NCBI GenBank assembly: GCA_945862235.1 | Contig: CAMAYU010000004.1 | Location: 1 to 64,000, forward strand | Origin: Schlesneria paludicola DSM 18645 | GTDB taxonomy: Bacteria > Planctomycetota > Planctomycetia > Planctomycetales > Planctomycetaceae | DNA: 64,000 nucleotides | Direction of reading: 5' to 3' | Part shown: positions 1-64,000 of the stretch, in pieces | Layout of the letters: every line of letters begins with the position of its first letter | Numbering within the stretch: position 1 is the stretch's first letter | Notes under the pieces: model-generated | Told to the model about the DNA's origin: nothing | The model's input: only the letters and a program-made list of their open reading frames with translations | The model's database searches: none | Made by a program: the position numbers and the translations under genes

Positions 1-110
1 GCTCCCAACTGTTGCAGCACGTTGACGGTGACAGTTGCCCGCGCGACGATTTCCTGAATGTCGGCGTTCGTATGCTGACGGTCGTACTCGACATCAATGC
101 GTGTGGCCAT
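1..110 (-). CDS. Partial CDS running off the left edge, hypothetical (MATRIDVEYDRQHTNADIQEIVARATVTVNVLQQLG...)
   Basis: Open minus frame from an ATG at 110 to the window edge, with a purine-rich AAAGGG upstream; no family recognised. Confidence 0.4.
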   Translation of the reverse strand, partial: MATRIDVEYDRQHTNADIQEIVARATVTVNVLQQLG

Positions 111-790
111 GACAGAACCCTTTCTCCAAGCGACGAGTCGGAACCTCGCGATCGCCGCACGGCGGTAGCCAAATCGGGCCGCATTGTCGCTGAGAGATTT
201 GAAGAATCGCCAAACGGATTCTGAGTTCTTGGAGAAGACACCCCGTTTCAACCAGCCACGCATCTTCTGCCAGAGATACGAACGGGTTTCCACCTGTGGC
301 AGTCCGGCTACTCCCAGCCGCCAGCGAGTCTTCACCAGCGCCACGTCCGTCTGGGTCTGCGGATCCTCAGATTCCCCAGCGGCAAACGACTTCCCCCCAG
401 CGACGCGGCCGGAAATCGTGGAATTCAAGCTGGAAAACACGCAAACCAGCGTTTGGCACGCCAGTTCAGAGCCGCCGTCGCGTAGGGTGCGTGGAGTCTT
501 CGGAACGCACCGGAATCGACAGCTCGGCCATAATCGTGGTGCGTTTCGATGACTCAACACACCCTACGACAATTAGCCAATGCTGTTCATGCCATTAGCA
601 CGCGGGCGTTCAGCTTGTCCGCGAGCGTGCCGACGAGGTCATTGAGCAGGTCGAGCGAGGCGTTGGCTTCGTCGAGTCTTGTAGGGTGCGTTGAGTCCTC
701 GAAACGCACCGCACCGCAGGTGTCGCCAACATTGTGATCAGGGTGCGTTTCGAGGACTCAACACACCCTACGACAATCAGCCAATGCTGT

Positions 791-2200
791 TCATGCCATT
801 AGCACGCGGGCGTTCAGCTTGTCCGCGAGCGTGCCGACGAGGTCATTGAGCAGGTCGAGCGAGGCGTTGGCTTCGTCGAGCGTGATCGTCAGCGGGGGGC
901 TGACGCGGAGGACTTTGCCCGCGAGTGCGCCCAGCAAATGAATGCCGACTCCGTCTCGGCCGAGGTAGCAGGCTTCGACGATCTTCGCGGCGACCTCGCC
1001 CGGTGTGAGCGATCCGACCGCGTTGCACTCGAAGCCGAAGACGAGGCCCTCGCCCCGGACGTGATTGACGAGGCCGGTCAGCTTCAACTGGTCGAGCTTC
1101 TTCAGGAAGAGGGGCGTTAACTCGCGGACGTGCTTCAGGACGTCGGTCGATTCGAACTCATCGAGCGTCGCGAGGACCGCCGCGCACGACAGCGGGTTGG
1201 CGCTCCACGTGTCGGACACTTCGCCGTACTTCATCACGTCGAAGGCATCACAGCGCGACACGACTGCTGCGACGGGGACGCCGTTACCGAGGCCCTTCCC
1301 CAGCACAACCATGTCCGGCTCGACGCCGTACTCCTCGAAGGCGTACATCGAACCGGTGCGACCGAAGTTGGCTTGCACTTCGTCGAAGATGAACAGCAAA
1401 TCCTTCTCGCGGCAGAACTGCTGGAGCATCTGGTGGTAGGCGGCCGTCGGATGAAAGCTGCCGCCTCCGCCGAGATACGGTTCGGTGATGAGGCACGTCA
1501 GCTTGCGACCGAACTGCCGCCAGAGGTCGTCCAGTTCGGCCCGGTACTTGGCGAGGTCAATCACGGATGGCTCGTAGCCGGCATCGATGATCTCGTCCAT
1601 CGGGAAGCTGATGAACTTCACGCGCGGGTCGCGTTCGGAGTCCTTCTCGGACCCGGTGACCGCGTTGGCGAGGCCCTTCTTTCCATGAAAGCCGTACCGC
1701 GTGGCAATGATCATGTCGCGCGTCTTGTCCCGCGCGAGACACGCCCACAGCGCCTTCTGAATCGCCTCCGACCCCGACGCCGCCCAGACGATTGTGTCGA
1801 GCCGCTCGCTCCCCTTCGACCGTTTGATGTTGGCCAACAGCCGCTGCACCGCCAGCACCTCGATCTCGGTGATGCCGTTGTACGCGGTCATGGTGACAGC
1901 GGGGACGTACTCGTCCGCTCGGGCCTCCGCTCCGAACAGCGCCTCAGCCGACCAACCCATCGACTTGGCAAAGTGCTGCATCCACCGCTTCGGGTTGTGC
2001 CCGAGATTCGCCACGAGCACGCCGGACGAATAGTCGAACAGCTTCCGCCCCTCGGGAGTCCAGTGATAAACGCCGGCCGACTTGGCAAACACAGCCTGAG
2101 ACGGCGTGAACGTCCGCAACGCGAGCGGCTCCCGCTCGGCCACGATCTGACGAACGGCATTGGATCTTGTTTCACCGGCGAACTGAATCGGCTGAGTCAT
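791..2200 (-). CDS. Class III PLP-dependent aminotransferase
   Basis: 469 aa; FDEVQANFGRTG and VVLGKGLGNG (PLP lysine) motifs of the acetylornithine/GABA aminotransferase family. Confidence 0.93.
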   Translation of the reverse strand: MTQPIQFAGETRSNAVRQIVAEREPLALRTFTPSQAVFAKSAGVYHWTPEGRKLFDYSSGVLVANLGHNPKRWMQHFAKSMGWSAEALFGAEARADEYVPAVTMTAYNGITEIEVLAVQRLLANIKRSKGSERLDTIVWAASGSEAIQKALWACLARDKTRDMIIATRYGFHGKKGLANAVTGSEKDSERDPRVKFISFPMDEIIDAGYEPSVIDLAKYRAELDDLWRQFGRKLTCLITEPYLGGGGSFHPTAAYHQMLQQFCREKDLLFIFDEVQANFGRTGSMYAFEEYGVEPDMVVLGKGLGNGVPVAAVVSRCDAFDVMKYGEVSDTWSANPLSCAAVLATLDEFESTDVLKHVRELTPLFLKKLDQLKLTGLVNHVRGEGLVFGFECNAVGSLTPGEVAAKIVEACYLGRDGVGIHLLGALAGKVLRVSPPLTITLDEANASLDLLNDLVGTLADKLNARVLMA

Positions 2201-2243
2201 GAAAGGTTTGTGCTTTCTCTAAATGGCTCTATTGGAAAGTGGT

Positions 2244-2534
2244 TCATAGCAGTCTGTCGCGATCTCTAGCACCATGCAGGACTCGCACGATCAAAACGTT
2301 CATGGCTTCGTGTCGGTAATAGATCACGTAGTTGCCGACCAGCGTGAATCGGAGTCCCGGCCGAATCTCATCACAGGCTTCGCCGAATTCCGGGTTGTGG
2401 CCAACGATGCGAAACTTCTCGGTCATGCGGAGTCGTACATTTCGAGCAGCAGCCCGATTGTCACGAGCGATGTATTTGAGAATCGACTTGATGTCCTCGC
2501 GCGCCAACGGCGAGACGGTGTACCTTGGCATCAC
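2244..2534 (-). CDS. ParE/RelE-type toxin
   Basis: 96 aa; YTVSPLAREDIKSILKYIA...YYRHEAMNVLIVRVLHGARD, typical ParE fold pattern; overlaps the antitoxin ORF. Confidence 0.85.
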   Translation of the reverse strand: MMPRYTVSPLAREDIKSILKYIARDNRAAARNVRLRMTEKFRIVGHNPEFGEACDEIRPGLRFTLVGNYVIYYRHEAMNVLIVRVLHGARDRDRLL

Positions 2535-2803
2535 GCGCTCCGTGACTCAGTAGCCAGTTCACGTTCGTACTCTGCGTCGATCTCATCGAAAAAAGACTCA
2601 AGCTCATCGTCGTCACAATTGATGCCTCGCCCGGCATCGAGTTCCGCCTGCCCAAGGTCAATCTCAGCACGTAGTCCGCGTACCCGCTTCGCCTGCAATA
2701 GACGAACCGCGTCACAAACCAAATCCCCTTCAGACGGATAGCGTCCCTGAGACAACTCGGCATCGACGAAACGCTTCAATTCAGGGGGAAACGCGATGGA
2801 CAT
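2531..2803 (-). CDS. ParD-like antitoxin
   Basis: MSIAFPPELKRFVDAELSQGRYPSEGDLVCDAVRLL...; directly upstream of and overlapping the ParE toxin. Confidence 0.78.
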   Translation of the reverse strand: MSIAFPPELKRFVDAELSQGRYPSEGDLVCDAVRLLQAKRVRGLRAEIDLGQAELDAGRGINCDDDELESFFDEIDAEYERELATESRSA

Positions 2804-2862
2804 GACATCACTCCTCATTCGGTCGCTTGCAGGACACTCGTCATTGAAAAGGCAACTTCAAC

Positions 2863-4143
2863 CTAGACTCGCCCCGAATACAACACAATTGGCTCGGCCT
2901 TGCCCGGCCGATACAGAGTCAGCCCGCCGTGTGAGTCGTTGACACGAACCACGCAGTCGGGTTCACCGGCGGCGTGGCGTTCGAGGATCGCTTCGAGGGC
3001 TTGGACGGCCGCGACCGATTGCCGGTCGGCGGCGAGGTCGTTGTACGAGAGAGCCTGAACTTCGGCGAGTCGCTGCGGTTCGTCAGCCCCCGCGCCAGAA
3101 AACTTCACGTAGGCGAGTTCCCGCGCGAACCGTTCGAGGACTTCGATGCCGTAGCCGCGCTGAGACCGCTCGCCCCACGGCTCGAGGAACGTGCCGTTGT
3201 AGTGGTTGTTGACGGTGATCTTCCGTTTGAGCGGTGTCTCACCCTCGACCGTCAGTTCGACGCCGCGCTTGCGCGAGTGACCGTTCCAGACGCCGTTGTC
3301 GAAGCGGAACTGAACTTCCTGCTCGACGTAGCCGGGGAAGTTGTCGGGCGTGACCCACGACGTGTGGATGTCAAACGCGGCGTCGCGGCCCGAGTCGTAC
3401 TCGTAGACCATCCGCATCTGAGTGCTGTCCCACGTCGGCCCGTCCTTCGGCCCGACCAACCCGCGCTGGCCCGTCGCCGTGATCGTCTTCAGCCTCCCGC
3501 CAAACGTGAAGTCGATCAGCTTGATGTAGTGACAGGCGACGTAAGTACCGGGGTTGCGACCCACGATCCACTCGGCAAACTGCCCGCCCGAAATCGACTT
3601 CGGTTCCAGCAGCGAGCAGTATCCCGTGTTGACGTGCTTCAGAACCTGATCGTGAACCAGCGTCCGCAGCTTCTTGTGATCGGGGTCGAGCAACTTGTGA
3701 TAGACCACCTTCGCGAGCCGGTTCTTCGAGTGAGCCAATTCAACCAGCTCGTCCAACTCTTGCAGCCTCAGCACCGAAGGCTTTTCGATCAGCACGTGCG
3801 CCCCCGCTTCGAGCGCCGCCTTCGCCGCGCCAAAGTGCCGGTCATCGGGTGAAGCCACACAAACGAAATCAACTCCCGCTGCAAGCATCTTCGCGACCGA
3901 GTCCGCTCCCGCATGAGAAACAAACGGATGGATCGCGTTTCCCGCCGCCCGCTTGTACGCCTCAGCCCGCGTCCCCGTACGAGTCGCCACCGCCACCAGT
4001 GGCACGCTGACATCACCAAACCGCCGGTCATAAAGCCCCTCGCGGTGAGTCCGCTCAAAGAACGGCCGGTAGGTCTCGTCGAAGATCATCCCCATGCCGA
4101 CCATGCCGGCGCGGAGGGAGTTGGTTGATTCGGGACTCGTCAT
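2863..4143 (-). CDS. Gfo/Idh/MocA family oxidoreductase
   Basis: 426 aa; N-terminal Rossmann region, VCVASPDDRHFGAAKAALEAGAHVLIEKP motif. Confidence 0.9.
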   Translation of the reverse strand: MTSPESTNSLRAGMVGMGMIFDETYRPFFERTHREGLYDRRFGDVSVPLVAVATRTGTRAEAYKRAAGNAIHPFVSHAGADSVAKMLAAGVDFVCVASPDDRHFGAAKAALEAGAHVLIEKPSVLRLQELDELVELAHSKNRLAKVVYHKLLDPDHKKLRTLVHDQVLKHVNTGYCSLLEPKSISGGQFAEWIVGRNPGTYVACHYIKLIDFTFGGRLKTITATGQRGLVGPKDGPTWDSTQMRMVYEYDSGRDAAFDIHTSWVTPDNFPGYVEQEVQFRFDNGVWNGHSRKRGVELTVEGETPLKRKITVNNHYNGTFLEPWGERSQRGYGIEVLERFARELAYVKFSGAGADEPQRLAEVQALSYNDLAADRQSVAAVQALEAILERHAAGEPDCVVRVNDSHGGLTLYRPGKAEPIVLYSGRV

Positions 4144-4185
4144 GCGTAGACACCTCGTTGGTCACACGGACTGGCTAAAGCGAAG

Positions 4186-4230
4186 CCCCCTCACCCTAGC
4201 CCTCTCCCCGCAAGGCGGGGGCGAGGGGAC
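4186..4230. repeat. REP-like palindromic repeat, family A (LALSP type), copy 1
   Basis: ccccctcaccctagccctctccccgcaaggcgggggcgaggggac; recurs about 8 times in the window. Confidence 0.85.
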
Positions 4231-4329
4231 CAGACGCGAGCTTGCATCTGCGGCTGCTAAGCCCAAGAATCGCCGACGCTTTCTCGCAAAGCAAGCTACT
4301 TCATTGATCGACTTCCTGAGTGAGACACT

Positions 4330-5349
4330 ATGACAACCAAGCCTTCCATCATCCTTTCCGCGTTCGCCGATGAGTCGGCCAATTCCAAGACGGCCGTTGA
4401 ACAGTTTGCCGCCTTGGCGGCGATTGGGCTTCAGTATTACTCGCCTCGGTTTGTCGATGTGACGGGGGCGGGGAAGGTCAAACATGTGACTGAGTTGGAT
4501 GGCGATGAACTGGCTCGGTTGGTGAAATTGCAGGCTGACTATGGGATGAAGGTGACGAGCATCGGGGCGCGATTAGGCAAGGTGAAGTTGCTCGATGTCG
4601 AGGACGGGTCGCACAACAAGTTTGTCCCCGATGCGCAGTATCACGCGGGGGACGTGGCGGCGACGATTCATGCGGCGCAGGCGTTGGGGGCGAAATTGAT
4701 TCGCGGGTTCTCGTTCTATCATCCGAAGGGGGAAGATCCGGCGAAGTACGTGCAGCAGGCGGCGGATCGGTTGGGGCCGATCGTCGATTTGTGCGGTCAG
4801 GCGGGGTTGGTCTACGGGCTGGAGGTCGAGGCGAATCTCGTCGGACAGAACGGGCGGATGCTCGCCGCGCTGGCGAAGGCGATCGGGCGAGCGAACCTCG
4901 TCTGCATCTTCGATGGCGGGAACATCTCGTCGCAGAATCTGTCGCCGCTCGAGTGTCTGGCCGAGTACCGCGCGATGCGGGAATCGTTCGGTTGGATGCA
5001 CATCAAGGACTATCGCGTCGATCCGGGCCTCGTTTGGACCGGCGTGGTCAATGAGGAGATGCTCAAGAACTTCGTGCCGTGCGATGTCGGCGATTCGGGT
5101 CACGAACTGATCCTGCGAGATTTGAAGGAGCATCTCCCCGCGATCGACGCCAAGATGAAACAGCTCGGAGCGCCGGGAGTCTTCTTGGAACTCGAGCCGC
5201 ATCTCAAGGGGGGCGGCCAATTCGGCGGCTTCAGTGGCCCGGACGGAATGGGTGTCGCGGTGAGGTCGCTCTGCCGGCTGCTCGATTACGTCGAGATCGA
5301 CTACAAACTGCGCGACTTCGACGACATCAAAGCAGCTCGCGGGTTCTGA
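4330..5349 (+). CDS. Sugar phosphate isomerase/epimerase family (TIM barrel)
   Basis: 339 aa; [12 protein letters not shown]...[14 protein letters not shown]...HIKDYR pattern. Confidence 0.8.
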
Positions 5350-5401
5350 AGAAGTTGAACCACGAAATTCGCGAAAGACACGAAAAGAAAGTTGGTGCGG
5401 A

Positions 5402-6220
5402 ATGACTTCGAAACGTTCGTCTGTTCGGTTGTGCTGCGTCTTTTGTGCGCTGATCAGTGGGTTGCTCTGGCTGCTCATCACGGGGGGCATCTACACGACG
5501 GAGGCGGTGGCGCAGGAGAAAGCTGACGCGGCGAAGCCCGATGTCACGAAGTCCGAAGACGGACGGTACGAGTTCCGGAAGGAGCACGATCCGAACGGGC
5601 AGGGGAAGTTTTACATGGGGCGTGAGCTGGCGATGGTCATGTCGTTTCACGGTGCCCCGTGGTTGGAGCGGCCTGAACGGGAGGAGGAAGAGCGGTTGAG
5701 TACGCTCGTCGCGCAACTGGGTCTGAAGCCGGGAATGGTCGTCGCGGATGTCGGTGCCGGGTCGGGCGTCCTCTCGTTAATGATGGCTCACGAAGTCGGC
5801 GAGAAGGGGAAGGTGCTGGCCATCGACATCCAACAAGAGATGCTCGACCTGCTCGGCGACAAGATCATGAACAACAAGATCAAGAACGTCGAACTGGTCC
5901 TCGGGACAGAGAAGTCACCGAAATTGAAAGAGGCGTCGATCGACCTCGCTCTGATGGTCGATGTCTATCACGAGTTTGAGTACCCGTATGAGATGACACT
6001 CGAGCTGGCAAAGGCTCTCAAGCCGGGTGGTCGCATCGCGTTCGTCGAGTACCGGCGCGAAGACCCGCAGGTCCCAATCAAGCTCGTCCACAAGATGACC
6101 GAGGCGCAGGTGAAGAAGGAAATCACACTCCCCGAGTTCGGCCTGAAGTGGAAGGAGACGATCGACAAACTGCCGCGCCAGCACATCGTCGTCTTCGAGC
6201 GGCCGGTGATGAAGCCGTGA
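5402..6220 (+). CDS. Secreted or membrane-anchored class I SAM-dependent methyltransferase
   Basis: N-terminal hydrophobic segment; VVADVGAGSGVLSLMMAHEVGEKGKVLAIDI motif I. Confidence 0.85.
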   Translation: MTSKRSSVRLCCVFCALISGLLWLLITGGIYTTEAVAQEKADAAKPDVTKSEDGRYEFRKEHDPNGQGKFYMGRELAMVMSFHGAPWLERPEREEEERLSTLVAQLGLKPGMVVADVGAGSGVLSLMMAHEVGEKGKVLAIDIQQEMLDLLGDKIMNNKIKNVELVLGTEKSPKLKEASIDLALMVDVYHEFEYPYEMTLELAKALKPGGRIAFVEYRREDPQVPIKLVHKMTEAQVKKEITLPEFGLKWKETIDKLPRQHIVVFERPVMKP

Positions 6221-6281
6221 TGGCAAGTGGTCGAAGTCCGGCTAGAAGACAAGCCGAACTTCAAACGTCGCACCCGACAAG

Positions 6282-6320
6282 ACCCCTAACCCTCTCCCCG
6301 CAGATCCGGGGCGAGGGGAC
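6282..6320. repeat. Family A palindromic repeat, copy 2
   Basis: acccctaaccctctccccgcagatccggggcgaggggac. Confidence 0.75.
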
Positions 6321-6803
6321 AATGCGAGGCACGGCCCACGGCCCACAAAGAAAACAATCGCCGTCGCCAAGGCGAGGGGGTGGCTTGACGACGGCGGTCG
6401 CGGGTTGCCGTTCCCACGGCTTCGAGTTGGACCAGACGGGCGCGGCCCATCATGGTGACTTGTTGTCGATGTTGGATGAAAGGTGACGATCAATCCGCAC
6501 GGAGTGTTCTTGTTGTGTTGTTCCGTGTTGCGTCTGGTGCGGGATCATCCCCGTTCGCTTCAGGGACAAACCTCGTTGTGACACAAGGCTCGCCCATCAG
6601 CCCGACAACCTGCTCCCGTCTCTCCCCGCATCACGCGGTTCAATCCGGTACGTGTGTTATCGGGCTGCCCTTCAGCACACTGCACCGGTTTCACTCGATG
6701 TCTCGAAGCACGGCTTTTTCCCGTTTCGCCTGTCAATCACGGTAAGCCGGTTGTGCCGAGTTTCCGGCGGGCCTGGAGCTGTCGCATCAACAACCGTCGA
6801 ATC

Positions 6804-6882
6804 GTGATGAGCCGGACGCCGTCGGCCCCGGACACGCCGTCGAAGAATCCGGGGCCTAACGGCCAATGGCACCCGGCTCACC
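6804..6882. repeat. Family B palindromic element, copy 1 (degenerate)
   Basis: gtgatgagccggacgccgtcggccccgga ... tccggggcctaacggccaatggcacccggctcac inverted arms. Confidence 0.7.
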
Positions 6883-6985
6883 AACACCAAACCCACAAAT
6901 CACGCCGGTAATTGATGAGCCGGCCCTAACTCAGTCGCGTGCGAATGAACGTCGTCATCAAGCCAAATTCCATTGAGAGATTCGC

Positions 6986-7639
6986 ATGTCGTCCGATGAA
7001 CTTGAGACCGGCGAACCGTCCTCAGAGGAAGAGCAGCCGAAGCCGTTTCTCGGTCGAGGCGAGTTTCTGCGCATCGCGGCGTACTGCCAGGGGGGCTTGC
7101 TGATCGTGACGATCGTGCTGGCTTGGCTAGCGGGGATCGACTTGCTCGCCCAACTTCAGTTCACGCCAGCGGCCGTGTTGTGGGGAGTCGGTGCCACGCT
7201 GCCGATGCTGCTGCTGTTTGCCGTGGCGCATCGTTTTCCAGTTGGCCCGTTTCGAGGTGTGAAGGATTTTCTGTCCGACACGCTCGGCCCGACCCTTTGC
7301 GAATGCCACTGGCTCGACCTCGCGTTCCTGTCGCTGTTGGCTGGCGTCTCAGAAGAAATGTTCTTTCGCGGTGTCGCGCAGTCCTGGCTCACGGCGACGT
7401 GCGGCATCACTGCCGCGCTGATCGTCAGCAACATTCTGTTTGGTTTGGCTCACTCAGTGTCCGTGTTCTATGTCGTGCTGGCCGGGTTACTCGGGATGTA
7501 CCTCGCGGCGGTCTACACGATCACAGGTGAGTCCAATCTCGTCCCGCCGATCGTCTGCCATGCGCTCTACGACTTCGTGGCCCTGTCGGTCTATCGGATG
7601 GAGGCGATGAGGGCACGGCAAGATTCCGGCACGGAGTAG
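6986..7639 (+). CDS. CPBP family intramembrane metalloprotease
   Basis: 217 aa, multi-TM, SEEMFFRGVAQSWL glutamate motif and downstream FGLAHS. Confidence 0.88.
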   Translation: MSSDELETGEPSSEEEQPKPFLGRGEFLRIAAYCQGGLLIVTIVLAWLAGIDLLAQLQFTPAAVLWGVGATLPMLLLFAVAHRFPVGPFRGVKDFLSDTLGPTLCECHWLDLAFLSLLAGVSEEMFFRGVAQSWLTATCGITAALIVSNILFGLAHSVSVFYVVLAGLLGMYLAAVYTITGESNLVPPIVCHALYDFVALSVYRMEAMRARQDSGTE

Positions 7640-7676
7640 TGGTCGGACAACTTGAGATCGCGGGGTTGTTCAACAA

Positions 7677-7744
7677 CTAGCCCAACGCGCAAGCGAGGGC
7701 AAACCGTTGTCGAAAGTGAAGCCCTCGCTTGCGCGTCGGGCTAG
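7677..7744. repeat. Palindromic element with 24-bp inverted arms
   Basis: ctagcccaacgcgcaagcgagggc / gccctcgcttgcgcgtcgggctag, one mismatch. Confidence 0.8.
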
Positions 7745-7828
7745 TGATGAACCCCGCAATACAACGCTGTTCGACCAGTAGTCGCCGCACGCCACCAACA
7801 AATCCTGTCGCGCACCGAACTCGGTCCA

Positions 7829-8896
7829 TCAAACCTGTTCGATCAACCGCGAGACAGCCTCACCCACTTCGTGCGTCTTCGCGGTTCCGCCGAGGTCCGG
7901 AGTGCGGGGGCCTCGCGTGCGAAGGAGTTCCGAGACCGCAGCGTGGATCGCTTGCGATGCTGCCAGCTCACCGAGATGGTCGAGCATCATCGCTGCCGAC
8001 AGGATTGCGGCGAGCGGGTTGGCGATCCCCTTCCCCATGATGTCCGGCGCGGAACCGTGGACCGGCTCGAACAAGCTCGGATGACGCCGTGTCGGCTCGA
8101 TGTTGCCGCTCGCGGCGAGGCCCATGCTGCCGACGATGATCGCCGAGAGATCGGTCAGGATGTCGCCAAACAGATTGCTCGCGACGACGACATCGAAGCT
8201 CTCGGGCCTCCGCACGAACTCCATCACCGCGCGATCCACGAGCAGTGACTCAGTTTCGATCTGCGGGTATTCGAGCGCGACGGCGGCGAAGACTTCGTCC
8301 CACAAGACCATGCCGTAGCCCTGAGCGTTGCTCTTCGTGATCGAAGCGACGCGATGACGCGGCCGGGTGATCGCCTTCTCAAACGCGGCCCGGATGATTC
8401 GCTCGCAGCCGCGCCGCGTGAAGACCGACGTTTGAATCGCGACATCGTGGCTCGAGCCTTGATAGACACGACCGCCGACGTTGGCGTACTCACCCTCGGT
8501 GTTCTCACGAAAGACGAGCATGTCGATCGAGCCGGGCACCTTGCTGTGCAGCGGGCTGTCCACGCCGTCGTACAGATACGCGGGACGCAGGCAAACGCAC
8601 TGGTCGAAGCGGCGGCGAATCGGCAGCAACAAGCCGTTCAACGTGATGTGGTCCTGCACGCGCGGATGACCGACCGCTCCGAGCAACATCGCATCGTACT
8701 TGGCCAGTTCATCAAGGAACTCGGGCGGAGCCATTCGCCCGTGAGCGAAGTAGTAGTCAGTCCCCCATGGGAACTCGGTCCACGCGATGTGCGAGCCGAC
8801 ACGCAGCACTGCGGCGTCTGCCGCGCGCTTTGCTTCGCGAGTCACTTCGGGGCCGATGCCGTCTCCGCCAATCACGGCGATGCGCTGTGTCGTCAT
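7829..8896 (-). CDS. Isocitrate/isopropylmalate dehydrogenase family protein
   Basis: 355 aa; IGGDGIGPEV start, FRENTEGEYANVGG, NLFGDILTDLSA, PVHGSAPDIMGKGIANP. Confidence 0.93.
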   Translation of the reverse strand: MTTQRIAVIGGDGIGPEVTREAKRAADAAVLRVGSHIAWTEFPWGTDYYFAHGRMAPPEFLDELAKYDAMLLGAVGHPRVQDHITLNGLLLPIRRRFDQCVCLRPAYLYDGVDSPLHSKVPGSIDMLVFRENTEGEYANVGGRVYQGSSHDVAIQTSVFTRRGCERIIRAAFEKAITRPRHRVASITKSNAQGYGMVLWDEVFAAVALEYPQIETESLLVDRAVMEFVRRPESFDVVVASNLFGDILTDLSAIIVGSMGLAASGNIEPTRRHPSLFEPVHGSAPDIMGKGIANPLAAILSAAMMLDHLGELAASQAIHAAVSELLRTRGPRTPDLGGTAKTHEVGEAVSRLIEQV

Positions 8897-8904
8897 GAAC
8901 GTCC

Positions 8905-9219
8905 TCAGTTCAGCACTTCGAACGATCCCGCCACTTTGCTCCCCGCCGAACGGAACATCGCCACGGTCTTCGTCCCAAAGTCACGAGCCTTCGAGGCGGA
9001 GGCCGGAGTTGGTGCAGGGGGCAACGGCGACGGAGGAGGAGTCGGCTCGTACTCACCAGGGATTCCCTGCTGAATCGGGGCATAGTCCGATCCGGGCTGC
9101 GACTCACACGGACACGAACGATGTTTGCGAATCTTCATCGACGTAACGCAACAACCGGACAGAAAGACGGCGAGGCAAATTGAGGCGATCACAGTGCGAG
9201 TCAATCGAGAGGTCAGCAT
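8905..9219 (-). CDS. Small lipoprotein, Pro-rich tail
   Basis: MLTSRLTRTVIASICLAVFLSGCC signal with lipobox; start chosen downstream of the annotated ORF start. Confidence 0.6.
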   Translation of the reverse strand: MLTSRLTRTVIASICLAVFLSGCCVTSMKIRKHRSCPCESQPGSDYAPIQQGIPGEYEPTPPPSPLPPAPTPASASKARDFGTKTVAMFRSAGSKVAGSFEVLN

Positions 9220-9501
9220 GGTGGGAACTCGAATCAAAGAAGGGGTGGCGAGGACGATCCGGCTTTCGAGCGAGGACGATTCCTTACGCCGCGACGAAAA
9301 AGAGATCGTCCGCGACATTGCTGTCCACTCACGTAATTCCTGCCGATTCCCAGTACGAACTCAAACCAGCTCAGGCCGTTCCTGCCGCTCGGATCGTGCG
9401 GCATGGCGAAACGAGTCCCATGCTGAGCAACCTGCCGATCACGCGGACTGATCCGATTAGGATCGGCGCATCAATTACGGTCGTGCTTTGCCAGTTTGGC
9501 T

Positions 9502-9629
9502 TTTGTGAGCCGGGTGCCGTCAGGCCAATGGCACTCACTTTGTCCTTCACTCCGTGAGCGGCATTGACCGTAAGGCCCCGGCTTTCCTCGACGAAATGTC
9601 CGGGGCCTTACGGCACCCGGCTCACAAAA
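9502..9629. repeat. Family B palindromic element, copy 2
   Basis: ttttgtgagccgggtgccgtcaggcc ... ggccttacggcacccggctcacaaaa. Confidence 0.8.
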
Positions 9630-9659
9630 CTCCGACGGTCATTGATCCGCCGATCCTGA

Positions 9660-9763
9660 GGCGACCGGCAAGACTTGTCTGACACACACGCCCCCGAAGT
9701 GTGAACGAGAGCGAAGTCTATCGACAGCCCCCGTTCACACTTCGGGGTCGTGTGTCCAGCCAG
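9660..9763. repeat. Inverted-repeat element, family C copy 1
   Basis: ccgaagtgtgaacg / cgttcacacttcgg plus acacacgc / cgtgtgt; related to 46305-46395. Confidence 0.65.
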
Positions 9764-9769
9764 CACTTC

Positions 9770-11248
9770 TCACTCATTCGAGAGCAACCGCTTCGCTCGT
9801 CGCTCTACCGCCGCGACCGCGAATAGTGCAATGACGGGCGTCAGCGGTGCTCGCATCCGCGCGTTCGTCCAATAGACGAGATGCACTCCCTGCACCGTGA
9901 TGACCAGCGCGTAGAGCAACCACCAGCGCGACCACTCCGAACGCCGCGCAACAACGAACATCCCGACCGCGAACGCTAACAGCAAGATCGAATAGAACCC
10001 GCCGACGGCCGCGATCACAAGACGACTCGGGCCTCCTTCCCCGTCACCGTCACCGTGCGGAACGACGCTCCATAAGCTGCGGACGCGATGCCAAACCGCG
10101 CGCGCGAACCGAAGCGGCTCGGCGGCGATGAACTCGCGCCCCCACTGACTCAGCCGATGATCGCGTTCCAGTTCGGAGGCGTTCGGCCCGAGTTCACGTT
10201 CCAACCGCTCGTCCAATCCCGCCTGCCATCGCGCGAGACTCTCACCGCTCCAAACGGTCCCCCACGGCTGATCGACGACTTCGTTCGAGAAGACCGAGTT
10301 GTTCGCGAGCAGAAGCGTGTACCCCCCATGAGTCGTCGTCAGGAGCGGCAACCCGATGACGAGTTGATTGCGAATCACCCACGGCGCGACAACGAGCAGC
10401 GTCCCGGCGATGACTCGCCACGGCAAGCTCCTCAGAGACAGTTGCGGTGTTCGGAAAATGCAGCCTACGGCAAGCACTCCGACCAGCGGCCAGAACGTCG
10501 GGCGACACAACACGAGCAACCCGAACAACACTCCCACGCGGAACCGATCACCAGAGGATCTTGAGCACACCAACCCGAAGCGTGAGCGAGGAATTTCCTG
10601 GTCAACTTGTCGTTGAGAAGCTCCATCTGGCATGCCCCGGTAGCTCGCAGATCTTCGCACTTCTTCGTCTTCTTCTCCTTCGTTGCTCAAGTGAGTTCGA
10701 GTAGTGCAAAGACCGAATTCCACCGGGGCAAGCCCGGCGGGGTCGTGGTTCAGCGGACGGTTCAGAGACTCCGGGCAACCCACCACGGCCAAGATCAACA
10801 GCGAAACCAGCCCCGCACAAACGGACTCGGTCATTGGCTGAGTTCCGTACAAGAGCAGCATCGGGTCGAGGGCCACGAGTGCCGCCGCGATCAGACTCGC
10901 ACGACCAAGCCCGAGCGACTCCCCCGCACGAAACGTCGCCCAAACCGTAACGACTCCTGCGACCGCATTGACCAGACCAACTGCAACACTCGTCGGCAGC
11001 GTCACCATCAATAGACCCAGCAGAGTCGGATAGAGCGGTGGCCGAAAGGCTGTCGGAGTCGTGCTGTCGGGACTGCACATCCCGCGACCAGCCGCGATCC
11101 CGTGAGCGATCCCCAAGTAGGCGTCACGGTCATGAGTCAGTTCCTCCGCCCGAGCGAACATCGCCACACCACGCACCGCCAGCGCGAGCAGCAGACACGC
11201 CACCAATCCCCAACGATCGCTCCAAGAGTCAGAGGCTTCCCGCACCAT
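9770..11248 (-). CDS. GT39/dolichyl-phosphate-mannose mannosyltransferase-like membrane glycosyltransferase
   Basis: 492 aa, N-terminal acidic LTHDRDAYLGIAHGIAAGRG segment, multiple TMs. Confidence 0.75.
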   Translation of the reverse strand: MVREASDSWSDRWGLVACLLLALAVRGVAMFARAEELTHDRDAYLGIAHGIAAGRGMCSPDSTTPTAFRPPLYPTLLGLLMVTLPTSVAVGLVNAVAGVVTVWATFRAGESLGLGRASLIAAALVALDPMLLLYGTQPMTESVCAGLVSLLILAVVGCPESLNRPLNHDPAGLAPVEFGLCTTRTHLSNEGEEDEEVRRSASYRGMPDGASQRQVDQEIPRSRFGLVCSRSSGDRFRVGVLFGLLVLCRPTFWPLVGVLAVGCIFRTPQLSLRSLPWRVIAGTLLVVAPWVIRNQLVIGLPLLTTTHGGYTLLLANNSVFSNEVVDQPWGTVWSGESLARWQAGLDERLERELGPNASELERDHRLSQWGREFIAAEPLRFARAVWHRVRSLWSVVPHGDGDGEGGPSRLVIAAVGGFYSILLLAFAVGMFVVARRSEWSRWWLLYALVITVQGVHLVYWTNARMRAPLTPVIALFAVAAVERRAKRLLSNE

Positions 11249-11417
11249 TCAACCTTCTGAGGTGAAACCCAACAATTTCCCGTCGCCACGAGCGGCAGGT
11301 TGTAGGCTCGGGCTGGCCACGGGGACAAGCCGCGCGCCGATCCCATGGCACCGTGGCAACTGCTCACTGTCCGGCACACCAAACTCTCCCCGCCAACACC
11401 TCCCGCTCGAACACCTC

Positions 11418-13658
11418 ATGCCCGCAACGCCTTCCCCTTGGTTGATTCGGCTGACCGACCTGCTACTCGCGCGACGCAGCGTCGCACTGGTGCTGGCTCT
11501 CGGCCTGACGATCCTCGCTTGGGGACCGGCCTCGCGACTCACCTTCGAGCAGTCGATCGAATCGCTCTACTCGGCCGACAATCTGCGACTGGCGGCGTGG
11601 CGAGACAGCAAGCGACTCTTCGGTGGCGATGAGTTCGTGATGGTTGCCTACTCGGACCCAAACCTCTTCGGGACAGAGGATCGTCTCACAGATGCCGCGC
11701 GCGACAAGATCGAAACGCTAGCCGAGCAGCTCCAACAAATCCCCGGCATCCAGTCCGACAGCGTGCAACATTTGGCCGCCGCAATGCAGGCTCCCATCGG
11801 ACGGGCCGCCATTCGCAAGTTGCTCGAAGGAGTCCTCGTCGGGAGCGACGGCCAGACCACGGCCATCGTCTGCCGCCTGATGCCGCTCGGCCAAGGAACG
11901 GTCCCGCGCGCCGAGACCTATCGCCGCGTCAGACAACTCGGCCAACAGCAATCGCCCCCGGCATTCGTCGTCGGTGAGCCGATTCAAGTTCACGAAATGT
12001 TCCGCAACGTCGAAGACGACGGCCGCACTTTGGGTGTTGCTTCGACCGGGCTGCTCATGGTGGTCATCTTCGTGTTGTTCCGTTCGCTCCGCTGGATGCT
12101 GCTGCCGCTAATCGTCGTTGAAGTGACGCTGATCTGGACGAAGGGCCTGCTTGTCGCGACCGGCATTCAGCTCAGCATGGTCAGTTCGATGCTTCACTCG
12201 CTCGTCACGATCATCGGCATTGCGACGACGATGCACGTCACCGTGAGGTTTCGAGAATACCGCCGCCAACTCGACGCCACCGCCGCGCTCCGTCAAACGT
12301 TGCTCGAACTGATCGTGCCGATCTTCTGGACCATCGCGACCACGGCCGCCGGTTTCGCCGCGTTGCTCACTAGCCACATCACCCCCGTCGCCAGCTTCGG
12401 GATCATGATGAGCGTCGCCACGCTGCTGGTCCCCGTTGCCGCCGCGATGATTTTGCCGGGCGGCATTCTGCTCGCCGGAGCGACCGACAAACCGGGGAAT
12501 GCTCCCGCCGAATCGCGACTCACCACGATCCTCGGCCAGATCACCGAGTGGGTCGAGCATCGTCCCGTCATCGTCGGTGCGGGGATGATGGCGCTCACCA
12601 CAATCTGCACGGCCGGGCTATTCTTCCTCAAAGTCGAGACCGACTTCAGCAAGAATTTCCGCGACAATAGCCCCGTCGTGAAGGCCCTCGATTTCTTCGA
12701 GACGCGGCTCGGTGGAGCGGGCAACTGGGAAGTGAACTTCCCTGCGCCGAGCGAGTTCGACACCGAGTTCCTCGCCAAAGTGAGCGACCTCGCCGCCGAC
12801 TTGCGTCAGCTCGAAGCCCCTGACTCGCCGGGCAAGCTCACGAAGGTCGTTGCCGTCACCGATGGACTCGATGTCATCCCGAAGTTCCTGCCGCTGACCT
12901 GGCGACTCGGGGCACTCGAACGAATGCAGCCCGACTTCATTTCGAGCCTCTACAATCCGACTGCAGGCCGCATGCGCATCATCCTCCGCGCGAGAGAACG
13001 ACAGCCGTCCGAGACGAAACTCAAACTGATCGGCGACGTGGAAGAGGCCGCTCGCAAACACTTCCCCGATGCCACCGGAGCCTCCACCCCCCAAGCGACC
13101 GGCCTCTTCGTGCTGTTGACGTACCTGATTGAGAGCCTGATGGATGACCAACTCTCCAGCTTCGTCCTCGCGGCAGCGGCCATTGTGCTGCTGATGTGGA
13201 TCGCGTTCGGCAGCCTCAAACTCGGCGCGATGCTGCTGATCCCGAACCTGTTCCCCATCGCACTCGTGATCGGCACGATGGGCTGGATCGGACTCCCCGT
13301 GAACATCGCCACCGCCATGATCGCCAGCGTCTCGATGGGTCTGACCGTCGATTCGAGCATCCACTACTTGGCGGGCTATCGCGACGCACGCCAACGCGGG
13401 CTGACCTTCTCCGCCGCATTGAAAGAGACGCATCAAGGAGTCGGGCTGGCATTGGTCTTCGCCAACGTCGCGCTGGTGGCAGGCTTCTCCGTCCTGACCC
13501 TCTCGCACTTCATCCCGCTCGTCTACTTCGGTGTCCTCGTGAGCGTCGCCATGCTCGGCGGCCTCTTGGGCAACCTCATCCTGCTGCCACTGCTGCTGAG
13601 AATCGTCGATCGCAAAGATGTGGCGAGCGATCAGATCGCTCACCAACCCACCGCGTAA
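11418..13658 (+). CDS. RND/MMPL family transporter
   Basis: MPATPSPWLIRLTDLLLARRSVALVLALGLT start inside ORF 11262-13658; SMGLTVDSSIHYLAGYRDARQRG motif; duplicated 6-TM layout. Confidence 0.88.
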   Translation: MPATPSPWLIRLTDLLLARRSVALVLALGLTILAWGPASRLTFEQSIESLYSADNLRLAAWRDSKRLFGGDEFVMVAYSDPNLFGTEDRLTDAARDKIETLAEQLQQIPGIQSDSVQHLAAAMQAPIGRAAIRKLLEGVLVGSDGQTTAIVCRLMPLGQGTVPRAETYRRVRQLGQQQSPPAFVVGEPIQVHEMFRNVEDDGRTLGVASTGLLMVVIFVLFRSLRWMLLPLIVVEVTLIWTKGLLVATGIQLSMVSSMLHSLVTIIGIATTMHVTVRFREYRRQLDATAALRQTLLELIVPIFWTIATTAAGFAALLTSHITPVASFGIMMSVATLLVPVAAAMILPGGILLAGATDKPGNAPAESRLTTILGQITEWVEHRPVIVGAGMMALTTICTAGLFFLKVETDFSKNFRDNSPVVKALDFFETRLGGAGNWEVNFPAPSEFDTEFLAKVSDLAADLRQLEAPDSPGKLTKVVAVTDGLDVIPKFLPLTWRLGALERMQPDFISSLYNPTAGRMRIILRARERQPSETKLKLIGDVEEAARKHFPDATGASTPQATGLFVLLTYLIESLMDDQLSSFVLAAAAIVLLMWIAFGSLKLGAMLLIPNLFPIALVIGTMGWIGLPVNIATAMIASVSMGLTVDSSIHYLAGYRDARQRGLTFSAALKETHQGVGLALVFANVALVAGFSVLTLSHFIPLVYFGVLVSVAMLGGLLGNLILLPLLLRIVDRKDVASDQIAHQPTA

Positions 13659-13688
13659 GCAAGGACTCGACCGAAGCCCGGCTTAGCG

Positions 13689-13785
13689 GCCTGTTGAAAA
13701 ACCCGTAGCACAGGCGGCCCGCCTGCTCGCATTTCGAGTTCGAAAACACAGGCGAGCCGCCTGTGCTACGGGTTCTTCAACAGGC
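13689..13785. repeat. Palindromic element, family D copy 1
   Basis: gcctgttgaaaaacccgtagcacaggcggcccgcctg / caggcgagccgcctgtgctacgggttcttcaacaggc. Confidence 0.85.
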
Positions 13786-13837
13786 TGTTAGCCTCGTTAG
13801 CCGGACTTCAGCAACCTCGACTTGGACCTCAGCCGCC

Positions 13838-14677
13838 TCAACGCGCACCTGGTGAGATCAGCCCCATCTCGGGACTGCTGGCGGTCGCATACAACTTCTT
13901 CGGAATGCGTCCCGCACGAGACGCCAGCCACCCGGCACGACAAGCCAGCTTCATCGCCTCCGCCATCGCTGCCGGATCGGTCGCCGAGGCAATCGCCGTA
14001 TTGAGCAGCACGCCATCGCAACCGAGCTCCATCGCGAAGGCCACGTCGCTCGCCGTCCCGACCCCCGCATCGACGATCACCGGATAATCGGGATCGTTCT
14101 CCTTGAGGTACTCCAAGCAGATGCGGATGTTGTTCGGGTTGAGGATCCCCTGCCCGCTGCCAATCGGACTTCCCGCAGGCATGACCGACGTGGCTCCCGC
14201 CTCTTTCAACCGACGAGCCGTGATCGGATCGTCGGTTGTATAACAAAGAACTTCAAAACCGTCGGCCACCAATTCGCGAGTCGCTTCAAGCGTCGCGACC
14301 GGATCGGGCAGCAGAGTCTTCTTGTCGCCCAGCACTTCCAGCTTGATCCAACTCGCGCCCGGGTTATTCAGCCCGGAAAGAATCTCGCGCCCCAGCCGTG
14401 CCGTCCGAACAGCATCATCGGCAGTGAAGCAGCCCGCCGTGTTCGGCAGGATCGTGTACTTATCGAGATCAATGAAGTCGAGAATGCTGCGACCACTCGC
14501 ATCGACCAGCCGCTCCCGCCGCACGGCCACGGTGATGACATCCGACCCGCTGACCTCAAGACACTCGCGCATCAACTCAAACGTCGCATACTTGCCGGTG
14601 CCGACAATCAGACGCGACCGCAGCGAATGCGACCCCAACACCAACGGCGATTCCGAAGACACTTTGGACGATGACAT
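13838..14677 (-). CDS. thiG: Thiazole synthase ThiG
   Basis: 279 aa; [74 protein letters not shown]. Confidence 0.96.
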
Positions 14678-14686
14678 AAGCCCGAA

Positions 14687-14902
14687 TCAACCTCCCCCAA
14701 CCAACGTCACGATCTCAACTCGATCACCGTCCGCCAACCGAGTCGTCGCATGATCGGCTCGCGGTACAACTCGACGATTCAACTCAACCGCTAGGAACCG
14801 AGGCTGAAGCTTCATGTCAGCCAAAAGTTGTTCGACCGTCATGCCCGTGACCACAGTGCGGACAGCATCGTTGAGAGATATCTTGCAAGCCAAAGGAATC
14901 AT
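14687..14902 (-). CDS. thiS: Sulfur carrier protein ThiS
   Basis: 71 aa from the ATG at 14902; [50 protein letters not shown] with C-terminal GG; adjacent to thiG. Confidence 0.9.
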
Positions 14903-14923
14903 TTCATGCTCAACAAGAAGAAA

Positions 14924-14945
14924 CCCGGTATCACTTGATACCGGG
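14924..14945 (-). terminator. Rho-independent terminator of the DUF1559 gene
   Basis: cccggtatca/tgataccggg hairpin followed on the minus strand by tttcttcttgtt. Confidence 0.65.
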
Positions 14946-14982
14946 CCGGTGTGAACACAGTCAGACTGAACCGAAGGCGAAA

Positions 14983-16005
14983 TCACCAACCATCAGTCAC
15001 GTTCTCCAACATCGGCCCCATCGACTTCAAAGCGCCATTCCGCGTGGAAATCGCTTTGAATACGTTGAGATCGACTCGCTTGGACACCGCTCGAGTTGAT
15101 CCGTCACCCAACGCGAAACAACACAATTCCCCGTGATTGCTTCCGAAGCTGAAAAAATGAAGACTCACCGCAGATCCCCCCGCGGGGGTAATCGTAGACT
15201 GCCAGTAAGCATCCATCACATCAGGATGCCCCGCCGTTCGGTCGTCCCAGACTCGTACACAGCAACTGAAGGCATCTGCCCAGAAGCCGTACAGCGAATC
15301 ACCTAAAACAATGGTGTTTGACAATCCATCCGTGGCGTCCCCCATGCGCACAGCGCTATTTTGGTAAAGCATCCCATTCGGGGTTATGGGAGCCGTAGCC
15401 GGATTGGGAGGCGTTTCGGTGCTGTATGCCCCCATAGAACCTCGATAGGTCGAGTAACCCCACCCTTTAGGGCGAGTCGGTGGCAAGTTACCCGCGCTAG
15501 GACAGATATAGGAGTCGATCTTCGACTGTATGAACTGTTCATTACCACCCGGCACACCACCTGGCCCCGGACCATTTTTGGGAACTCGGAAATCCAACTC
15601 GATGGTTCCCTGCCCCATCTGCGACATGATGAATGCGTGCCAGCCCCATTCCGCAGGCATATACCAATCCGGCACGGTAGTGATCGTCTTTAGCCCGTTG
15701 ACAACAGTAGTCAATTGAGGCGGTTCGGGCAGTGGATTCACTGAATCCCCACTTCCCACGGCAGGCGAAATGTACCCCGACGGAAAGCACTTGAATGCAC
15801 TTTCATAGTTGTGCATCGCGAGAATGATCTGCTTCAGATTATTGAGGCACTGCGCTCGGCGTCCCGCCTCCCGGGCCTGTTGAACCGCAGGCAACAAGAG
15901 TGCGGCGAGCATCGCGATGATCGCGATCACCACCAGCAACTCAATCAACGTGAAGCCGCGACGAGCGGCGGCGGATGAACATGACTTCGAGTTTCGGGTC
16001 ATCAC
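14983..16005 (-). CDS. DUF1559 domain protein with type II pseudopilin N-terminus
   Basis: [48 protein letters not shown]9-DG C-terminus variant [16 protein letters not shown]. Confidence 0.95.
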
Positions 16006-16204
16006 TCTACTCCTGTGGCTTCAGTTCGGTGTCCTGCCAGACGGGGAAAAACTTGGGTGAAAACATTTCCGATGCGCGGAAGCAAACACGCGCAACCATC
16101 ACGCCGCGAGACCGTAGCAAATAAAACTAGCCAATTCAAACCCCGATCCGACTTCCAAAGTTTCGGTCGGGATCGGCTGAGTTTGACTGCAATCATTCAC
16201 CAAC

Positions 16205-16236
16205 AAAAAAAAAGGCAGAGCCTCGCTGGCTCTGCC
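16205..16236 (-). terminator. Rho-independent terminator of rplU
   Basis: Minus strand: ggcagagcc agcga ggctctgcc followed by nine T. Confidence 0.9.
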
Positions 16237-16281
16237 ACTGAAATCTCATGCCCTCTCATCGCTTACCGAGTGAAGCGACGA

Positions 16282-16653
16282 TCAGCTACCAGAGGAGGAA
16301 TCCGCACCCACTGCGGAACTCTCAACGACCGACAGATTCGGTACCGAGATTCCGGTGATCTTCACCCGGGTATACCTCTGGCGGTGGCCATTGTGTCGAC
16401 GAGAAGCGTTACGACGATAGTGCTTCTGGATCTCAAGTTTGATCCCCTTCATCACTGCCATCACAACTTCGCCCGTCACGGTCGCGCCTTCGATGACTGG
16501 ACGACCGAGGATGCTGGCACCGCCACCGTTGGCCAGCAGCACCTTGTCGAAAGTCACCGTCTGGCCATCTTGAACTTCTCGCAAATCAACGGCCAGAACG
16601 TCTCCCTGACGAACCTTGTACTGACGGCTACCATCTTCAAAAACAGCAAACAT
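16282..16653 (-). CDS. rplU: 50S ribosomal protein L21 (with C-terminal extension)
   Basis: MFAVFEDGSRQYKVRQGDVLAVDLREVQDGQTVTFDKVLL...GRPVIEGATVTGEVV. Confidence 0.94.
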   Translation of the reverse strand: MFAVFEDGSRQYKVRQGDVLAVDLREVQDGQTVTFDKVLLANGGGASILGRPVIEGATVTGEVVMAVMKGIKLEIQKHYRRNASRRHNGHRQRYTRVKITGISVPNLSVVESSAVGADSSSGS

Positions 16654-16782
16654 CTTCAGCAGTCCTTCGACAACGAACAGTGAACGCATCAGGTACCAAT
16701 CCACAGACTGGCACAGAATCTTGAGACAAACACCGAACGGTAAGACCTTCACGGCCGCGAACGGGGCGGGGAGAGTACAGGA

Positions 16783-18414
16783 TCAGCCTTTCGATTTCGA
16801 GTCCGGCTGGGCCAGAATCTTGACCTCGCTACCCGTTTCATTGGTGCAGTGAAACTGCAAATGCTCGGGACCAACCGCCGTTAGGGCGTGAACATTGATG
16901 GTCACTTCATACACTTCTTCCAAGTTCGTGATGTCACGTCTTTTGCGGTTGTTGAGAAACGCGGCCACTCGCTCGTGAACATCGACCGTGACACGCGACA
17001 CCTCGTCGCGGTTGGCGTGAGTCATCAGCAAACGCATCACGTCGATCGCCATGCTCTCGGCCGTCTTGACCTGACCGGTCCCCGTGCAACACGGACAATC
17101 CTCATAGACGCTGCGACGCAACGATGGCCTAATCCGCTGTCGAGTCATTTCAATCAGACCGAACGGACTGATGTGCATGATCTTCGTCCGAGCACGATCC
17201 CGACGAACGGCATTGGCCAACGCTCGCTCAACCCCACGGCGATGCCGCTCATCCCGCATGTCGATGAAGTCGTTGACGATCACACCGCCTAGGTCACGCA
17301 AGCGAATCTGTCGGCTGATCTCTTCGGCCGCTCGCAGATTGACTTGGTAGGCATTCTCTTCAGCGTCATCGTCCATTCGGAAGTTGCCGCTGTTGACATC
17401 AATGGCGACCAGCGCTTCTGTCTGATCGATGACGATCGAACCGCCCCCTTTCATCGGGACGTGGCGGCACTGAATACGGCTGATCTCACGCTCGATGTCG
17501 TACTGGTTGAAGATCGGTTCGCGACCATCGTACAGCTTGATGCAATCGACCTGCTTAGGAAGCACGATGCTCATGAACTCGCGGGCGCGTTCAAAAGCTC
17601 GCTGCTCGTCAATCCAAATGGTGTCGATCGCGGTGCTGTAAATATCCCGGATCGTCCTGATGATCATGTCGCTCTCTTCGTAGATATCGACTGGAGCCGG
17701 GAACTTTTGAACCCGACTGACGATGACCTTCCAAAGACGCAACAGGTAATTCAAGTCCCGCTGCAAGTCGGCTTGAGACTGATCGACTCCCGCCGTACGA
17801 ATGATGAAACCGAGGCCCTCCGGTGGACTGAGGTCTCGCAAAATACGTTTGAGCCGCTTGCGAGCATCCTCGTCAGCGATCTTTCGACTGACACCTACGC
17901 GCTGCAGGCCCGGCATCAGAACGAGATACCGACCGGGAATGCTGATGTAGGTCGAAAGAGTCGGCCCCTTTGACCCGATCCCCCCCTTAATGACTTGAAC
18001 GAGCACTTCGCTGCCACGCTGGAAAATCTCTTGAATCGGTGGCTTGTTGCGAACGCTTCGCTCATTGAAGCGGCCGCGAGCGGCCGAGCGGCCTCGCACT
18101 TCATCACCGTCACCCGAATCCAAGTCGTCGGCATCATCATCGGAGTCCCCTCCGTCACCCTTCTCAATGAGGTGACGGTAATACTGGAACTCAACATCAC
18201 TCACATGGAGAAAGCCATTCCGGCCCACACCGAAATCCACGAACGCAGCTTGAATGCTGGGTTCGATGTTGACGATGCGTCCCTTGTAGATGTTGCCGAC
18301 GTAGTTTTCGAGACTGTTCCGTTCGACGTACAACTCCTCCAGAATCCCATCTTCAACGATGGCGATCCGGCTTTCCTCCGGCTGGAGGACATTGATCAAC
18401 ATTTCTTTTTTCAT
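16783..18414 (-). CDS. Ribonuclease E/G
   Basis: 543 aa; S1-like NIYKGRIVNIEPSIQAAFVDFG, IPGRYLVLMPG, VAIDVNSG, DCPCCTGTGQV Zn-link. Confidence 0.95.
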   Translation of the reverse strand: MKKEMLINVLQPEESRIAIVEDGILEELYVERNSLENYVGNIYKGRIVNIEPSIQAAFVDFGVGRNGFLHVSDVEFQYYRHLIEKGDGGDSDDDADDLDSGDGDEVRGRSAARGRFNERSVRNKPPIQEIFQRGSEVLVQVIKGGIGSKGPTLSTYISIPGRYLVLMPGLQRVGVSRKIADEDARKRLKRILRDLSPPEGLGFIIRTAGVDQSQADLQRDLNYLLRLWKVIVSRVQKFPAPVDIYEESDMIIRTIRDIYSTAIDTIWIDEQRAFERAREFMSIVLPKQVDCIKLYDGREPIFNQYDIEREISRIQCRHVPMKGGGSIVIDQTEALVAIDVNSGNFRMDDDAEENAYQVNLRAAEEISRQIRLRDLGGVIVNDFIDMRDERHRRGVERALANAVRRDRARTKIMHISPFGLIEMTRQRIRPSLRRSVYEDCPCCTGTGQVKTAESMAIDVMRLLMTHANRDEVSRVTVDVHERVAAFLNNRKRRDITNLEEVYEVTINVHALTAVGPEHLQFHCTNETGSEVKILAQPDSKSKG

Positions 18415-19113
18415 AGTTCGCCCCTGTCATCAGGCGAGTGCATTCCATGTTGGCTGCCAGAGATGCGCAACGAACTTTGTCTGCGGGCGAACGAGTGCTA
18501 TTGGAGCCGACGTTTCGCTGCGAACAATCGTCATTGACTTGGAATCGTCCCGACTTGTGATTGGAACCGAAACCGCGACAAGCATTCTTTGAACAACCAC
18601 CCCTGTGCCAAGCGACGCAACGCCAAGAGAGACTTTCTCCGCGTACCGCCCACTCATGAAATGTTGTCGCGATTGCTCCGAGGCAGCTCGAAAGAGATCG
18701 GCGGTCAACAGATTGAACCGAGCAGGCGAACAAATCGCGAGCGAGGTTCGAATAGTTCTGTGACAATTTCCGCTGATACCAGCAACCCAACTTATGATTG
18801 AAAGCGCGGCGCTTCGGCGACGAATCCGTCAGCTCAAACGCGACTTGACCTGCGCGACATAGCGTCGCTATTTGCGGTCGGCAGCTCTCGATCATCCAAC
18901 ACTCCCACCGAGATGCACACGAAAACAGCGCGGTGTTCGATCGGCGAACGCCCTTAGATCTGCTTCGTTGGCGGACGCAACTCATACCGAGCCTGCGACG
19001 TCCGACGGCACCTAGCACACAATCACACACTCGACCCAGACCCAAATGAATGTTTCCGGACATCGACACTGCGACGGGCATCAGCCACGCCGCACAAACA
19101 ACTTTCCTTCAAC

Positions 19114-20865
19114 TCAATCCAACTGCATCAGCTCGGGACAGAGACGCTTCAACTCGCCCCACAAATAATTCTCGACATCGCGCGCCACATCAAATTCCAT
19201 GGCGCGCGCCGCGATCTTTTCCGCCCGTTCGATGGTCAGTTTTCGAATGACTTCCTTTAACTCCGGAATCGCGTGAGGCGTCACGCTCACCTGCCGAATC
19301 CCCATCCCCACCAGCAGCGGAAGGAACATCGGACTCGTACTCATCTGCCCGCAGACAGACACGGGTATGCCATGCTTGCGAGCCGCCTCGACCACCATCC
19401 GGATCATGCGAAGAATTGAGGGATCGCCTTCGCGATACAGATAGGCGACCCCCTGATCCGCACGATCGACGGCGAGAGTGTACTGAATCAGATCATTGGT
19501 CCCAAGCGAGAAAAAATCGACCTCCCGGGCGAACTCATCCGCCATGATTGCGGCCGACGGAACCTCGACCATCATCCCTACCGGCACGTCTCGCTTGAAA
19601 GGAACGCCCTGCTCTTCCAAATCTTCAATGACATCCCCCAACACCATCCGAGCTTGGCGGAACTCGAGTAGAGTCGTGATCAACGGAAACATGATCCGGA
19701 GATCACCAAACTCGGCTGCCCGTAACGCTGCACGGAGTTGAGTCTTAAAGAGCTGGAGGTTTTGCAGGCTGAGCCGAATACTGCGAACACTTAACGCCGG
19801 ATTGACGCCTTCAGGATATGCCGCTCGCAATGCTCCCGGCATCTTGTCCGACCCCAAATCGAGCGTCCGAATGATGACGGGGTGATCGGGAAATGCCTTC
19901 AGAACTTGGCAATACGCCTGAAAATGGTCTTCTTCCGTTGGCTCGCGATTCGACCCCAAGTACAAAAACTCAGTGCGGTACAATCCAATCCCGGCAGCCC
20001 CCTTCTCTCGACAAGGCTCGGCCTCCGCCGGGAACTCGATGTTCCCCATGACCGTAATCGGAACGCCGTCCCCCGTTTCACAGGGCAGTTCACGCTGCGA
20101 ATTAAGACGCCGTTCCTGGCTTTGGAATCGAGCCTCAAGCACTCGGTATTTGGCTAGGGTTTCGGGATCGGGATCGACGATCACAACGCCGTGACTTCCA
20201 TCAATGATGATGGTCTCGGCCCCCGATACATCACGCAAAAACTTGCCGACCCCAACCACCGCCGGAATCTCCAGCGCCCCCGCCAAGATTGCAGTGTGAC
20301 TGGTGTGCCCGCCAACCTCCGTCGCGAATCCCAGCACAAACTTGCGATCAAGATTAGCGGTCTCGCTCGGCGTCAAGTTGTTCGCTAAGACCAACACCGG
20401 AGCGGTGAGATGCGCCAACTCTTCGCGTCGCTCACCCAACAACAGTCGAAGCAGCCGCTTCTCCAAATCGTAGATATCTACGGATCTCTCGGAGAGATAC
20501 TGTCCTCCTAAATCCTCCAACCGCTTGGCGTACTGCCGCAGCACTTGGCTCGCGGAGTACTCGGGTGAGTGATACTTCCGAATCAAATCTTCAATCTGCT
20601 GAAGAAGCTGCGTGTCCCGAGCCATCATCAGATGCGCGGAAAAGATCGCGGCATACTGATCGCCAAGCCGCTCACGAGCCAACCGCTCGTTATGCGAGAT
20701 CTCTTCGCAAACGGACTCGAGTGCGACTCGGAACCTCGACAATTCCATGTCCACAGCGCTGGCGGAAATGACGCGCTGGGGAATACGAAAGGTCTCCGTC
20801 CCGAGCAGCATGGCCGGACCAATCGCCACCCCCGGAGAAACGGCAATCCCACGTCGTATCTGCAT
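19114..20865 (-). CDS. ptsI: Phosphoenolpyruvate-protein phosphotransferase (EI)
   Basis: [11 protein letters not shown] active-site His region, [36 protein letters not shown]; start at [16 protein letters not shown]. Confidence 0.96.
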
Positions 20866-20990
20866 GCAATTGCGTTCAAAGGCTGAAGGACAAGAACAAA
20901 AAAAGCGGGCCTCTACAAGCTGCCCTAATTCACTCAAAAACGCAGTGGGCGGATTTCCCACTCGCCCCGCGACGCTTCTTTTGGCGAAAA

Positions 20991-21293
20991 TCAAACCGCC
21001 CTAACGGGACTCTCGAGCGCCTCAAAGTCCGATTCAATCAACGCGACCAACTGCGAAACTGCCCCATCGGCATCTGTTCCCGAAGCCTCAACACTGAGTT
21101 GCACTCCAGCCTCAGCACCCAACGTCAGGAGGTCGAACAAACTCTTGGCATCGACTCGATTCACACCACGAACCACATGAATGTCACACGAGAAGGACAG
21201 GGCTTTCTTCGCAATCAACCCCAAGGGACGCATATGCAGCCCCCTGAGATTGCGAACCGTTGCTACCGCTCGATGAATTCCCATGCCGGACAT
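20991..21293 (-). CDS. ptsH: HPr family phosphocarrier protein
   Basis: [18 protein letters not shown] (His site) and [17 protein letters not shown] (Ser46 region). Confidence 0.88.
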
Positions 21294-21415
21294 GATGACC
21301 CAGTATCTAGACTCCCCACACTTCCTCTCGCAAACGCGCACCGCCAAAGACCGCACGAACACGCCGAGCTACAACATTGAGGGGAGAACTCCTCAGAACT
21401 TCACTTGAGGCTAGC

Positions 21416-21538
21416 AGCCTATTGACAAATGTAGAGAGGCGGCTCGCCTGCTCGCATTTCTAGTTGGAAAACACAGGCGAGGCGTCCATCTATTTTCGCA
21501 AGGACGAGGCCATCCAAGCTACGTTTTCCATTAGGCGG
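21416..21538. repeat. Palindromic element, family D copy 2 (diverged)
   Basis: cagcctattgacaaatgtagagaggcggctcgcctgctcgcatttctagttggaaaacacaggcgagg shares its core with 13689-13785. Confidence 0.65.
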
Positions 21539-22009
21539 TTAGATCTCGTTGTTGTCAGCTTCCTGCAGCAACTCCCAGATATCCTGAGCGGTCTTCGACT
21601 GCCGCAGAAATCTACAAAACTTGTCGTTTCTCAAGTGGCGGGAAATGTTCTCCAGCCCGCGCAAGTGATCGCCAGGACGATCCGGTGGCGAGACCAACAG
21701 AAACATCACGTACACGGGATCACCATCAAGACTGGCGAAATCAACCCCATTCTTGGAGACACCAATCGCAGCGATCAATGTGTCAACAGAAGGATGTTTG
21801 GTGTGCGGCACAGCCACACCTCGACCGATCCCCGTGGAACCAAGTTCTTCTCGCTTGAGGATCGCCGCCACGATCCCGTCTTCATCAGCAGCTTTGATAC
21901 TGCCTGAATCACGCAGCGAGGCCACCATTGACCGAATTGCGGATTCCTTGGACCCAACCGGAATGTCAGGATTCACAGCCGCCTGCACCACGAAGTCACA
22001 CAACTTCAT
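21539..22009 (-). CDS. PTS EIIA (fructose/nitrogen type) domain protein
   Basis: 156 aa; [14 protein letters not shown] active-site His; [12 protein letters not shown]. Confidence 0.93.
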
Positions 22010-22227
22010 CGAGAACCTCTCTTTGTTCGCACCGACTCACCCGAGGAACACATTCCCGTACTCCGGTCATCCCCGAAAAATGAAATCGTCCACCGCCCTC
22101 ATGAAAAACCAATTCAGCCGAATCTAAATATCGGCTGACAACATGTATCACACTGACCGCTCCCCGAAGTAACAAACTTCAAGTGGGAACAAAGCCCTTG
22201 GCAGCAACATCTCACACGCCAAGAACA

Positions 22228-22554
22228 TCACTCTGCTACCGGAATCTCGCTCAGGCTCGGGCCGCGATGATCCTGGATCTTCTCTTTGTACTTCCGAACC
22301 TGTTGCTCCATCTTGTGCAGCGCCAAGTCAAACGCGACCGTCGCCTCATCAGCGGTCTCCGCCGCGACCAAGTCATGGCGATGCTCGGTGTTTACGAGGA
22401 TTTCAACCGTCGATTTCCCGTTGGAAAAATCGACCGTGATCCCAATCGAAGTGACTCGCCCGAAATAGGTCAGAAGTTTTTCAACCTTCTGAGACATGTA
22501 ATCGTGAGTACTTTGACTGATGCTTCCGTGTCGGCTGGTGATGGAAACTTGCAC
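22228..22554 (-). CDS. hpf: Ribosome hibernation promoting factor (short HPF/RaiA family)
   Basis: VSITSRHGSISQSTHDYMSQKVEKL...DLVAAETADEATVAFDLALHKMEQQVRKYKEKIQDH; GTG start at 22554 preceded by AGGAG at 9-nt spacing. Confidence 0.9.
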   Translation of the reverse strand: MQVSITSRHGSISQSTHDYMSQKVEKLLTYFGRVTSIGITVDFSNGKSTVEILVNTEHRHDLVAAETADEATVAFDLALHKMEQQVRKYKEKIQDHRGPSLSEIPVAE

Positions 22555-22894
22555 CGAAGATGACTCCTCTCGAGCACAGCGTGCCCGAACAACGACTGGT
22601 TTCACGCCAAACAGCCTGAGAGATGCGGGCAGACATCCTCTGCCAAGCAGACCGCCCGTCTCGGCCCAACTCACTGAATGCAATCATGCTGAGGACCACC
22701 CCCAACCTGTTGCCTGCGAACTTCCGCGCCCAGAGTCTATCAAGCCACATCGGCGATGAAAACGTACGCACGACGGACAGCGAAGTACTTTGAGGAAGTT
22801 CGGAACCGAATCACTCGTGACCCGGTCTCGGCTCAAACGGCGGCAAGAACCACTCCGGGGATCTCAACCTGAAAGCCCGCCCCCTTTCAGGGAC

Positions 22895-23284
22895 TTACTC
22901 ACGAAAGTCAATTTCAGCACACGATCGAGAAACGGGCGCATCAACCCCGAGTCGTTCGCCGGACATCGGTAACGCAATCGTCGGTAGCGATGGAGACTTT
23001 CGGTCCCACACCTCACTCAGCCGAGAAAGCGATGCAACACCCTTTACTAAACCCAGAGGCTCGACCCGCACATCCGATTGTCCGTCCGCGCGAATCGAAT
23101 GAATCGGAGGCCCCGCCGATTTTCGCGACCGCTCTTTCAGCTCCAAGCCGAAGAACGGGATGCGTGAGTTGCTATCGACGGAAACACTCTTGCCATCCAC
23201 CGCACAGCCTACGGCACCACAACTCGCGAACCCAACACAGGCGGCAATGGCAAACAGCGCCCGGCAACTTGAGACGCGGTTCAT
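22895..23284 (-). CDS. Putative lipoprotein, hypothetical
   Basis: MNRVSSCRALFAIAACVGFASCGAVGC signal/lipobox-like start; no recognised domain. Confidence 0.45.
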   Translation of the reverse strand: MNRVSSCRALFAIAACVGFASCGAVGCAVDGKSVSVDSNSRIPFFGLELKERSRKSAGPPIHSIRADGQSDVRVEPLGLVKGVASLSRLSEVWDRKSPSLPTIALPMSGERLGVDAPVSRSCAEIDFRE

Positions 23285-23505
23285 CGCTGGAGTCTTGAAT
23301 TTCACAGGCATCCATCCTTGGATACGACCACACTTCAAATCACAACCGCTCGCAAGCAAGCCACGTGTATTTGCGTTCGAGGTACCGAACGAGGCGCGCA
23401 ACCCAACGCTGGACGAGCAGTCGAACCGAGGCGGGTGATATCAAGATCGCCAACCCACGAAAAGAGGGATTGGCAGGCGGGAGCCAGCAAACCAAGCCCC
23501 GACGA

Positions 23506-23835
23506 TCACTGTATTGCTGAGTGAGTTGCCACCGACTTCGCCAGACCAACACCATCGCGAGCCGCCTCAGTCGCCCCGTTCTCGAAGATGTGCTGGTAAC
23601 CCGCCGCTTCCAGTGCGAGTCGCTCTTGTCGCGTCAGCCAAACCAGCAGAGTGGCCACACCGCCAAACATCGAGCCGATCATTCCCAGCATGAAGAGGAT
23701 GCTGAACATGTACGCCTTGGGTTGAGGATCGTCCGTCTCCAAAGCCATCTTGCACATCGGGCAAGCGGCCGCATCAGACGCGCACGCCAGCAAGACCAGC
23801 GACGCCAAGACGAATCCGCGAACGAGTCCACGCAT
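23506..23835 (-). CDS. Small membrane protein with periplasmic CPMC motif
   Basis: 109 aa; signal peptide then ACPMCKMALETDDPQPKAYMFSILFMLG and one TM; last gene of the oxidase locus. Confidence 0.7.
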   Translation of the reverse strand: MRGLVRGFVLASLVLLACASDAAACPMCKMALETDDPQPKAYMFSILFMLGMIGSMFGGVATLLVWLTRQERLALEAAGYQHIFENGATEAARDGVGLAKSVATHSAIQ

Positions 23836-23847
23836 AGTAAAAAACCT

Positions 23848-24336
23848 TCAAACAACCGCCGCAATCGGCCAGTGGTAGAGCAGGAAGTAGATGATAACGC
23901 CGGTCACCGACACGTAAACCCAGATCGGAAAGGTGACACGAGCCAGCCTCCGATGACCTTCCCAATTCTGTCGCCATGCCCGCCAGATCGTCATCGACGC
24001 CAGCACCGGCACCGCTGCGGCCAGCACAACGTGAGTAATCAAAATCACAAAGTAGATCGGCCGAATCACCCCGACCCCGCCAAACTTCTTCCCACTCTCA
24101 CCGGTGTAGTGATGCAGCGCGAAGTGGTACGTGAGGTAACAGACCAGAAACACGATCGACGTTCCAAACGCCGATAGCATCACCCGCTTGTGAGCCTCCC
24201 GCCGCCCCCGCTTGATCAGCACAAACCCGGTCAACAATAACAACGTCGCCAACCCATTCAGGCCCGCGTTCACCGTCGGCAGTACCGCAACCCAATCCGG
24301 AATCATCGCGTGCTCATCCCGCTTTCTATGCTCCAA
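23848..24336 (-). CDS. DUF420 family membrane protein (CtaM-like)
   Basis: 162 aa, 4-5 TM; HKRVMLSAFGTSIVFLVCYLTYHF, ILITHVVLAAAVPVLA. Confidence 0.85.
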   Translation of the reverse strand: MEHRKRDEHAMIPDWVAVLPTVNAGLNGLATLLLLTGFVLIKRGRREAHKRVMLSAFGTSIVFLVCYLTYHFALHHYTGESGKKFGGVGVIRPIYFVILITHVVLAAAVPVLASMTIWRAWRQNWEGHRRLARVTFPIWVYVSVTGVIIYFLLYHWPIAAVV

Positions 24337-24350
24337 GTTCCTCGTTTAGC

Positions 24351-24429
24351 CGGGTGGGCAATGCCCCGCGCGTCGAGCGACGTGGAAAGCCGTTTCCCCA
24401 TTCGACGCGCGGGGCGCTGCTCAGCTGGT
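24351..24429. repeat. Palindromic element, family E copy 1
   Basis: gccccgcgcgtcgag / attcgacgcgcggggc. Confidence 0.7.
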
Positions 24430-24437
24430 TAAACAAA

Positions 24438-25382
24438 TCAATCCTTCGGGCTGGCTGCCTCAACCCCTACAGCCTCGCCGCTCTCCTTCACTTCGTCCGC
24501 CCCACCCTTCGCCAGCTTCTGAATCTCCCGCCGCAAGCTCGACATCGCCTCGCCCTTTGTCGCGTCGAACTTCCCGCGCACCACGCCCGCCGCATCGACC
24601 AGCATGATGTTGTTCGAGTGAATGAACTCGTATCCCGGTTGACGATCTTTCCCAACCGTCTCTTGCACCGGCATCTTGAAGCTGCCGTGAATCAACTTGT
24701 AGGTCGCAATCTTGTCTCCGCCGAGAAACATCCACTTCGAGAAATCCGCCCCGCGAGACTCTCCATACCCCTTCAAGACTTCGGGAGTATCCCGCTCAGG
24801 ATCAACCGTCAGTGTGACGAGTCGAAAATCGCAATCCTTCAGCCGGTCTTGCAGCTCGCGCATCGAACCGGTGACCATCGGACACGTCGCGGCACAGTGC
24901 GTGAAGACGAAGCAAACGATCCACGGCTTCCCCAGCAGATCAGCCTTCTTGACCGCCTTGCCCTCCGTGTCGATGAACTCGAAGTCTGCAACCCCCTCTT
25001 TGTCCCAAGGCGATTCCGCCATTGCCTTCGCTGTCGCCGCATCGACGACCTCCAACCCACCATCCTTGTTCGTCTTGATGACGAGACTCTTCTGACGCGC
25101 CGTCTCATCAGGAACAGGATCGTTCTTTCCGACTTCACCCACTCGCGCAGCGTCCGCCCCACGATTCCGCGAACCTGCCTGCATCCACACCAACCCCGCG
25201 ATCACTCCCAGCCACAGCACGCATCCCACGAAAAACCTCGGTGATCGAAAGAACGACCCCTCTCGCCCCTCTTCGTCCCGTGATGTTGTCGCCATCGCCC
25301 GCCCCTCGCTTCCCAACGTCCATTCCACTTCCAAACCAGCCGGTTTCTCTGCCATGTCCCCGGAGGAAGTCGGCATAACCAC
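24438..25382 (-). CDS. SCO1/SenC family copper protein
   Basis: 314 aa; FVFTHCAATCPMVTGSMRELQDRL (CxxxC variant CAATC), LVTLTVDPERDTPEVLKGYGE, NNIMLVDAAGVVRG. Confidence 0.92.
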   Translation of the reverse strand: MVMPTSSGDMAEKPAGLEVEWTLGSEGRAMATTSRDEEGREGSFFRSPRFFVGCVLWLGVIAGLVWMQAGSRNRGADAARVGEVGKNDPVPDETARQKSLVIKTNKDGGLEVVDAATAKAMAESPWDKEGVADFEFIDTEGKAVKKADLLGKPWIVCFVFTHCAATCPMVTGSMRELQDRLKDCDFRLVTLTVDPERDTPEVLKGYGESRGADFSKWMFLGGDKIATYKLIHGSFKMPVQETVGKDRQPGYEFIHSNNIMLVDAAGVVRGKFDATKGEAMSSLRREIQKLAKGGADEVKESGEAVGVEAASPKD

Positions 25383-25534
25383 GACTTCTCAACCCACGCT
25401 CGAGACTTTCCAGAAAAACAGAACACGTCTTCGCCGAAACGGACAAACAAATTGCATCAACAGCGACATTCACACGTGAATTTGACACACAAGTCGCCGC
25501 ATTACCCGCTAACTAGCTAAACAAAGGCTCTGAT

Positions 25535-25723
25535 ATCACGGTTCTTGTCACCTTCAAGGCGACTCTAGCCGCTAACAAGGCGACTCTAGCCGCTATCAAG
25601 GCTACTCCAGCCGCTATCAAGGCTACTCCAGCCAACTTCAAGACAACTTTAGCCTCTGAGATCCCGATTCCAGCGTCTCATAACCCAATTCTTGTCGCCC
25701 AGAGACGAACTCCGACCTCTCAA
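25535..25723. repeat. Degenerate 21-bp tandem array (about 9 units)
   Basis: aaggcgactctagccgctaac, aaggcgactctagccgctatc, aaggctactccagccgctatc, aaggctactccagccaacttc then diverging units in 21-bp register. Confidence 0.8.
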
Positions 25724-25926
25724 GACACGCCCCCAACCCCGGATGATTCGCTGCCCTCAAGCACCCCGCATTGTCCGCCCTAAAGTTTTGGGGTCGCTGA
25801 AGGTCGTATGACTTCAGAATTCCCGAACTCTCACGAGTTCGGCTACCCGGCATCCAACGATGGCTCTACCACTCGCTTCCAGCGAGCGGCACGGCAAGTT
25901 GTTTCGATCCGGTTCCTTACTGTCCC

Positions 25927-26871
25927 TCACCGCGCGTTGTGAACCGTCGGTCGGTTCGTCATCCACACCGCCACGCTCACATACACCGCCGCGGCGAGAC
26001 ACGTCACCGTCAGACACAGCCACCACTCGGGCAATCCCGCCACCGCCTCGGGCTTCGTCGTCATGATCCGTCTCAGCCCCGCCGTCCCGTACGTCAGCGG
26101 GTTGAGCCGAATCACCCACGACAACCAACCTGAGTTGCCCGCCGGGAAGAACGATCCCGACAGGAGCCACATCGGCATCAGGAACACGCTCATGATCGCA
26201 TGGAACCCATGAGTCGATTCCATCGGCCACGCGATCAAGTAGCCGAGTGCCGTCAGCGAGAAGCCAACCAACGCTAGGAACCCGATCACCGCCGGAGCAT
26301 TATGGAGGGTGAGGCCAGTCTCCAACGGCGGTGCCAACCCCACGAGCGACAACAGCGGCCCCACAACCAGAAACACCACAGCCTGAAGCACCGCGAGGAC
26401 CGTCCCGCCTAACACCTTGCCCAGCACCAAGCTCGCGCGAGGAATCGGCGCGACCAACACCCCCTGCAAGAACCCGTCGCGACGGTCCTCAATGATCGAA
26501 ATCGTCGAGTAAATCGCCGTGAACATCACGATCATCACCGCCACACCGGGAAAGAAGTATTCCTGATACGACATCCCCGCCGGACCCGTGAACGAACCAT
26601 GCAGCCCCGCTCCAAACAACACCCAAAAAATAATCGGCTGCCCCAGCGCCCCGATCACCCGCGTCCGCTGCCGAAAGAACCGCACCAACTCCCGCAACGC
26701 AAGCGAATAAACCGGCAACCACCATCCCGACGAAGCGACCGCCCCGGACGGGGCATGTTCTTCGCCGCACGTCGGCTTTGTCCCCTCGCCCCGGCTCTGC
26801 GGGGAGAGGGCTAGGATGAGGGGTTCTTCATTCCGGACTTCAGACTTCTCACTCGCAGCAGTTCCGCTCAT
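25927..26871 (-). CDS. ABC-2 type transporter permease
   Basis: 314 aa, 6 TM; ATG overlaps the stop of the upstream ATPase gene (ATGA). Confidence 0.9.
   Translation of the reverse strand: MSGTAASEKSEVRNEEPLILALSPQSRGEGTKPTCGEEHAPSGAVASSGWWLPVYSLALRELVRFFRQRTRVIGALGQPIIFWVLFGAGLHGSFTGPAGMSYQEYFFPGVAVMIVMFTAIYSTISIIEDRRDGFLQGVLVAPIPRASLVLGKVLGGTVLAVLQAVVFLVVGPLLSLVGLAPPLETGLTLHNAPAVIGFLALVGFSLTALGYLIAWPMESTHGFHAIMSVFLMPMWLLSGSFFPAGNSGWLSWVIRLNPLTYGTAGLRRIMTTKPEAVAGLPEWWLCLTVTCLAAAVYVSVAVWMTNRPTVHNAR
26780..26823. repeat. Family A palindromic repeat, copy 3, inside the permease ORF N-terminus
   Basis: gtcccctcgccccggctctgcggggagagggctaggatgagggg. Confidence 0.85.
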
Positions 26872-27890
26872 AGCTTCCCTCCCGCTTCAGCATCCCAGAA
26901 CCGGTGCCCCGTCCGCGCGATGAACACATCTTCCAAAGTCGGCTTCGCCAGCGACACCGCCGTGATCTCCGCCGGAAACGCGGCAACAAGGTCTCGCAAC
27001 AACTCGTGCCCCGCTTCGCGCTCGATCCGCAGCGAGTCGCCGATCCGCGCCGGCGTGACACCAAACCGCGAGGCAATCTGCTCCGCCAATCCACCCGGAT
27101 CGCCCGACTGAATCGTCAAGCAATCGCCCCCGACTGACAGACGCAACTCGTCAGGAGTCCCCAGCGCCACAAGCCGACCGCGATCCAGAATCCCCAAGCG
27201 ATCACAGCGCTCGGCCTCATCCATCAAGTGCGTCGTGACGAGGATCGTCACACCTCGCTCGTCGCGCAACCGAGTCAGATAAGCCCACAGATCGTGTCGC
27301 GCACCGGGGTCGAGTCCCGTACTCGGCTCATCCAGCAGCAACAGCCCCGGCCGGTGGAGCAGACTCTTCGCGATCTCGACACGCCGCTTGAGTCCCCCCG
27401 ACAGCGAGCCAACCGTCTGACGCACTCGATCAGCCAAACCGAGTTGCGAGACCAACTCATCAATCCGCCCAGCCGCCTCGCGCCCGAACAGCCCATACAA
27501 ATGAGCCTGATGCCGCAGGTTCTCGGCCACCGTCAACTTGCCGTCCACGCTGGGCGATTGAAACGTCACTCCGATTCGCCGCCGCACGGCCTGAGCCTGC
27601 GAAGCCACATCGCACCCAAGCAACCTTACTTCACCCGACTGCATCGGCAACAGCGTCGCCATCAACCGAAACAGCGTCGTCTTCCCGCCCCCATTCGGCC
27701 CGAGCAGACCGAAAATTTGCCCGTGTTCCACCAAGAAGCCAACCCCCGTCAATGCCTCCCGGTCTCCATAACGGAAGCGGACCTCGCGGACTTCAACCGC
27801 TAAGCCAGTCAGCGCGACTGGCGTCTCGTCATCGTGATTCTTTGTGGGAGCAGTCAGCATCACTGGGTTGATCCGAATGAATTCAGGCAC
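26868..27890 (-). CDS. ABC transporter ATP-binding protein
   Basis: Walker A GPNGGGKTT, signature SLSGGLKRRVEIA, Walker B LLLLDEPSTGLDP. Confidence 0.94.
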   Translation of the reverse strand: MPEFIRINPVMLTAPTKNHDDETPVALTGLAVEVREVRFRYGDREALTGVGFLVEHGQIFGLLGPNGGGKTTLFRLMATLLPMQSGEVRLLGCDVASQAQAVRRRIGVTFQSPSVDGKLTVAENLRHQAHLYGLFGREAAGRIDELVSQLGLADRVRQTVGSLSGGLKRRVEIAKSLLHRPGLLLLDEPSTGLDPGARHDLWAYLTRLRDERGVTILVTTHLMDEAERCDRLGILDRGRLVALGTPDELRLSVGGDCLTIQSGDPGGLAEQIASRFGVTPARIGDSLRIEREAGHELLRDLVAAFPAEITAVSLAKPTLEDVFIARTGHRFWDAEAGGKL

Positions 27891-28021
27891 CGCGCGGACA
27901 GAAGCCCGGTTTCAACATGAAACCGGGCTTCGTGGTTGCATTCAATTTCAATCGCGACTCGTAGGATGGGCACTCCTGCCCGTCCTCTCTTCGTTCGCCA
28001 AGAAGTCCCCCTCCGACAAAC

Positions 28022-28441
28022 TCAGTGATGCTCGACCTTCACCGGTGCGTGGCCAGCCTTCTTCGCCGCCTCTTGCGCTTCGTACTCATAGCGCTGCGGC
28101 ACATCGACCGTGTAATAATGCGTCCCCACGTCAGGCACCAACGCTAATGGGATTGTCGCCGCCAGAATGAACGTCGGGGCAAGCAGTAAGTACTTCCAAG
28201 CCCCTTCGAACTTGAGGTGCATGAAGTACAGCATCACGCACAGCGCCTTGGACGTGGCGACGGCGAGAATGATCGCCCGCAGGATGTTCTTGTTCGCCAT
28301 CTGCAAGTAGTCGGCACCGATCGACATCAGCGTGAACCCGCACAACACCCAGAAGACCATGAAGTAAAGCTGGCCGTGCGAGTGATGCTCTTCGTGTTCG
28401 TGGCCCGCATCGGCGGCATGAGCAACAGCGTGATCGGACAT
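28022..28441 (-). CDS. Cytochrome c oxidase subunit IV (prokaryotic type)
   Basis: 139 aa, 3 TM, His-rich N-terminus, ATSKALCVMLYFMHLKFE motif. Confidence 0.87.
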   Translation of the reverse strand: MSDHAVAHAADAGHEHEEHHSHGQLYFMVFWVLCGFTLMSIGADYLQMANKNILRAIILAVATSKALCVMLYFMHLKFEGAWKYLLLAPTFILAATIPLALVPDVGTHYYTVDVPQRYEYEAQEAAKKAGHAPVKVEHH

Positions 28442-28520
28442 TTCAAAAACTCCCTAGAACGTGGACGATTCCCCACGAGTCGATTCCATCGACAGTCAGT
28501 ATTCAATCGCGATTCCATCG

Positions 28521-28608
28521 TTTCACCGCGTGGGCCACGCCCCGCGCGTCGAGCGGCAAAACAGCATCCGACCTCGATCAACACGCGGGGCGTTACCCAC
28601 GCAGTGAA
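28521..28608. repeat. Palindromic element, family E copy 2
   Basis: ttcaccgcgtgggccacgccccgcgcgtcgagcg ... cgatcaacacgcggggcgttacccacgcagtgaa. Confidence 0.7.
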
Positions 28609-28619
28609 ATGAGATCGGC

Positions 28620-29651
28620 TCAAATGATGTACAGCAGCGGAAACAAAAAGATCCACACCAGATCGACAAAGTGCCAGTACAAGCCGATGTTCTCGATCAG
28701 GTAGGCATCATCCACACAAAGCTTGCTTCCCTTCTTGAGAACCAACGCGAACATGAACAACCCGACGATGACGTGAATCGCATGGAAGCCGGTCATCAAG
28801 AAGTAATTCGAGGCGAACAGGTTGCCGTACAGAATCGGCTGCGAGACGTGCATCCCCCCCATCAGCGGCCCGACCGTCTTGCTCTTATTCAACTCATGAA
28901 TCTTGTGTTCGACCTCTTCGAGTGTCAGCACGGGATACTTGCTGGCCGAGTTCTCTTCCTTGCGGATTGCGTCGAAGTTGGCATACGGCACCTCCAGCGA
29001 CAACTTCGCCCGGACATGCTCCTTCAGACTGATGTACTCATTGTTGAGTTCGTTAATCGCCTCGGCAGCGGCCAACTCTGTCTTCTCAGCCGCAGTGGCA
29101 TCAGCCTTATCCTTGAGTTTCGCGGTGACCGCATCGTTCTCCGACTTTCGGTCTTCCCGCTTCGTCTGCTTCGGATACATCGCGGTCAGCCGGGCATCGA
29201 CAATCGCCCCCAAACCGACCTTTGTGCTGATCGCTTTCTCCATCGCCTGCTCAGCACTTTCAGGAATGTGCCCCGGCAGAATGTCGTGGTCGAACTTGCC
29301 GTAGTACTCGTAACCCTTGATCCCCAGAAAGACGAATCCCAAGAGCAACGTGAACAGCATGAAGTTCCACGACTTCTTGTACTGCTTGCACAGCAACGCA
29401 TCGTGCGACACGACCACGAAGTAGCTCGACAGAATCAACACGAACGTGTTGAGACCGCCCCAGAAGATCTTAATGTGAGTGACATTTGTGTCGGTCGGCC
29501 ATCCCGGCGAACCCATTCTCAGCACGATGTATGTGCCGATGAACGCCGTGAAGAACATGATCTCGGTGCCCAAGAAGAGCCACATGCCGAGCTTCGAGTT
29601 CGTAATCGGAAGGCCCATCTTCAAAGTCGGGGCCGGAGCTGTATGCGACAT
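28620..29651 (-). CDS. Cytochrome c oxidase subunit III with large hydrophilic insertion
   Basis: TM core [20 protein letters not shown] ... [15 protein letters not shown] ... [18 protein letters not shown] with ~120-aa charged insert. Confidence 0.92.
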
Positions 29652-29721
29652 TTTTCTTAATCCTACTCTGACTCTTAGTCCTAATTCCGGCTGCGCTGCC
29701 CAACCTACATCTCTGATCCAC

Positions 29722-30681
29722 TCACGCTCCCGGCAACCACCCCAACAACCGGAAGTGATCCCAAGTCAGCACCACCAACATCAGCGGCAAATAAAGCAAC
29801 GAAACCCACAGCACCCGCCGGGCACTCTCACGAGTCTCATCGCACGCGAACTGAATCGACGCGACGAGATACACGATCCCCAACACCAGCGCCGTCGCCG
29901 AATAGGCCAGTCCCGCCAAGCCAAAGTAGGCCGGAAGCAAACTGACCGGAAGCAACCCGAGGGCATAACCGACCGCCAACAGTCCCGTAACGTGAGGCAA
30001 CGATCGCCCCGCCGGCAGCATCCGCAAACCGGCGGCACAGTAGTCCTCTTTGTGCAACCACGCGATCGCCAAGAAGTGCGGGAACTGCCACAGAAACAGC
30101 AGTCCGAACAGAGACGCCGCCGACCAATCTAATCGGCCTCCCGCCGCAAGCCATCCCAACACCGGCGGCAACGCTCCGGGGATCGCCCCCACCGCCGTGC
30201 AGAGCGACGTGTATCTCTTGAGCGGCGTGTACACGCCCGCATACAGCACAAAAGTGAGCGCCGTCATCGCCGCTGTCGGCCCGTTGACGAACGCCGCCAA
30301 GTACGCCGTCCCGACTCCACCACAAACGAACCCTAACGTCAGCACTTCCGCCGGACTGAGCCGTCCCGACGGCAGCGGCCGGTTCATCGTCCGTCGCATC
30401 CGCCCATCAGTCTCACGTTCGATCCATTGGTTCAACGCCGAAGAACCCATCGCCACGAGCGCGATCCCAATCCAAGCATGAACCAGCGTCGCGGGACTCC
30501 ACGCCCCTTCGAGACTCAGGAAATAACCCACCGTCACCGTCAGCAACACCATCAGCGAGATGCGTGGCTTCGAGATCTCAATGTAGTCCGCCAAACGCGA
30601 CGCCATTGCACTCGACCAGCCAAGACTCACCGGCTGGGCGGCATTCTTGTGAGTTGTCGTTAAAGGAGCGATCGCACTCAT
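29722..30681 (-). CDS. ctaB: Protohaem IX farnesyltransferase (haem O synthase)
   Basis: [71 protein letters not shown]. Confidence 0.96.
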
Positions 30682-31637
30682 GTCGCGCCTCCCATCACGG
30701 CACCACCGAACTCAAGCCGCTCAGCCGACCCACAATGAGCCTTCGACAACACTGAGCCTACACAAACGACAGACAGCACAGATGTCATCAGCGTCAACAT
30801 TCCAACAACCTTGTGCAGCGAACAAACCACAATCTGACTGACCGACTCCTGCTGAGCCACCACACCCCACGAGGGAACTCCGTACCGCACGTACCACGTC
30901 GCCAAACCGAGCAGCCCCTGCGAGATCACCAACCCCACGAGCGCCATCGCACACCGCTGGATCAGCACCGACCCAGCCCGTCTCGCGAGACCCGCGAAGA
31001 CCACCACTGTCACCAGCGGCGCAAGCGCGAACCACGGATGAATCGTCCACGCCCAACCGAGCTTCAAATGCCGCAGCACGCCACCGAAGAAGTACTGCAC
31101 GGCGATCAGGGCCAGCGTTGCCACGGCCCAACCGAACACCGTTCGACCGATTCCCGTGGAACTCAGCTTTTCGCGCTGCTCCCAACCGGAACTCGTCACC
31201 AGCACGAAGACCGCCATCAAGCTGAACACTCCAGCCGCAAAGTCCCCGTGGACGAGTGCCAGTGTTTCCTTGTCGAGCAGCACGCGCGCTCCTCCTAGCA
31301 TCCCTTGCACGAAGACGGTGGCGAAGATTGCGGTGGCCAGAACCTTCGCCAACCGACCGCAGGGCACCGACCACGCAAACACGGCGAGCGCGATGCACAT
31401 CAAACCGATTGTCAACCCCGACAGGCGGTGGCCATGTTCGACGAACTGGTCGCGGGCCGAACTGAGCCAAGGATAGGCCAGCATGTTGTAGCCATCGGAC
31501 GAAGGCCAATCGGCGAACACCATTCCCGCCTTGAGCGTGGTCACGACGGCCCCCGTCGTCACGGGCAGCAGCAACGTCAGCGTTGCCGTCAGCCACGCGA
31601 ACCGATGGAGCCAGCGACGAGCGGTCGAGGGATTCAT
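30678..31637 (-). CDS. ctaA: COX15/CtaA family haem A synthase
   Basis: FVEHGHRLSGLTIGLM, VQGMLGGARVLLDKETLALVHGDFAAGVF, QIVVCSLHKVVGMLTL. Confidence 0.9.
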   Translation of the reverse strand: MNPSTARRWLHRFAWLTATLTLLLPVTTGAVVTTLKAGMVFADWPSSDGYNMLAYPWLSSARDQFVEHGHRLSGLTIGLMCIALAVFAWSVPCGRLAKVLATAIFATVFVQGMLGGARVLLDKETLALVHGDFAAGVFSLMAVFVLVTSSGWEQREKLSSTGIGRTVFGWAVATLALIAVQYFFGGVLRHLKLGWAWTIHPWFALAPLVTVVVFAGLARRAGSVLIQRCAMALVGLVISQGLLGLATWYVRYGVPSWGVVAQQESVSQIVVCSLHKVVGMLTLMTSVLSVVCVGSVLSKAHCGSAERLEFGGAVMGGAT

Positions 31638-31775
31638 AACGGCAGGCGGGTTCTAAGATCGAAAAAATTGACGCAGCAACATCGAGTAAGGTCTGGTCGC
31701 TTAACCGCAAGCGCTGGAGTGGCGACTTGGCCGCCTCCCGCGCTCGCATTTGGCTCGCGGTTAAACGACTCACAA

Positions 31776-33659
<1,884 letters not shown>

Positions 33660-33756
33660 GATTCTCTCGCCTCTCGGCTAAACAAACTGCGGCCAATTCG
33701 CCGCTTCAATCTTAGTTTCGTCGTCTTGATAGTCTTTGGTCTTGTGGCATTCGCCT

Positions 33757-33801
33757 TGTCCCCTCGCCACGGCTTTGCGGGGAGAGAGTTAGGGTGAGGG
33801 G
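33757..33801. repeat. Family A palindromic repeat, copy 4
   Basis: gtcccctcgccacggctttgcggggagagagttagggtgaggggg. Confidence 0.8.
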
Positions 33802-33868
33802 GCTTTCTCTTCAGCCGAATCTCGCTCGCCTTTGGCTTGCGGTAAAACGAAGCCGGACAACAGACCGT

Positions 33869-34702
33869 CTATTTCGCTTCCGCTGGCTTGCGGAACCCGT
33901 CATCGAACTGCTCGGCCGATGCCTGTTCCTTCCAAGCATCGAAGTCCGCGTCTGACCGCGCGACGACCTTGGCCTTCATCTTGTAGTGCCCCCAGCCACA
34001 CAACTCGGCACAGAGCATTTCGTAATCACGGTTTTCGAGGGCATCGAACCAGACCGGAATCTTCAAACTGGCCACGGCGTCTTGCTTGATCCGCAGTTCC
34101 GGGATGAAGATCGCGTGCTGAACGTCATCCGTCCGCAGCGTGACCTCGACCGGACGGCCCGAAGGAATATGCAATTCATTCACGCTATAGATGTCATCCG
34201 GCTGCGGCTGCGGCTGGAGCGGCTTCCCCTTGGCAGGATACCGAATCCGCCACTCAAACTGCCGAGCCGTCAATTCGGCAACCGGCTCGGGCCGGACCAT
34301 TTTTCCATGCGAGTCCCGAATCGCACCCTTGATGCGGAACTGGGCCCACACGTCGAGTTGATAGAGGGCGATGAACAGCAGCACCGCGGACGGAACGATG
34401 GTCCAGATCACTTCGAGGCTGTGGCTCCCGTGAGAAAACAATGCCTTCTCTTCGGGCTTAATCGTCGCTCCGCGCCACAGCACATAGCCCAGCGCCGCTT
34501 GAGTCCCGATGAATGTGACCGCCACGATGATCAGGATCAGGTGAAACAGGTCATCAATCTTCCCGCCGAGCGTCGAGTGAGCCTTGCCATCGCCGGGGAA
34601 CCACCAGTTCCAATCGGGCGCGAACCAGCACAGGGCCACCGCGATCACGGCCGAAAACACGAAGAACAGGGACCAAAGCTTACCCACGGCATTCGCCTTC
34701 AC
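33869..34702 (-). CDS. ctaC: Cytochrome c oxidase subunit II (CuA)
   Basis: DVQHAIFIPELRIKQD and CAELCGWGHYKM CuA ligands; no fused haem domain. Confidence 0.95.
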   Translation of the reverse strand: MKANAVGKLWSLFFVFSAVIAVALCWFAPDWNWWFPGDGKAHSTLGGKIDDLFHLILIIVAVTFIGTQAALGYVLWRGATIKPEEKALFSHGSHSLEVIWTIVPSAVLLFIALYQLDVWAQFRIKGAIRDSHGKMVRPEPVAELTARQFEWRIRYPAKGKPLQPQPQPDDIYSVNELHIPSGRPVEVTLRTDDVQHAIFIPELRIKQDAVASLKIPVWFDALENRDYEMLCAELCGWGHYKMKAKVVARSDADFDAWKEQASAEQFDDGFRKPAEAK

Positions 34703-34768
34703 TGAAAACCCAACACCAACCGCATCGCACGCCGACTTCTCGCTAACACCAACACACCTCAGCCAACA

Positions 34769-36325
34769 TCACTTGGCTTCCGGCATATCCGTCGCCACCA
34801 CATGCCCGCCCGCATTCGTCTTCGCAGGTTGAGGCGACTGGTACTGGAGACTCATCACAAAATTGACGATGTCCCAGATCTCTTCATCTTTGAGTGCCGT
34901 CTTACCGAAGCCCGGCATCGGAGTCCCCTTGATACCGGCATACAATCTGCGAAACACATCGACCGGACGCCGCCCGCCACGGTACTGACCGAGTGTCAGA
35001 TTACGAGGCTGGAGCGGGTTGCCCCACGCATCGTGCAGGCCGCGTCGTGGATACAGCTCTTCCGTTCCGGGCTTCTTCCAGAAGTCTTCCGTCGCCGCGC
35101 CATTACCCTTGCCCAGCAAACCGTGGCAGGTGTAGCACTTCGTTTTGTCGGACATGTAGAGCAGACGACCTCGCTCGCGGGACGCCGCATCATCGGCAAC
35201 ACGCGGAACCGTCGGCGCGATCCGGCTTGCTTCGTCATCAGCTCTGGTCCAAGCCTCGGCCAGAAACGATGCCGTATCCTCCACCGCTTGGTCGAGGTCA
35301 CTCGCCTGAAACTTGGCGAACGCTTCCGTGGCAATCTTGCGTGCGTCAGTCAGCTTGATCGGCGCATCGGGCTTCACGGCATCCTTGTCACCCGCCTTCA
35401 ATGTGGCGTCGTATGCCACCTTGGCTGCGTCGAAAGCCGTCTTGGACTTTTTGACCGTGTCTACGATCGAATCTTCCGTGAAGTCGCCCAAATCGTCATC
35501 CGTTCGCTTTTCAAACTCGCCCCGCATCGCCAACCAACGCACGTACTCGACGACTGACTTCGTTTCCTCTTCACCGAGCAATAGGAACGACGGCATGTAC
35601 GTCCCCGGAATGCCGTACTTCACAACACGATGCAAGTCGTCACGACTCACTTTCTCCGCAGAGAGAGTTGAGGTGAATTTGAAGACGCCGAGCCGATAGT
35701 CGCGCGGACGTGGGTTGAGGAACTGAGCCGTCGAACCGTTGCCATCACCACTCACACCATGACAGTGCATGCAGTTCTTCATGTAGACCGCGCGGCCCTT
35801 TTGGAGTGCATGACCAAAACCCACGATCAACACGTCCCCCACACCGGGAGCAGGCTCAGCCGAGCCAGACCACGTAAGCGTCTTGGTCTTCGTGTCGTAG
35901 GTGTCCACTGTGTCGGCAGCCGCTTTTTCACCGGCACGAGTCCCCGTGAGCCACAACACCGATGCACCAGAAGCCAACTTGGACACATCCCCTTCGACGG
36001 ACACAGAGATCGTCTTGGATGCAGGTTGAACTCCCTCAGCCGCAGCAACCACGCTCGCCTTGGCCCCGCCATAAGCGACGGGAAAGCGTTCCCACGCCAC
36101 GAGGTTGTGAGGCGTGCCGAAGCCGTCTTCGAGCGTATCCTTGATTGCCTTCCGGGCGACGGGGATCAATTTTTGAGTCGCCTCGCGGTAGGAGAACTCA
36201 GCCTTCGGGCCGGTACCACAACCCGCCAGACCACTCGCGATACCCAACGCCAACCCACAGACAAGCTGCCAAGGGGCGGTCGTTACGCTGCGATGATTTG
36301 AACTGTGCCGAAACATCATGAACAC
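34769..36325 (-). CDS. Dihaem cytochrome c lipoprotein
   Basis: 518 aa; LAGC lipobox, CMHCH and CYTCH haem motifs. Confidence 0.9.
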   Translation of the reverse strand: MFMMFRHSSNHRSVTTAPWQLVCGLALGIASGLAGCGTGPKAEFSYREATQKLIPVARKAIKDTLEDGFGTPHNLVAWERFPVAYGGAKASVVAAAEGVQPASKTISVSVEGDVSKLASGASVLWLTGTRAGEKAAADTVDTYDTKTKTLTWSGSAEPAPGVGDVLIVGFGHALQKGRAVYMKNCMHCHGVSGDGNGSTAQFLNPRPRDYRLGVFKFTSTLSAEKVSRDDLHRVVKYGIPGTYMPSFLLLGEEETKSVVEYVRWLAMRGEFEKRTDDDLGDFTEDSIVDTVKKSKTAFDAAKVAYDATLKAGDKDAVKPDAPIKLTDARKIATEAFAKFQASDLDQAVEDTASFLAEAWTRADDEASRIAPTVPRVADDAASRERGRLLYMSDKTKCYTCHGLLGKGNGAATEDFWKKPGTEELYPRRGLHDAWGNPLQPRNLTLGQYRGGRRPVDVFRRLYAGIKGTPMPGFGKTALKDEEIWDIVNFVMSLQYQSPQPAKTNAGGHVVATDMPEAK

Positions 36326-36384
36326 CGTCTCTGCGATTCGTTGCGATGGCGACCCGGTTCGTCCGCGTCCTCCATCGAGAAACT

Positions 36385-37272
36385 TTACTTGCCCAGCTTG
36401 CTGGCTGGCACCTTGATCGAGACTTCGTTGTTGTCGCCCGGCTTGATCTCCACCACGAGAGCCTTCTCAACCATCTTGCCCGCTTCGTGCCAGACCTTGA
36501 ACTCGTGCTTTCCGGCTGGCAAGTCCTTGATCTCAAACGTCCCATCGGCAGCGGAGACAGCCGCGAATGGATGATCAAGCGGCAGGTGATAGGCGGTCAT
36601 CCACGAATGAATGTCGCAGCCGACCTGAAACGGCTCCTTCTCAGCCTGACCGTACACCAAATCAACACCGCCTCGATCATTGGGCTGAACGACGCTATTG
36701 AACGCCGAATTCTTTTTTGGATAAGTGTGCGTATTGTGGGCGGCACCATCCGCATTGAGAACCTTCACGGCCTGCCTGACCCGCATCACCATCGCATGCG
36801 GCGTGAAGATGCAAACCTTCTGATCAAACAAAACGGGATCACCCGCAGGCGGAACCACGGCCCCTTTGGGAATCTTGTCGAGGTAAATGAAGACATTCGA
36901 CAAGCCCCCGTCCTTCACGAGAATCGACTCGTTCGGAATGGCCTCAGCCCCGCAGACGCTCGGGTCCTTCGCGGCCCCACCCTTGACGAACAGCGGCGCG
37001 AGCGGAGCGAAATCTCCGACGAACTCGACTCGACCCTTGAGAGTCCCAACTCCCCCTTCCGACACAGCAACATCACCGGTGGCTGCAGCAACACTCGTGT
37101 CTGTCGCAGCAGCAACCGCGTCCTTCGATGCCGCGCGATACTTCACAGTCGTCTGTGAGTTCGCGCCGCTCGACAACGGTGCGCTGCAACCCACGCTCAA
37201 CGTCAAGGACACAAACGCGCAGGCAAAAACTCCCACGCTCTTCTGCACCAAACGAGTCATCTGGCTTCGCAT
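36385..37272 (-). CDS. Cupredoxin-like lipoprotein with carboxypeptidase-regulatory-like region
   Basis: MRSQMTRLVQKSVGVFACAFVSLTLSVGC lipobox; AHNTHTY and VGCDIHSWMTAY possible type-1 Cu ligands; start overlaps the upstream stop (TGATG). Confidence 0.75.
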   Translation of the reverse strand: MRSQMTRLVQKSVGVFACAFVSLTLSVGCSAPLSSGANSQTTVKYRAASKDAVAAATDTSVAAATGDVAVSEGGVGTLKGRVEFVGDFAPLAPLFVKGGAAKDPSVCGAEAIPNESILVKDGGLSNVFIYLDKIPKGAVVPPAGDPVLFDQKVCIFTPHAMVMRVRQAVKVLNADGAAHNTHTYPKKNSAFNSVVQPNDRGGVDLVYGQAEKEPFQVGCDIHSWMTAYHLPLDHPFAAVSAADGTFEIKDLPAGKHEFKVWHEAGKMVEKALVVEIKPGDNNEVSIKVPASKLGK

Positions 37273-40200
37273 CACTGTCCACCTCCCGCAGTGGCTGCCG
37301 CTGGCTTCGGTGCCTCGGCCGTCTTGCCTTCGCGTTCCAACTGTGTGTGATAATTCACCAGCGCGTCTCGCAACGAAACCGTCTGTTTCAAGCCATCCGC
37401 CCCGAACAATTGTGGATAACGGGGCGTCTCGCCGGCCTTCTGCTTCGGCAGCGGAGACGGCATCGACGTGTACGGCGTCACCCACTTAGGGTTGAACAAC
37501 CACAACTGCAACCAATCAGGCTTGAGTCGTTCAGCGGAAAGATCGAGGTCCGGCCCGCGAATATCCTTGGCGGGATCACTAATCACCACCTGCCGACCAC
37601 CAACCGAGTGGCACTTGATGCAGAGGTCACCATTCAACATCTGCCACGAATCATGCAAGTATTGGCCCTTCTTATCTGGGTACGCCTTGTCAAACTCGTC
37701 GCCCACTTCGTTCAAATAGGCTGGCTCCCGTTCCTCGATCAGCTGATACGGGAAGGGCGTTCCATCGACGGCGGCGAAGTAGTTGGCCAACGCCTGCGCT
37801 TCTTCGTCACTCAGATTGAACCGTGGCATTCGCAGCACGGTGGTGTGCCGCAGCTTGCCAGGATTCTTGAGGAAGTTGAACAACCACGGTGTCTGAACCT
37901 TGGTTCCCTCTTTGTAGAGCGGTGGAGGCGACATTTGCCAAGCCAGTGATTTTTCCTTGGCCTTCTTGTTGTTCACGAGCCGCTCCACAAGCCACTCGGC
38001 GTACTTGCCACCCCGTGCCGCTTCGATCTTGTCCAAGCTGGTAGCTGGGAAAATGAACTTGTAAGTCGGGAAAAGTTCTTTCCCGGCAACCCGCAATGTT
38101 TCCCAAAGCTCGACCACGTACTCTTGCTCATCCAACGGCAGATCGACTTCCGGCTCACCTGCCACCAGGCCGTGGAACTGAACGATCGGCAGTGACTTCA
38201 TCGAGTCGCCCACCTTGACCGACTTCATTTCGCCAGTCGTACCGTCACGCATCGGCCGCAGCTTCTTAAGCAACGCGACCGCCTCCGGATACTCAATGGA
38301 CGTATCCGACGCAGTGATCCCGTCCAAATCCGCCGCGTAGCGAATTTTGGGGAGTACCAACATGTGACAACCGGAACAGTTGAACTGCTCGATCAGTTTC
38401 TCACCGCGAATCCGAGCCCCAGCCGAACCCGATGGGTTGTACAGGTATTCCGCTGCTGGTGGTTCCGCGACCAACCCGAGAACAAACGTTGCGATGTCAT
38501 CGATGTCCTCTTCCGAAAATGGGAACTTGGGCATCCGTAGCCGGTCGTCGTAAGGCTTGGTCTCGATCATCTTGAAGTCGTAGCTACGCGGCTGGCGTAG
38601 TTTTTGCCACAGGAATCCGGGCCGCCCGTGATGCAGCAAACTTTCGACATAGAACGCAGCCGAGTTCTCTCGAACACGCGACGCTTCGGTCTTGAACTCA
38701 TCGCGCTTCGCACGGCCAATTCCCACTTCGACACGATCGAGTAAAGACGCATCAGCGGTCAATGTGAACGTCTGTTCGTGTCCATCCCGGATCACGCCCA
38801 CAGCCACATGACTGCCGACCACAGTCCGCGCAAGCGCGGCTTCATACTGCTCAATATCCAATACTGGAGTTTTGTCCAAACTTACGATGACATCGCCGGT
38901 CTTTAGGCCACTTTTATTAGAATCACCGCCCTTGGTGACTCGAACACCAGTTACCGATGCCGCATTCCCCGTCAGCGACTCAACCTTCACGCCGAGATCC
39001 GGCTCACCGTGGTGGTGCAGGTATTCGTGAATGTGCTCGAACGCCAAACGCGACCGATCCTTCTTGCCCCAGTCTTGCAAGGCGGTTCCGATCGGCCGGG
39101 CTTGCTCAAAGTTCGGGATGTCGTGGCAGCCATAGCAGCCGTAACGCGTGATCGTTTTGCGGCCGAGGTATGTGAGCTTCCGATTCTTCCACTCGGTATC
39201 GTCCAGCTCAGCCTGGCCCTTCGCGAGTAACTCGATCTCGTCGCCCTTTATACGATCCGCAAGAACTGGGTATTCCCCCTTGTTCTTATCATCTGACCCT
39301 TTGATGAAGCCCTCAATCTGCGATTTCGTGAGTACCTTCCCAAGGAAGTGAGACACGAGTTCATCGAGCAGGGCATCGTCCACTGCGGGAACTTCAAACG
39401 GTGTCGCGGGCATTGGCCTGTAATCTGCCGGCTTTTCCTCCGGCTTGAGTTTCAACAAGAAGGCAGCGATGTCCGCAGCGGGATCGGTTTCAACACCGTC
39501 AACTTTCTCGACTTCGAGCGGCTGCGCGGGCATCCGTGTACGTGGGTGATAACGGCTCGGTTCACGCACCCACGTGTAGAGCCAATCGAAGCCAAAGTCG
39601 CCCGCCTTGAGCTTCTCATGAACATTGGAAAGCTCGGGGCCAAAAGTCATGTCCAGACCTTTAACCGCATCGTGTGTGTGGCAGTTAACACAACCTTTGG
39701 TCGCGAAGAATTCTTTGCCTCGCTCGGCACTCGGAATCGAATCCGGCAGCAATCTTGCCAGAGGCTTGTAGGCGAGCTGGTCATCGTTAGCAGTGTTCTG
39801 CTGGAACTCGGTCGACTTGGCGAGCAGATAATGCGTGATCGCCGCGATTTCCACCGGGTTGAACTTCTGGCCGTGAACATCCGACTGGTTGTCGAGTTTG
39901 AAGAACTGGGGCATCCGCGTCGTCGGACGGAACCGTTTCGGTTCTTCCGTCCACGAAGCCACGAAGCCAGCATCAACCTTCAGAGCGAGATGCCGCAACG
40001 ACGGACCGACTTTTCGCATCTTGCCAGCCACCTGATTGGGGTCGGCAGCGATGGCGACCGCCTCTTCAGGAGTGTTCGGTTCGAGACGCAGATCGGGACC
40101 GATAATCTTGGTCGCTTCAAAACCCTGAATTTCGTGGCAACCGAAGCAACCGTAGGTTTCGACCAACCGATGACCGCGCGCGACTTTCGGAGCGGTAGGA

Positions 40201-41390
40201 CCGAACTTCGGATTCACCGCCAGTTCAGTCACGTTCACATGGCACTTGATGCAGGACGATTCCTCGAACCGCTTCGGGTTCATCGGACGTTCCCAGAAGT
40301 GATTGTCGAACCACTTGTGTTCGTCAGCCCATTCGTGCATCTGAGCCGGATCGTTCGGCGTGTGTGAGGCATTCTGGAACGAGGTCCCCGCTCCCTGTCC
40401 TTCGTGGCAGACGGTGCAGCCGAACTTGGGCAACGGATGCGGACTGGTCGCACCGAGATAGACATCGAGCCGTGGATGAGACGCAAACGGATGCGGGAAC
40501 TTTCCTTCGGCCGTCTGCTTGCCATCTTTGGAGAGACCGTGAGGGAAGGCTCCGGCAACCGAAGTCTTGACCGTGTCATCGACCGAATCGATCATCGAGT
40601 GGCAGGTACGGCAGCGGTCGAACCGGGACACCACGCCCATGCCACCCAGCGGGAATTCCAAGCGGGGCAACCAGTCCTGAGTAATCCGCTCAGGCGAATT
40701 GAAACCGTCAATAACCGGCAACAGCATGAGGTTACGTTTGGTTTTTGACAGCCAAGTGTCCGGATCGATCTTATTCAGAGCCGCGTGAAGCAGGACAATC
40801 TTGGTCTGCTCACCTTTCAATCCCTTTTGAGCCTTGTCACGCTCCCCAGTGACGGCACTGAGACTGGCCTTCGCGTCGTCTAGCTTGAGCTTATTCTCAG
40901 CGTTGTCTGACTCCATCTTGCTGACTGCGGCTTCAACGACCTCATATTCATCGGTGCGTCGCTTGAGAGCGTCACCTTGCAAATTATCGCGAATGGCAAG
41001 GTTGTAGTTTGCACGCGCCACGTCTCGCCTGGCTCGCTGGACCTTCAGATCGCGCAAGTGATTAGCAGACTTATCGCTGGCGGATTTGGCCGCCAGCGTG
41101 AGCGACTTGACCTCATCATGCCGCTTCGCCAATTCAGCTTCCGCAGCTTTGATCTTCGCCTCTAGCTCAGCAACATTCTGCTTATGTTCTGGCGCAGCCT
41201 TCTCAGCCGCTTCGCGCGACCGGATCCGCTCGCCCTGATACTTGAACGCCTGGCGCTGGTACGTGCGCCATTCGTCGTTGTTATCGGCGTACATCATCCA
41301 CGCCGTGGTGAACAACAACAGGAGCGCGCTGGCACAAAAGACGCGGTGCATCAGCTTGGGGCTACGGAGATAGTCGTCAGTCGCCGGCAT
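37272..41390 (-). CDS. Membrane-anchored octahaem c-type cytochrome with coiled-coil and PDZ domain
   Basis: 1372 aa; eight CxxCH (CRTCH, CTVCH, CIKCH, CFGCH, CVNCH, CYGCH, CSGCH, CIKCH); PDZ region VTKGGDSNKSGLKTGDVIVSLDKTPV; N-terminal TM and ~180-aa Lys/Glu/Ala-rich coiled coil. Confidence 0.92.
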   Translation of the reverse strand: MPATDDYLRSPKLMHRVFCASALLLLFTTAWMMYADNNDEWRTYQRQAFKYQGERIRSREAAEKAAPEHKQNVAELEAKIKAAEAELAKRHDEVKSLTLAAKSASDKSANHLRDLKVQRARRDVARANYNLAIRDNLQGDALKRRTDEYEVVEAAVSKMESDNAENKLKLDDAKASLSAVTGERDKAQKGLKGEQTKIVLLHAALNKIDPDTWLSKTKRNLMLLPVIDGFNSPERITQDWLPRLEFPLGGMGVVSRFDRCRTCHSMIDSVDDTVKTSVAGAFPHGLSKDGKQTAEGKFPHPFASHPRLDVYLGATSPHPLPKFGCTVCHEGQGAGTSFQNASHTPNDPAQMHEWADEHKWFDNHFWERPMNPKRFEESSCIKCHVNVTELAVNPKFGPTAPKVARGHRLVETYGCFGCHEIQGFEATKIIGPDLRLEPNTPEEAVAIAADPNQVAGKMRKVGPSLRHLALKVDAGFVASWTEEPKRFRPTTRMPQFFKLDNQSDVHGQKFNPVEIAAITHYLLAKSTEFQQNTANDDQLAYKPLARLLPDSIPSAERGKEFFATKGCVNCHTHDAVKGLDMTFGPELSNVHEKLKAGDFGFDWLYTWVREPSRYHPRTRMPAQPLEVEKVDGVETDPAADIAAFLLKLKPEEKPADYRPMPATPFEVPAVDDALLDELVSHFLGKVLTKSQIEGFIKGSDDKNKGEYPVLADRIKGDEIELLAKGQAELDDTEWKNRKLTYLGRKTITRYGCYGCHDIPNFEQARPIGTALQDWGKKDRSRLAFEHIHEYLHHHGEPDLGVKVESLTGNAASVTGVRVTKGGDSNKSGLKTGDVIVSLDKTPVLDIEQYEAALARTVVGSHVAVGVIRDGHEQTFTLTADASLLDRVEVGIGRAKRDEFKTEASRVRENSAAFYVESLLHHGRPGFLWQKLRQPRSYDFKMIETKPYDDRLRMPKFPFSEEDIDDIATFVLGLVAEPPAAEYLYNPSGSAGARIRGEKLIEQFNCSGCHMLVLPKIRYAADLDGITASDTSIEYPEAVALLKKLRPMRDGTTGEMKSVKVGDSMKSLPIVQFHGLVAGEPEVDLPLDEQEYVVELWETLRVAGKELFPTYKFIFPATSLDKIEAARGGKYAEWLVERLVNNKKAKEKSLAWQMSPPPLYKEGTKVQTPWLFNFLKNPGKLRHTTVLRMPRFNLSDEEAQALANYFAAVDGTPFPYQLIEEREPAYLNEVGDEFDKAYPDKKGQYLHDSWQMLNGDLCIKCHSVGGRQVVISDPAKDIRGPDLDLSAERLKPDWLQLWLFNPKWVTPYTSMPSPLPKQKAGETPRYPQLFGADGLKQTVSLRDALVNYHTQLEREGKTAEAPKPAAATAGGGQ

Positions 41391-41507
41391 GGTACCGAAC
41401 CATCCTTCGGGTCAGTTCTGCGGAAAGGCAAACCCGGCCCACTGTCGGCCGGACAACTTCACTGAATCAATTTCGACTGCTGCCCGAGGACTGCAATCGT
41501 CATCGCG

Positions 41508-42896
41508 TCAGATATTAAAGAACCACTCTGGAATCGCCACGATGTACTTTAGATTGATCGCCCACCTCAAAACCATTTTGATCGGCAGCGACATCATGAA
41601 CAGCATCAAATTGGCGAGAACCATATACCGGAGAAAGCCCATCTTGGTGAAGAACTTCCGGAACACGGTCGCCGCCATCAGCGGCGGTAACGCAAACAAA
41701 TAAGCCGCGACCGCCACCAATCCCAGCCACTCACGCAGCAGGATCATGGAGATTTGATAGTTCAGGCTGGACCCCGCTGGAGCGACTGGCAACTGCTGAC
41801 CACACACCGACAGCCAGAACCACTCGGACAAATTGACGTTGTTCAAGAACTCCAGCTTATGAACATCCCAGTACTCATACGGGCTGAAGAAGTTCCAGTT
41901 AGGACCTCGCAGGAATGTCCCCAATACGATCATCGCAACCCATAGCGGCAGGAAGCCGAACAGGAACGTCGAGACCGCAAATTTGCGTTCATTGAACGTG
42001 TAGTAACCATTGCCCAGCTTATTGAAGTCGATGTACGGGATCGCCATCAAACCGACCAGGATCACACTCGGCAGCACCACGCCCGCCATCCACGGATCGA
42101 AGTAAACGAGCATCTCTTGGAGACCGAGGAAGTACCACGGAGCCTTCGACGGATTGGGCGTCTTCGCCGCTGATGCCGGTTCCTCCAAGGGAGCCTGTAA
42201 CACGATGCCCCACGCCACCAAGATCGCCGTCACGACAACCATGCAGATCAACTCGGTGTACACGAGGTCTGGCCATGTCAGCACCTTCTCGTTGTTTTCT
42301 TGCTCGAAGAGCGGTCGGCCTTCCGCCTTACGCTGGTCGTTATCAACCGACTTCTTGAAGTAGAGCCAAGTGAAGAAGCCGACAATGTAGAGCATCGCCA
42401 CGATCGGGACGTTGTCGGGCTTGCCCACGATCTGCCGGAAGTCGTAGTCGGTCACGCTGAGCGTCATAAACAGCATCGACAGATTAAGCAGAATCCAACC
42501 CGCAGTGTCGGTCGTCCACTTCTTGCGGAACACGATCATCGCAACATAAATCGTCGTCGATCCCACGAAGAACGCGACGGGATTCGAGCCCGCGTTGATG
42601 GGAGCCTTCAGAATCTCGGGCATTTTCAGCAGGAACACCTGCGGACTATTGAGACGAGTCAGATGAGTGACAGCAACGACAAACAGCATGGCGGCGTAGA
42701 CCGCCCAAAACGCCGCCACCGGGATATCAATCCCCTTGCCGAGCAGCCCACCAAGCCTCAAGCGGAAATCACCATCCATCGCCATGCTGCGACGAACCCA
42801 CCACGAGTTCATCACGAACAGCAGCAAATAGACCCAACCCAGCCCGAAGATTACGGACGCTGTCAGATCAGGGTTGTGAAGCAGATTCGTTTGCAT
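41508..42896 (-). CDS. Cytochrome b C-terminal (subunit IV-like) protein with extra N-terminal TM domain
   Basis: 462 aa; TPNPSKAPWYFLGLQEMLVYFDPW; about five additional TM helices upstream. Confidence 0.87.
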   Translation of the reverse strand: MQTNLLHNPDLTASVIFGLGWVYLLLFVMNSWWVRRSMAMDGDFRLRLGGLLGKGIDIPVAAFWAVYAAMLFVVAVTHLTRLNSPQVFLLKMPEILKAPINAGSNPVAFFVGSTTIYVAMIVFRKKWTTDTAGWILLNLSMLFMTLSVTDYDFRQIVGKPDNVPIVAMLYIVGFFTWLYFKKSVDNDQRKAEGRPLFEQENNEKVLTWPDLVYTELICMVVVTAILVAWGIVLQAPLEEPASAAKTPNPSKAPWYFLGLQEMLVYFDPWMAGVVLPSVILVGLMAIPYIDFNKLGNGYYTFNERKFAVSTFLFGFLPLWVAMIVLGTFLRGPNWNFFSPYEYWDVHKLEFLNNVNLSEWFWLSVCGQQLPVAPAGSSLNYQISMILLREWLGLVAVAAYLFALPPLMAATVFRKFFTKMGFLRYMVLANLMLFMMSLPIKMVLRWAINLKYIVAIPEWFFNI

Positions 42897-42975
42897 AAGT
42901 CAGTAGCCGCAGATTTCCAACACGCGTTTCCAAGACAACCGCCCGCTCCGCACAGAGCGAATCCTCGCGACACCA

Positions 42976-43767
42976 CTAGAGTGGCTGGCTAATTCCGCCG
43001 TCTTTGCGGACTCGCCAAAAATGTATCGCGATCAACAGCGAAACCACCAACGGAATGGCCACGCAATGCAGGATATAAAACCGATTCAAAGTCGCCTCAC
43101 TCACGAAGCGACTCCCCAACAACAGGAAGCGAGCGTCGCTGCCGTTGGTGATCAGATCGAACCCGCCGATATTGAGCAGCTGAGCACCGGGGCCTTCATA
43201 ACCCAGCACCGGCGTCGCACGAGCCATATTAGAACCGACGGTGATCGCCCAAATCGCCAACTGATCCCAAGGCAGCAGGTAGCCGGTAAACGAGAGCAGC
43301 AGCGTCAACACCAGCAGCAGCACGCCGATCACCCAGTTGAACTCACGCGGCGGCTTGTAGCTACCAGTCAGAAACACGCGGTACATGTGCAGCCAAACCG
43401 TGATGACCATCGCGTGCGCCGACCAACGGTGAATCTCACGCATAATTCCGAGCGTCGTCACGTCACGCAGGGCCAAGATGTCGTTGAAAGCAAACTCCAG
43501 CGTCGGCCGGTAGTAAAACATCAACAGCACACCGGTGATCGTCTCGACGAGAAACAGGAAGAACGTAATTCCACCCATGCACCATGTGTACGAGAGCGCA
43601 ATCCCCTGCTGCTTAATCGAGACCGGATGCAGATGCAGGAAGAAGTTCGTCAGCATCACGACGATGCGGTTACGCCGATCGACGGGGGCTGGGTGACGGA
43701 AGATCGACTTCCAAATCTGCGAGCCGCGAATGTAGTCGCCAACAGACATCAATGAACCCTCAAACAT
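42976..43767 (-). CDS. Cytochrome b N-terminal (b6-like) protein
   Basis: HRWSAHAMVITVWLHMYRVF and HCVAIPLVVSLLIAIHFWRVRK bis-His pairs; WCMGGITFF Cys. Confidence 0.94.
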   Translation of the reverse strand: MFEGSLMSVGDYIRGSQIWKSIFRHPAPVDRRNRIVVMLTNFFLHLHPVSIKQQGIALSYTWCMGGITFFLFLVETITGVLLMFYYRPTLEFAFNDILALRDVTTLGIMREIHRWSAHAMVITVWLHMYRVFLTGSYKPPREFNWVIGVLLLVLTLLLSFTGYLLPWDQLAIWAITVGSNMARATPVLGYEGPGAQLLNIGGFDLITNGSDARFLLLGSRFVSEATLNRFYILHCVAIPLVVSLLIAIHFWRVRKDGGISQPL

Positions 43768-43859
43768 GCGGGGAAGCCACCACCACCTACCCGACCTCGC
43801 CGCCAACTCAAGCCACAGGCAAACGAAAAACAGCTGCTTTGCGACAACTTAACCCAACG

Positions 43860-44873
43860 TCACGCCAATTCGATGAACGACGCCGCATCAACCCACTGAC
43901 CCATCTCTTCCTGAAACTTCACACTCTTATCAACCTCCAGCATCCCCTCAGCGACTCGCAAGCCGACCCGCTCAAGCGGCCGCGGCGCGGGACCCTCAAA
44001 GTTCACACCCGTCATATAAAAACCCGAACCGTGGCAAGGGCACTTGAATTTCTGCTCGCCATCCAGCCAACTCGGGGTACAACCAAGATGCGTACACACA
44101 GAAGCTAGCGCGACAATCAAATTACGACCTTCATACTGATCGGTGTGAACAATCCAGACGCCGTATTGATCTTTCCACTTGTTGGACACCGAGTTGAGCG
44201 GGTAGTCCGAAGCCGGCCCCACTTTGAATTTGGACGGAGGTTCAACAAGAACATTGGGAAACATAAACCGGGCCGTACCGAGCGTCGCGATTCCCGTGAC
44301 CGCAGTGATGCTCGTCCAAGCCAAATTGAAGGCCGACGAGAACGGAGCACAGGCAACCACAATCGCCGCCATCAAGAAGCCGCGACGAGGCTGCTCAACT
44401 TTCCTTGAGGCCACCACGGGCTTCGAAGGCATGGGCGGAGCAACAACAGGAGCCTTCCCAGATGCGACCGCCGGTGCCGGAGCCGCCGCCATCGCACCAG
44501 CCTTCCCTTCACGCACCGCCTTCAGCATGTCCTGAACTGACGGACGCGGGCCCGCAGCAGCAGCAACAGGCTTCACCGTCGCAACAGGAGCAGACTCACC
44601 CGCTGCAACCGCAGGCGATGCCGCAGCACTAGCCCCCTTCGCGCGAATCGCCGCCATGATGTCCTTCGTGGAACCAGGCTTGGCTACAGGAGCCGCAGCG
44701 ACCGGAGACACCGCAGCTTGAGCAGCCGCTGCCACAGAAGAGACAGCCTCAGGAGCGGGTGTTACAGCAACAGCTTCAGCGACTGCACTGTCACTCGACG
44801 CCGCTGCTGCTGCCGCTTTTTGTGCTCGGATCTTGGCGAGGATATCAGCGGTGGAAGGTTTCTTCTCGTCCAT
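43860..44873 (-). CDS. Rieske 2Fe-2S protein with long Ala/Pro-rich repetitive N-terminus
   Basis: CTHLGC and CPCHGSGF cluster motifs; start at [18 protein letters not shown]. Confidence 0.93.
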
Positions 44874-45290
44874 TTCGACTCGCTTCCGCGTGGCAGGAAG
44901 TGCGATGGAATGCACAAACAATGTGCGTTTGCCCCATTCGCCAGCCTTGTGTCTCGGCGGATTCTGGCAACATCCATTCGGACTGACAACCACATGAACT
45001 GAGTCGTTCTGGAATTTCTCAGAAGCAGGAATGAAACCCGCAACACAACGGCAGGAATCACCTCACATTAACCCTGATTTCGAGTACACGATTCAGGCCT
45101 CCTTGATGAACACCGCGCAGCCTTTGATCCCCAAACCGCCACCCCCATGACGATACGCGAGACTGACTTTGTTTCGAGTGGGCAGTCGGATTACAACGGG
45201 CGAACTCATCGGCGAAACCACACGCGACTTACCACGCCTCAAACCTCTCGCGCACGAAAGAGCTTCGTGACCATCGACTCCCGGCTCGCC

Positions 45291-46304
45291 GAAATGGAAC
45301 GGCTCATCCGCCGCGATCCCGCGCAGCGCGGCCTGATCGCATCGGAGGCCACTCGCGGTCCGCTCTGTCCGGGACATCTCGCTGCTGCCGCGCGACATCT
45401 CACAGAGCATGGTCGGCGAGTCCTCCTCGTGACCGGCTTCTTCATCCCCGGTGCCTCACCTCCTGCCGCTGAAACAGATGGCCCACCGGGAACCGCGATC
45501 CTCGCCGCAGCCCTCAAGCAACTTGGCCTTTCAATCCAGATCGCGACCGACGAACCCTGCCGTACCGCCGTCGAAGTCGCCGCACAAGAAATGGGACTCA
45601 CGTCCAAGGAAATTTGCACGATCCCGTCTCGTCGCGAGGAACAGGAACCTTGGCTCGCGCGTCTGCTGGCCACAACCTCACACCAGCCGTCACTGACGCA
45701 TCTGATCTCACTCGAACGAGTTGGCCCGTCACACACGAGCGACTCCGTTCAAACGCAGCTTCTCGAAGCAATCGCTTCCGATCGGTCCTCGCAACACGAC
45801 TTCGATCGCCTCGTTCCACCCAGCGACCAAGATCATTGCCACAACATGCGCGGCGAGTGCATCGACACACACACGGCACCGCTGCATCGGTTGTTTGAAC
45901 TGGCGGCTTCTCGCGACGACATTCGCACGATCGGGATTGGTGACGGCGGGAATGAGATCGGCATGGGAAGCATCCCGTGGCGGGAACTGCATCACCGACT
46001 GAACGGCCCTCACGCCGCGCGCGTCCCGTGCCGCATTCCCACCGATTGGACGATCGTGGCGGGAGTCAGTAACTGGGGAGGGCAAGCTCTCGCCGCCGCC
46101 GTGCTGTCACTCACAAACCACACGCACGCGGCACGAGATTGGACGGCCAACCAACAGCTTCAGTCACTCGAACGCCTCGTCACAGATGGCCCCGCCGTCG
46201 ATGGCATCACGCGGCTGCGCGAAGCGACCGTGGATGGATTGCCGTTCCTCACCTACATCCAACCGTGGGAGGGACTGCGCCGCCTGATGGGTTTCACGGA
46301 GTAA
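45291..46304 (+). CDS. DUF4392/D-glutamate cyclase-like protein
   Basis: MERLIRRDPAQRGLIASE..., RRVLLVTGFFIPGASPPAAETDGPPG, IGIGDGGNEIGMGSIPW; start uncertain (ORF extends to 45147). Confidence 0.78.
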   Translation, partial: EMERLIRRDPAQRGLIASEATRGPLCPGHLAAAARHLTEHGRRVLLVTGFFIPGASPPAAETDGPPGTAILAAALKQLGLSIQIATDEPCRTAVEVAAQEMGLTSKEICTIPSRREEQEPWLARLLATTSHQPSLTHLISLERVGPSHTSDSVQTQLLEAIASDRSSQHDFDRLVPPSDQDHCHNMRGECIDTHTAPLHRLFELAASRDDIRTIGIGDGGNEIGMGSIPWRELHHRLNGPHAARVPCRIPTDWTIVAGVSNWGGQALAAAVLSLTNHTHAARDWTANQQLQSLERLVTDGPAVDGITRLREATVDGLPFLTYIQPWEGLRRLMGFTE

Positions 46305-46395
46305 GGCGACCGGCAAGAGTTGTCTCACCTACAGTCACCTCAAGCGCGAACATGGGCGCCGATAGACTTTGCCGTCGTTCACACTTCGAGTTGGT
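46305..46395. repeat. Element family C, copy 2 (diverged)
   Basis: gcgaccggcaagagttgtct and cgttcacacttcg shared with 9660-9763. Confidence 0.55.
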
Positions 46396-46423
46396 GGCAG
46401 GCTGGCAACTCTTTGGACTCGCC

Positions 46424-47038
46424 TCACGTCGCCACATCAACCCGCGCATCGTCGCGGGCGAGCGAATTTTGACGCAGCTTCTCACGCGCACGACTCAGAG
46501 TTGGGCCGATCGAGTTCTCGGGAACTCCCAACCCCGCGCTGATCTCGCGGTAAGAACGCCCCTCCAAGTGAAACAGCTTCACGACCATCGCCTCGGTCTC
46601 GACGAGTCCATCGAGCATTCGCTGCACCAGTTCGCGATTCTCAATTCGAGCCGAGGCATCGAACTCGTTCGCGTTGACATGCTCCAAAGCCGCGCCGTGA
46701 GTCTTCACATGCCCCATCGCTTCAGCCATGCGCCGCCGAGTCACTTCGTGGACTACAATCCGGCGAGCAATGACCGTCAGATAGGTCGCCAAAGAACTCT
46801 CGCCCCGGAACCGCCGCAACACGTCGAAATCGTTATCGACCAGGGTGAGAAAAATGTCGGCCGACAAGTCGTCCGTGTCATGCCTAGACAGTTGAACGCT
46901 GCGGGCGTGAGCGGTGTGCTGAATGACGTGAACGAACACTCCCGCGAAACGATCCACGAACTCCTTCCACGCCCCGGGTTGCCGGTCGAGGCAGTTCGCC
47001 AACAGATTGCGGTCAATGTCGGTCAGAGCCACGATCAC
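46424..47038 (-). CDS. RNA polymerase sigma-70 family (ECF-like) sigma factor
   Basis: SADIFLTLVDNDFDVLRRFRGESSLATYLTVIARRIV; YREISAGLGVPENSIGPTLSRAREKLR. Confidence 0.85.
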   Translation of the reverse strand: MIVALTDIDRNLLANCLDRQPGAWKEFVDRFAGVFVHVIQHTAHARSVQLSRHDTDDLSADIFLTLVDNDFDVLRRFRGESSLATYLTVIARRIVVHEVTRRRMAEAMGHVKTHGAALEHVNANEFDASARIENRELVQRMLDGLVETEAMVVKLFHLEGRSYREISAGLGVPENSIGPTLSRAREKLRQNSLARDDARVDVAT

Positions 47039-47440
47039 ACCTGTTCATACGCTGCAAGTTCACTCACGATGAGTCGGGACGTTTCTCACGCCGACACCGC
47101 TGCCACTCTATTCACGGCCCGTTCGCGGGACAAGATGTCTCGACTCCCGTCACACTGGACTCGACCGCTTCGCCACACAGACTGAGATGTATTCCTGCGG
47201 TCGAGAATCTCTCACACCATTTCTTGACGCTCTTTCGGAGTGGACCTAAGATTTCGTCGGTTTTACCGGTTCCGTGAATGATCTCAACGCAATCCATTTC
47301 AGTCGCGCCGTTGGGATTTCCGATAAGACTGCCGACAGCAGCCTCAAGCGGTTGACCGGCACAATCCTGACGATCAACACTCCGACGATCAGTACAAACT
47401 TGTCGAATCCTTCTCAAAACCCTGACACGAAAGCCCCAAA

Positions 47441-47731
47441 ATGACGCACGTCGTTGCTGAACCCTGCTTCAACTGCAAGTACACCGACTGCGTGACGGTC
47501 TGTCCGGTCGAATGCTTCTACGAAGGGGAAGCCATGCTCTTCATCCATCCCGAAGAGTGCATCGACTGCGAAGCGTGCGTCCCCGAATGCCCGCCCGCCG
47601 CAATCTTCCATCAAGACAATCTCCCCGCCGAATGGGCCGACTACACCGCCCTCAACGCCGAAATGGCCCTCAACTGCCCGGTGATCACCGAACGTAAAGA
47701 TCCGATGGGTCCGCCGATCGAAAAGAATTGA
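47441..47731 (+). CDS. fdxA: 7Fe/8Fe ferredoxin
   Basis: [18 protein letters not shown] ... [12 protein letters not shown]. Confidence 0.94.
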
Positions 47732-47769
47732 GCGTCGCGTCTCACGCCGTCATCTCTACAGACAACACC

Positions 47770-47806
47770 AGAACCCCGATCCTCTTGGACCGGGGTTCTT
47801 CGTTTT
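47770..47806 (+). terminator. Rho-independent terminator of fdxA
   Basis: agaaccccg ... cggggttct followed by tcgtttt. Confidence 0.75.
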
Positions 47807-48177
47807 CCCGTGGCCAGTAAGAGGCTGTGCATTGATTACGTCCGAGAGTTGGTGTCACCAAGGTGTTGAGCCCCGGAGGGGCGGCCTCAATCCGATCCGA
47901 GCGTGTCGAGACCGCCCGGAGACAGGCTCGAAAGGGGACGCCCCTCCGGGACTGGGTGCGGTGATCTCCTGTCCTGGGGCGGACGAAGTGTCCGCCCCAA
48001 GCTTTACTCGGACGCCGCTCTGCGGCTCAAGAAATCCCAACTCTCGGAAGTTGAAAATGCACAGCCACTTCGCCCTCGACTCGTAGGATGGACGCCCCCG
48101 TCCGTCCGGTTTTAGCGCTGAGTCGCGGACGAGCAAGAGTCCCCGTCCTACAGACTTCCCGTCGAACAAGTTCGCCT

Positions 48178-48510
48178 TCAATACCTCGGCACGCTCGCGT
48201 CGATCACTTGTGACCACTGGTCGATCCCGCCCGCCATGTTAATCGCGTGGTCGAAGCCTTGCTGGCGGAGCCAATTCACCACGCGCATGCTTCTCCCGCC
48301 GTGATGACAGTGAACGACGATCTCGCCGCTCTTGTGAGATTCCAATTCGGAAACCCGCGCGGCAAGCTGGCTCATCGGCAGCAACATCGTTCCTTCGATG
48401 CACGCCGTCGCGTACTCATCCGGCTCGCGCACGTCGAGAAACAAAAATGCAGAGCCACTGTCGAGCTTCCCCTTCACGGCGGAGCAGTCGATTTCGATCG
48501 GTGTTGTCAC
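48178..48510 (-). CDS. Single-domain rhodanese-like protein
   Basis: FLDVREPDEY, VVHCHHGGRSMRVVNWL active-site Cys loop. Confidence 0.92.
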   Translation of the reverse strand: MTTPIEIDCSAVKGKLDSGSAFLFLDVREPDEYATACIEGTMLLPMSQLAARVSELESHKSGEIVVHCHHGGRSMRVVNWLRQQGFDHAINMAGGIDQWSQVIDASVPRY

Positions 48511-48561
48511 GGTTTCTCCTGCTGGGCTTGAGGGCTAACGAACGTATCGCAATCACTTCTT

Positions 48562-48636
48562 GGTGAGCCGGGTGCCGTCAGGCCCCGGACTCTTGTCGCT
48601 CGGAAGAGTCCGGGGCCTGACGGCACCCGGCTCACC
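48562..48636. repeat. Family B palindromic element, copy 3 (perfect)
   Basis: 33-bp perfect inverted arms ggtgagccgggtgccgtcaggccccggactctt around a 9-nt loop. Confidence 0.95.
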
Positions 48637-48657
48637 GGAACGTTTTTATTGAGGGCA

Positions 48658-49632
48658 TCAATCGACCACTTTCATCCTCTGTCCCAACTCCCTCAGCACT
48701 TCGATATCACTGTTCGGTCGAGTCGCCGCGCGGGGATGAGTGTGATCGCAACCGATCCAGTCGCGCAGCTTGAGGAACTGCGCACACGAATGCTTGTACG
48801 CGGATGAGGGGCTGCGAAACGCGAAGTAGCCCAAGTACTGAAGCTGATCGTTCAACTCGTAGAAGCGAGGATCGCCCGTCTCCCAATACGTGTCTCGCAC
48901 GGCGAACAGGTCCGGTGCGAAGCTGCTCAGCCCCAACAAGTAATCGCTGCCGTACATGATCATGTCGATCGCGAAGTCGTTCCCGGTGTAGACCGCAAAG
49001 TCGGGCCGCTTCGCATCACGGAGCTTCAGACGCTCCCATTCGGGTTCGCGATGAAAGGACGAATGCTTCGCCCCGACACACTGCGGCACGGCCATCATCC
49101 CAGCATACGTTTCGAGGTCGTAGACCGCTCCAAACGGCGCGAGGTCCGTTGTCAGCTCGAACCCAATGAACTTGTCGCTCACGCTGCCGAGCCGCTCGTA
49201 ACTGCGGGCGATCTCGGGGCCGGACTGCCTCGTCAGACCAAACGATTGAAAGATCGCGGGCGTCCCACCGAACGACTGAATCGCCTCCATCCGCTCGGCA
49301 TACGCCTCGAACGCAAACGCATCGCCTGCGCTGTCCGCAACAAACGCCCCCGCGACGAACGCACCGCCACTCAGCACAGACCGAGTCCGCCGCAACACTT
49401 CGTTCTGAATCGCGTGATCGATGAGATTCACATACCCCGTGTCCATGTTCACCGCCGGAGTCAGCCCCGCCCCGGCCGTCCGCGCGACATGCTCTTCAAA
49501 CGCGGACCAATCCACCGCGCCGCTCTCCAAAAACGGCAGCAACACGGCCGAGATCCCCGTCACTTTGCGACGCGGCTTCAGCATGGTCAGGGGATCGAGT
49601 GACATCGCGGCACCTATCGAGTGAGGCTGCAA
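48658..49632 (-). CDS. Dihydrodipicolinate synthase (DapA) family protein
   Basis: 324 aa; GISAVLLPFLESGAVDWSAFEEHV, FAVYTGNDF. Confidence 0.82.
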   Translation of the reverse strand: MQPHSIGAAMSLDPLTMLKPRRKVTGISAVLLPFLESGAVDWSAFEEHVARTAGAGLTPAVNMDTGYVNLIDHAIQNEVLRRTRSVLSGGAFVAGAFVADSAGDAFAFEAYAERMEAIQSFGGTPAIFQSFGLTRQSGPEIARSYERLGSVSDKFIGFELTTDLAPFGAVYDLETYAGMMAVPQCVGAKHSSFHREPEWERLKLRDAKRPDFAVYTGNDFAIDMIMYGSDYLLGLSSFAPDLFAVRDTYWETGDPRFYELNDQLQYLGYFAFRSPSSAYKHSCAQFLKLRDWIGCDHTHPRAATRPNSDIEVLRELGQRMKVVD

Positions 49633-49692
49633 TAGACTTCATCGAGTGCGAAACTTGACTCATTGAGTCGAGCATTCGTTTTTTCTTTCAAT

Positions 49693-49801
49693 GTAGCCTT
49701 CATCGCTCCGCGTGAAGACAGCCGTGCGCAAGTTCAACGCGGATTGTTCCATCGACCTCTCCACTGACTCGGCTATCTTCACGCGGAGCGATGAAGGCTA
49801 C
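49693..49801. repeat. Palindromic element with 32-bp terminal inverted repeats (1 mismatch)
   Basis: gtagccttcatcgctccgcgtgaagacagccg / cggctatcttcacgcggagcgatgaaggctac. Confidence 0.9.
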
Positions 49802-49833
49802 TTTGATCTGAGACGAAGCCCGCGCTGGAATCT

Positions 49834-50232
49834 TCATTGAGGGACAACCTCGACGGTTCCGAACTGCCGAAAATGATCGTCGAACGCGAATGCCGTTCGG
49901 ATCGCGAGCATGTCCAACACGATTTTGCTCGTGCAATCGGTAAAGGACCAGCCCGACACATGAGTTCGCTGGAAGAGATCCCACGCACGACGGAAGTCGT
50001 CCTGTGAGACGTGGTGATTCCGAATCAACCCGCTTTCGAGCAGCAGCCGTCCGACCTCAATGGCGCGCCGGGATTCGCGACGCATGCAGAGTAATGTCAG
50101 CGTCTCATCGACGACGTAGTCCGTCGTCACCAATGATTGTCTGTTGCTGCGCAGCCACTCGACCGCACGCCGGTGGTTCGGGTCCGAGGGAACGTGCAGC
50201 GCGAACCAAGCCCCGGTATCCACGAAGACCAT
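49834..50232 (-). CDS. PIN domain (VapC-type) toxin
   Basis: MVFVDTGAWFALHVPSDPNHRRA, DYVVDETLTLL, SFTDCTSKIVLDML, FAFDDHF acidic residues. Confidence 0.88.
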   Translation of the reverse strand: MVFVDTGAWFALHVPSDPNHRRAVEWLRSNRQSLVTTDYVVDETLTLLCMRRESRRAIEVGRLLLESGLIRNHHVSQDDFRRAWDLFQRTHVSGWSFTDCTSKIVLDMLAIRTAFAFDDHFRQFGTVEVVPQ

Positions 50233-50468
50233 CACGGAACCCCATACAAAAGAGTGTCGTGATCGCAACCGGAGAATCCATCGACCACACTCGCCAACGG
50301 CAAATTGGCGATCCGCAATGTTTCCGTGAGCAACTTGGAACAATGTTCTGGCAACGGGACTTCTGCGTCATCCCGCACAGGGATCAACTCGACGACCGTG
50401 TTCTCGGCCAGTTCCCACTCACCGTCGGGCACCACGACACCGTTCTGAACATGACCTTGCAGACGCAT
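50232..50468 (-). CDS. Cognate antitoxin (AF2212-like)
   Basis: MRLQGHVQNGVVVPDGEWELAENTVVELIPV; start/stop overlap with the PIN toxin. Confidence 0.7.
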   Translation of the reverse strand: MRLQGHVQNGVVVPDGEWELAENTVVELIPVRDDAEVPLPEHCSKLLTETLRIANLPLASVVDGFSGCDHDTLLYGVP

Positions 50469-50756
50469 GAAACCGGCTCCTCATTGAGGGCGGGATGGTA
50501 CACGCACCTCCGCTCGCAAACCATCGGGCACGACGCGGTGACGATCGAAAGCCCCACCCGCTGGGTTAAACGCAAACTGTTGTTCTGAACCCACAACCTT
50601 GCTCAGGAACCCGTCCACCTCTGATCAACGTTGCGGTCTCGGCGGAAACCACAGCGACAATCGCCCTCCATAAGGACAGGATGGAAAGGCCCGGATATTC
50701 GCCGACGGTTGCGATCCCGTTGTCCGTGGCAGTGTTCGCGGCCCGGTTCGCGTGTC

Positions 50757-53700
50757 CTACCGACCGGCATTTGGCGGAATCATCAGACTCAATCGCCCCG
50801 TATGTTTCTGAAGCTGGATCGAACTGCTCATTGAGTAATCGGGGGTGTACACGATCATGTCCGGAAAGTCCGCCTCGTCTGGTATGGCCGACTTGCCTGA
50901 ATGAACCGACATGGCGGCGTCGCGGGGCAGCGTCGATCCGGCAGAGCGAATGATGGTGATCGGTTCAAAAGGCTTGGAGCCGTCTTTGATTATGTTCGAC
51001 TTGGCCCACAGTCGTGAGTACACGAACACCCCCCCCGTCCACGGATCGTTCAGCGCCATGATGGGCAGGACTCGCGCCGGTTCCTGCTGGCCGTTGATGA
51101 TGCAGTAGGCAGCGAGGTCTTCCAGCGAATCCGGCAGTTCACCGTTGTGTTCCTTCTTCCACAACACCATCGCGAGAGCCAGCAGCGTCTGGCGGTTGAC
51201 GACTTCAACGACCATGACAATGTCGGTGAGGCCATCACCAAAGCGGGAGGAATACTCCGAGTGAAAGACCGCGTGACGCCACTCACTTCCCGGTTCGCCG
51301 CCCCGCGCGAGTCGTTCCCTCTGGCTGACAAACTGTTGATAGGCATTGAAGCCCGGAATCCGCATCGTTCCTTCCAGTGAGCCATACAGATGCCAGCGTC
51401 AGTAAAGAACTTGCTCATTCATCCGAACTCTGCGGGCGAACTCGTGCGGGATCAACATGACCGCCACGTTCTTCGCGAAGCGCAACGAAGTCGGGTCATC
51501 GGGATTGTCCAATTCCTGACGGATCCATTTCTCGCTCCCCAAACCCAACATGAAATCGGCCGCGCTCGCCTCGCGTAGTGATGGGTATCGAGACAACTCG
51601 TCGCGCGTCTGGCTGATCGCTGAGAGGAGCATCTCCCGCGACACATCGCTGCGTCCCGACCACTCGACGAGCGATTGCAAATACTCGGCTTGGAACTCTC
51701 GCCCACGGACCCAATTCCAGACTTCGGCTTGACTCGCGAAACACCGCGTCAGCCGAAGACCGGCCATGTGGTAACGCAACATTTCTTCAGCACCACGCTG
51801 CCACTTACCGAGCTGAATGGCATCGAGCAGCAGTTGCGGATTCGGAGTCGCATCCTCATAGGGCATCGCGGTCCGCTGAGTCCGATACGTCGCGGGCAGT
51901 TCAACGGAGAGCACTCCCACGATCGTCGCCAACGCCCGCTCGTTGACCGACCAGAACCGCTCGCTCACCGCCCGTTCAATCTCATCAGGTTTTTCGTCCT
52001 TGGCCAACTTGGCCGCGAACTCGGGAGACGACCGTATTTGCGAGACCAACTGATAGCTGCGGTTCACGCTGACGAGGCGATCTCGTACCGCGAGGCTCTC
52101 TGCCGATGTGGGTTGCGTAACCGCGTTGACCGCCGCTCGAATCGGTCTCAGATCGTGTGAGATGTCCGAACCCACGATCGACTCACGCCGTTCGGTCTCG
52201 CGCGGGTACAGCAGAGCCATCAACGTCGGCGATGACGGGCCGAGTCCCGGAATCTCCAGCCACCGGTACAGGGCCACCCCGAACAACAACAGCAGCGGTG
52301 GCAGAGCCAGCCCCACCGCGAGTCGCTTCAGCACCGACCCGTCTCGGCGCTCGAGCAGCCAATGTCGCGAGTACCAGCCAGTGAGACACAAAAACCAAAC
52401 GGCGATGCCCCCCACCGCCCACCAGCGCGGCAGCGAAACATTGACCACAAGCACCTGCCACCAAATGAGCAGAATGGTCGCCATCAAGCCCGCCCCCACG
52501 GCGAGGATCATCCGCCGAAACAACATCGCGGCGGCTTGTCCCACCGCGTAGCTCATCAGTACGAACCACAACACGTCGAAGAAATGTTCGCGTTGAAATC
52601 GCGTGATCGCAACCAGTGGGTGTCTCATCTCATCAGTGTTGTGTTGATTCTCAAATCGTGAACCGCTCCACGGAATGAAGGCCCATTCCGCGAGACACGC
52701 CACGGCCCAGCAGACGGCGGGAATCCAGCAGGCCCTCGGCAACCAGACGACCTGCTTGGCCAGCCAGATCATCGTGGGAGAGGTGCCGCGATTGGCGAGG
52801 AACCGTAACTGTTGGCCTCCCGCATCGAAGCGAAAACCAAGGACTCCCATCACCAGCGGCAGGGCGACAATCAACGGAATCACTGCAAACGTGATTGCTC
52901 CATCACCATCCGCGAGGCTGTACAGCGCCAGCAAGAGACTCGTCGCACAGACGATCACCAGCAGCCCGGTATGCAACGACTCGCGGTGCCGTTCTTGCCA
53001 AACCAATCGCTGCCAAGTCCGCCAGCCCGAGTGCTCACTCTCAATAGCAACCGGCACGCGCGAGGATCGTCCTCGCTTCCAAGGCAGCATCGCCGTCAAC
53101 CGGTCGTTGAGTTCTTCCAGCCACGAGGCATCAAAGTACTGCCCGCGACACCACCTCAACCCGAGGCAGATATTCAAAGCTGCGGTCCCCAGAAAGCAAA
53201 CGGCAACAAAGCCGGGAAAGAGCGATTGAAGATAGATTTCTACGTGAGGCATCCTTCCGTACCGAAGCCAGCTCAAATAAATCACCGTCACCATTGGCAC
53301 GAGATAGATCGCCATCCACCACACCAGCGCCGTGGGCACGGCGGTCACCACGCGGCGACTCGTCAAGGAACCGAGCGTGCCCCACAACAGAAATCCCGCC
53401 CCGACCAGCGAAAGAACTCCGAGCATTCCCACTGCGGCCCAAACCAACGACGCGCCGGTGTTCATAGAACTCTTGAATTCAAACCCCGAGCCGACCGACA
53501 GCACCGCCGCCCACAGCCACATCACCAGCAGCAGCGACACCGCTCCGGCAATCGCGCAGCCAGACTTCGCCAGCAGCGTCGGCCACGGCGGCGCAGCGAG
53601 ATTCAGCAGCCAGTCACTCGTCCGCTCTTCCCGCTCCAAAGCAAACAACATCGCAGTGGACGCGATCAGGAAGAAGGGGACCAAGTACAACGGGATGATG

Positions 53701-53906
53701 TAGAGGAAGAGGATCGCCACTGAGGGCGGCATCTCCGGAAACGGAGTCACGCTCATCACGATGCGCGCGATCAACTGCAAGCAGATTCCTGAGACCAACA
53801 CGCCGACCCACAGCGTTCTCTGCTGGCGGTACTCCTTCCAGAACATCCGACCGAACGGACGAACATCGAACGACGATTGAGAGCCGGTGGCGGGAACGGT
53901 GGTCAT
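50757..53906 (-). pseudogene. ABC-2 type permease interrupted by an in-frame TGA at 51399-51401
   Basis: ORF 51399-53906 (835 aa) and ORF 50757-51365 (202 aa) are in the same frame, separated by TGA plus 11 open codons (VLY*RWHLYGSLEGTMRIPG). Confidence 0.7.
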
Positions 53907-54011
53907 CGGACACCTCGCTTTGCTGACGAATGGGGGGCATTCTGGTGGCGTGCATCGTCACTCGCGCGACATGCCCGCCTTGTCTTGGGCGTCAGCCCTC
54001 TTCCATGCCTT

Positions 54012-54094
54012 CCGAGCGGGGCGGCGTTAGCCCCTCGGTTCTTAGAAAACGGGCTGACGCCCAAGAACCGGGGGGCTGACGCCGCCCCGCTCGG
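54012..54094. repeat. Palindromic element with 32-bp arms
   Basis: ccgagcggggcggcgttagcccctcggttctt / aagaaccggggggctgacgccgccccgctcgg; additional overlapping arm 53984-53998. Confidence 0.85.
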
Positions 54095-54121
54095 ATGGCC
54101 GTTCACGGAGCTAACGCTCCT

Positions 54122-55078
54122 TCACTTTTTCGCGGTCGCCAGCGCATCGACGCGAGGAGTCAAACCGATCGTTGTCGGATCAAACCCATCCGCCTTCGTG
54201 ATCATGCACGCCACAAAAATCTCTTCGAGCGACAGTCGCTTCTCTTCGACATGCAGATGATTCGGATCGGAGTTCAGCGCGAGTCGGCCCGCATCGTTGA
54301 GGTCTCGCACCATGAGTCGCCAGACGCGGTCATGCCGTTGTGCGCGGAGCAGCAGCGCGGGCGAAGCGACTTCTGGTGGAGCGGTCTCGATGTCGGCCAG
54401 CGTCACGATCACTTCGCTCACGCGGTCTTTGAGGACATCGAGCGGCTCGCACAGGATCAACTTACCGCCACGCAGCACGGCGACGATGTCAGCGACCCGC
54501 TCGACCTCGGCGATCTGATGGCTGGAGAGGAGGACTGTGCGGCCTTCCGACGCGATCTCGATCATGCTTTCGAGGAACTCGCGCCGCACCAGCGGGTCGA
54601 GGCCCGACGTCGGCTCATCCAGCACGAGCAGGTCCGGTTCGTGAGCCATCGCCAGCGACAACGACACCTTTCCCTGCATCCCTTTCGACAGCGATTTGAT
54701 CGGCTTGTCGTCCAACCCAAACCGCTGCACGAGGTCTTCGTACCGCTGCTGAAACCCGAGCGGATAGAACCCCGCCGCGAACCAGCCGATCTCGCGCACG
54801 GTCATCCATTCGTAGAGGGCGGGCCGGTCGGGCATGTAGCCCACGCGACGCCGAATCTCGGCCCCGTGCGTCTGGCTATCGAGGCCCATCACGCGCGAAG
54901 CCCCGCCGTCGGGAGCGAGCAGCCCCAACAAAATCTTGATCGCGGTCGTCTTCCCCGCACCGTTCTCACCGAGCAGCGCGATCACCTGCCCCCGCTCGCC
55001 CCGCATCGACACGCCATCGAGGGCCATGTGGTCTTTGAATCGCTTCGAGACGATCTGATATTCAAACACGGCAGTCAT
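54122..55078 (-). CDS. ABC transporter ATP-binding protein
   Basis: Walker A GENGAGKTT, SLSKGMQGKVSLSLAMAHEPDLLVLDEPTSGLDP. Confidence 0.94.
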   Translation of the reverse strand: MTAVFEYQIVSKRFKDHMALDGVSMRGERGQVIALLGENGAGKTTAIKILLGLLAPDGGASRVMGLDSQTHGAEIRRRVGYMPDRPALYEWMTVREIGWFAAGFYPLGFQQRYEDLVQRFGLDDKPIKSLSKGMQGKVSLSLAMAHEPDLLVLDEPTSGLDPLVRREFLESMIEIASEGRTVLLSSHQIAEVERVADIVAVLRGGKLILCEPLDVLKDRVSEVIVTLADIETAPPEVASPALLLRAQRHDRVWRLMVRDLNDAGRLALNSDPNHLHVEEKRLSLEEIFVACMITKADGFDPTTIGLTPRVDALATAKK

Positions 55079-55105
55079 GATTGGTTCCTCTTGTTTCTTA
55101 GCCTT

Positions 55106-55149
55106 GTCCCCTCGCCCCGGCCTTGCGGGGAGAGGGCTAGGGTGAGGGG
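55106..55149. repeat. Family A palindromic repeat, copy 5
   Basis: gtcccctcgccccggccttgcggggagagggctagggtgagggg. Confidence 0.85.
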
Positions 55150-55233
55150 TCTTGTCTTGTCGCTTCGACTGATCTCCAAGTCACACTCTCAAAACCGAAC
55201 TTGGTGAGCCGACACTACGATCGCCGTGCTCCA

Positions 55234-55650
55234 TCATCCTTCCGGAATGCTCCGTTTCTGAACCGCCTTCGTCTTCAACGATCCCTCCCAAACTTCGTCC
55301 ACCAGTTTGAAGAACTCTTCTTCGGTGAGACCGCTTTGTTGGGCCTCCATCACGACCCCCTGCATCCGTTCGGCGAGGAGCTTTTGCCGGGCCTTGCGGC
55401 AGCGTTCGGCGGCGGCTTTGGCGACGCGCAGACCCTCGCCGCGCAGCGCCTCCAGCACGCCGTCGTTTTGGAGATCGCGGTACGCCTTGGCAACGGTGTT
55501 CGGGTTCACCGCCAGCATCACCGCCAGCTCGCGCACAGACGGCACGAGGTCTCCGGGACGCAGCGCCTCTTTGGCGACGGCGTATTTCACCTGCCGCCCA
55601 ATCTGGTCGTAAATCGCCACGCCGTTGTCGGGGTCAATGCGGAAGAACAT
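55234..55650 (-). CDS. GntR family regulator (YtrA-like, N-terminal wHTH)
   Basis: IYDQIGRQVKYAVAKEALRPGDLVPSVRELAVMLAVNPNTVAKAYRDLQNDGVLEALRGEGLRVAK; ATG at 55650 preceded by AGGAG. Confidence 0.92.
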   Translation of the reverse strand: MFFRIDPDNGVAIYDQIGRQVKYAVAKEALRPGDLVPSVRELAVMLAVNPNTVAKAYRDLQNDGVLEALRGEGLRVAKAAAERCRKARQKLLAERMQGVVMEAQQSGLTEEEFFKLVDEVWEGSLKTKAVQKRSIPEG

Positions 55651-55661
55651 GAATCGCACTC

Positions 55662-55683
55662 CTGTACTAGACAGGTAGTACAG
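55662..55683. promoter_or_regulatory. Candidate GntR operator
   Basis: CTGTACTA-GACAGG-TAGTACAG perfect 8-bp dyad immediately upstream of the GntR start. Confidence 0.6.
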
Positions 55684-55917
55684 TAGGCTCGTGCAGGGCG
55701 TCCGTCAAGAGGCCGTCGACAAAAGTGCGCCGAAGCCAAGCTCGCGACCAGCCGCTCGTGCTACTCGCTCACGAAATGCGGTTGGGCGGCGCGAAACTTG
55801 GCCGGGCCAATCTCGGCCTCATCTTTCTGTGATAGAAACGAACCACGATGTTCGGTTGCGTCAAAACCGCGTTCGTTCATCGCGGGGAGATTGCCATTGG
55901 TGGCAGGCATCCCACCG

Positions 55918-58044
55918 TCAGCTTCCGACTTGCAGCCACCACTTGAGGAACAGGCCGCACGACCAGAAGTAAGTTGAGAACGAAACGGCCGCGCAGAGAA
56001 GGTCCGTCACCAACGCGAACCGATGGCGCGCGAGTAGCCCTCGCGCACAGAGGGCCGCCACGGGGAAGGCGGGGAGAAAGCCGGCAAGAAAGCCCCACTC
56101 GATCGACAGCCCGAGTCTTCGGCACAGATGAAAGTAGAGGCCGCTCGTGGCGAGCAGACTCAGTCCCGCGAGCCTCGATCCCCAGCGTGCCCTGCGCCGC
56201 GCGGGTTGAGGCTGGGACTCGGCCCACGTCACCGCGAGCAGCGTCAGTTGCAAAGCGGCCCACAACACGAGCGGCCACAGAAAGACATAATCATCGCGCT
56301 GCTGTGCCCCCGGACGCTGATTGAGCAACGGGCTGCCGATGGCTCCGATGAGAATCGCCACCGCCCAGAAGACGAAGCGCGGCACCGTAGTCCGGCCCCC
56401 TTGGTCCGGACGAGTCACCAACGGATTGCCATCGTTGGATTGCCCCATTTCGCTCGGCCGGACCAAGGGGTCCAGCCTACGAACGCGCAGACCCCAGCTC
56501 AAACACTGGACCACCATCGCGCAGATCGTCGCCAACAACAATCCCGCCAGACTCCATAGCCACCACGCGTGCAGCTCGGTCCATTCGGGAACCGTCGCCG
56601 GGAACTCGCGCTCTCCGCCGAGCAGCGGTGTTGGATCGAACGAGCGGACGTGAGGGATGTCCGTCACCAACGTGGTCTCAATCTTCGGCGCGAGCGGTTC
56701 AGTACCGAGATACAGGCACGCGGCGCGAGTCGGTGTCCGCAGGAACAGCCTGCCGTGACAGAACGCTGCCGCCGACCAACTGAGTTCATCTTGAAAGACC
56801 GTCACGCGTGCCAGCTCTTCGTACTGCTGCGAGTTGACGCGAGCGAGGATCACTTCGCCCTTGTCGTTGAACAGGATCAGTTTGCCGTCGGCGACGATGA
56901 CACTCGCGTGACCGACCCGGTCGGTGGACCACGCAATCTGACCGGTCTCGAAGTTCAGGCACCGAAACTCACCGCGCGACGGCCGGTTGAGTCGCGACTG
57001 TGCGTCCTTCAGATCGAACCCGTATACGAATCCCTCAACGAGCACACTCGACGCGACATCGTTCGAGAACTTGGGCGTCTCCCACACGGTGCTCGGCTTC
57101 AGCGCCGCACCCTCTTCTTCCACGAGCCGATAGCACTTCGCCCCGCTACGAAACGGCCCGGCCGTCATCAACAGCGGTTCGCGATACAGCGGAGCCGCCG
57201 AGTGTTCGTCGTAGCTGTGCGAGAACTCGTCCTCCCACAAGAGGCGTCCGCTCGCGAGGTCGATCAGGGCGAGCGAGTTCTCCAAGAAGGCCACAACACG
57301 CGGTCGCCCGTTCAGCGTGATCGGCAGTGGCGACGCATAGCTGGCGGGCATCGTCCCCGACTTCCAGACGAGCGTCCCATCCTTCGCATCGAGCGCGACG
57401 ACGCTCGCATCGAGTCCCCCGACAGGGACGATCACCTTGCCATCGACGACCAGTGGCGAGGCCGCACAGCCAAAATCGGTCCCGCGTCCGTGAAATGTTC
57501 TTTTAGGATTCGACTCCCAAACGGCGCGGCCGGTCGTCGCATCAAGGCACCCAATCGTCCCCTCGGGTGCCGCATAGTAGATGCGGCCGTCATGCCACGT
57601 CGGTGTCGCACGCGGTCCCGGATAAAGGCCGCCGCCGTCGTAAGGCCAGCCATATTTTTGCGACCAGATCGTCTCACCGGTCGCCGCGTCGAGGCACACC
57701 ACCGCCTGCTCGTACAGCGTTTGAGTCTGTGTCCAAACGCGATCCCCAACCGCGATGAAGCTCGAATATCCCTTGCCAATCTCCTTGGTCCACAACACTG
57801 GCGGACCGGAGTCAGGCCAAGACTCGGCCAACCCCGCCTCAACCGAGATCGCATCGTGTGTCGCCCCGCGCCACTGCGGCCAGCTTGCTGCGATCGTGTT
57901 GACTGGCTCATCACTCGCTGCCGGTTGGGGATCACACAACATCGCGACGACGACGAGCAAGCCACAACAGACCACCAACGAACAGGCACCGATCCCTCGC
58001 ACCTTTCGCCGACAACCTCTCACCACGCGCGATCGAATGAGCAT
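55918..58044 (-). CDS. PQQ-binding-like beta-propeller protein with C-terminal TM domain
   Basis: 708 aa; signal anchor, WPQWRGATHDAISVE, repeated blade motifs, hydrophobic C-terminal ~220 aa. Confidence 0.87.
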   Translation of the reverse strand: MLIRSRVVRGCRRKVRGIGACSLVVCCGLLVVVAMLCDPQPAASDEPVNTIAASWPQWRGATHDAISVEAGLAESWPDSGPPVLWTKEIGKGYSSFIAVGDRVWTQTQTLYEQAVVCLDAATGETIWSQKYGWPYDGGGLYPGPRATPTWHDGRIYYAAPEGTIGCLDATTGRAVWESNPKRTFHGRGTDFGCAASPLVVDGKVIVPVGGLDASVVALDAKDGTLVWKSGTMPASYASPLPITLNGRPRVVAFLENSLALIDLASGRLLWEDEFSHSYDEHSAAPLYREPLLMTAGPFRSGAKCYRLVEEEGAALKPSTVWETPKFSNDVASSVLVEGFVYGFDLKDAQSRLNRPSRGEFRCLNFETGQIAWSTDRVGHASVIVADGKLILFNDKGEVILARVNSQQYEELARVTVFQDELSWSAAAFCHGRLFLRTPTRAACLYLGTEPLAPKIETTLVTDIPHVRSFDPTPLLGGEREFPATVPEWTELHAWWLWSLAGLLLATICAMVVQCLSWGLRVRRLDPLVRPSEMGQSNDGNPLVTRPDQGGRTTVPRFVFWAVAILIGAIGSPLLNQRPGAQQRDDYVFLWPLVLWAALQLTLLAVTWAESQPQPARRRARWGSRLAGLSLLATSGLYFHLCRRLGLSIEWGFLAGFLPAFPVAALCARGLLARHRFALVTDLLCAAVSFSTYFWSCGLFLKWWLQVGS
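56387..56480. repeat. Inverted-repeat element inside the PQQ-propeller CDS
   Basis: gtagtccggcccccttggtccgg / ccggaccaaggggtccagcctac. Confidence 0.75.
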
Positions 58045-58086
58045 GATTTGTCACCGTGGAGTTCGACACAGACTGCTGACACTCTG

Positions 58087-58147
58087 CATTCGCGCTCACC
58101 TCAATTCTCGCGGATCAGTGTCGCGAGAATTGAGGTGAGCGCGAATG
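58087..58147. repeat. Perfect 26-bp inverted repeat, 9-nt loop
   Basis: cattcgcgctcacctcaattctcgcg gatcagtgt cgcgagaattgaggtgagcgcgaatg. Confidence 0.92.
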
Positions 58148-58214
58148 AATGGCGAGGCAAGAAGCAGAGAAAGGAACGAAGACCTTGCTCACGCGGCGGG
58201 TTGGTGTGGCGACA

Positions 58215-61200
58215 TCATTTCACTGAATGCGTCTCCAGCCAGTTATCTCCGACCGAGACATCAACAACGAGCGGGACCGACAGTTCCATCGCGTGCTGCA
58301 TCTCGTGGCCGACGAGTTCGATCAGCGAGGCGATGTCGGATTCGGGAGCTTCCAGCACCAGTTCGTCGTGGATTTGGAGGAGCATCCGGCCGGGATGGTT
58401 TTCGTCGCGCAGTCGCTTCCTCACCGCGAGCATCGCCATCTTGATGAGGTCTGCGGCGGAGCCTTGAATCACCGTGTTGACTGCCGTCCGTTCGGGCATG
58501 TTGAGGTTGCCGGTGCGGACGGCGCGAATCCCTTCGATCGGGCGGCGGCGGCCGAGGATCGTCGTCGCGCGGCCAGCGCGCTGGACCTCAGTCAGCGTCG
58601 CGTCGATGAACTGCGTCACGCCCGAATACTTCGCGAAGTAGCCGTTGATAAACGTCGCCGCCTCGTCCTGCGGAATGCCGAGTGCGGCGGCGAGACCGAA
58701 TGGACTCTGCCCGTAGATGACGCCAAAGTTGACCGCCTTCGCCATACGACGTTGGTCGCTGGTGACCGCGTCGCGATCGACACTGAAGACTTGTGACGCA
58801 ACCGCCGTGTGAATGTCGACCCCCTGCGCGAACGCCGCGATCAGCTCTTGGTCCTGACTGAAGTGCGCGAGGACTCGCAACTCGATCTGCGAGTAGTCGG
58901 CGCAGAGCAGCTTCCACGTCGTGTCGGCCGGAATGAACGCGCGGCGGATCCGTTCTCCTTCGGGCGTACGGATTGGAATGTTTTGCAAGTTGGGATCGCT
59001 CGAACTGAGTCGCCCGGTCGCCGCGACGACTTGGTTGAACGACGTGTGAATGCGGCCGGTCGTCGCGTGAACCAGCAGCGGCAGTGCGTCGAGATACGTC
59101 CCCTTCAACTTCGTCAGATGACGATGCTCGATGATCTTCGCCGGAAGCGGATGGAGCGGAGCCAACTCTTCGAGAACCTCTTGATCGGTGCTCGCCCCCG
59201 TCTTGGTCTTCCGTTTGATCGGCAACTTCAGTTCGTCAAACAGCACGACTTGAAGCTGCTTGGGCGAGTCAATATTGAACACGCGCCCCGCTACTCCGTG
59301 AATCTCGCCCATCAGTTGGCCCAGCCGCAGAGTCAGGTCCACCGACTGGCGATTCAATTCGTCGGCATCGACTCGAATGCCGGTCTGCTCCATCTCGGCC
59401 AACAGCGGGATGAGCGGTCGTTCCAAGTCCCAATACAAATCCCACAGGCCCTGCGTGCGGAGTTGCTCGGTGATGAGATCGGCCAGCCGCAGCGTGAAGT
59501 CCGCGTCCTCGGTCGCGTACTCGGCGATCAAGTCGATCGGCACGTCGGCCATGTTCTTCTGTTTCTTCCCGCTGCCGATCAAATCGCTGATCGGGATGCC
59601 GGTCGTCCCGAGATACTTTTGAATCAGCGTGTCGAGACTGTGCGAACGCGCCCCCGCGTCGAGCAAGTAGTCACCGACCATCGGATCGACATCAATTGAC
59701 TCGGGCCGGACCGAGATGCCGTTCGCTTCGAGGAACATCAGATCGAACTTGATGTTCTGATTGACCAGCCGCAGCGACGGGTTCTCCAACACCGGCTTCA
59801 GCGCCGCGATCACGGCCGCTTCGTTGAGCAATGTGCTGCCGAGCGGCCCGCGCGTCGGCAGGTAATACGCCAACCCCGGCTCCCAACAGAACGCCCATCC
59901 AACGATGCGCGACGAGCGCGGGTCCAGCCCCGTCGTTTCGAGGTCGAGACAAAAACGAGGCTGCTGCGCGAGCCGCTCAACAAACGCGGCGAGAGCTTCG
60001 AGCGTGTCGATCACTTCCCAACGACGAGTGATCGCGGGAACGACGGGCTGCGCTGTGACCGAAGACGATGAGTCGGGCGACGGCACGTCGGTCTTAACTC
60101 CTGTCCCCTCGCCCCGGCTCTGTGGGGAGAGGGCTAGGGTGAGGGGAGCTTCGGAGTCGAGCGGCAACCCAACGCGAGACGAATCTGAAGTCATGTCGCG
60201 AGGATCCGCATCGAAGGGAGGAGCTTCATCGAGAGCTTGCCCACCGCTCGGCCCCCTCACTTTAGCCCTCTCCCCCGAAGACGGGGTCGAGGGGACAGGA
60301 AGCTCAACACCCGCATCCAACTCATCATCCTCATCCCCAAACAACGACCGTCCCGCCGGGCGCGACTTCGATTTTGTTGCGAGACTCGACGGAGCGGCAA
60401 CGGACGACGTGCCACTCGCAGACGGCGCGGCTTCACTGAACGTTGTCCCTTTCGGCGCGAACTGGTTCACATCGTTGACCAACCGCCCGAAGCCAAACCT
60501 GCGAAAGAGCGCCTGCAACGCCGGAACATCGGGTTGAGGATTCCGGCTCGCCTCCCAATCAAAGTTCAGTTCGAGTTCTTGATTCAAACGAACCAGTGTC
60601 TGACTGAGTCGCGCCTGATCGGCGAAGACCTTGAGGTTCTCCTTGAGCTTCGCGCCGGGAGCCTTGTCCGCGTTGGCGAGGACTCCTTCGAGCGTCTCAA
60701 AATCTTTGAGCAACGCCGACGCTTTCTTCGGCCCGACGAGCGGCACTCCCGGCACGTTATCGACCGCGTCGCCAACCAGCGCTTGGAAGTCCACGACCTG
60801 ATCGGGCCTCACGCCCCAATCGGCCAGCAGCGCGGCTTCGTCGAGATACGTGTTCTTGCGCAGGTTGAGAATCTGCACCTGCGGGCCAAGCAACTGCCGC
60901 GCATCCTTATCACTGGTGACGATCCGGACCTGATGGCCTCGCGCGACCCCTTGCCTCGTGAGCGTGGCGATCACGTCGTCCGCTTCCCATCCATCACAAT
61001 GCACGACCGGAATGCCAAACGCCTCGACCGTCTCAATGAGGAGCGGAATCTGAGGTCTCAAGTCTTCCGGCATCGGGCTGCGGTTGGCCTTGTACGCGGG
61101 ATAAAGCTCCTCCCGCTTGCCGACTCCGACCGACTCCATCGCGCAGATCAACCACGTCGGCCGATGAGTTTGCAGCAGCGACACGAGATCACGACTGAAC

Positions 61201-61310
61201 CCAAACACCGCATTCGTCGGCAATCCCGCCGGACTCGTCATCGGCGGCAAGCCGTGAAAGACCTGGAACATCAGCGAGAACGTGTCGATCAAGAAAACGG
61301 TGTCGGGCAT
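58215..61310 (-). CDS. polA: DNA polymerase I
   Basis: 1031 aa; 5' nuclease region, DLETTGLD 3'-5' exonuclease motif, DYSQIELRVLAHFS, RRMAKAVNFGVIYG, QIHDELVLEAP. Confidence 0.97.
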   Translation of the reverse strand: MPDTVFLIDTFSLMFQVFHGLPPMTSPAGLPTNAVFGFSRDLVSLLQTHRPTWLICAMESVGVGKREELYPAYKANRSPMPEDLRPQIPLLIETVEAFGIPVVHCDGWEADDVIATLTRQGVARGHQVRIVTSDKDARQLLGPQVQILNLRKNTYLDEAALLADWGVRPDQVVDFQALVGDAVDNVPGVPLVGPKKASALLKDFETLEGVLANADKAPGAKLKENLKVFADQARLSQTLVRLNQELELNFDWEASRNPQPDVPALQALFRRFGFGRLVNDVNQFAPKGTTFSEAAPSASGTSSVAAPSSLATKSKSRPAGRSLFGDEDDELDAGVELPVPSTPSSGERAKVRGPSGGQALDEAPPFDADPRDMTSDSSRVGLPLDSEAPLTLALSPQSRGEGTGVKTDVPSPDSSSSVTAQPVVPAITRRWEVIDTLEALAAFVERLAQQPRFCLDLETTGLDPRSSRIVGWAFCWEPGLAYYLPTRGPLGSTLLNEAAVIAALKPVLENPSLRLVNQNIKFDLMFLEANGISVRPESIDVDPMVGDYLLDAGARSHSLDTLIQKYLGTTGIPISDLIGSGKKQKNMADVPIDLIAEYATEDADFTLRLADLITEQLRTQGLWDLYWDLERPLIPLLAEMEQTGIRVDADELNRQSVDLTLRLGQLMGEIHGVAGRVFNIDSPKQLQVVLFDELKLPIKRKTKTGASTDQEVLEELAPLHPLPAKIIEHRHLTKLKGTYLDALPLLVHATTGRIHTSFNQVVAATGRLSSSDPNLQNIPIRTPEGERIRRAFIPADTTWKLLCADYSQIELRVLAHFSQDQELIAAFAQGVDIHTAVASQVFSVDRDAVTSDQRRMAKAVNFGVIYGQSPFGLAAALGIPQDEAATFINGYFAKYSGVTQFIDATLTEVQRAGRATTILGRRRPIEGIRAVRTGNLNMPERTAVNTVIQGSAADLIKMAMLAVRKRLRDENHPGRMLLQIHDELVLEAPESDIASLIELVGHEMQHAMELSVPLVVDVSVGDNWLETHSVK
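60101..60147. repeat. Family A palindromic repeat, copy 6, inside polA
   Basis: ctgtcccctcgccccggctctgtggggagagggctagggtgagggga. Confidence 0.88.
60252..60298. repeat. Family A palindromic repeat, copy 7, inside polA, opposite orientation
   Basis: ccccctcactttagccctctcccccgaagacggggtcgaggggacag. Confidence 0.85.
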
Positions 61311-61433
61311 GGGAGAGAGGGCTTCGGGAGTAGGGCCTAGGGATTAGGGTCGGGATGATACGGCGGGAACGTCGAGCTAACCATATCCGCGTCTCTCGGC
61401 GCAGGACTAACGTCATTTTGATTTTGGGAGATG

Positions 61434-61531
61434 GGGTGCCACGGTCACGGAGCTTCAACGTGGCCGTGAGAATGAGAAACAGCCTACACTTCCTCGCACA
61501 GCCACGTCGAAGCTCCGTGACCGTGGCACCC
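61434..61531. repeat. Palindromic element with ~31-bp arms
   Basis: gggtgccacggtcacggagcttcaacgtggc / gccacgtcgaagctccgtgaccgtggcaccc. Confidence 0.88.
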
Positions 61532-61959
61532 GAAATTAAAAAAGGCGATGGCCATGCTCTCGGCATTGCCCCTCCCAATCGGTCGAACCGGCATGGGCCA
61601 CGTGAAGTTGCCGTTGAATCGAACGCGGGCAAAGTTCGTCACAGCGCGCCCTTCCATTTGAACCGACAACCAACGCGGAGGAGTTTGCGCGCGAAGGACC
61701 GTGTCGAAGTTGTCGTTGGAGTCGCGTCTGGTTGTAACGATCACGTCGAGTGTGACCGTTCACAACGGAAGATATTCCGACGGGGAAAGAGGTGCTTGAC
61801 TCGCCAAGAGCGCGTCTTACACTGGCCACCGTCTCACCGAGAGAAGGTCGCCAATGGCTCCGAGTGCATCGGGCCAGCCTCTTCCTGAAGCCCTCTCGAC
61901 CCCGCGATCCCATCCGTCAGGCTCGTTGCTCGTCACGTCTCCGTCCGAAGGAATCTGTC

Positions 61960-63489
61960 ATGGCCGCCAACCCCAATAAGCCGGGTCCCGTTCACTACGC
62001 ACTCGTGGTCTTCGTCATCAGCACGGTGGTCTTGGGTATCACGACCTACATGTTCCATCGCGAGTACTCCGACCGCGCGGCCAAGATCACCGAACTCGAA
62101 GGCAAAGCGGGGACGCTCAACGTGAGCATCAAGAAGCTGGACGACGAAATCCAAGCGCTCACCAATCAGACCGGAAACAAGTTTGAGATGAAGCTGGACC
62201 CGTCGAACCCCAAAAACGCGACCTCGGTCGTGGGAGCGGCTTTCGCGGACATGGAGCGGTTCGGCAAGGACTTGTCTGGCACAACCTATCAGCAAACGTT
62301 GCAGAAGTTGCGTGAAGCGGTCGATGCGGCCGTGGCCGATGTCGCTTCAAAAGCGGCTCAAGTCGCAATTCTGCAAAAGGACATCAACGACCAGCGCGAT
62401 CGCCTGAACAAGCAGGTCGATACACACCGATCGGCTCAGGAAAAATCGGAAGCCGATCTGCGAACCACCGTCGCGTCACGCGACGAGAAGCTGAACGGCA
62501 AGCAGGTCGAGATCGACCGCTTCAAAGCCGAGAACAATCAACTCGTCGGCGAGTTGGCTCAGGAAAAGGAAGGCCGGGAGAAAGAACGCAAAGCTTTGCA
62601 AAACCTGATCGGCCAGCTCGAAATCCGCATCGACTTCATGCGTGACAAGATCGACACGCTGGAAGGGGTCAGCTTTGAAGTCGCTGACGGGCTGATTCGC
62701 CGTGTCGAAAATGCGGGCAACTTGGCTTGGATCGACCTCGGTGAAGCAGACGGCTTAAAGACCCGCATGACCTTCAGCGTCTACTCGAAAGAAAGCCAGG
62801 GAGTTGGACGCGGAGCGGAAGATGTGAAGGGCAAGATCGAAGTGACCCGACTGCTCGGCGCTCACATGGCTGAAGCCCGGATCGTCGAGAACGATCTCTA
62901 CCGACCCATCGTCCCGAATGACCTGATCTACACACCGATCTGGAGTCCCGGTTTGGTTGAGAAAATCTCACTGGCCGGCATGGTCGATCTCGACAACGAT
63001 GGCAAGAGCGACCGCGAGCAATTCAAGCAACTCATGGCGGTCTCAGGTGCTGTCCTCGACAACGAAATCACGGACGAAGGCGAGCGTCTTCCCGCCGGCG
63101 GCAAGATTACCGTTCACACGAAATTCCTCGTGCTGGGTGATGTCCCCGATCCAACGACGTTGGTTTCCGAGAAGGACAAGGCGATCAACCAAAAGATCAC
63201 CGACCACCTGACCGAACTCCGCAAAGAAGCCCGCGCCAATGGTGTGCGGATCATCAAGATCAACGACTTCCTGGCTCACATTGGCTTTCAATCCAAGCGA
63301 CGCCTGTTCCGACCGGGTGAACAACGACCGTTCAACCTGAAGGCCGGTGCCACGAGTACTCAGGTCAATGAATCCCTGGGCGACCGCTCGTCTTCGGGCA
63401 CAACTTCCGCCCTGTTCGGCAAAAGCAAGTCGGCCGCTCAGCAAACCTCGTCCGGAACGACCAGCAAAGTCTTCGGCGGCGGCAAGTGA
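61960..63489 (+). CDS. Membrane-anchored coiled-coil protein, hypothetical
   Basis: MAANPNKPGPVHYALVVFVISTVVLGITTYMF anchor, long coiled coil, then globular C-terminus and Ser/Thr-rich tail with TSSGTTSxxFG repeats. Confidence 0.75.
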   Translation: MAANPNKPGPVHYALVVFVISTVVLGITTYMFHREYSDRAAKITELEGKAGTLNVSIKKLDDEIQALTNQTGNKFEMKLDPSNPKNATSVVGAAFADMERFGKDLSGTTYQQTLQKLREAVDAAVADVASKAAQVAILQKDINDQRDRLNKQVDTHRSAQEKSEADLRTTVASRDEKLNGKQVEIDRFKAENNQLVGELAQEKEGREKERKALQNLIGQLEIRIDFMRDKIDTLEGVSFEVADGLIRRVENAGNLAWIDLGEADGLKTRMTFSVYSKESQGVGRGAEDVKGKIEVTRLLGAHMAEARIVENDLYRPIVPNDLIYTPIWSPGLVEKISLAGMVDLDNDGKSDREQFKQLMAVSGAVLDNEITDEGERLPAGGKITVHTKFLVLGDVPDPTTLVSEKDKAINQKITDHLTELRKEARANGVRIIKINDFLAHIGFQSKRRLFRPGEQRPFNLKAGATSTQVNESLGDRSSSGTTSALFGKSKSAAQQTSSGTTSKVFGGGK

Positions 63490-63569
63490 GACACCTCGCG
63501 GTGGCTGGACATTCCGCCTGAACAAGGACCAGAACAGCGACGCAAGACGGGGACCGAATTCAATCTCTC

Positions 63570-63607
63570 AGGACCGTACGTTTCACGACGTGCGGTCCTT
63601 TTGTTTG
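63570..63607 (+). terminator. Rho-independent terminator
   Basis: aggaccgtacgt ttcacg acgtgcggtcct followed by tttgttt. Confidence 0.75.
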
Positions 63608-63701
63608 TGACGGATCCGTTTAGAAACTGAAAACAAGGACTGTCGTGGCAGGCGCTGCCAGCGTCGGCTCGGATGCTGGCAGCATCCGCCACGTCTGGCG
63701 C

Positions 63702-64000
63702 TCATCGCGTGCGGCGGGCAACACCCCAGTACGTCTTCGCATCGACTGTGACCAGCTCATTGAATGCTCGCACGATCACTTCGCGACCGTAGTCCAAGCC
63801 TTCAAATAATCCGGCATCGTCGCCATCTGTCGGGCCTTTCGCCTGCAAGGTCATCCACACCTGACCGAGTCCATCCGCGTGGCCACTCGCCTGGCCCGCC
63901 TCAAGGTCGTGCCGAAACTTGACCGTCAGCGAACCGCGTTCGGCATCGAGCGGCACTTCCCAGCGGGCCTTGTAGCCCTCGCACCCGATCCCGAGTGACT
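63702..64000 (-). CDS. 3' part of a CDS running off the right edge, hypothetical
   Basis: Minus frame stays open upstream of the listed GTG at 63956 to the window edge (SLGIGCEGYKARWEVPLDAERGSLTVKF...). Confidence 0.55.
   Translation of the reverse strand, partial: SLGIGCEGYKARWEVPLDAERGSLTVKFRHDLEAGQASGHADGLGQVWMTLQAKGPTDGDDAGLFEGLDYGREVIVRAFNELVTVDAKTYWGVARRTR

Follow-up and report, generated by a model that had tools for sequence, protein, structure and literature searches.

PDZ domains of bacteria are known from proteases, from secretion and from magnetosomes. In the HtrA-type domains (DegS/HtrA) the carboxylate of the ligand is held by a loop of the pattern X-phi-G-phi.

The magnetosome proteins MamP and MamE combine a PDZ domain with c-type haem (PMC3971196), and theirs is the only combination of a PDZ domain with covalently bound c-haem found in the literature searched. 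That search, conducted mostly outside subscription journals, returned no PDZ domain in a respiratory multihaem cytochrome and no report that brings together PDZ domains, multihaem cytochromes and Planctomycetes. The papers that combine PDZ domains, c-type cytochromes and Planctomycetes are magnetosome papers only. In MamP and MamE the PDZ domain stands beside one to four small magnetochrome domains, whereas in the protein described here, a respiratory subunit with eight haems, the PDZ domain interrupts one of the cytochrome c domains. The window (the whole 64,000-nucleotide stretch that was analysed) encodes this subunit on the minus strand, within an operon of respiratory genes:

43860-44993, minus strand: Rieske iron-sulfur protein (PF00355; Cytb6fFeSPetC, E=5e-16)
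42976-43806, minus strand: cytochrome b, N-terminal half, b6-like (PF00033, E=3e-41; ExtP/b6 models)
41508-42896, minus strand: cytochrome b, C-terminal half, subunit IV-like (PF00032; ExtQ)
37272-41390, minus strand: octahaem cytochrome c with an inserted PDZ domain, 1372 aa, ATG start (open reading frame, eight CxxCH motifs, homologues)
36385-37272, minus strand: lipoprotein, probably of the cupredoxin type (from its sequence and its place as a conserved neighbour; no confident Pfam match)
34769-36325, minus strand: dihaem cytochrome c lipoprotein (two CxxCH; PF00034, PF13442)
31776-34702, minus strand: cytochrome oxidase subunits II and I (COX2 and COX1 in Pfam)

Beyond coxI the operon continues with a CtaA-like protein, followed by a CtaB-like protein and subunit III, the last two named by eye. 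The order Rieske, cytochrome b, cytochrome b, octahaem protein, lipoprotein, dihaem protein, coxII and coxI is the same in relatives with and without the PDZ domain. The co-encoded Rieske and cytochrome b genes are conserved neighbours across the family, as befits a subunit of a Rieske/cytochrome b system, and this gene order suggests that the octahaem protein forms a physical complex with their products. The lipoprotein gene is listed as 36385-37485 with a GTG start. The true start is probably the ATG at 37272, which overlaps the stop codon of the octahaem gene and yields a product with a lipoprotein signal. This probable cupredoxin-type gene is duplicated in six lineages (L082, L094, L096, L119, L129 and L132).

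Rieske/cytochrome b complexes with a multihaem subunit have a like gene order (Rieske, split cytochrome b, multihaem cytochrome c), and the two b subunits of the window match the ExtP/ExtQ and the b6/subunit IV models. Unlike the known multihaem subunits of such complexes, the present protein holds eight haems in a single chain and a 170-residue helical hairpin. It shares its haem number with the octahaem hydroxylamine oxidoreductases (HAO), tetrathionate reductases (OTR) and nitrite reductases; here, on the other hand, three haems are followed by five separate monohaem domains, and no Pfam match to the HAO/OTR-type or nitrite reductase families is found at E<=1. The magnetochrome domain (PF18509) scores 14 bits against a cut-off of 30.4 (E=0.039).

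The reading frame and the eight haem motifs claimed in the earlier note are borne out: the 1372-residue protein contains exactly eight CxxCH motifs, at residues 260, 325, 380, 415, 567, 752, 1005 and 1257.

40599-40613, minus strand: haem 1, CRTCH, invariant in the alignment
40404-40418, minus strand: haem 2, CTVCH (motif, alignment)
40239-40253, minus strand: haem 3, CIKCH (motif, alignment)
40134-40148, minus strand: haem 4, CFGCH; the invariant Met493 is the distal ligand candidate
39678-39692, minus strand: haem 5, CVNCH, with the invariant Met620; Pfam Cytochrom_C at residues 555-649
39123-39137, minus strand: haem 6, CYGCH, at residue 752
38532-38534, minus strand: Met953, distal ligand candidate of haem 6, invariant in 82 of 82 sequences
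38364-38378, minus strand: haem 7, CSGCH, with the invariant Met1188
37608-37622, minus strand: haem 8, CIKCH, with the invariant Met1310

In alignments of homologues all eight CxxCH motifs are invariant, together with Met493, Met620, Met953, Met1188 and Met1310, and His305, His318 and His343 are conserved in the region of haems 1-3. This set of candidate axial ligands is that of a c-type cytochrome subunit. Conservation points to a c7-like, histidine-rich cluster for haems 1-3 and to a row of five monohaem cytochrome c domains with His/Met ligation for haems 4-8. In Pfam the protein has cytochrome c domains plus a single PDZ_2 domain. An AlphaFold2 (AF2) model of residues 205-1372 has a mean pLDDT of 89.7 and a pTM of 0.87. 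The octahaem scaffold of this model has no match in the PDB at E<=0.001 with Foldseek, and a profile search of PDB sequences recovers single cytochrome c domains only, with the whole scaffold unmatched. The family is an uncharacterised one, widespread in the Planctomycetota and without a solved counterpart, in organisms whose respiratory chain is poorly known.

The PDZ domain proposed in the earlier note is real and sits, as had been claimed, in an electron-transfer subunit adjoining Rieske and cytochrome b genes.

38751-39002, minus strand: PDZ domain, residues 797-880 (site A), inside the haem-6 domain (PF13180, E=1e-11; HtrA PDZ by Foldseek)
38988-38999, minus strand: DLGV, residues 798-801, the X-phi-G-phi loop for carboxylate binding, conserved in all 14 site-A proteins

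The PDZ_2 profile (PF13180) matches residues 797-877 with E=1e-11 and 45.3 bits against a cut-off of 27; PDZ_6 and PF00595 match the same segment more weakly, and the NCBIfam MamE profile matches it with E=1.5e-6. The earlier note had named a failure to match PF00595 or PF13180 as grounds for refutation; both profiles match. The top Foldseek matches of the AF2 model in the PDB are all PDZ domains of the HtrA family (9pno, DegQ, DegP, DegS), the best being 9pno_B with an rmsd of 2.4 A and a target TM of 0.72. The HtrA/DegP/DegQ/DegS domains are the closest relatives of the insert in sequence and fold; the trypsin-like protease domain of these proteins is absent from the octahaem protein (Pfam, E<=1). 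The eight motifs had been described as divided by a PDZ domain around 38740-38990. The division stands, with the domain refined to 38751-39002, and it splits the haem-6 domain itself: the insert lies between the CxxCH at residue 752 and the invariant Met953. The spacing from CxxCH to Met in haem 6 is 201-221 residues in proteins with the PDZ domain versus 114-128 in PDZ-less relatives.

Homologues of the octahaem protein, weak or strong, are matched in 219 of 294 genomes of the phylum, some of the weak matches possibly being generic cytochrome domains, and strong matches occur in 92 of 120 genomes of the family. Exactly eight CxxCH motifs are found in 110 of 111 homologous frames, a set that includes some genomes present twice, in two collections; the remaining frame is cut by a contig end. 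By these matches the octahaem core is common across the planctomycetes. The PDZ domain is far more restricted. At site A most aligned family members carry a short loop (GEPDGSSTxxRVExA, about 15 residues), versus about 96 residues in the window protein. The 14 proteins with a site-A PDZ form a single clade with 100% support, made up of Schlesneria and one sister genus, and all 14 members of the clade retain the domain. On this tree the site-A PDZ is a clade-specific insertion, gained once in Schlesneria and its sister genus. Other lineages have a PDZ domain at a second position, which is free of it in the window protein:

39381-39443 (approximate), minus strand: site B, the loop between the haem-5 domain and haem 6

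A site-B PDZ, after haem 5, occurs in 20 of the 81 relatives on the tree. Pfam was run on five of these domains, four of which score above the cut-off and the fifth just below. Their distribution is patchy, and well supported branches force at least four changes. None of the 81 relatives has a PDZ at both sites, 47 have none at all, and the domain is absent from all 24 homologues outside the family. In the PDZ tree the site-A domains are placed with four of the site-B domains (81/94), and 15 other PDZ domains of the genome are separated from the A and B domains as a whole (75/92). An alternative tree with a separate site-B clade is not rejected (AU p=0.28). The PDZ tree is compatible both with two recruitments and with one domain that moved within the gene, the latter being a possible course of events. 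It can be proposed, tentatively and with somewhat less than even confidence, that planctomycetes repeatedly insert HtrA-type PDZ domains at two loops of the octahaem protein, possibly moving the same domain, and so hold the C-terminus of a periplasmic partner beside a defined haem. If so, docking guided by a PDZ domain would be met here for the first time in a chain from quinol to oxidase. With a peptide-binding domain at two sites of a respiratory haem chain, it could be tested directly whether electron partners are steered by peptide recognition.

Other inserts are present in the family. At site A, which corresponds to window residues 797-882, three proteins of one other genus (g7; L079, L080, L081) carry an insert of another kind, about 88 aa long. 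Extra inserts of about 80-300 aa lie between haems 7 and 8 in L085, L132, L142 and L144 and between haems 4 and 5 in L123 and L143; those in the haem 7-8 and haem 4-5 loops have no confident family match.

The explanation that is favoured here, with a probability of roughly 0.55, is that the octahaem protein is the output subunit of a b6-type complex and that its PDZ domain is an accessory, periplasmic and lineage-specific tether. The protein would serve a Rieske/cytochrome b complex of the b6 type as its c-type output subunit, and the complex would in turn feed the co-encoded aa3-type oxidase. One helix would tie it to the membrane and the helical hairpin would act as a stand-off. The HtrA-type PDZ, inserted into the haem-6 domain loop in one clade, would then bind a periplasmic protein, by its free C-terminus or by an extended tail, and keep it near the haem chain. 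The architecture, the conservation of the ligands, the operon, the insertion with its clade distribution, the second site, the selection and the HtrA-type fold are observations; peptide binding, the tether role, the electron path and complex formation are inferred.

The profile and fold of the PDZ domain, its kept loop, its low dN/dS, the longer haem-6 spacing, the two insertion sites, the constant operon and the invariance of the CxxCH motifs and the five distal Met count for the tether. At site B the X-phi-G-phi pattern is present in 17 of 20 domains, and L145 and L146 are added by eye, which gives about 19 of 20. The dN/dS of the PDZ domain in close pairs is 0.03-0.22, values that are rough since dS is saturated in some pairs; they lie below 1, yet above the core in most pairs. 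Because the loop is kept and dN/dS is low, the domain is probably functional. Against the tether count the fast divergence of the PDZ (mean identity 43% versus 72-78% for the core, a rate about equal to that of the hairpin), the loss of the SPAxxAGL helix segment from some site-A domains, and the operon C-termini, none of which changes with the PDZ. The domain carries no cofactor and, since most relatives lack it, appears dispensable for electron transfer; it is probably a docking accessory outside the electron wire proper. The proposal that the PDZ wires the respiratory complex is not supported: eight haems and the same operon occur together, with no PDZ, in 47 of the 81 relatives.

The fast divergence is also what a structural or self-association module would show, one that has no ligand and serves to space the cytochrome or to make it a dimer. 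MamP is a precedent for such a role, as it combines PDZ and c-haem and its PDZ-PDZ contacts make a dimer (PMC3971196); helix A is lost in some members, and non-PDZ inserts occupy the same and neighbouring loops. A pure spacer, however, would find the carboxylate-binding loop superfluous, and the loop is conserved with few exceptions at sites A and B. A purely structural role is unlikely, at perhaps one chance in five.

Docking of a partner's C-terminus had been suggested in the earlier note, with the Rieske protein or the dihaem lipoprotein as examples. The general part is plausible, the domain being of the HtrA type with a carboxylate-binding loop under purifying selection; the partners that were named lack a PDZ-linked signature. 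Extended to cytochrome b, the idea that the domain docks one of these termini and so wires the complex draws on the adjacency of the genes in one operon and on termini that are formally acceptable PDZ ligands: the C-terminal cytochrome b subunit ends in FFNI, and V or A is the last residue of many Rieske proteins. The PDZ may also have been recruited to an already existing terminus, for which the cytochrome b FFNI is the best candidate. PDZ-less relatives, on the other hand, have the same C-termini. The cytochrome b ends (FFNI, ISQPL) are alike across all groups, that of the C-terminal subunit being class II in 46 of 46 PDZ-less relatives. The Rieske C-terminus is hydrophobic in 35 of 44 genomes without the PDZ versus 10 of 13 with it, and in all 14 PDZ-A genomes the last residue of the dihaem protein is polar. 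No C-terminus change linked to the PDZ was found for Rieske, cytochrome b, dihaem protein, coxI or coxII between genomes with and without the domain. This lack of covariation weakens the idea of docking to one of these termini, which is improbable, and the dihaem protein and the Rieske protein are not supported as the docked partner.

For the lipoprotein at 36385-37272 an apparent link was rejected: its C-terminus is hydrophobic in 25 of 42 PDZ-less versus 1 of 33 PDZ genomes, but the trend follows the tree, and corrected for relatedness (only four independent pairs) it vanishes. No stand-alone PDZ gene that could compensate was found near the PDZ-less operons of the family. Two planctomycetes that are more distant encode a separate PDZ protein, probably a secreted one, just downstream of the octahaem operon (L162:5408-6463 and L163:14416-16074).

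Were the PDZ a near-neutral passenger in a loop that tolerates insertion, this would account for the patchy distribution, for the various other inserts of this protein and for a dN/dS above the core; the reading is very improbable given that dN/dS is still 0.03-0.22, that the loop motif is conserved and that the domain is retained in 14 of 14 clade members. Recruitment of a periplasmic factor for assembly or quality control, such as a protease of the HtrA type or a factor for haem maturation, is the least probable reading: the domain is of the HtrA type and the g7 insert at site A weakly resembles PpiC (Rotamase_2) in two of three sequences (E=0.001 and E=0.018, both below the cut-off), but no specific partner is known and the likeness is sub-threshold and absent from the third sequence.

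For the tether that is favoured, the N-terminal part of the protein supplies the proposed anchor and stand-off.

41280-41360, minus strand: N-terminal membrane helix, residues 11-37 (AF2 model; hydrophobic sequence)
40767-41273, minus strand: antiparallel helical hairpin, residues 40-134 and 140-208 (AF2, pLDDT about 98)
40986-41045, minus strand: conserved hairpin tip, residues 116-135 (KVQRARRDVARANYNLAIRD; entropy; motif in 62 of 82 family proteins by a strict pattern)

A second AF2 model, of residues 1-335 (pLDDT 91), covers this region. The expected transmembrane anchor corresponds to helix 11-37 in the model. The charged coiled coil of about 180 residues is modelled as long helices that fold back on each other into a hairpin of about 170 residues. 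In a simple heptad Fourier test the 3.5-residue signal is only weak, and the label of coiled coil is one of predicted structure. The mean column entropy is 1.1 at residues 121-130 versus 2.6-3.0 across the remaining hairpin. The conserved residues of the tip (R122, D123, R126, A127, R134, D135) are kept regardless of the presence of the PDZ. The tip is likely to be a docking site, and it is a stronger candidate than the PDZ for the contact with a constant partner in the complex. Its motif, RxxRDVARANYDLxVRD, stands out in an otherwise variable hairpin.
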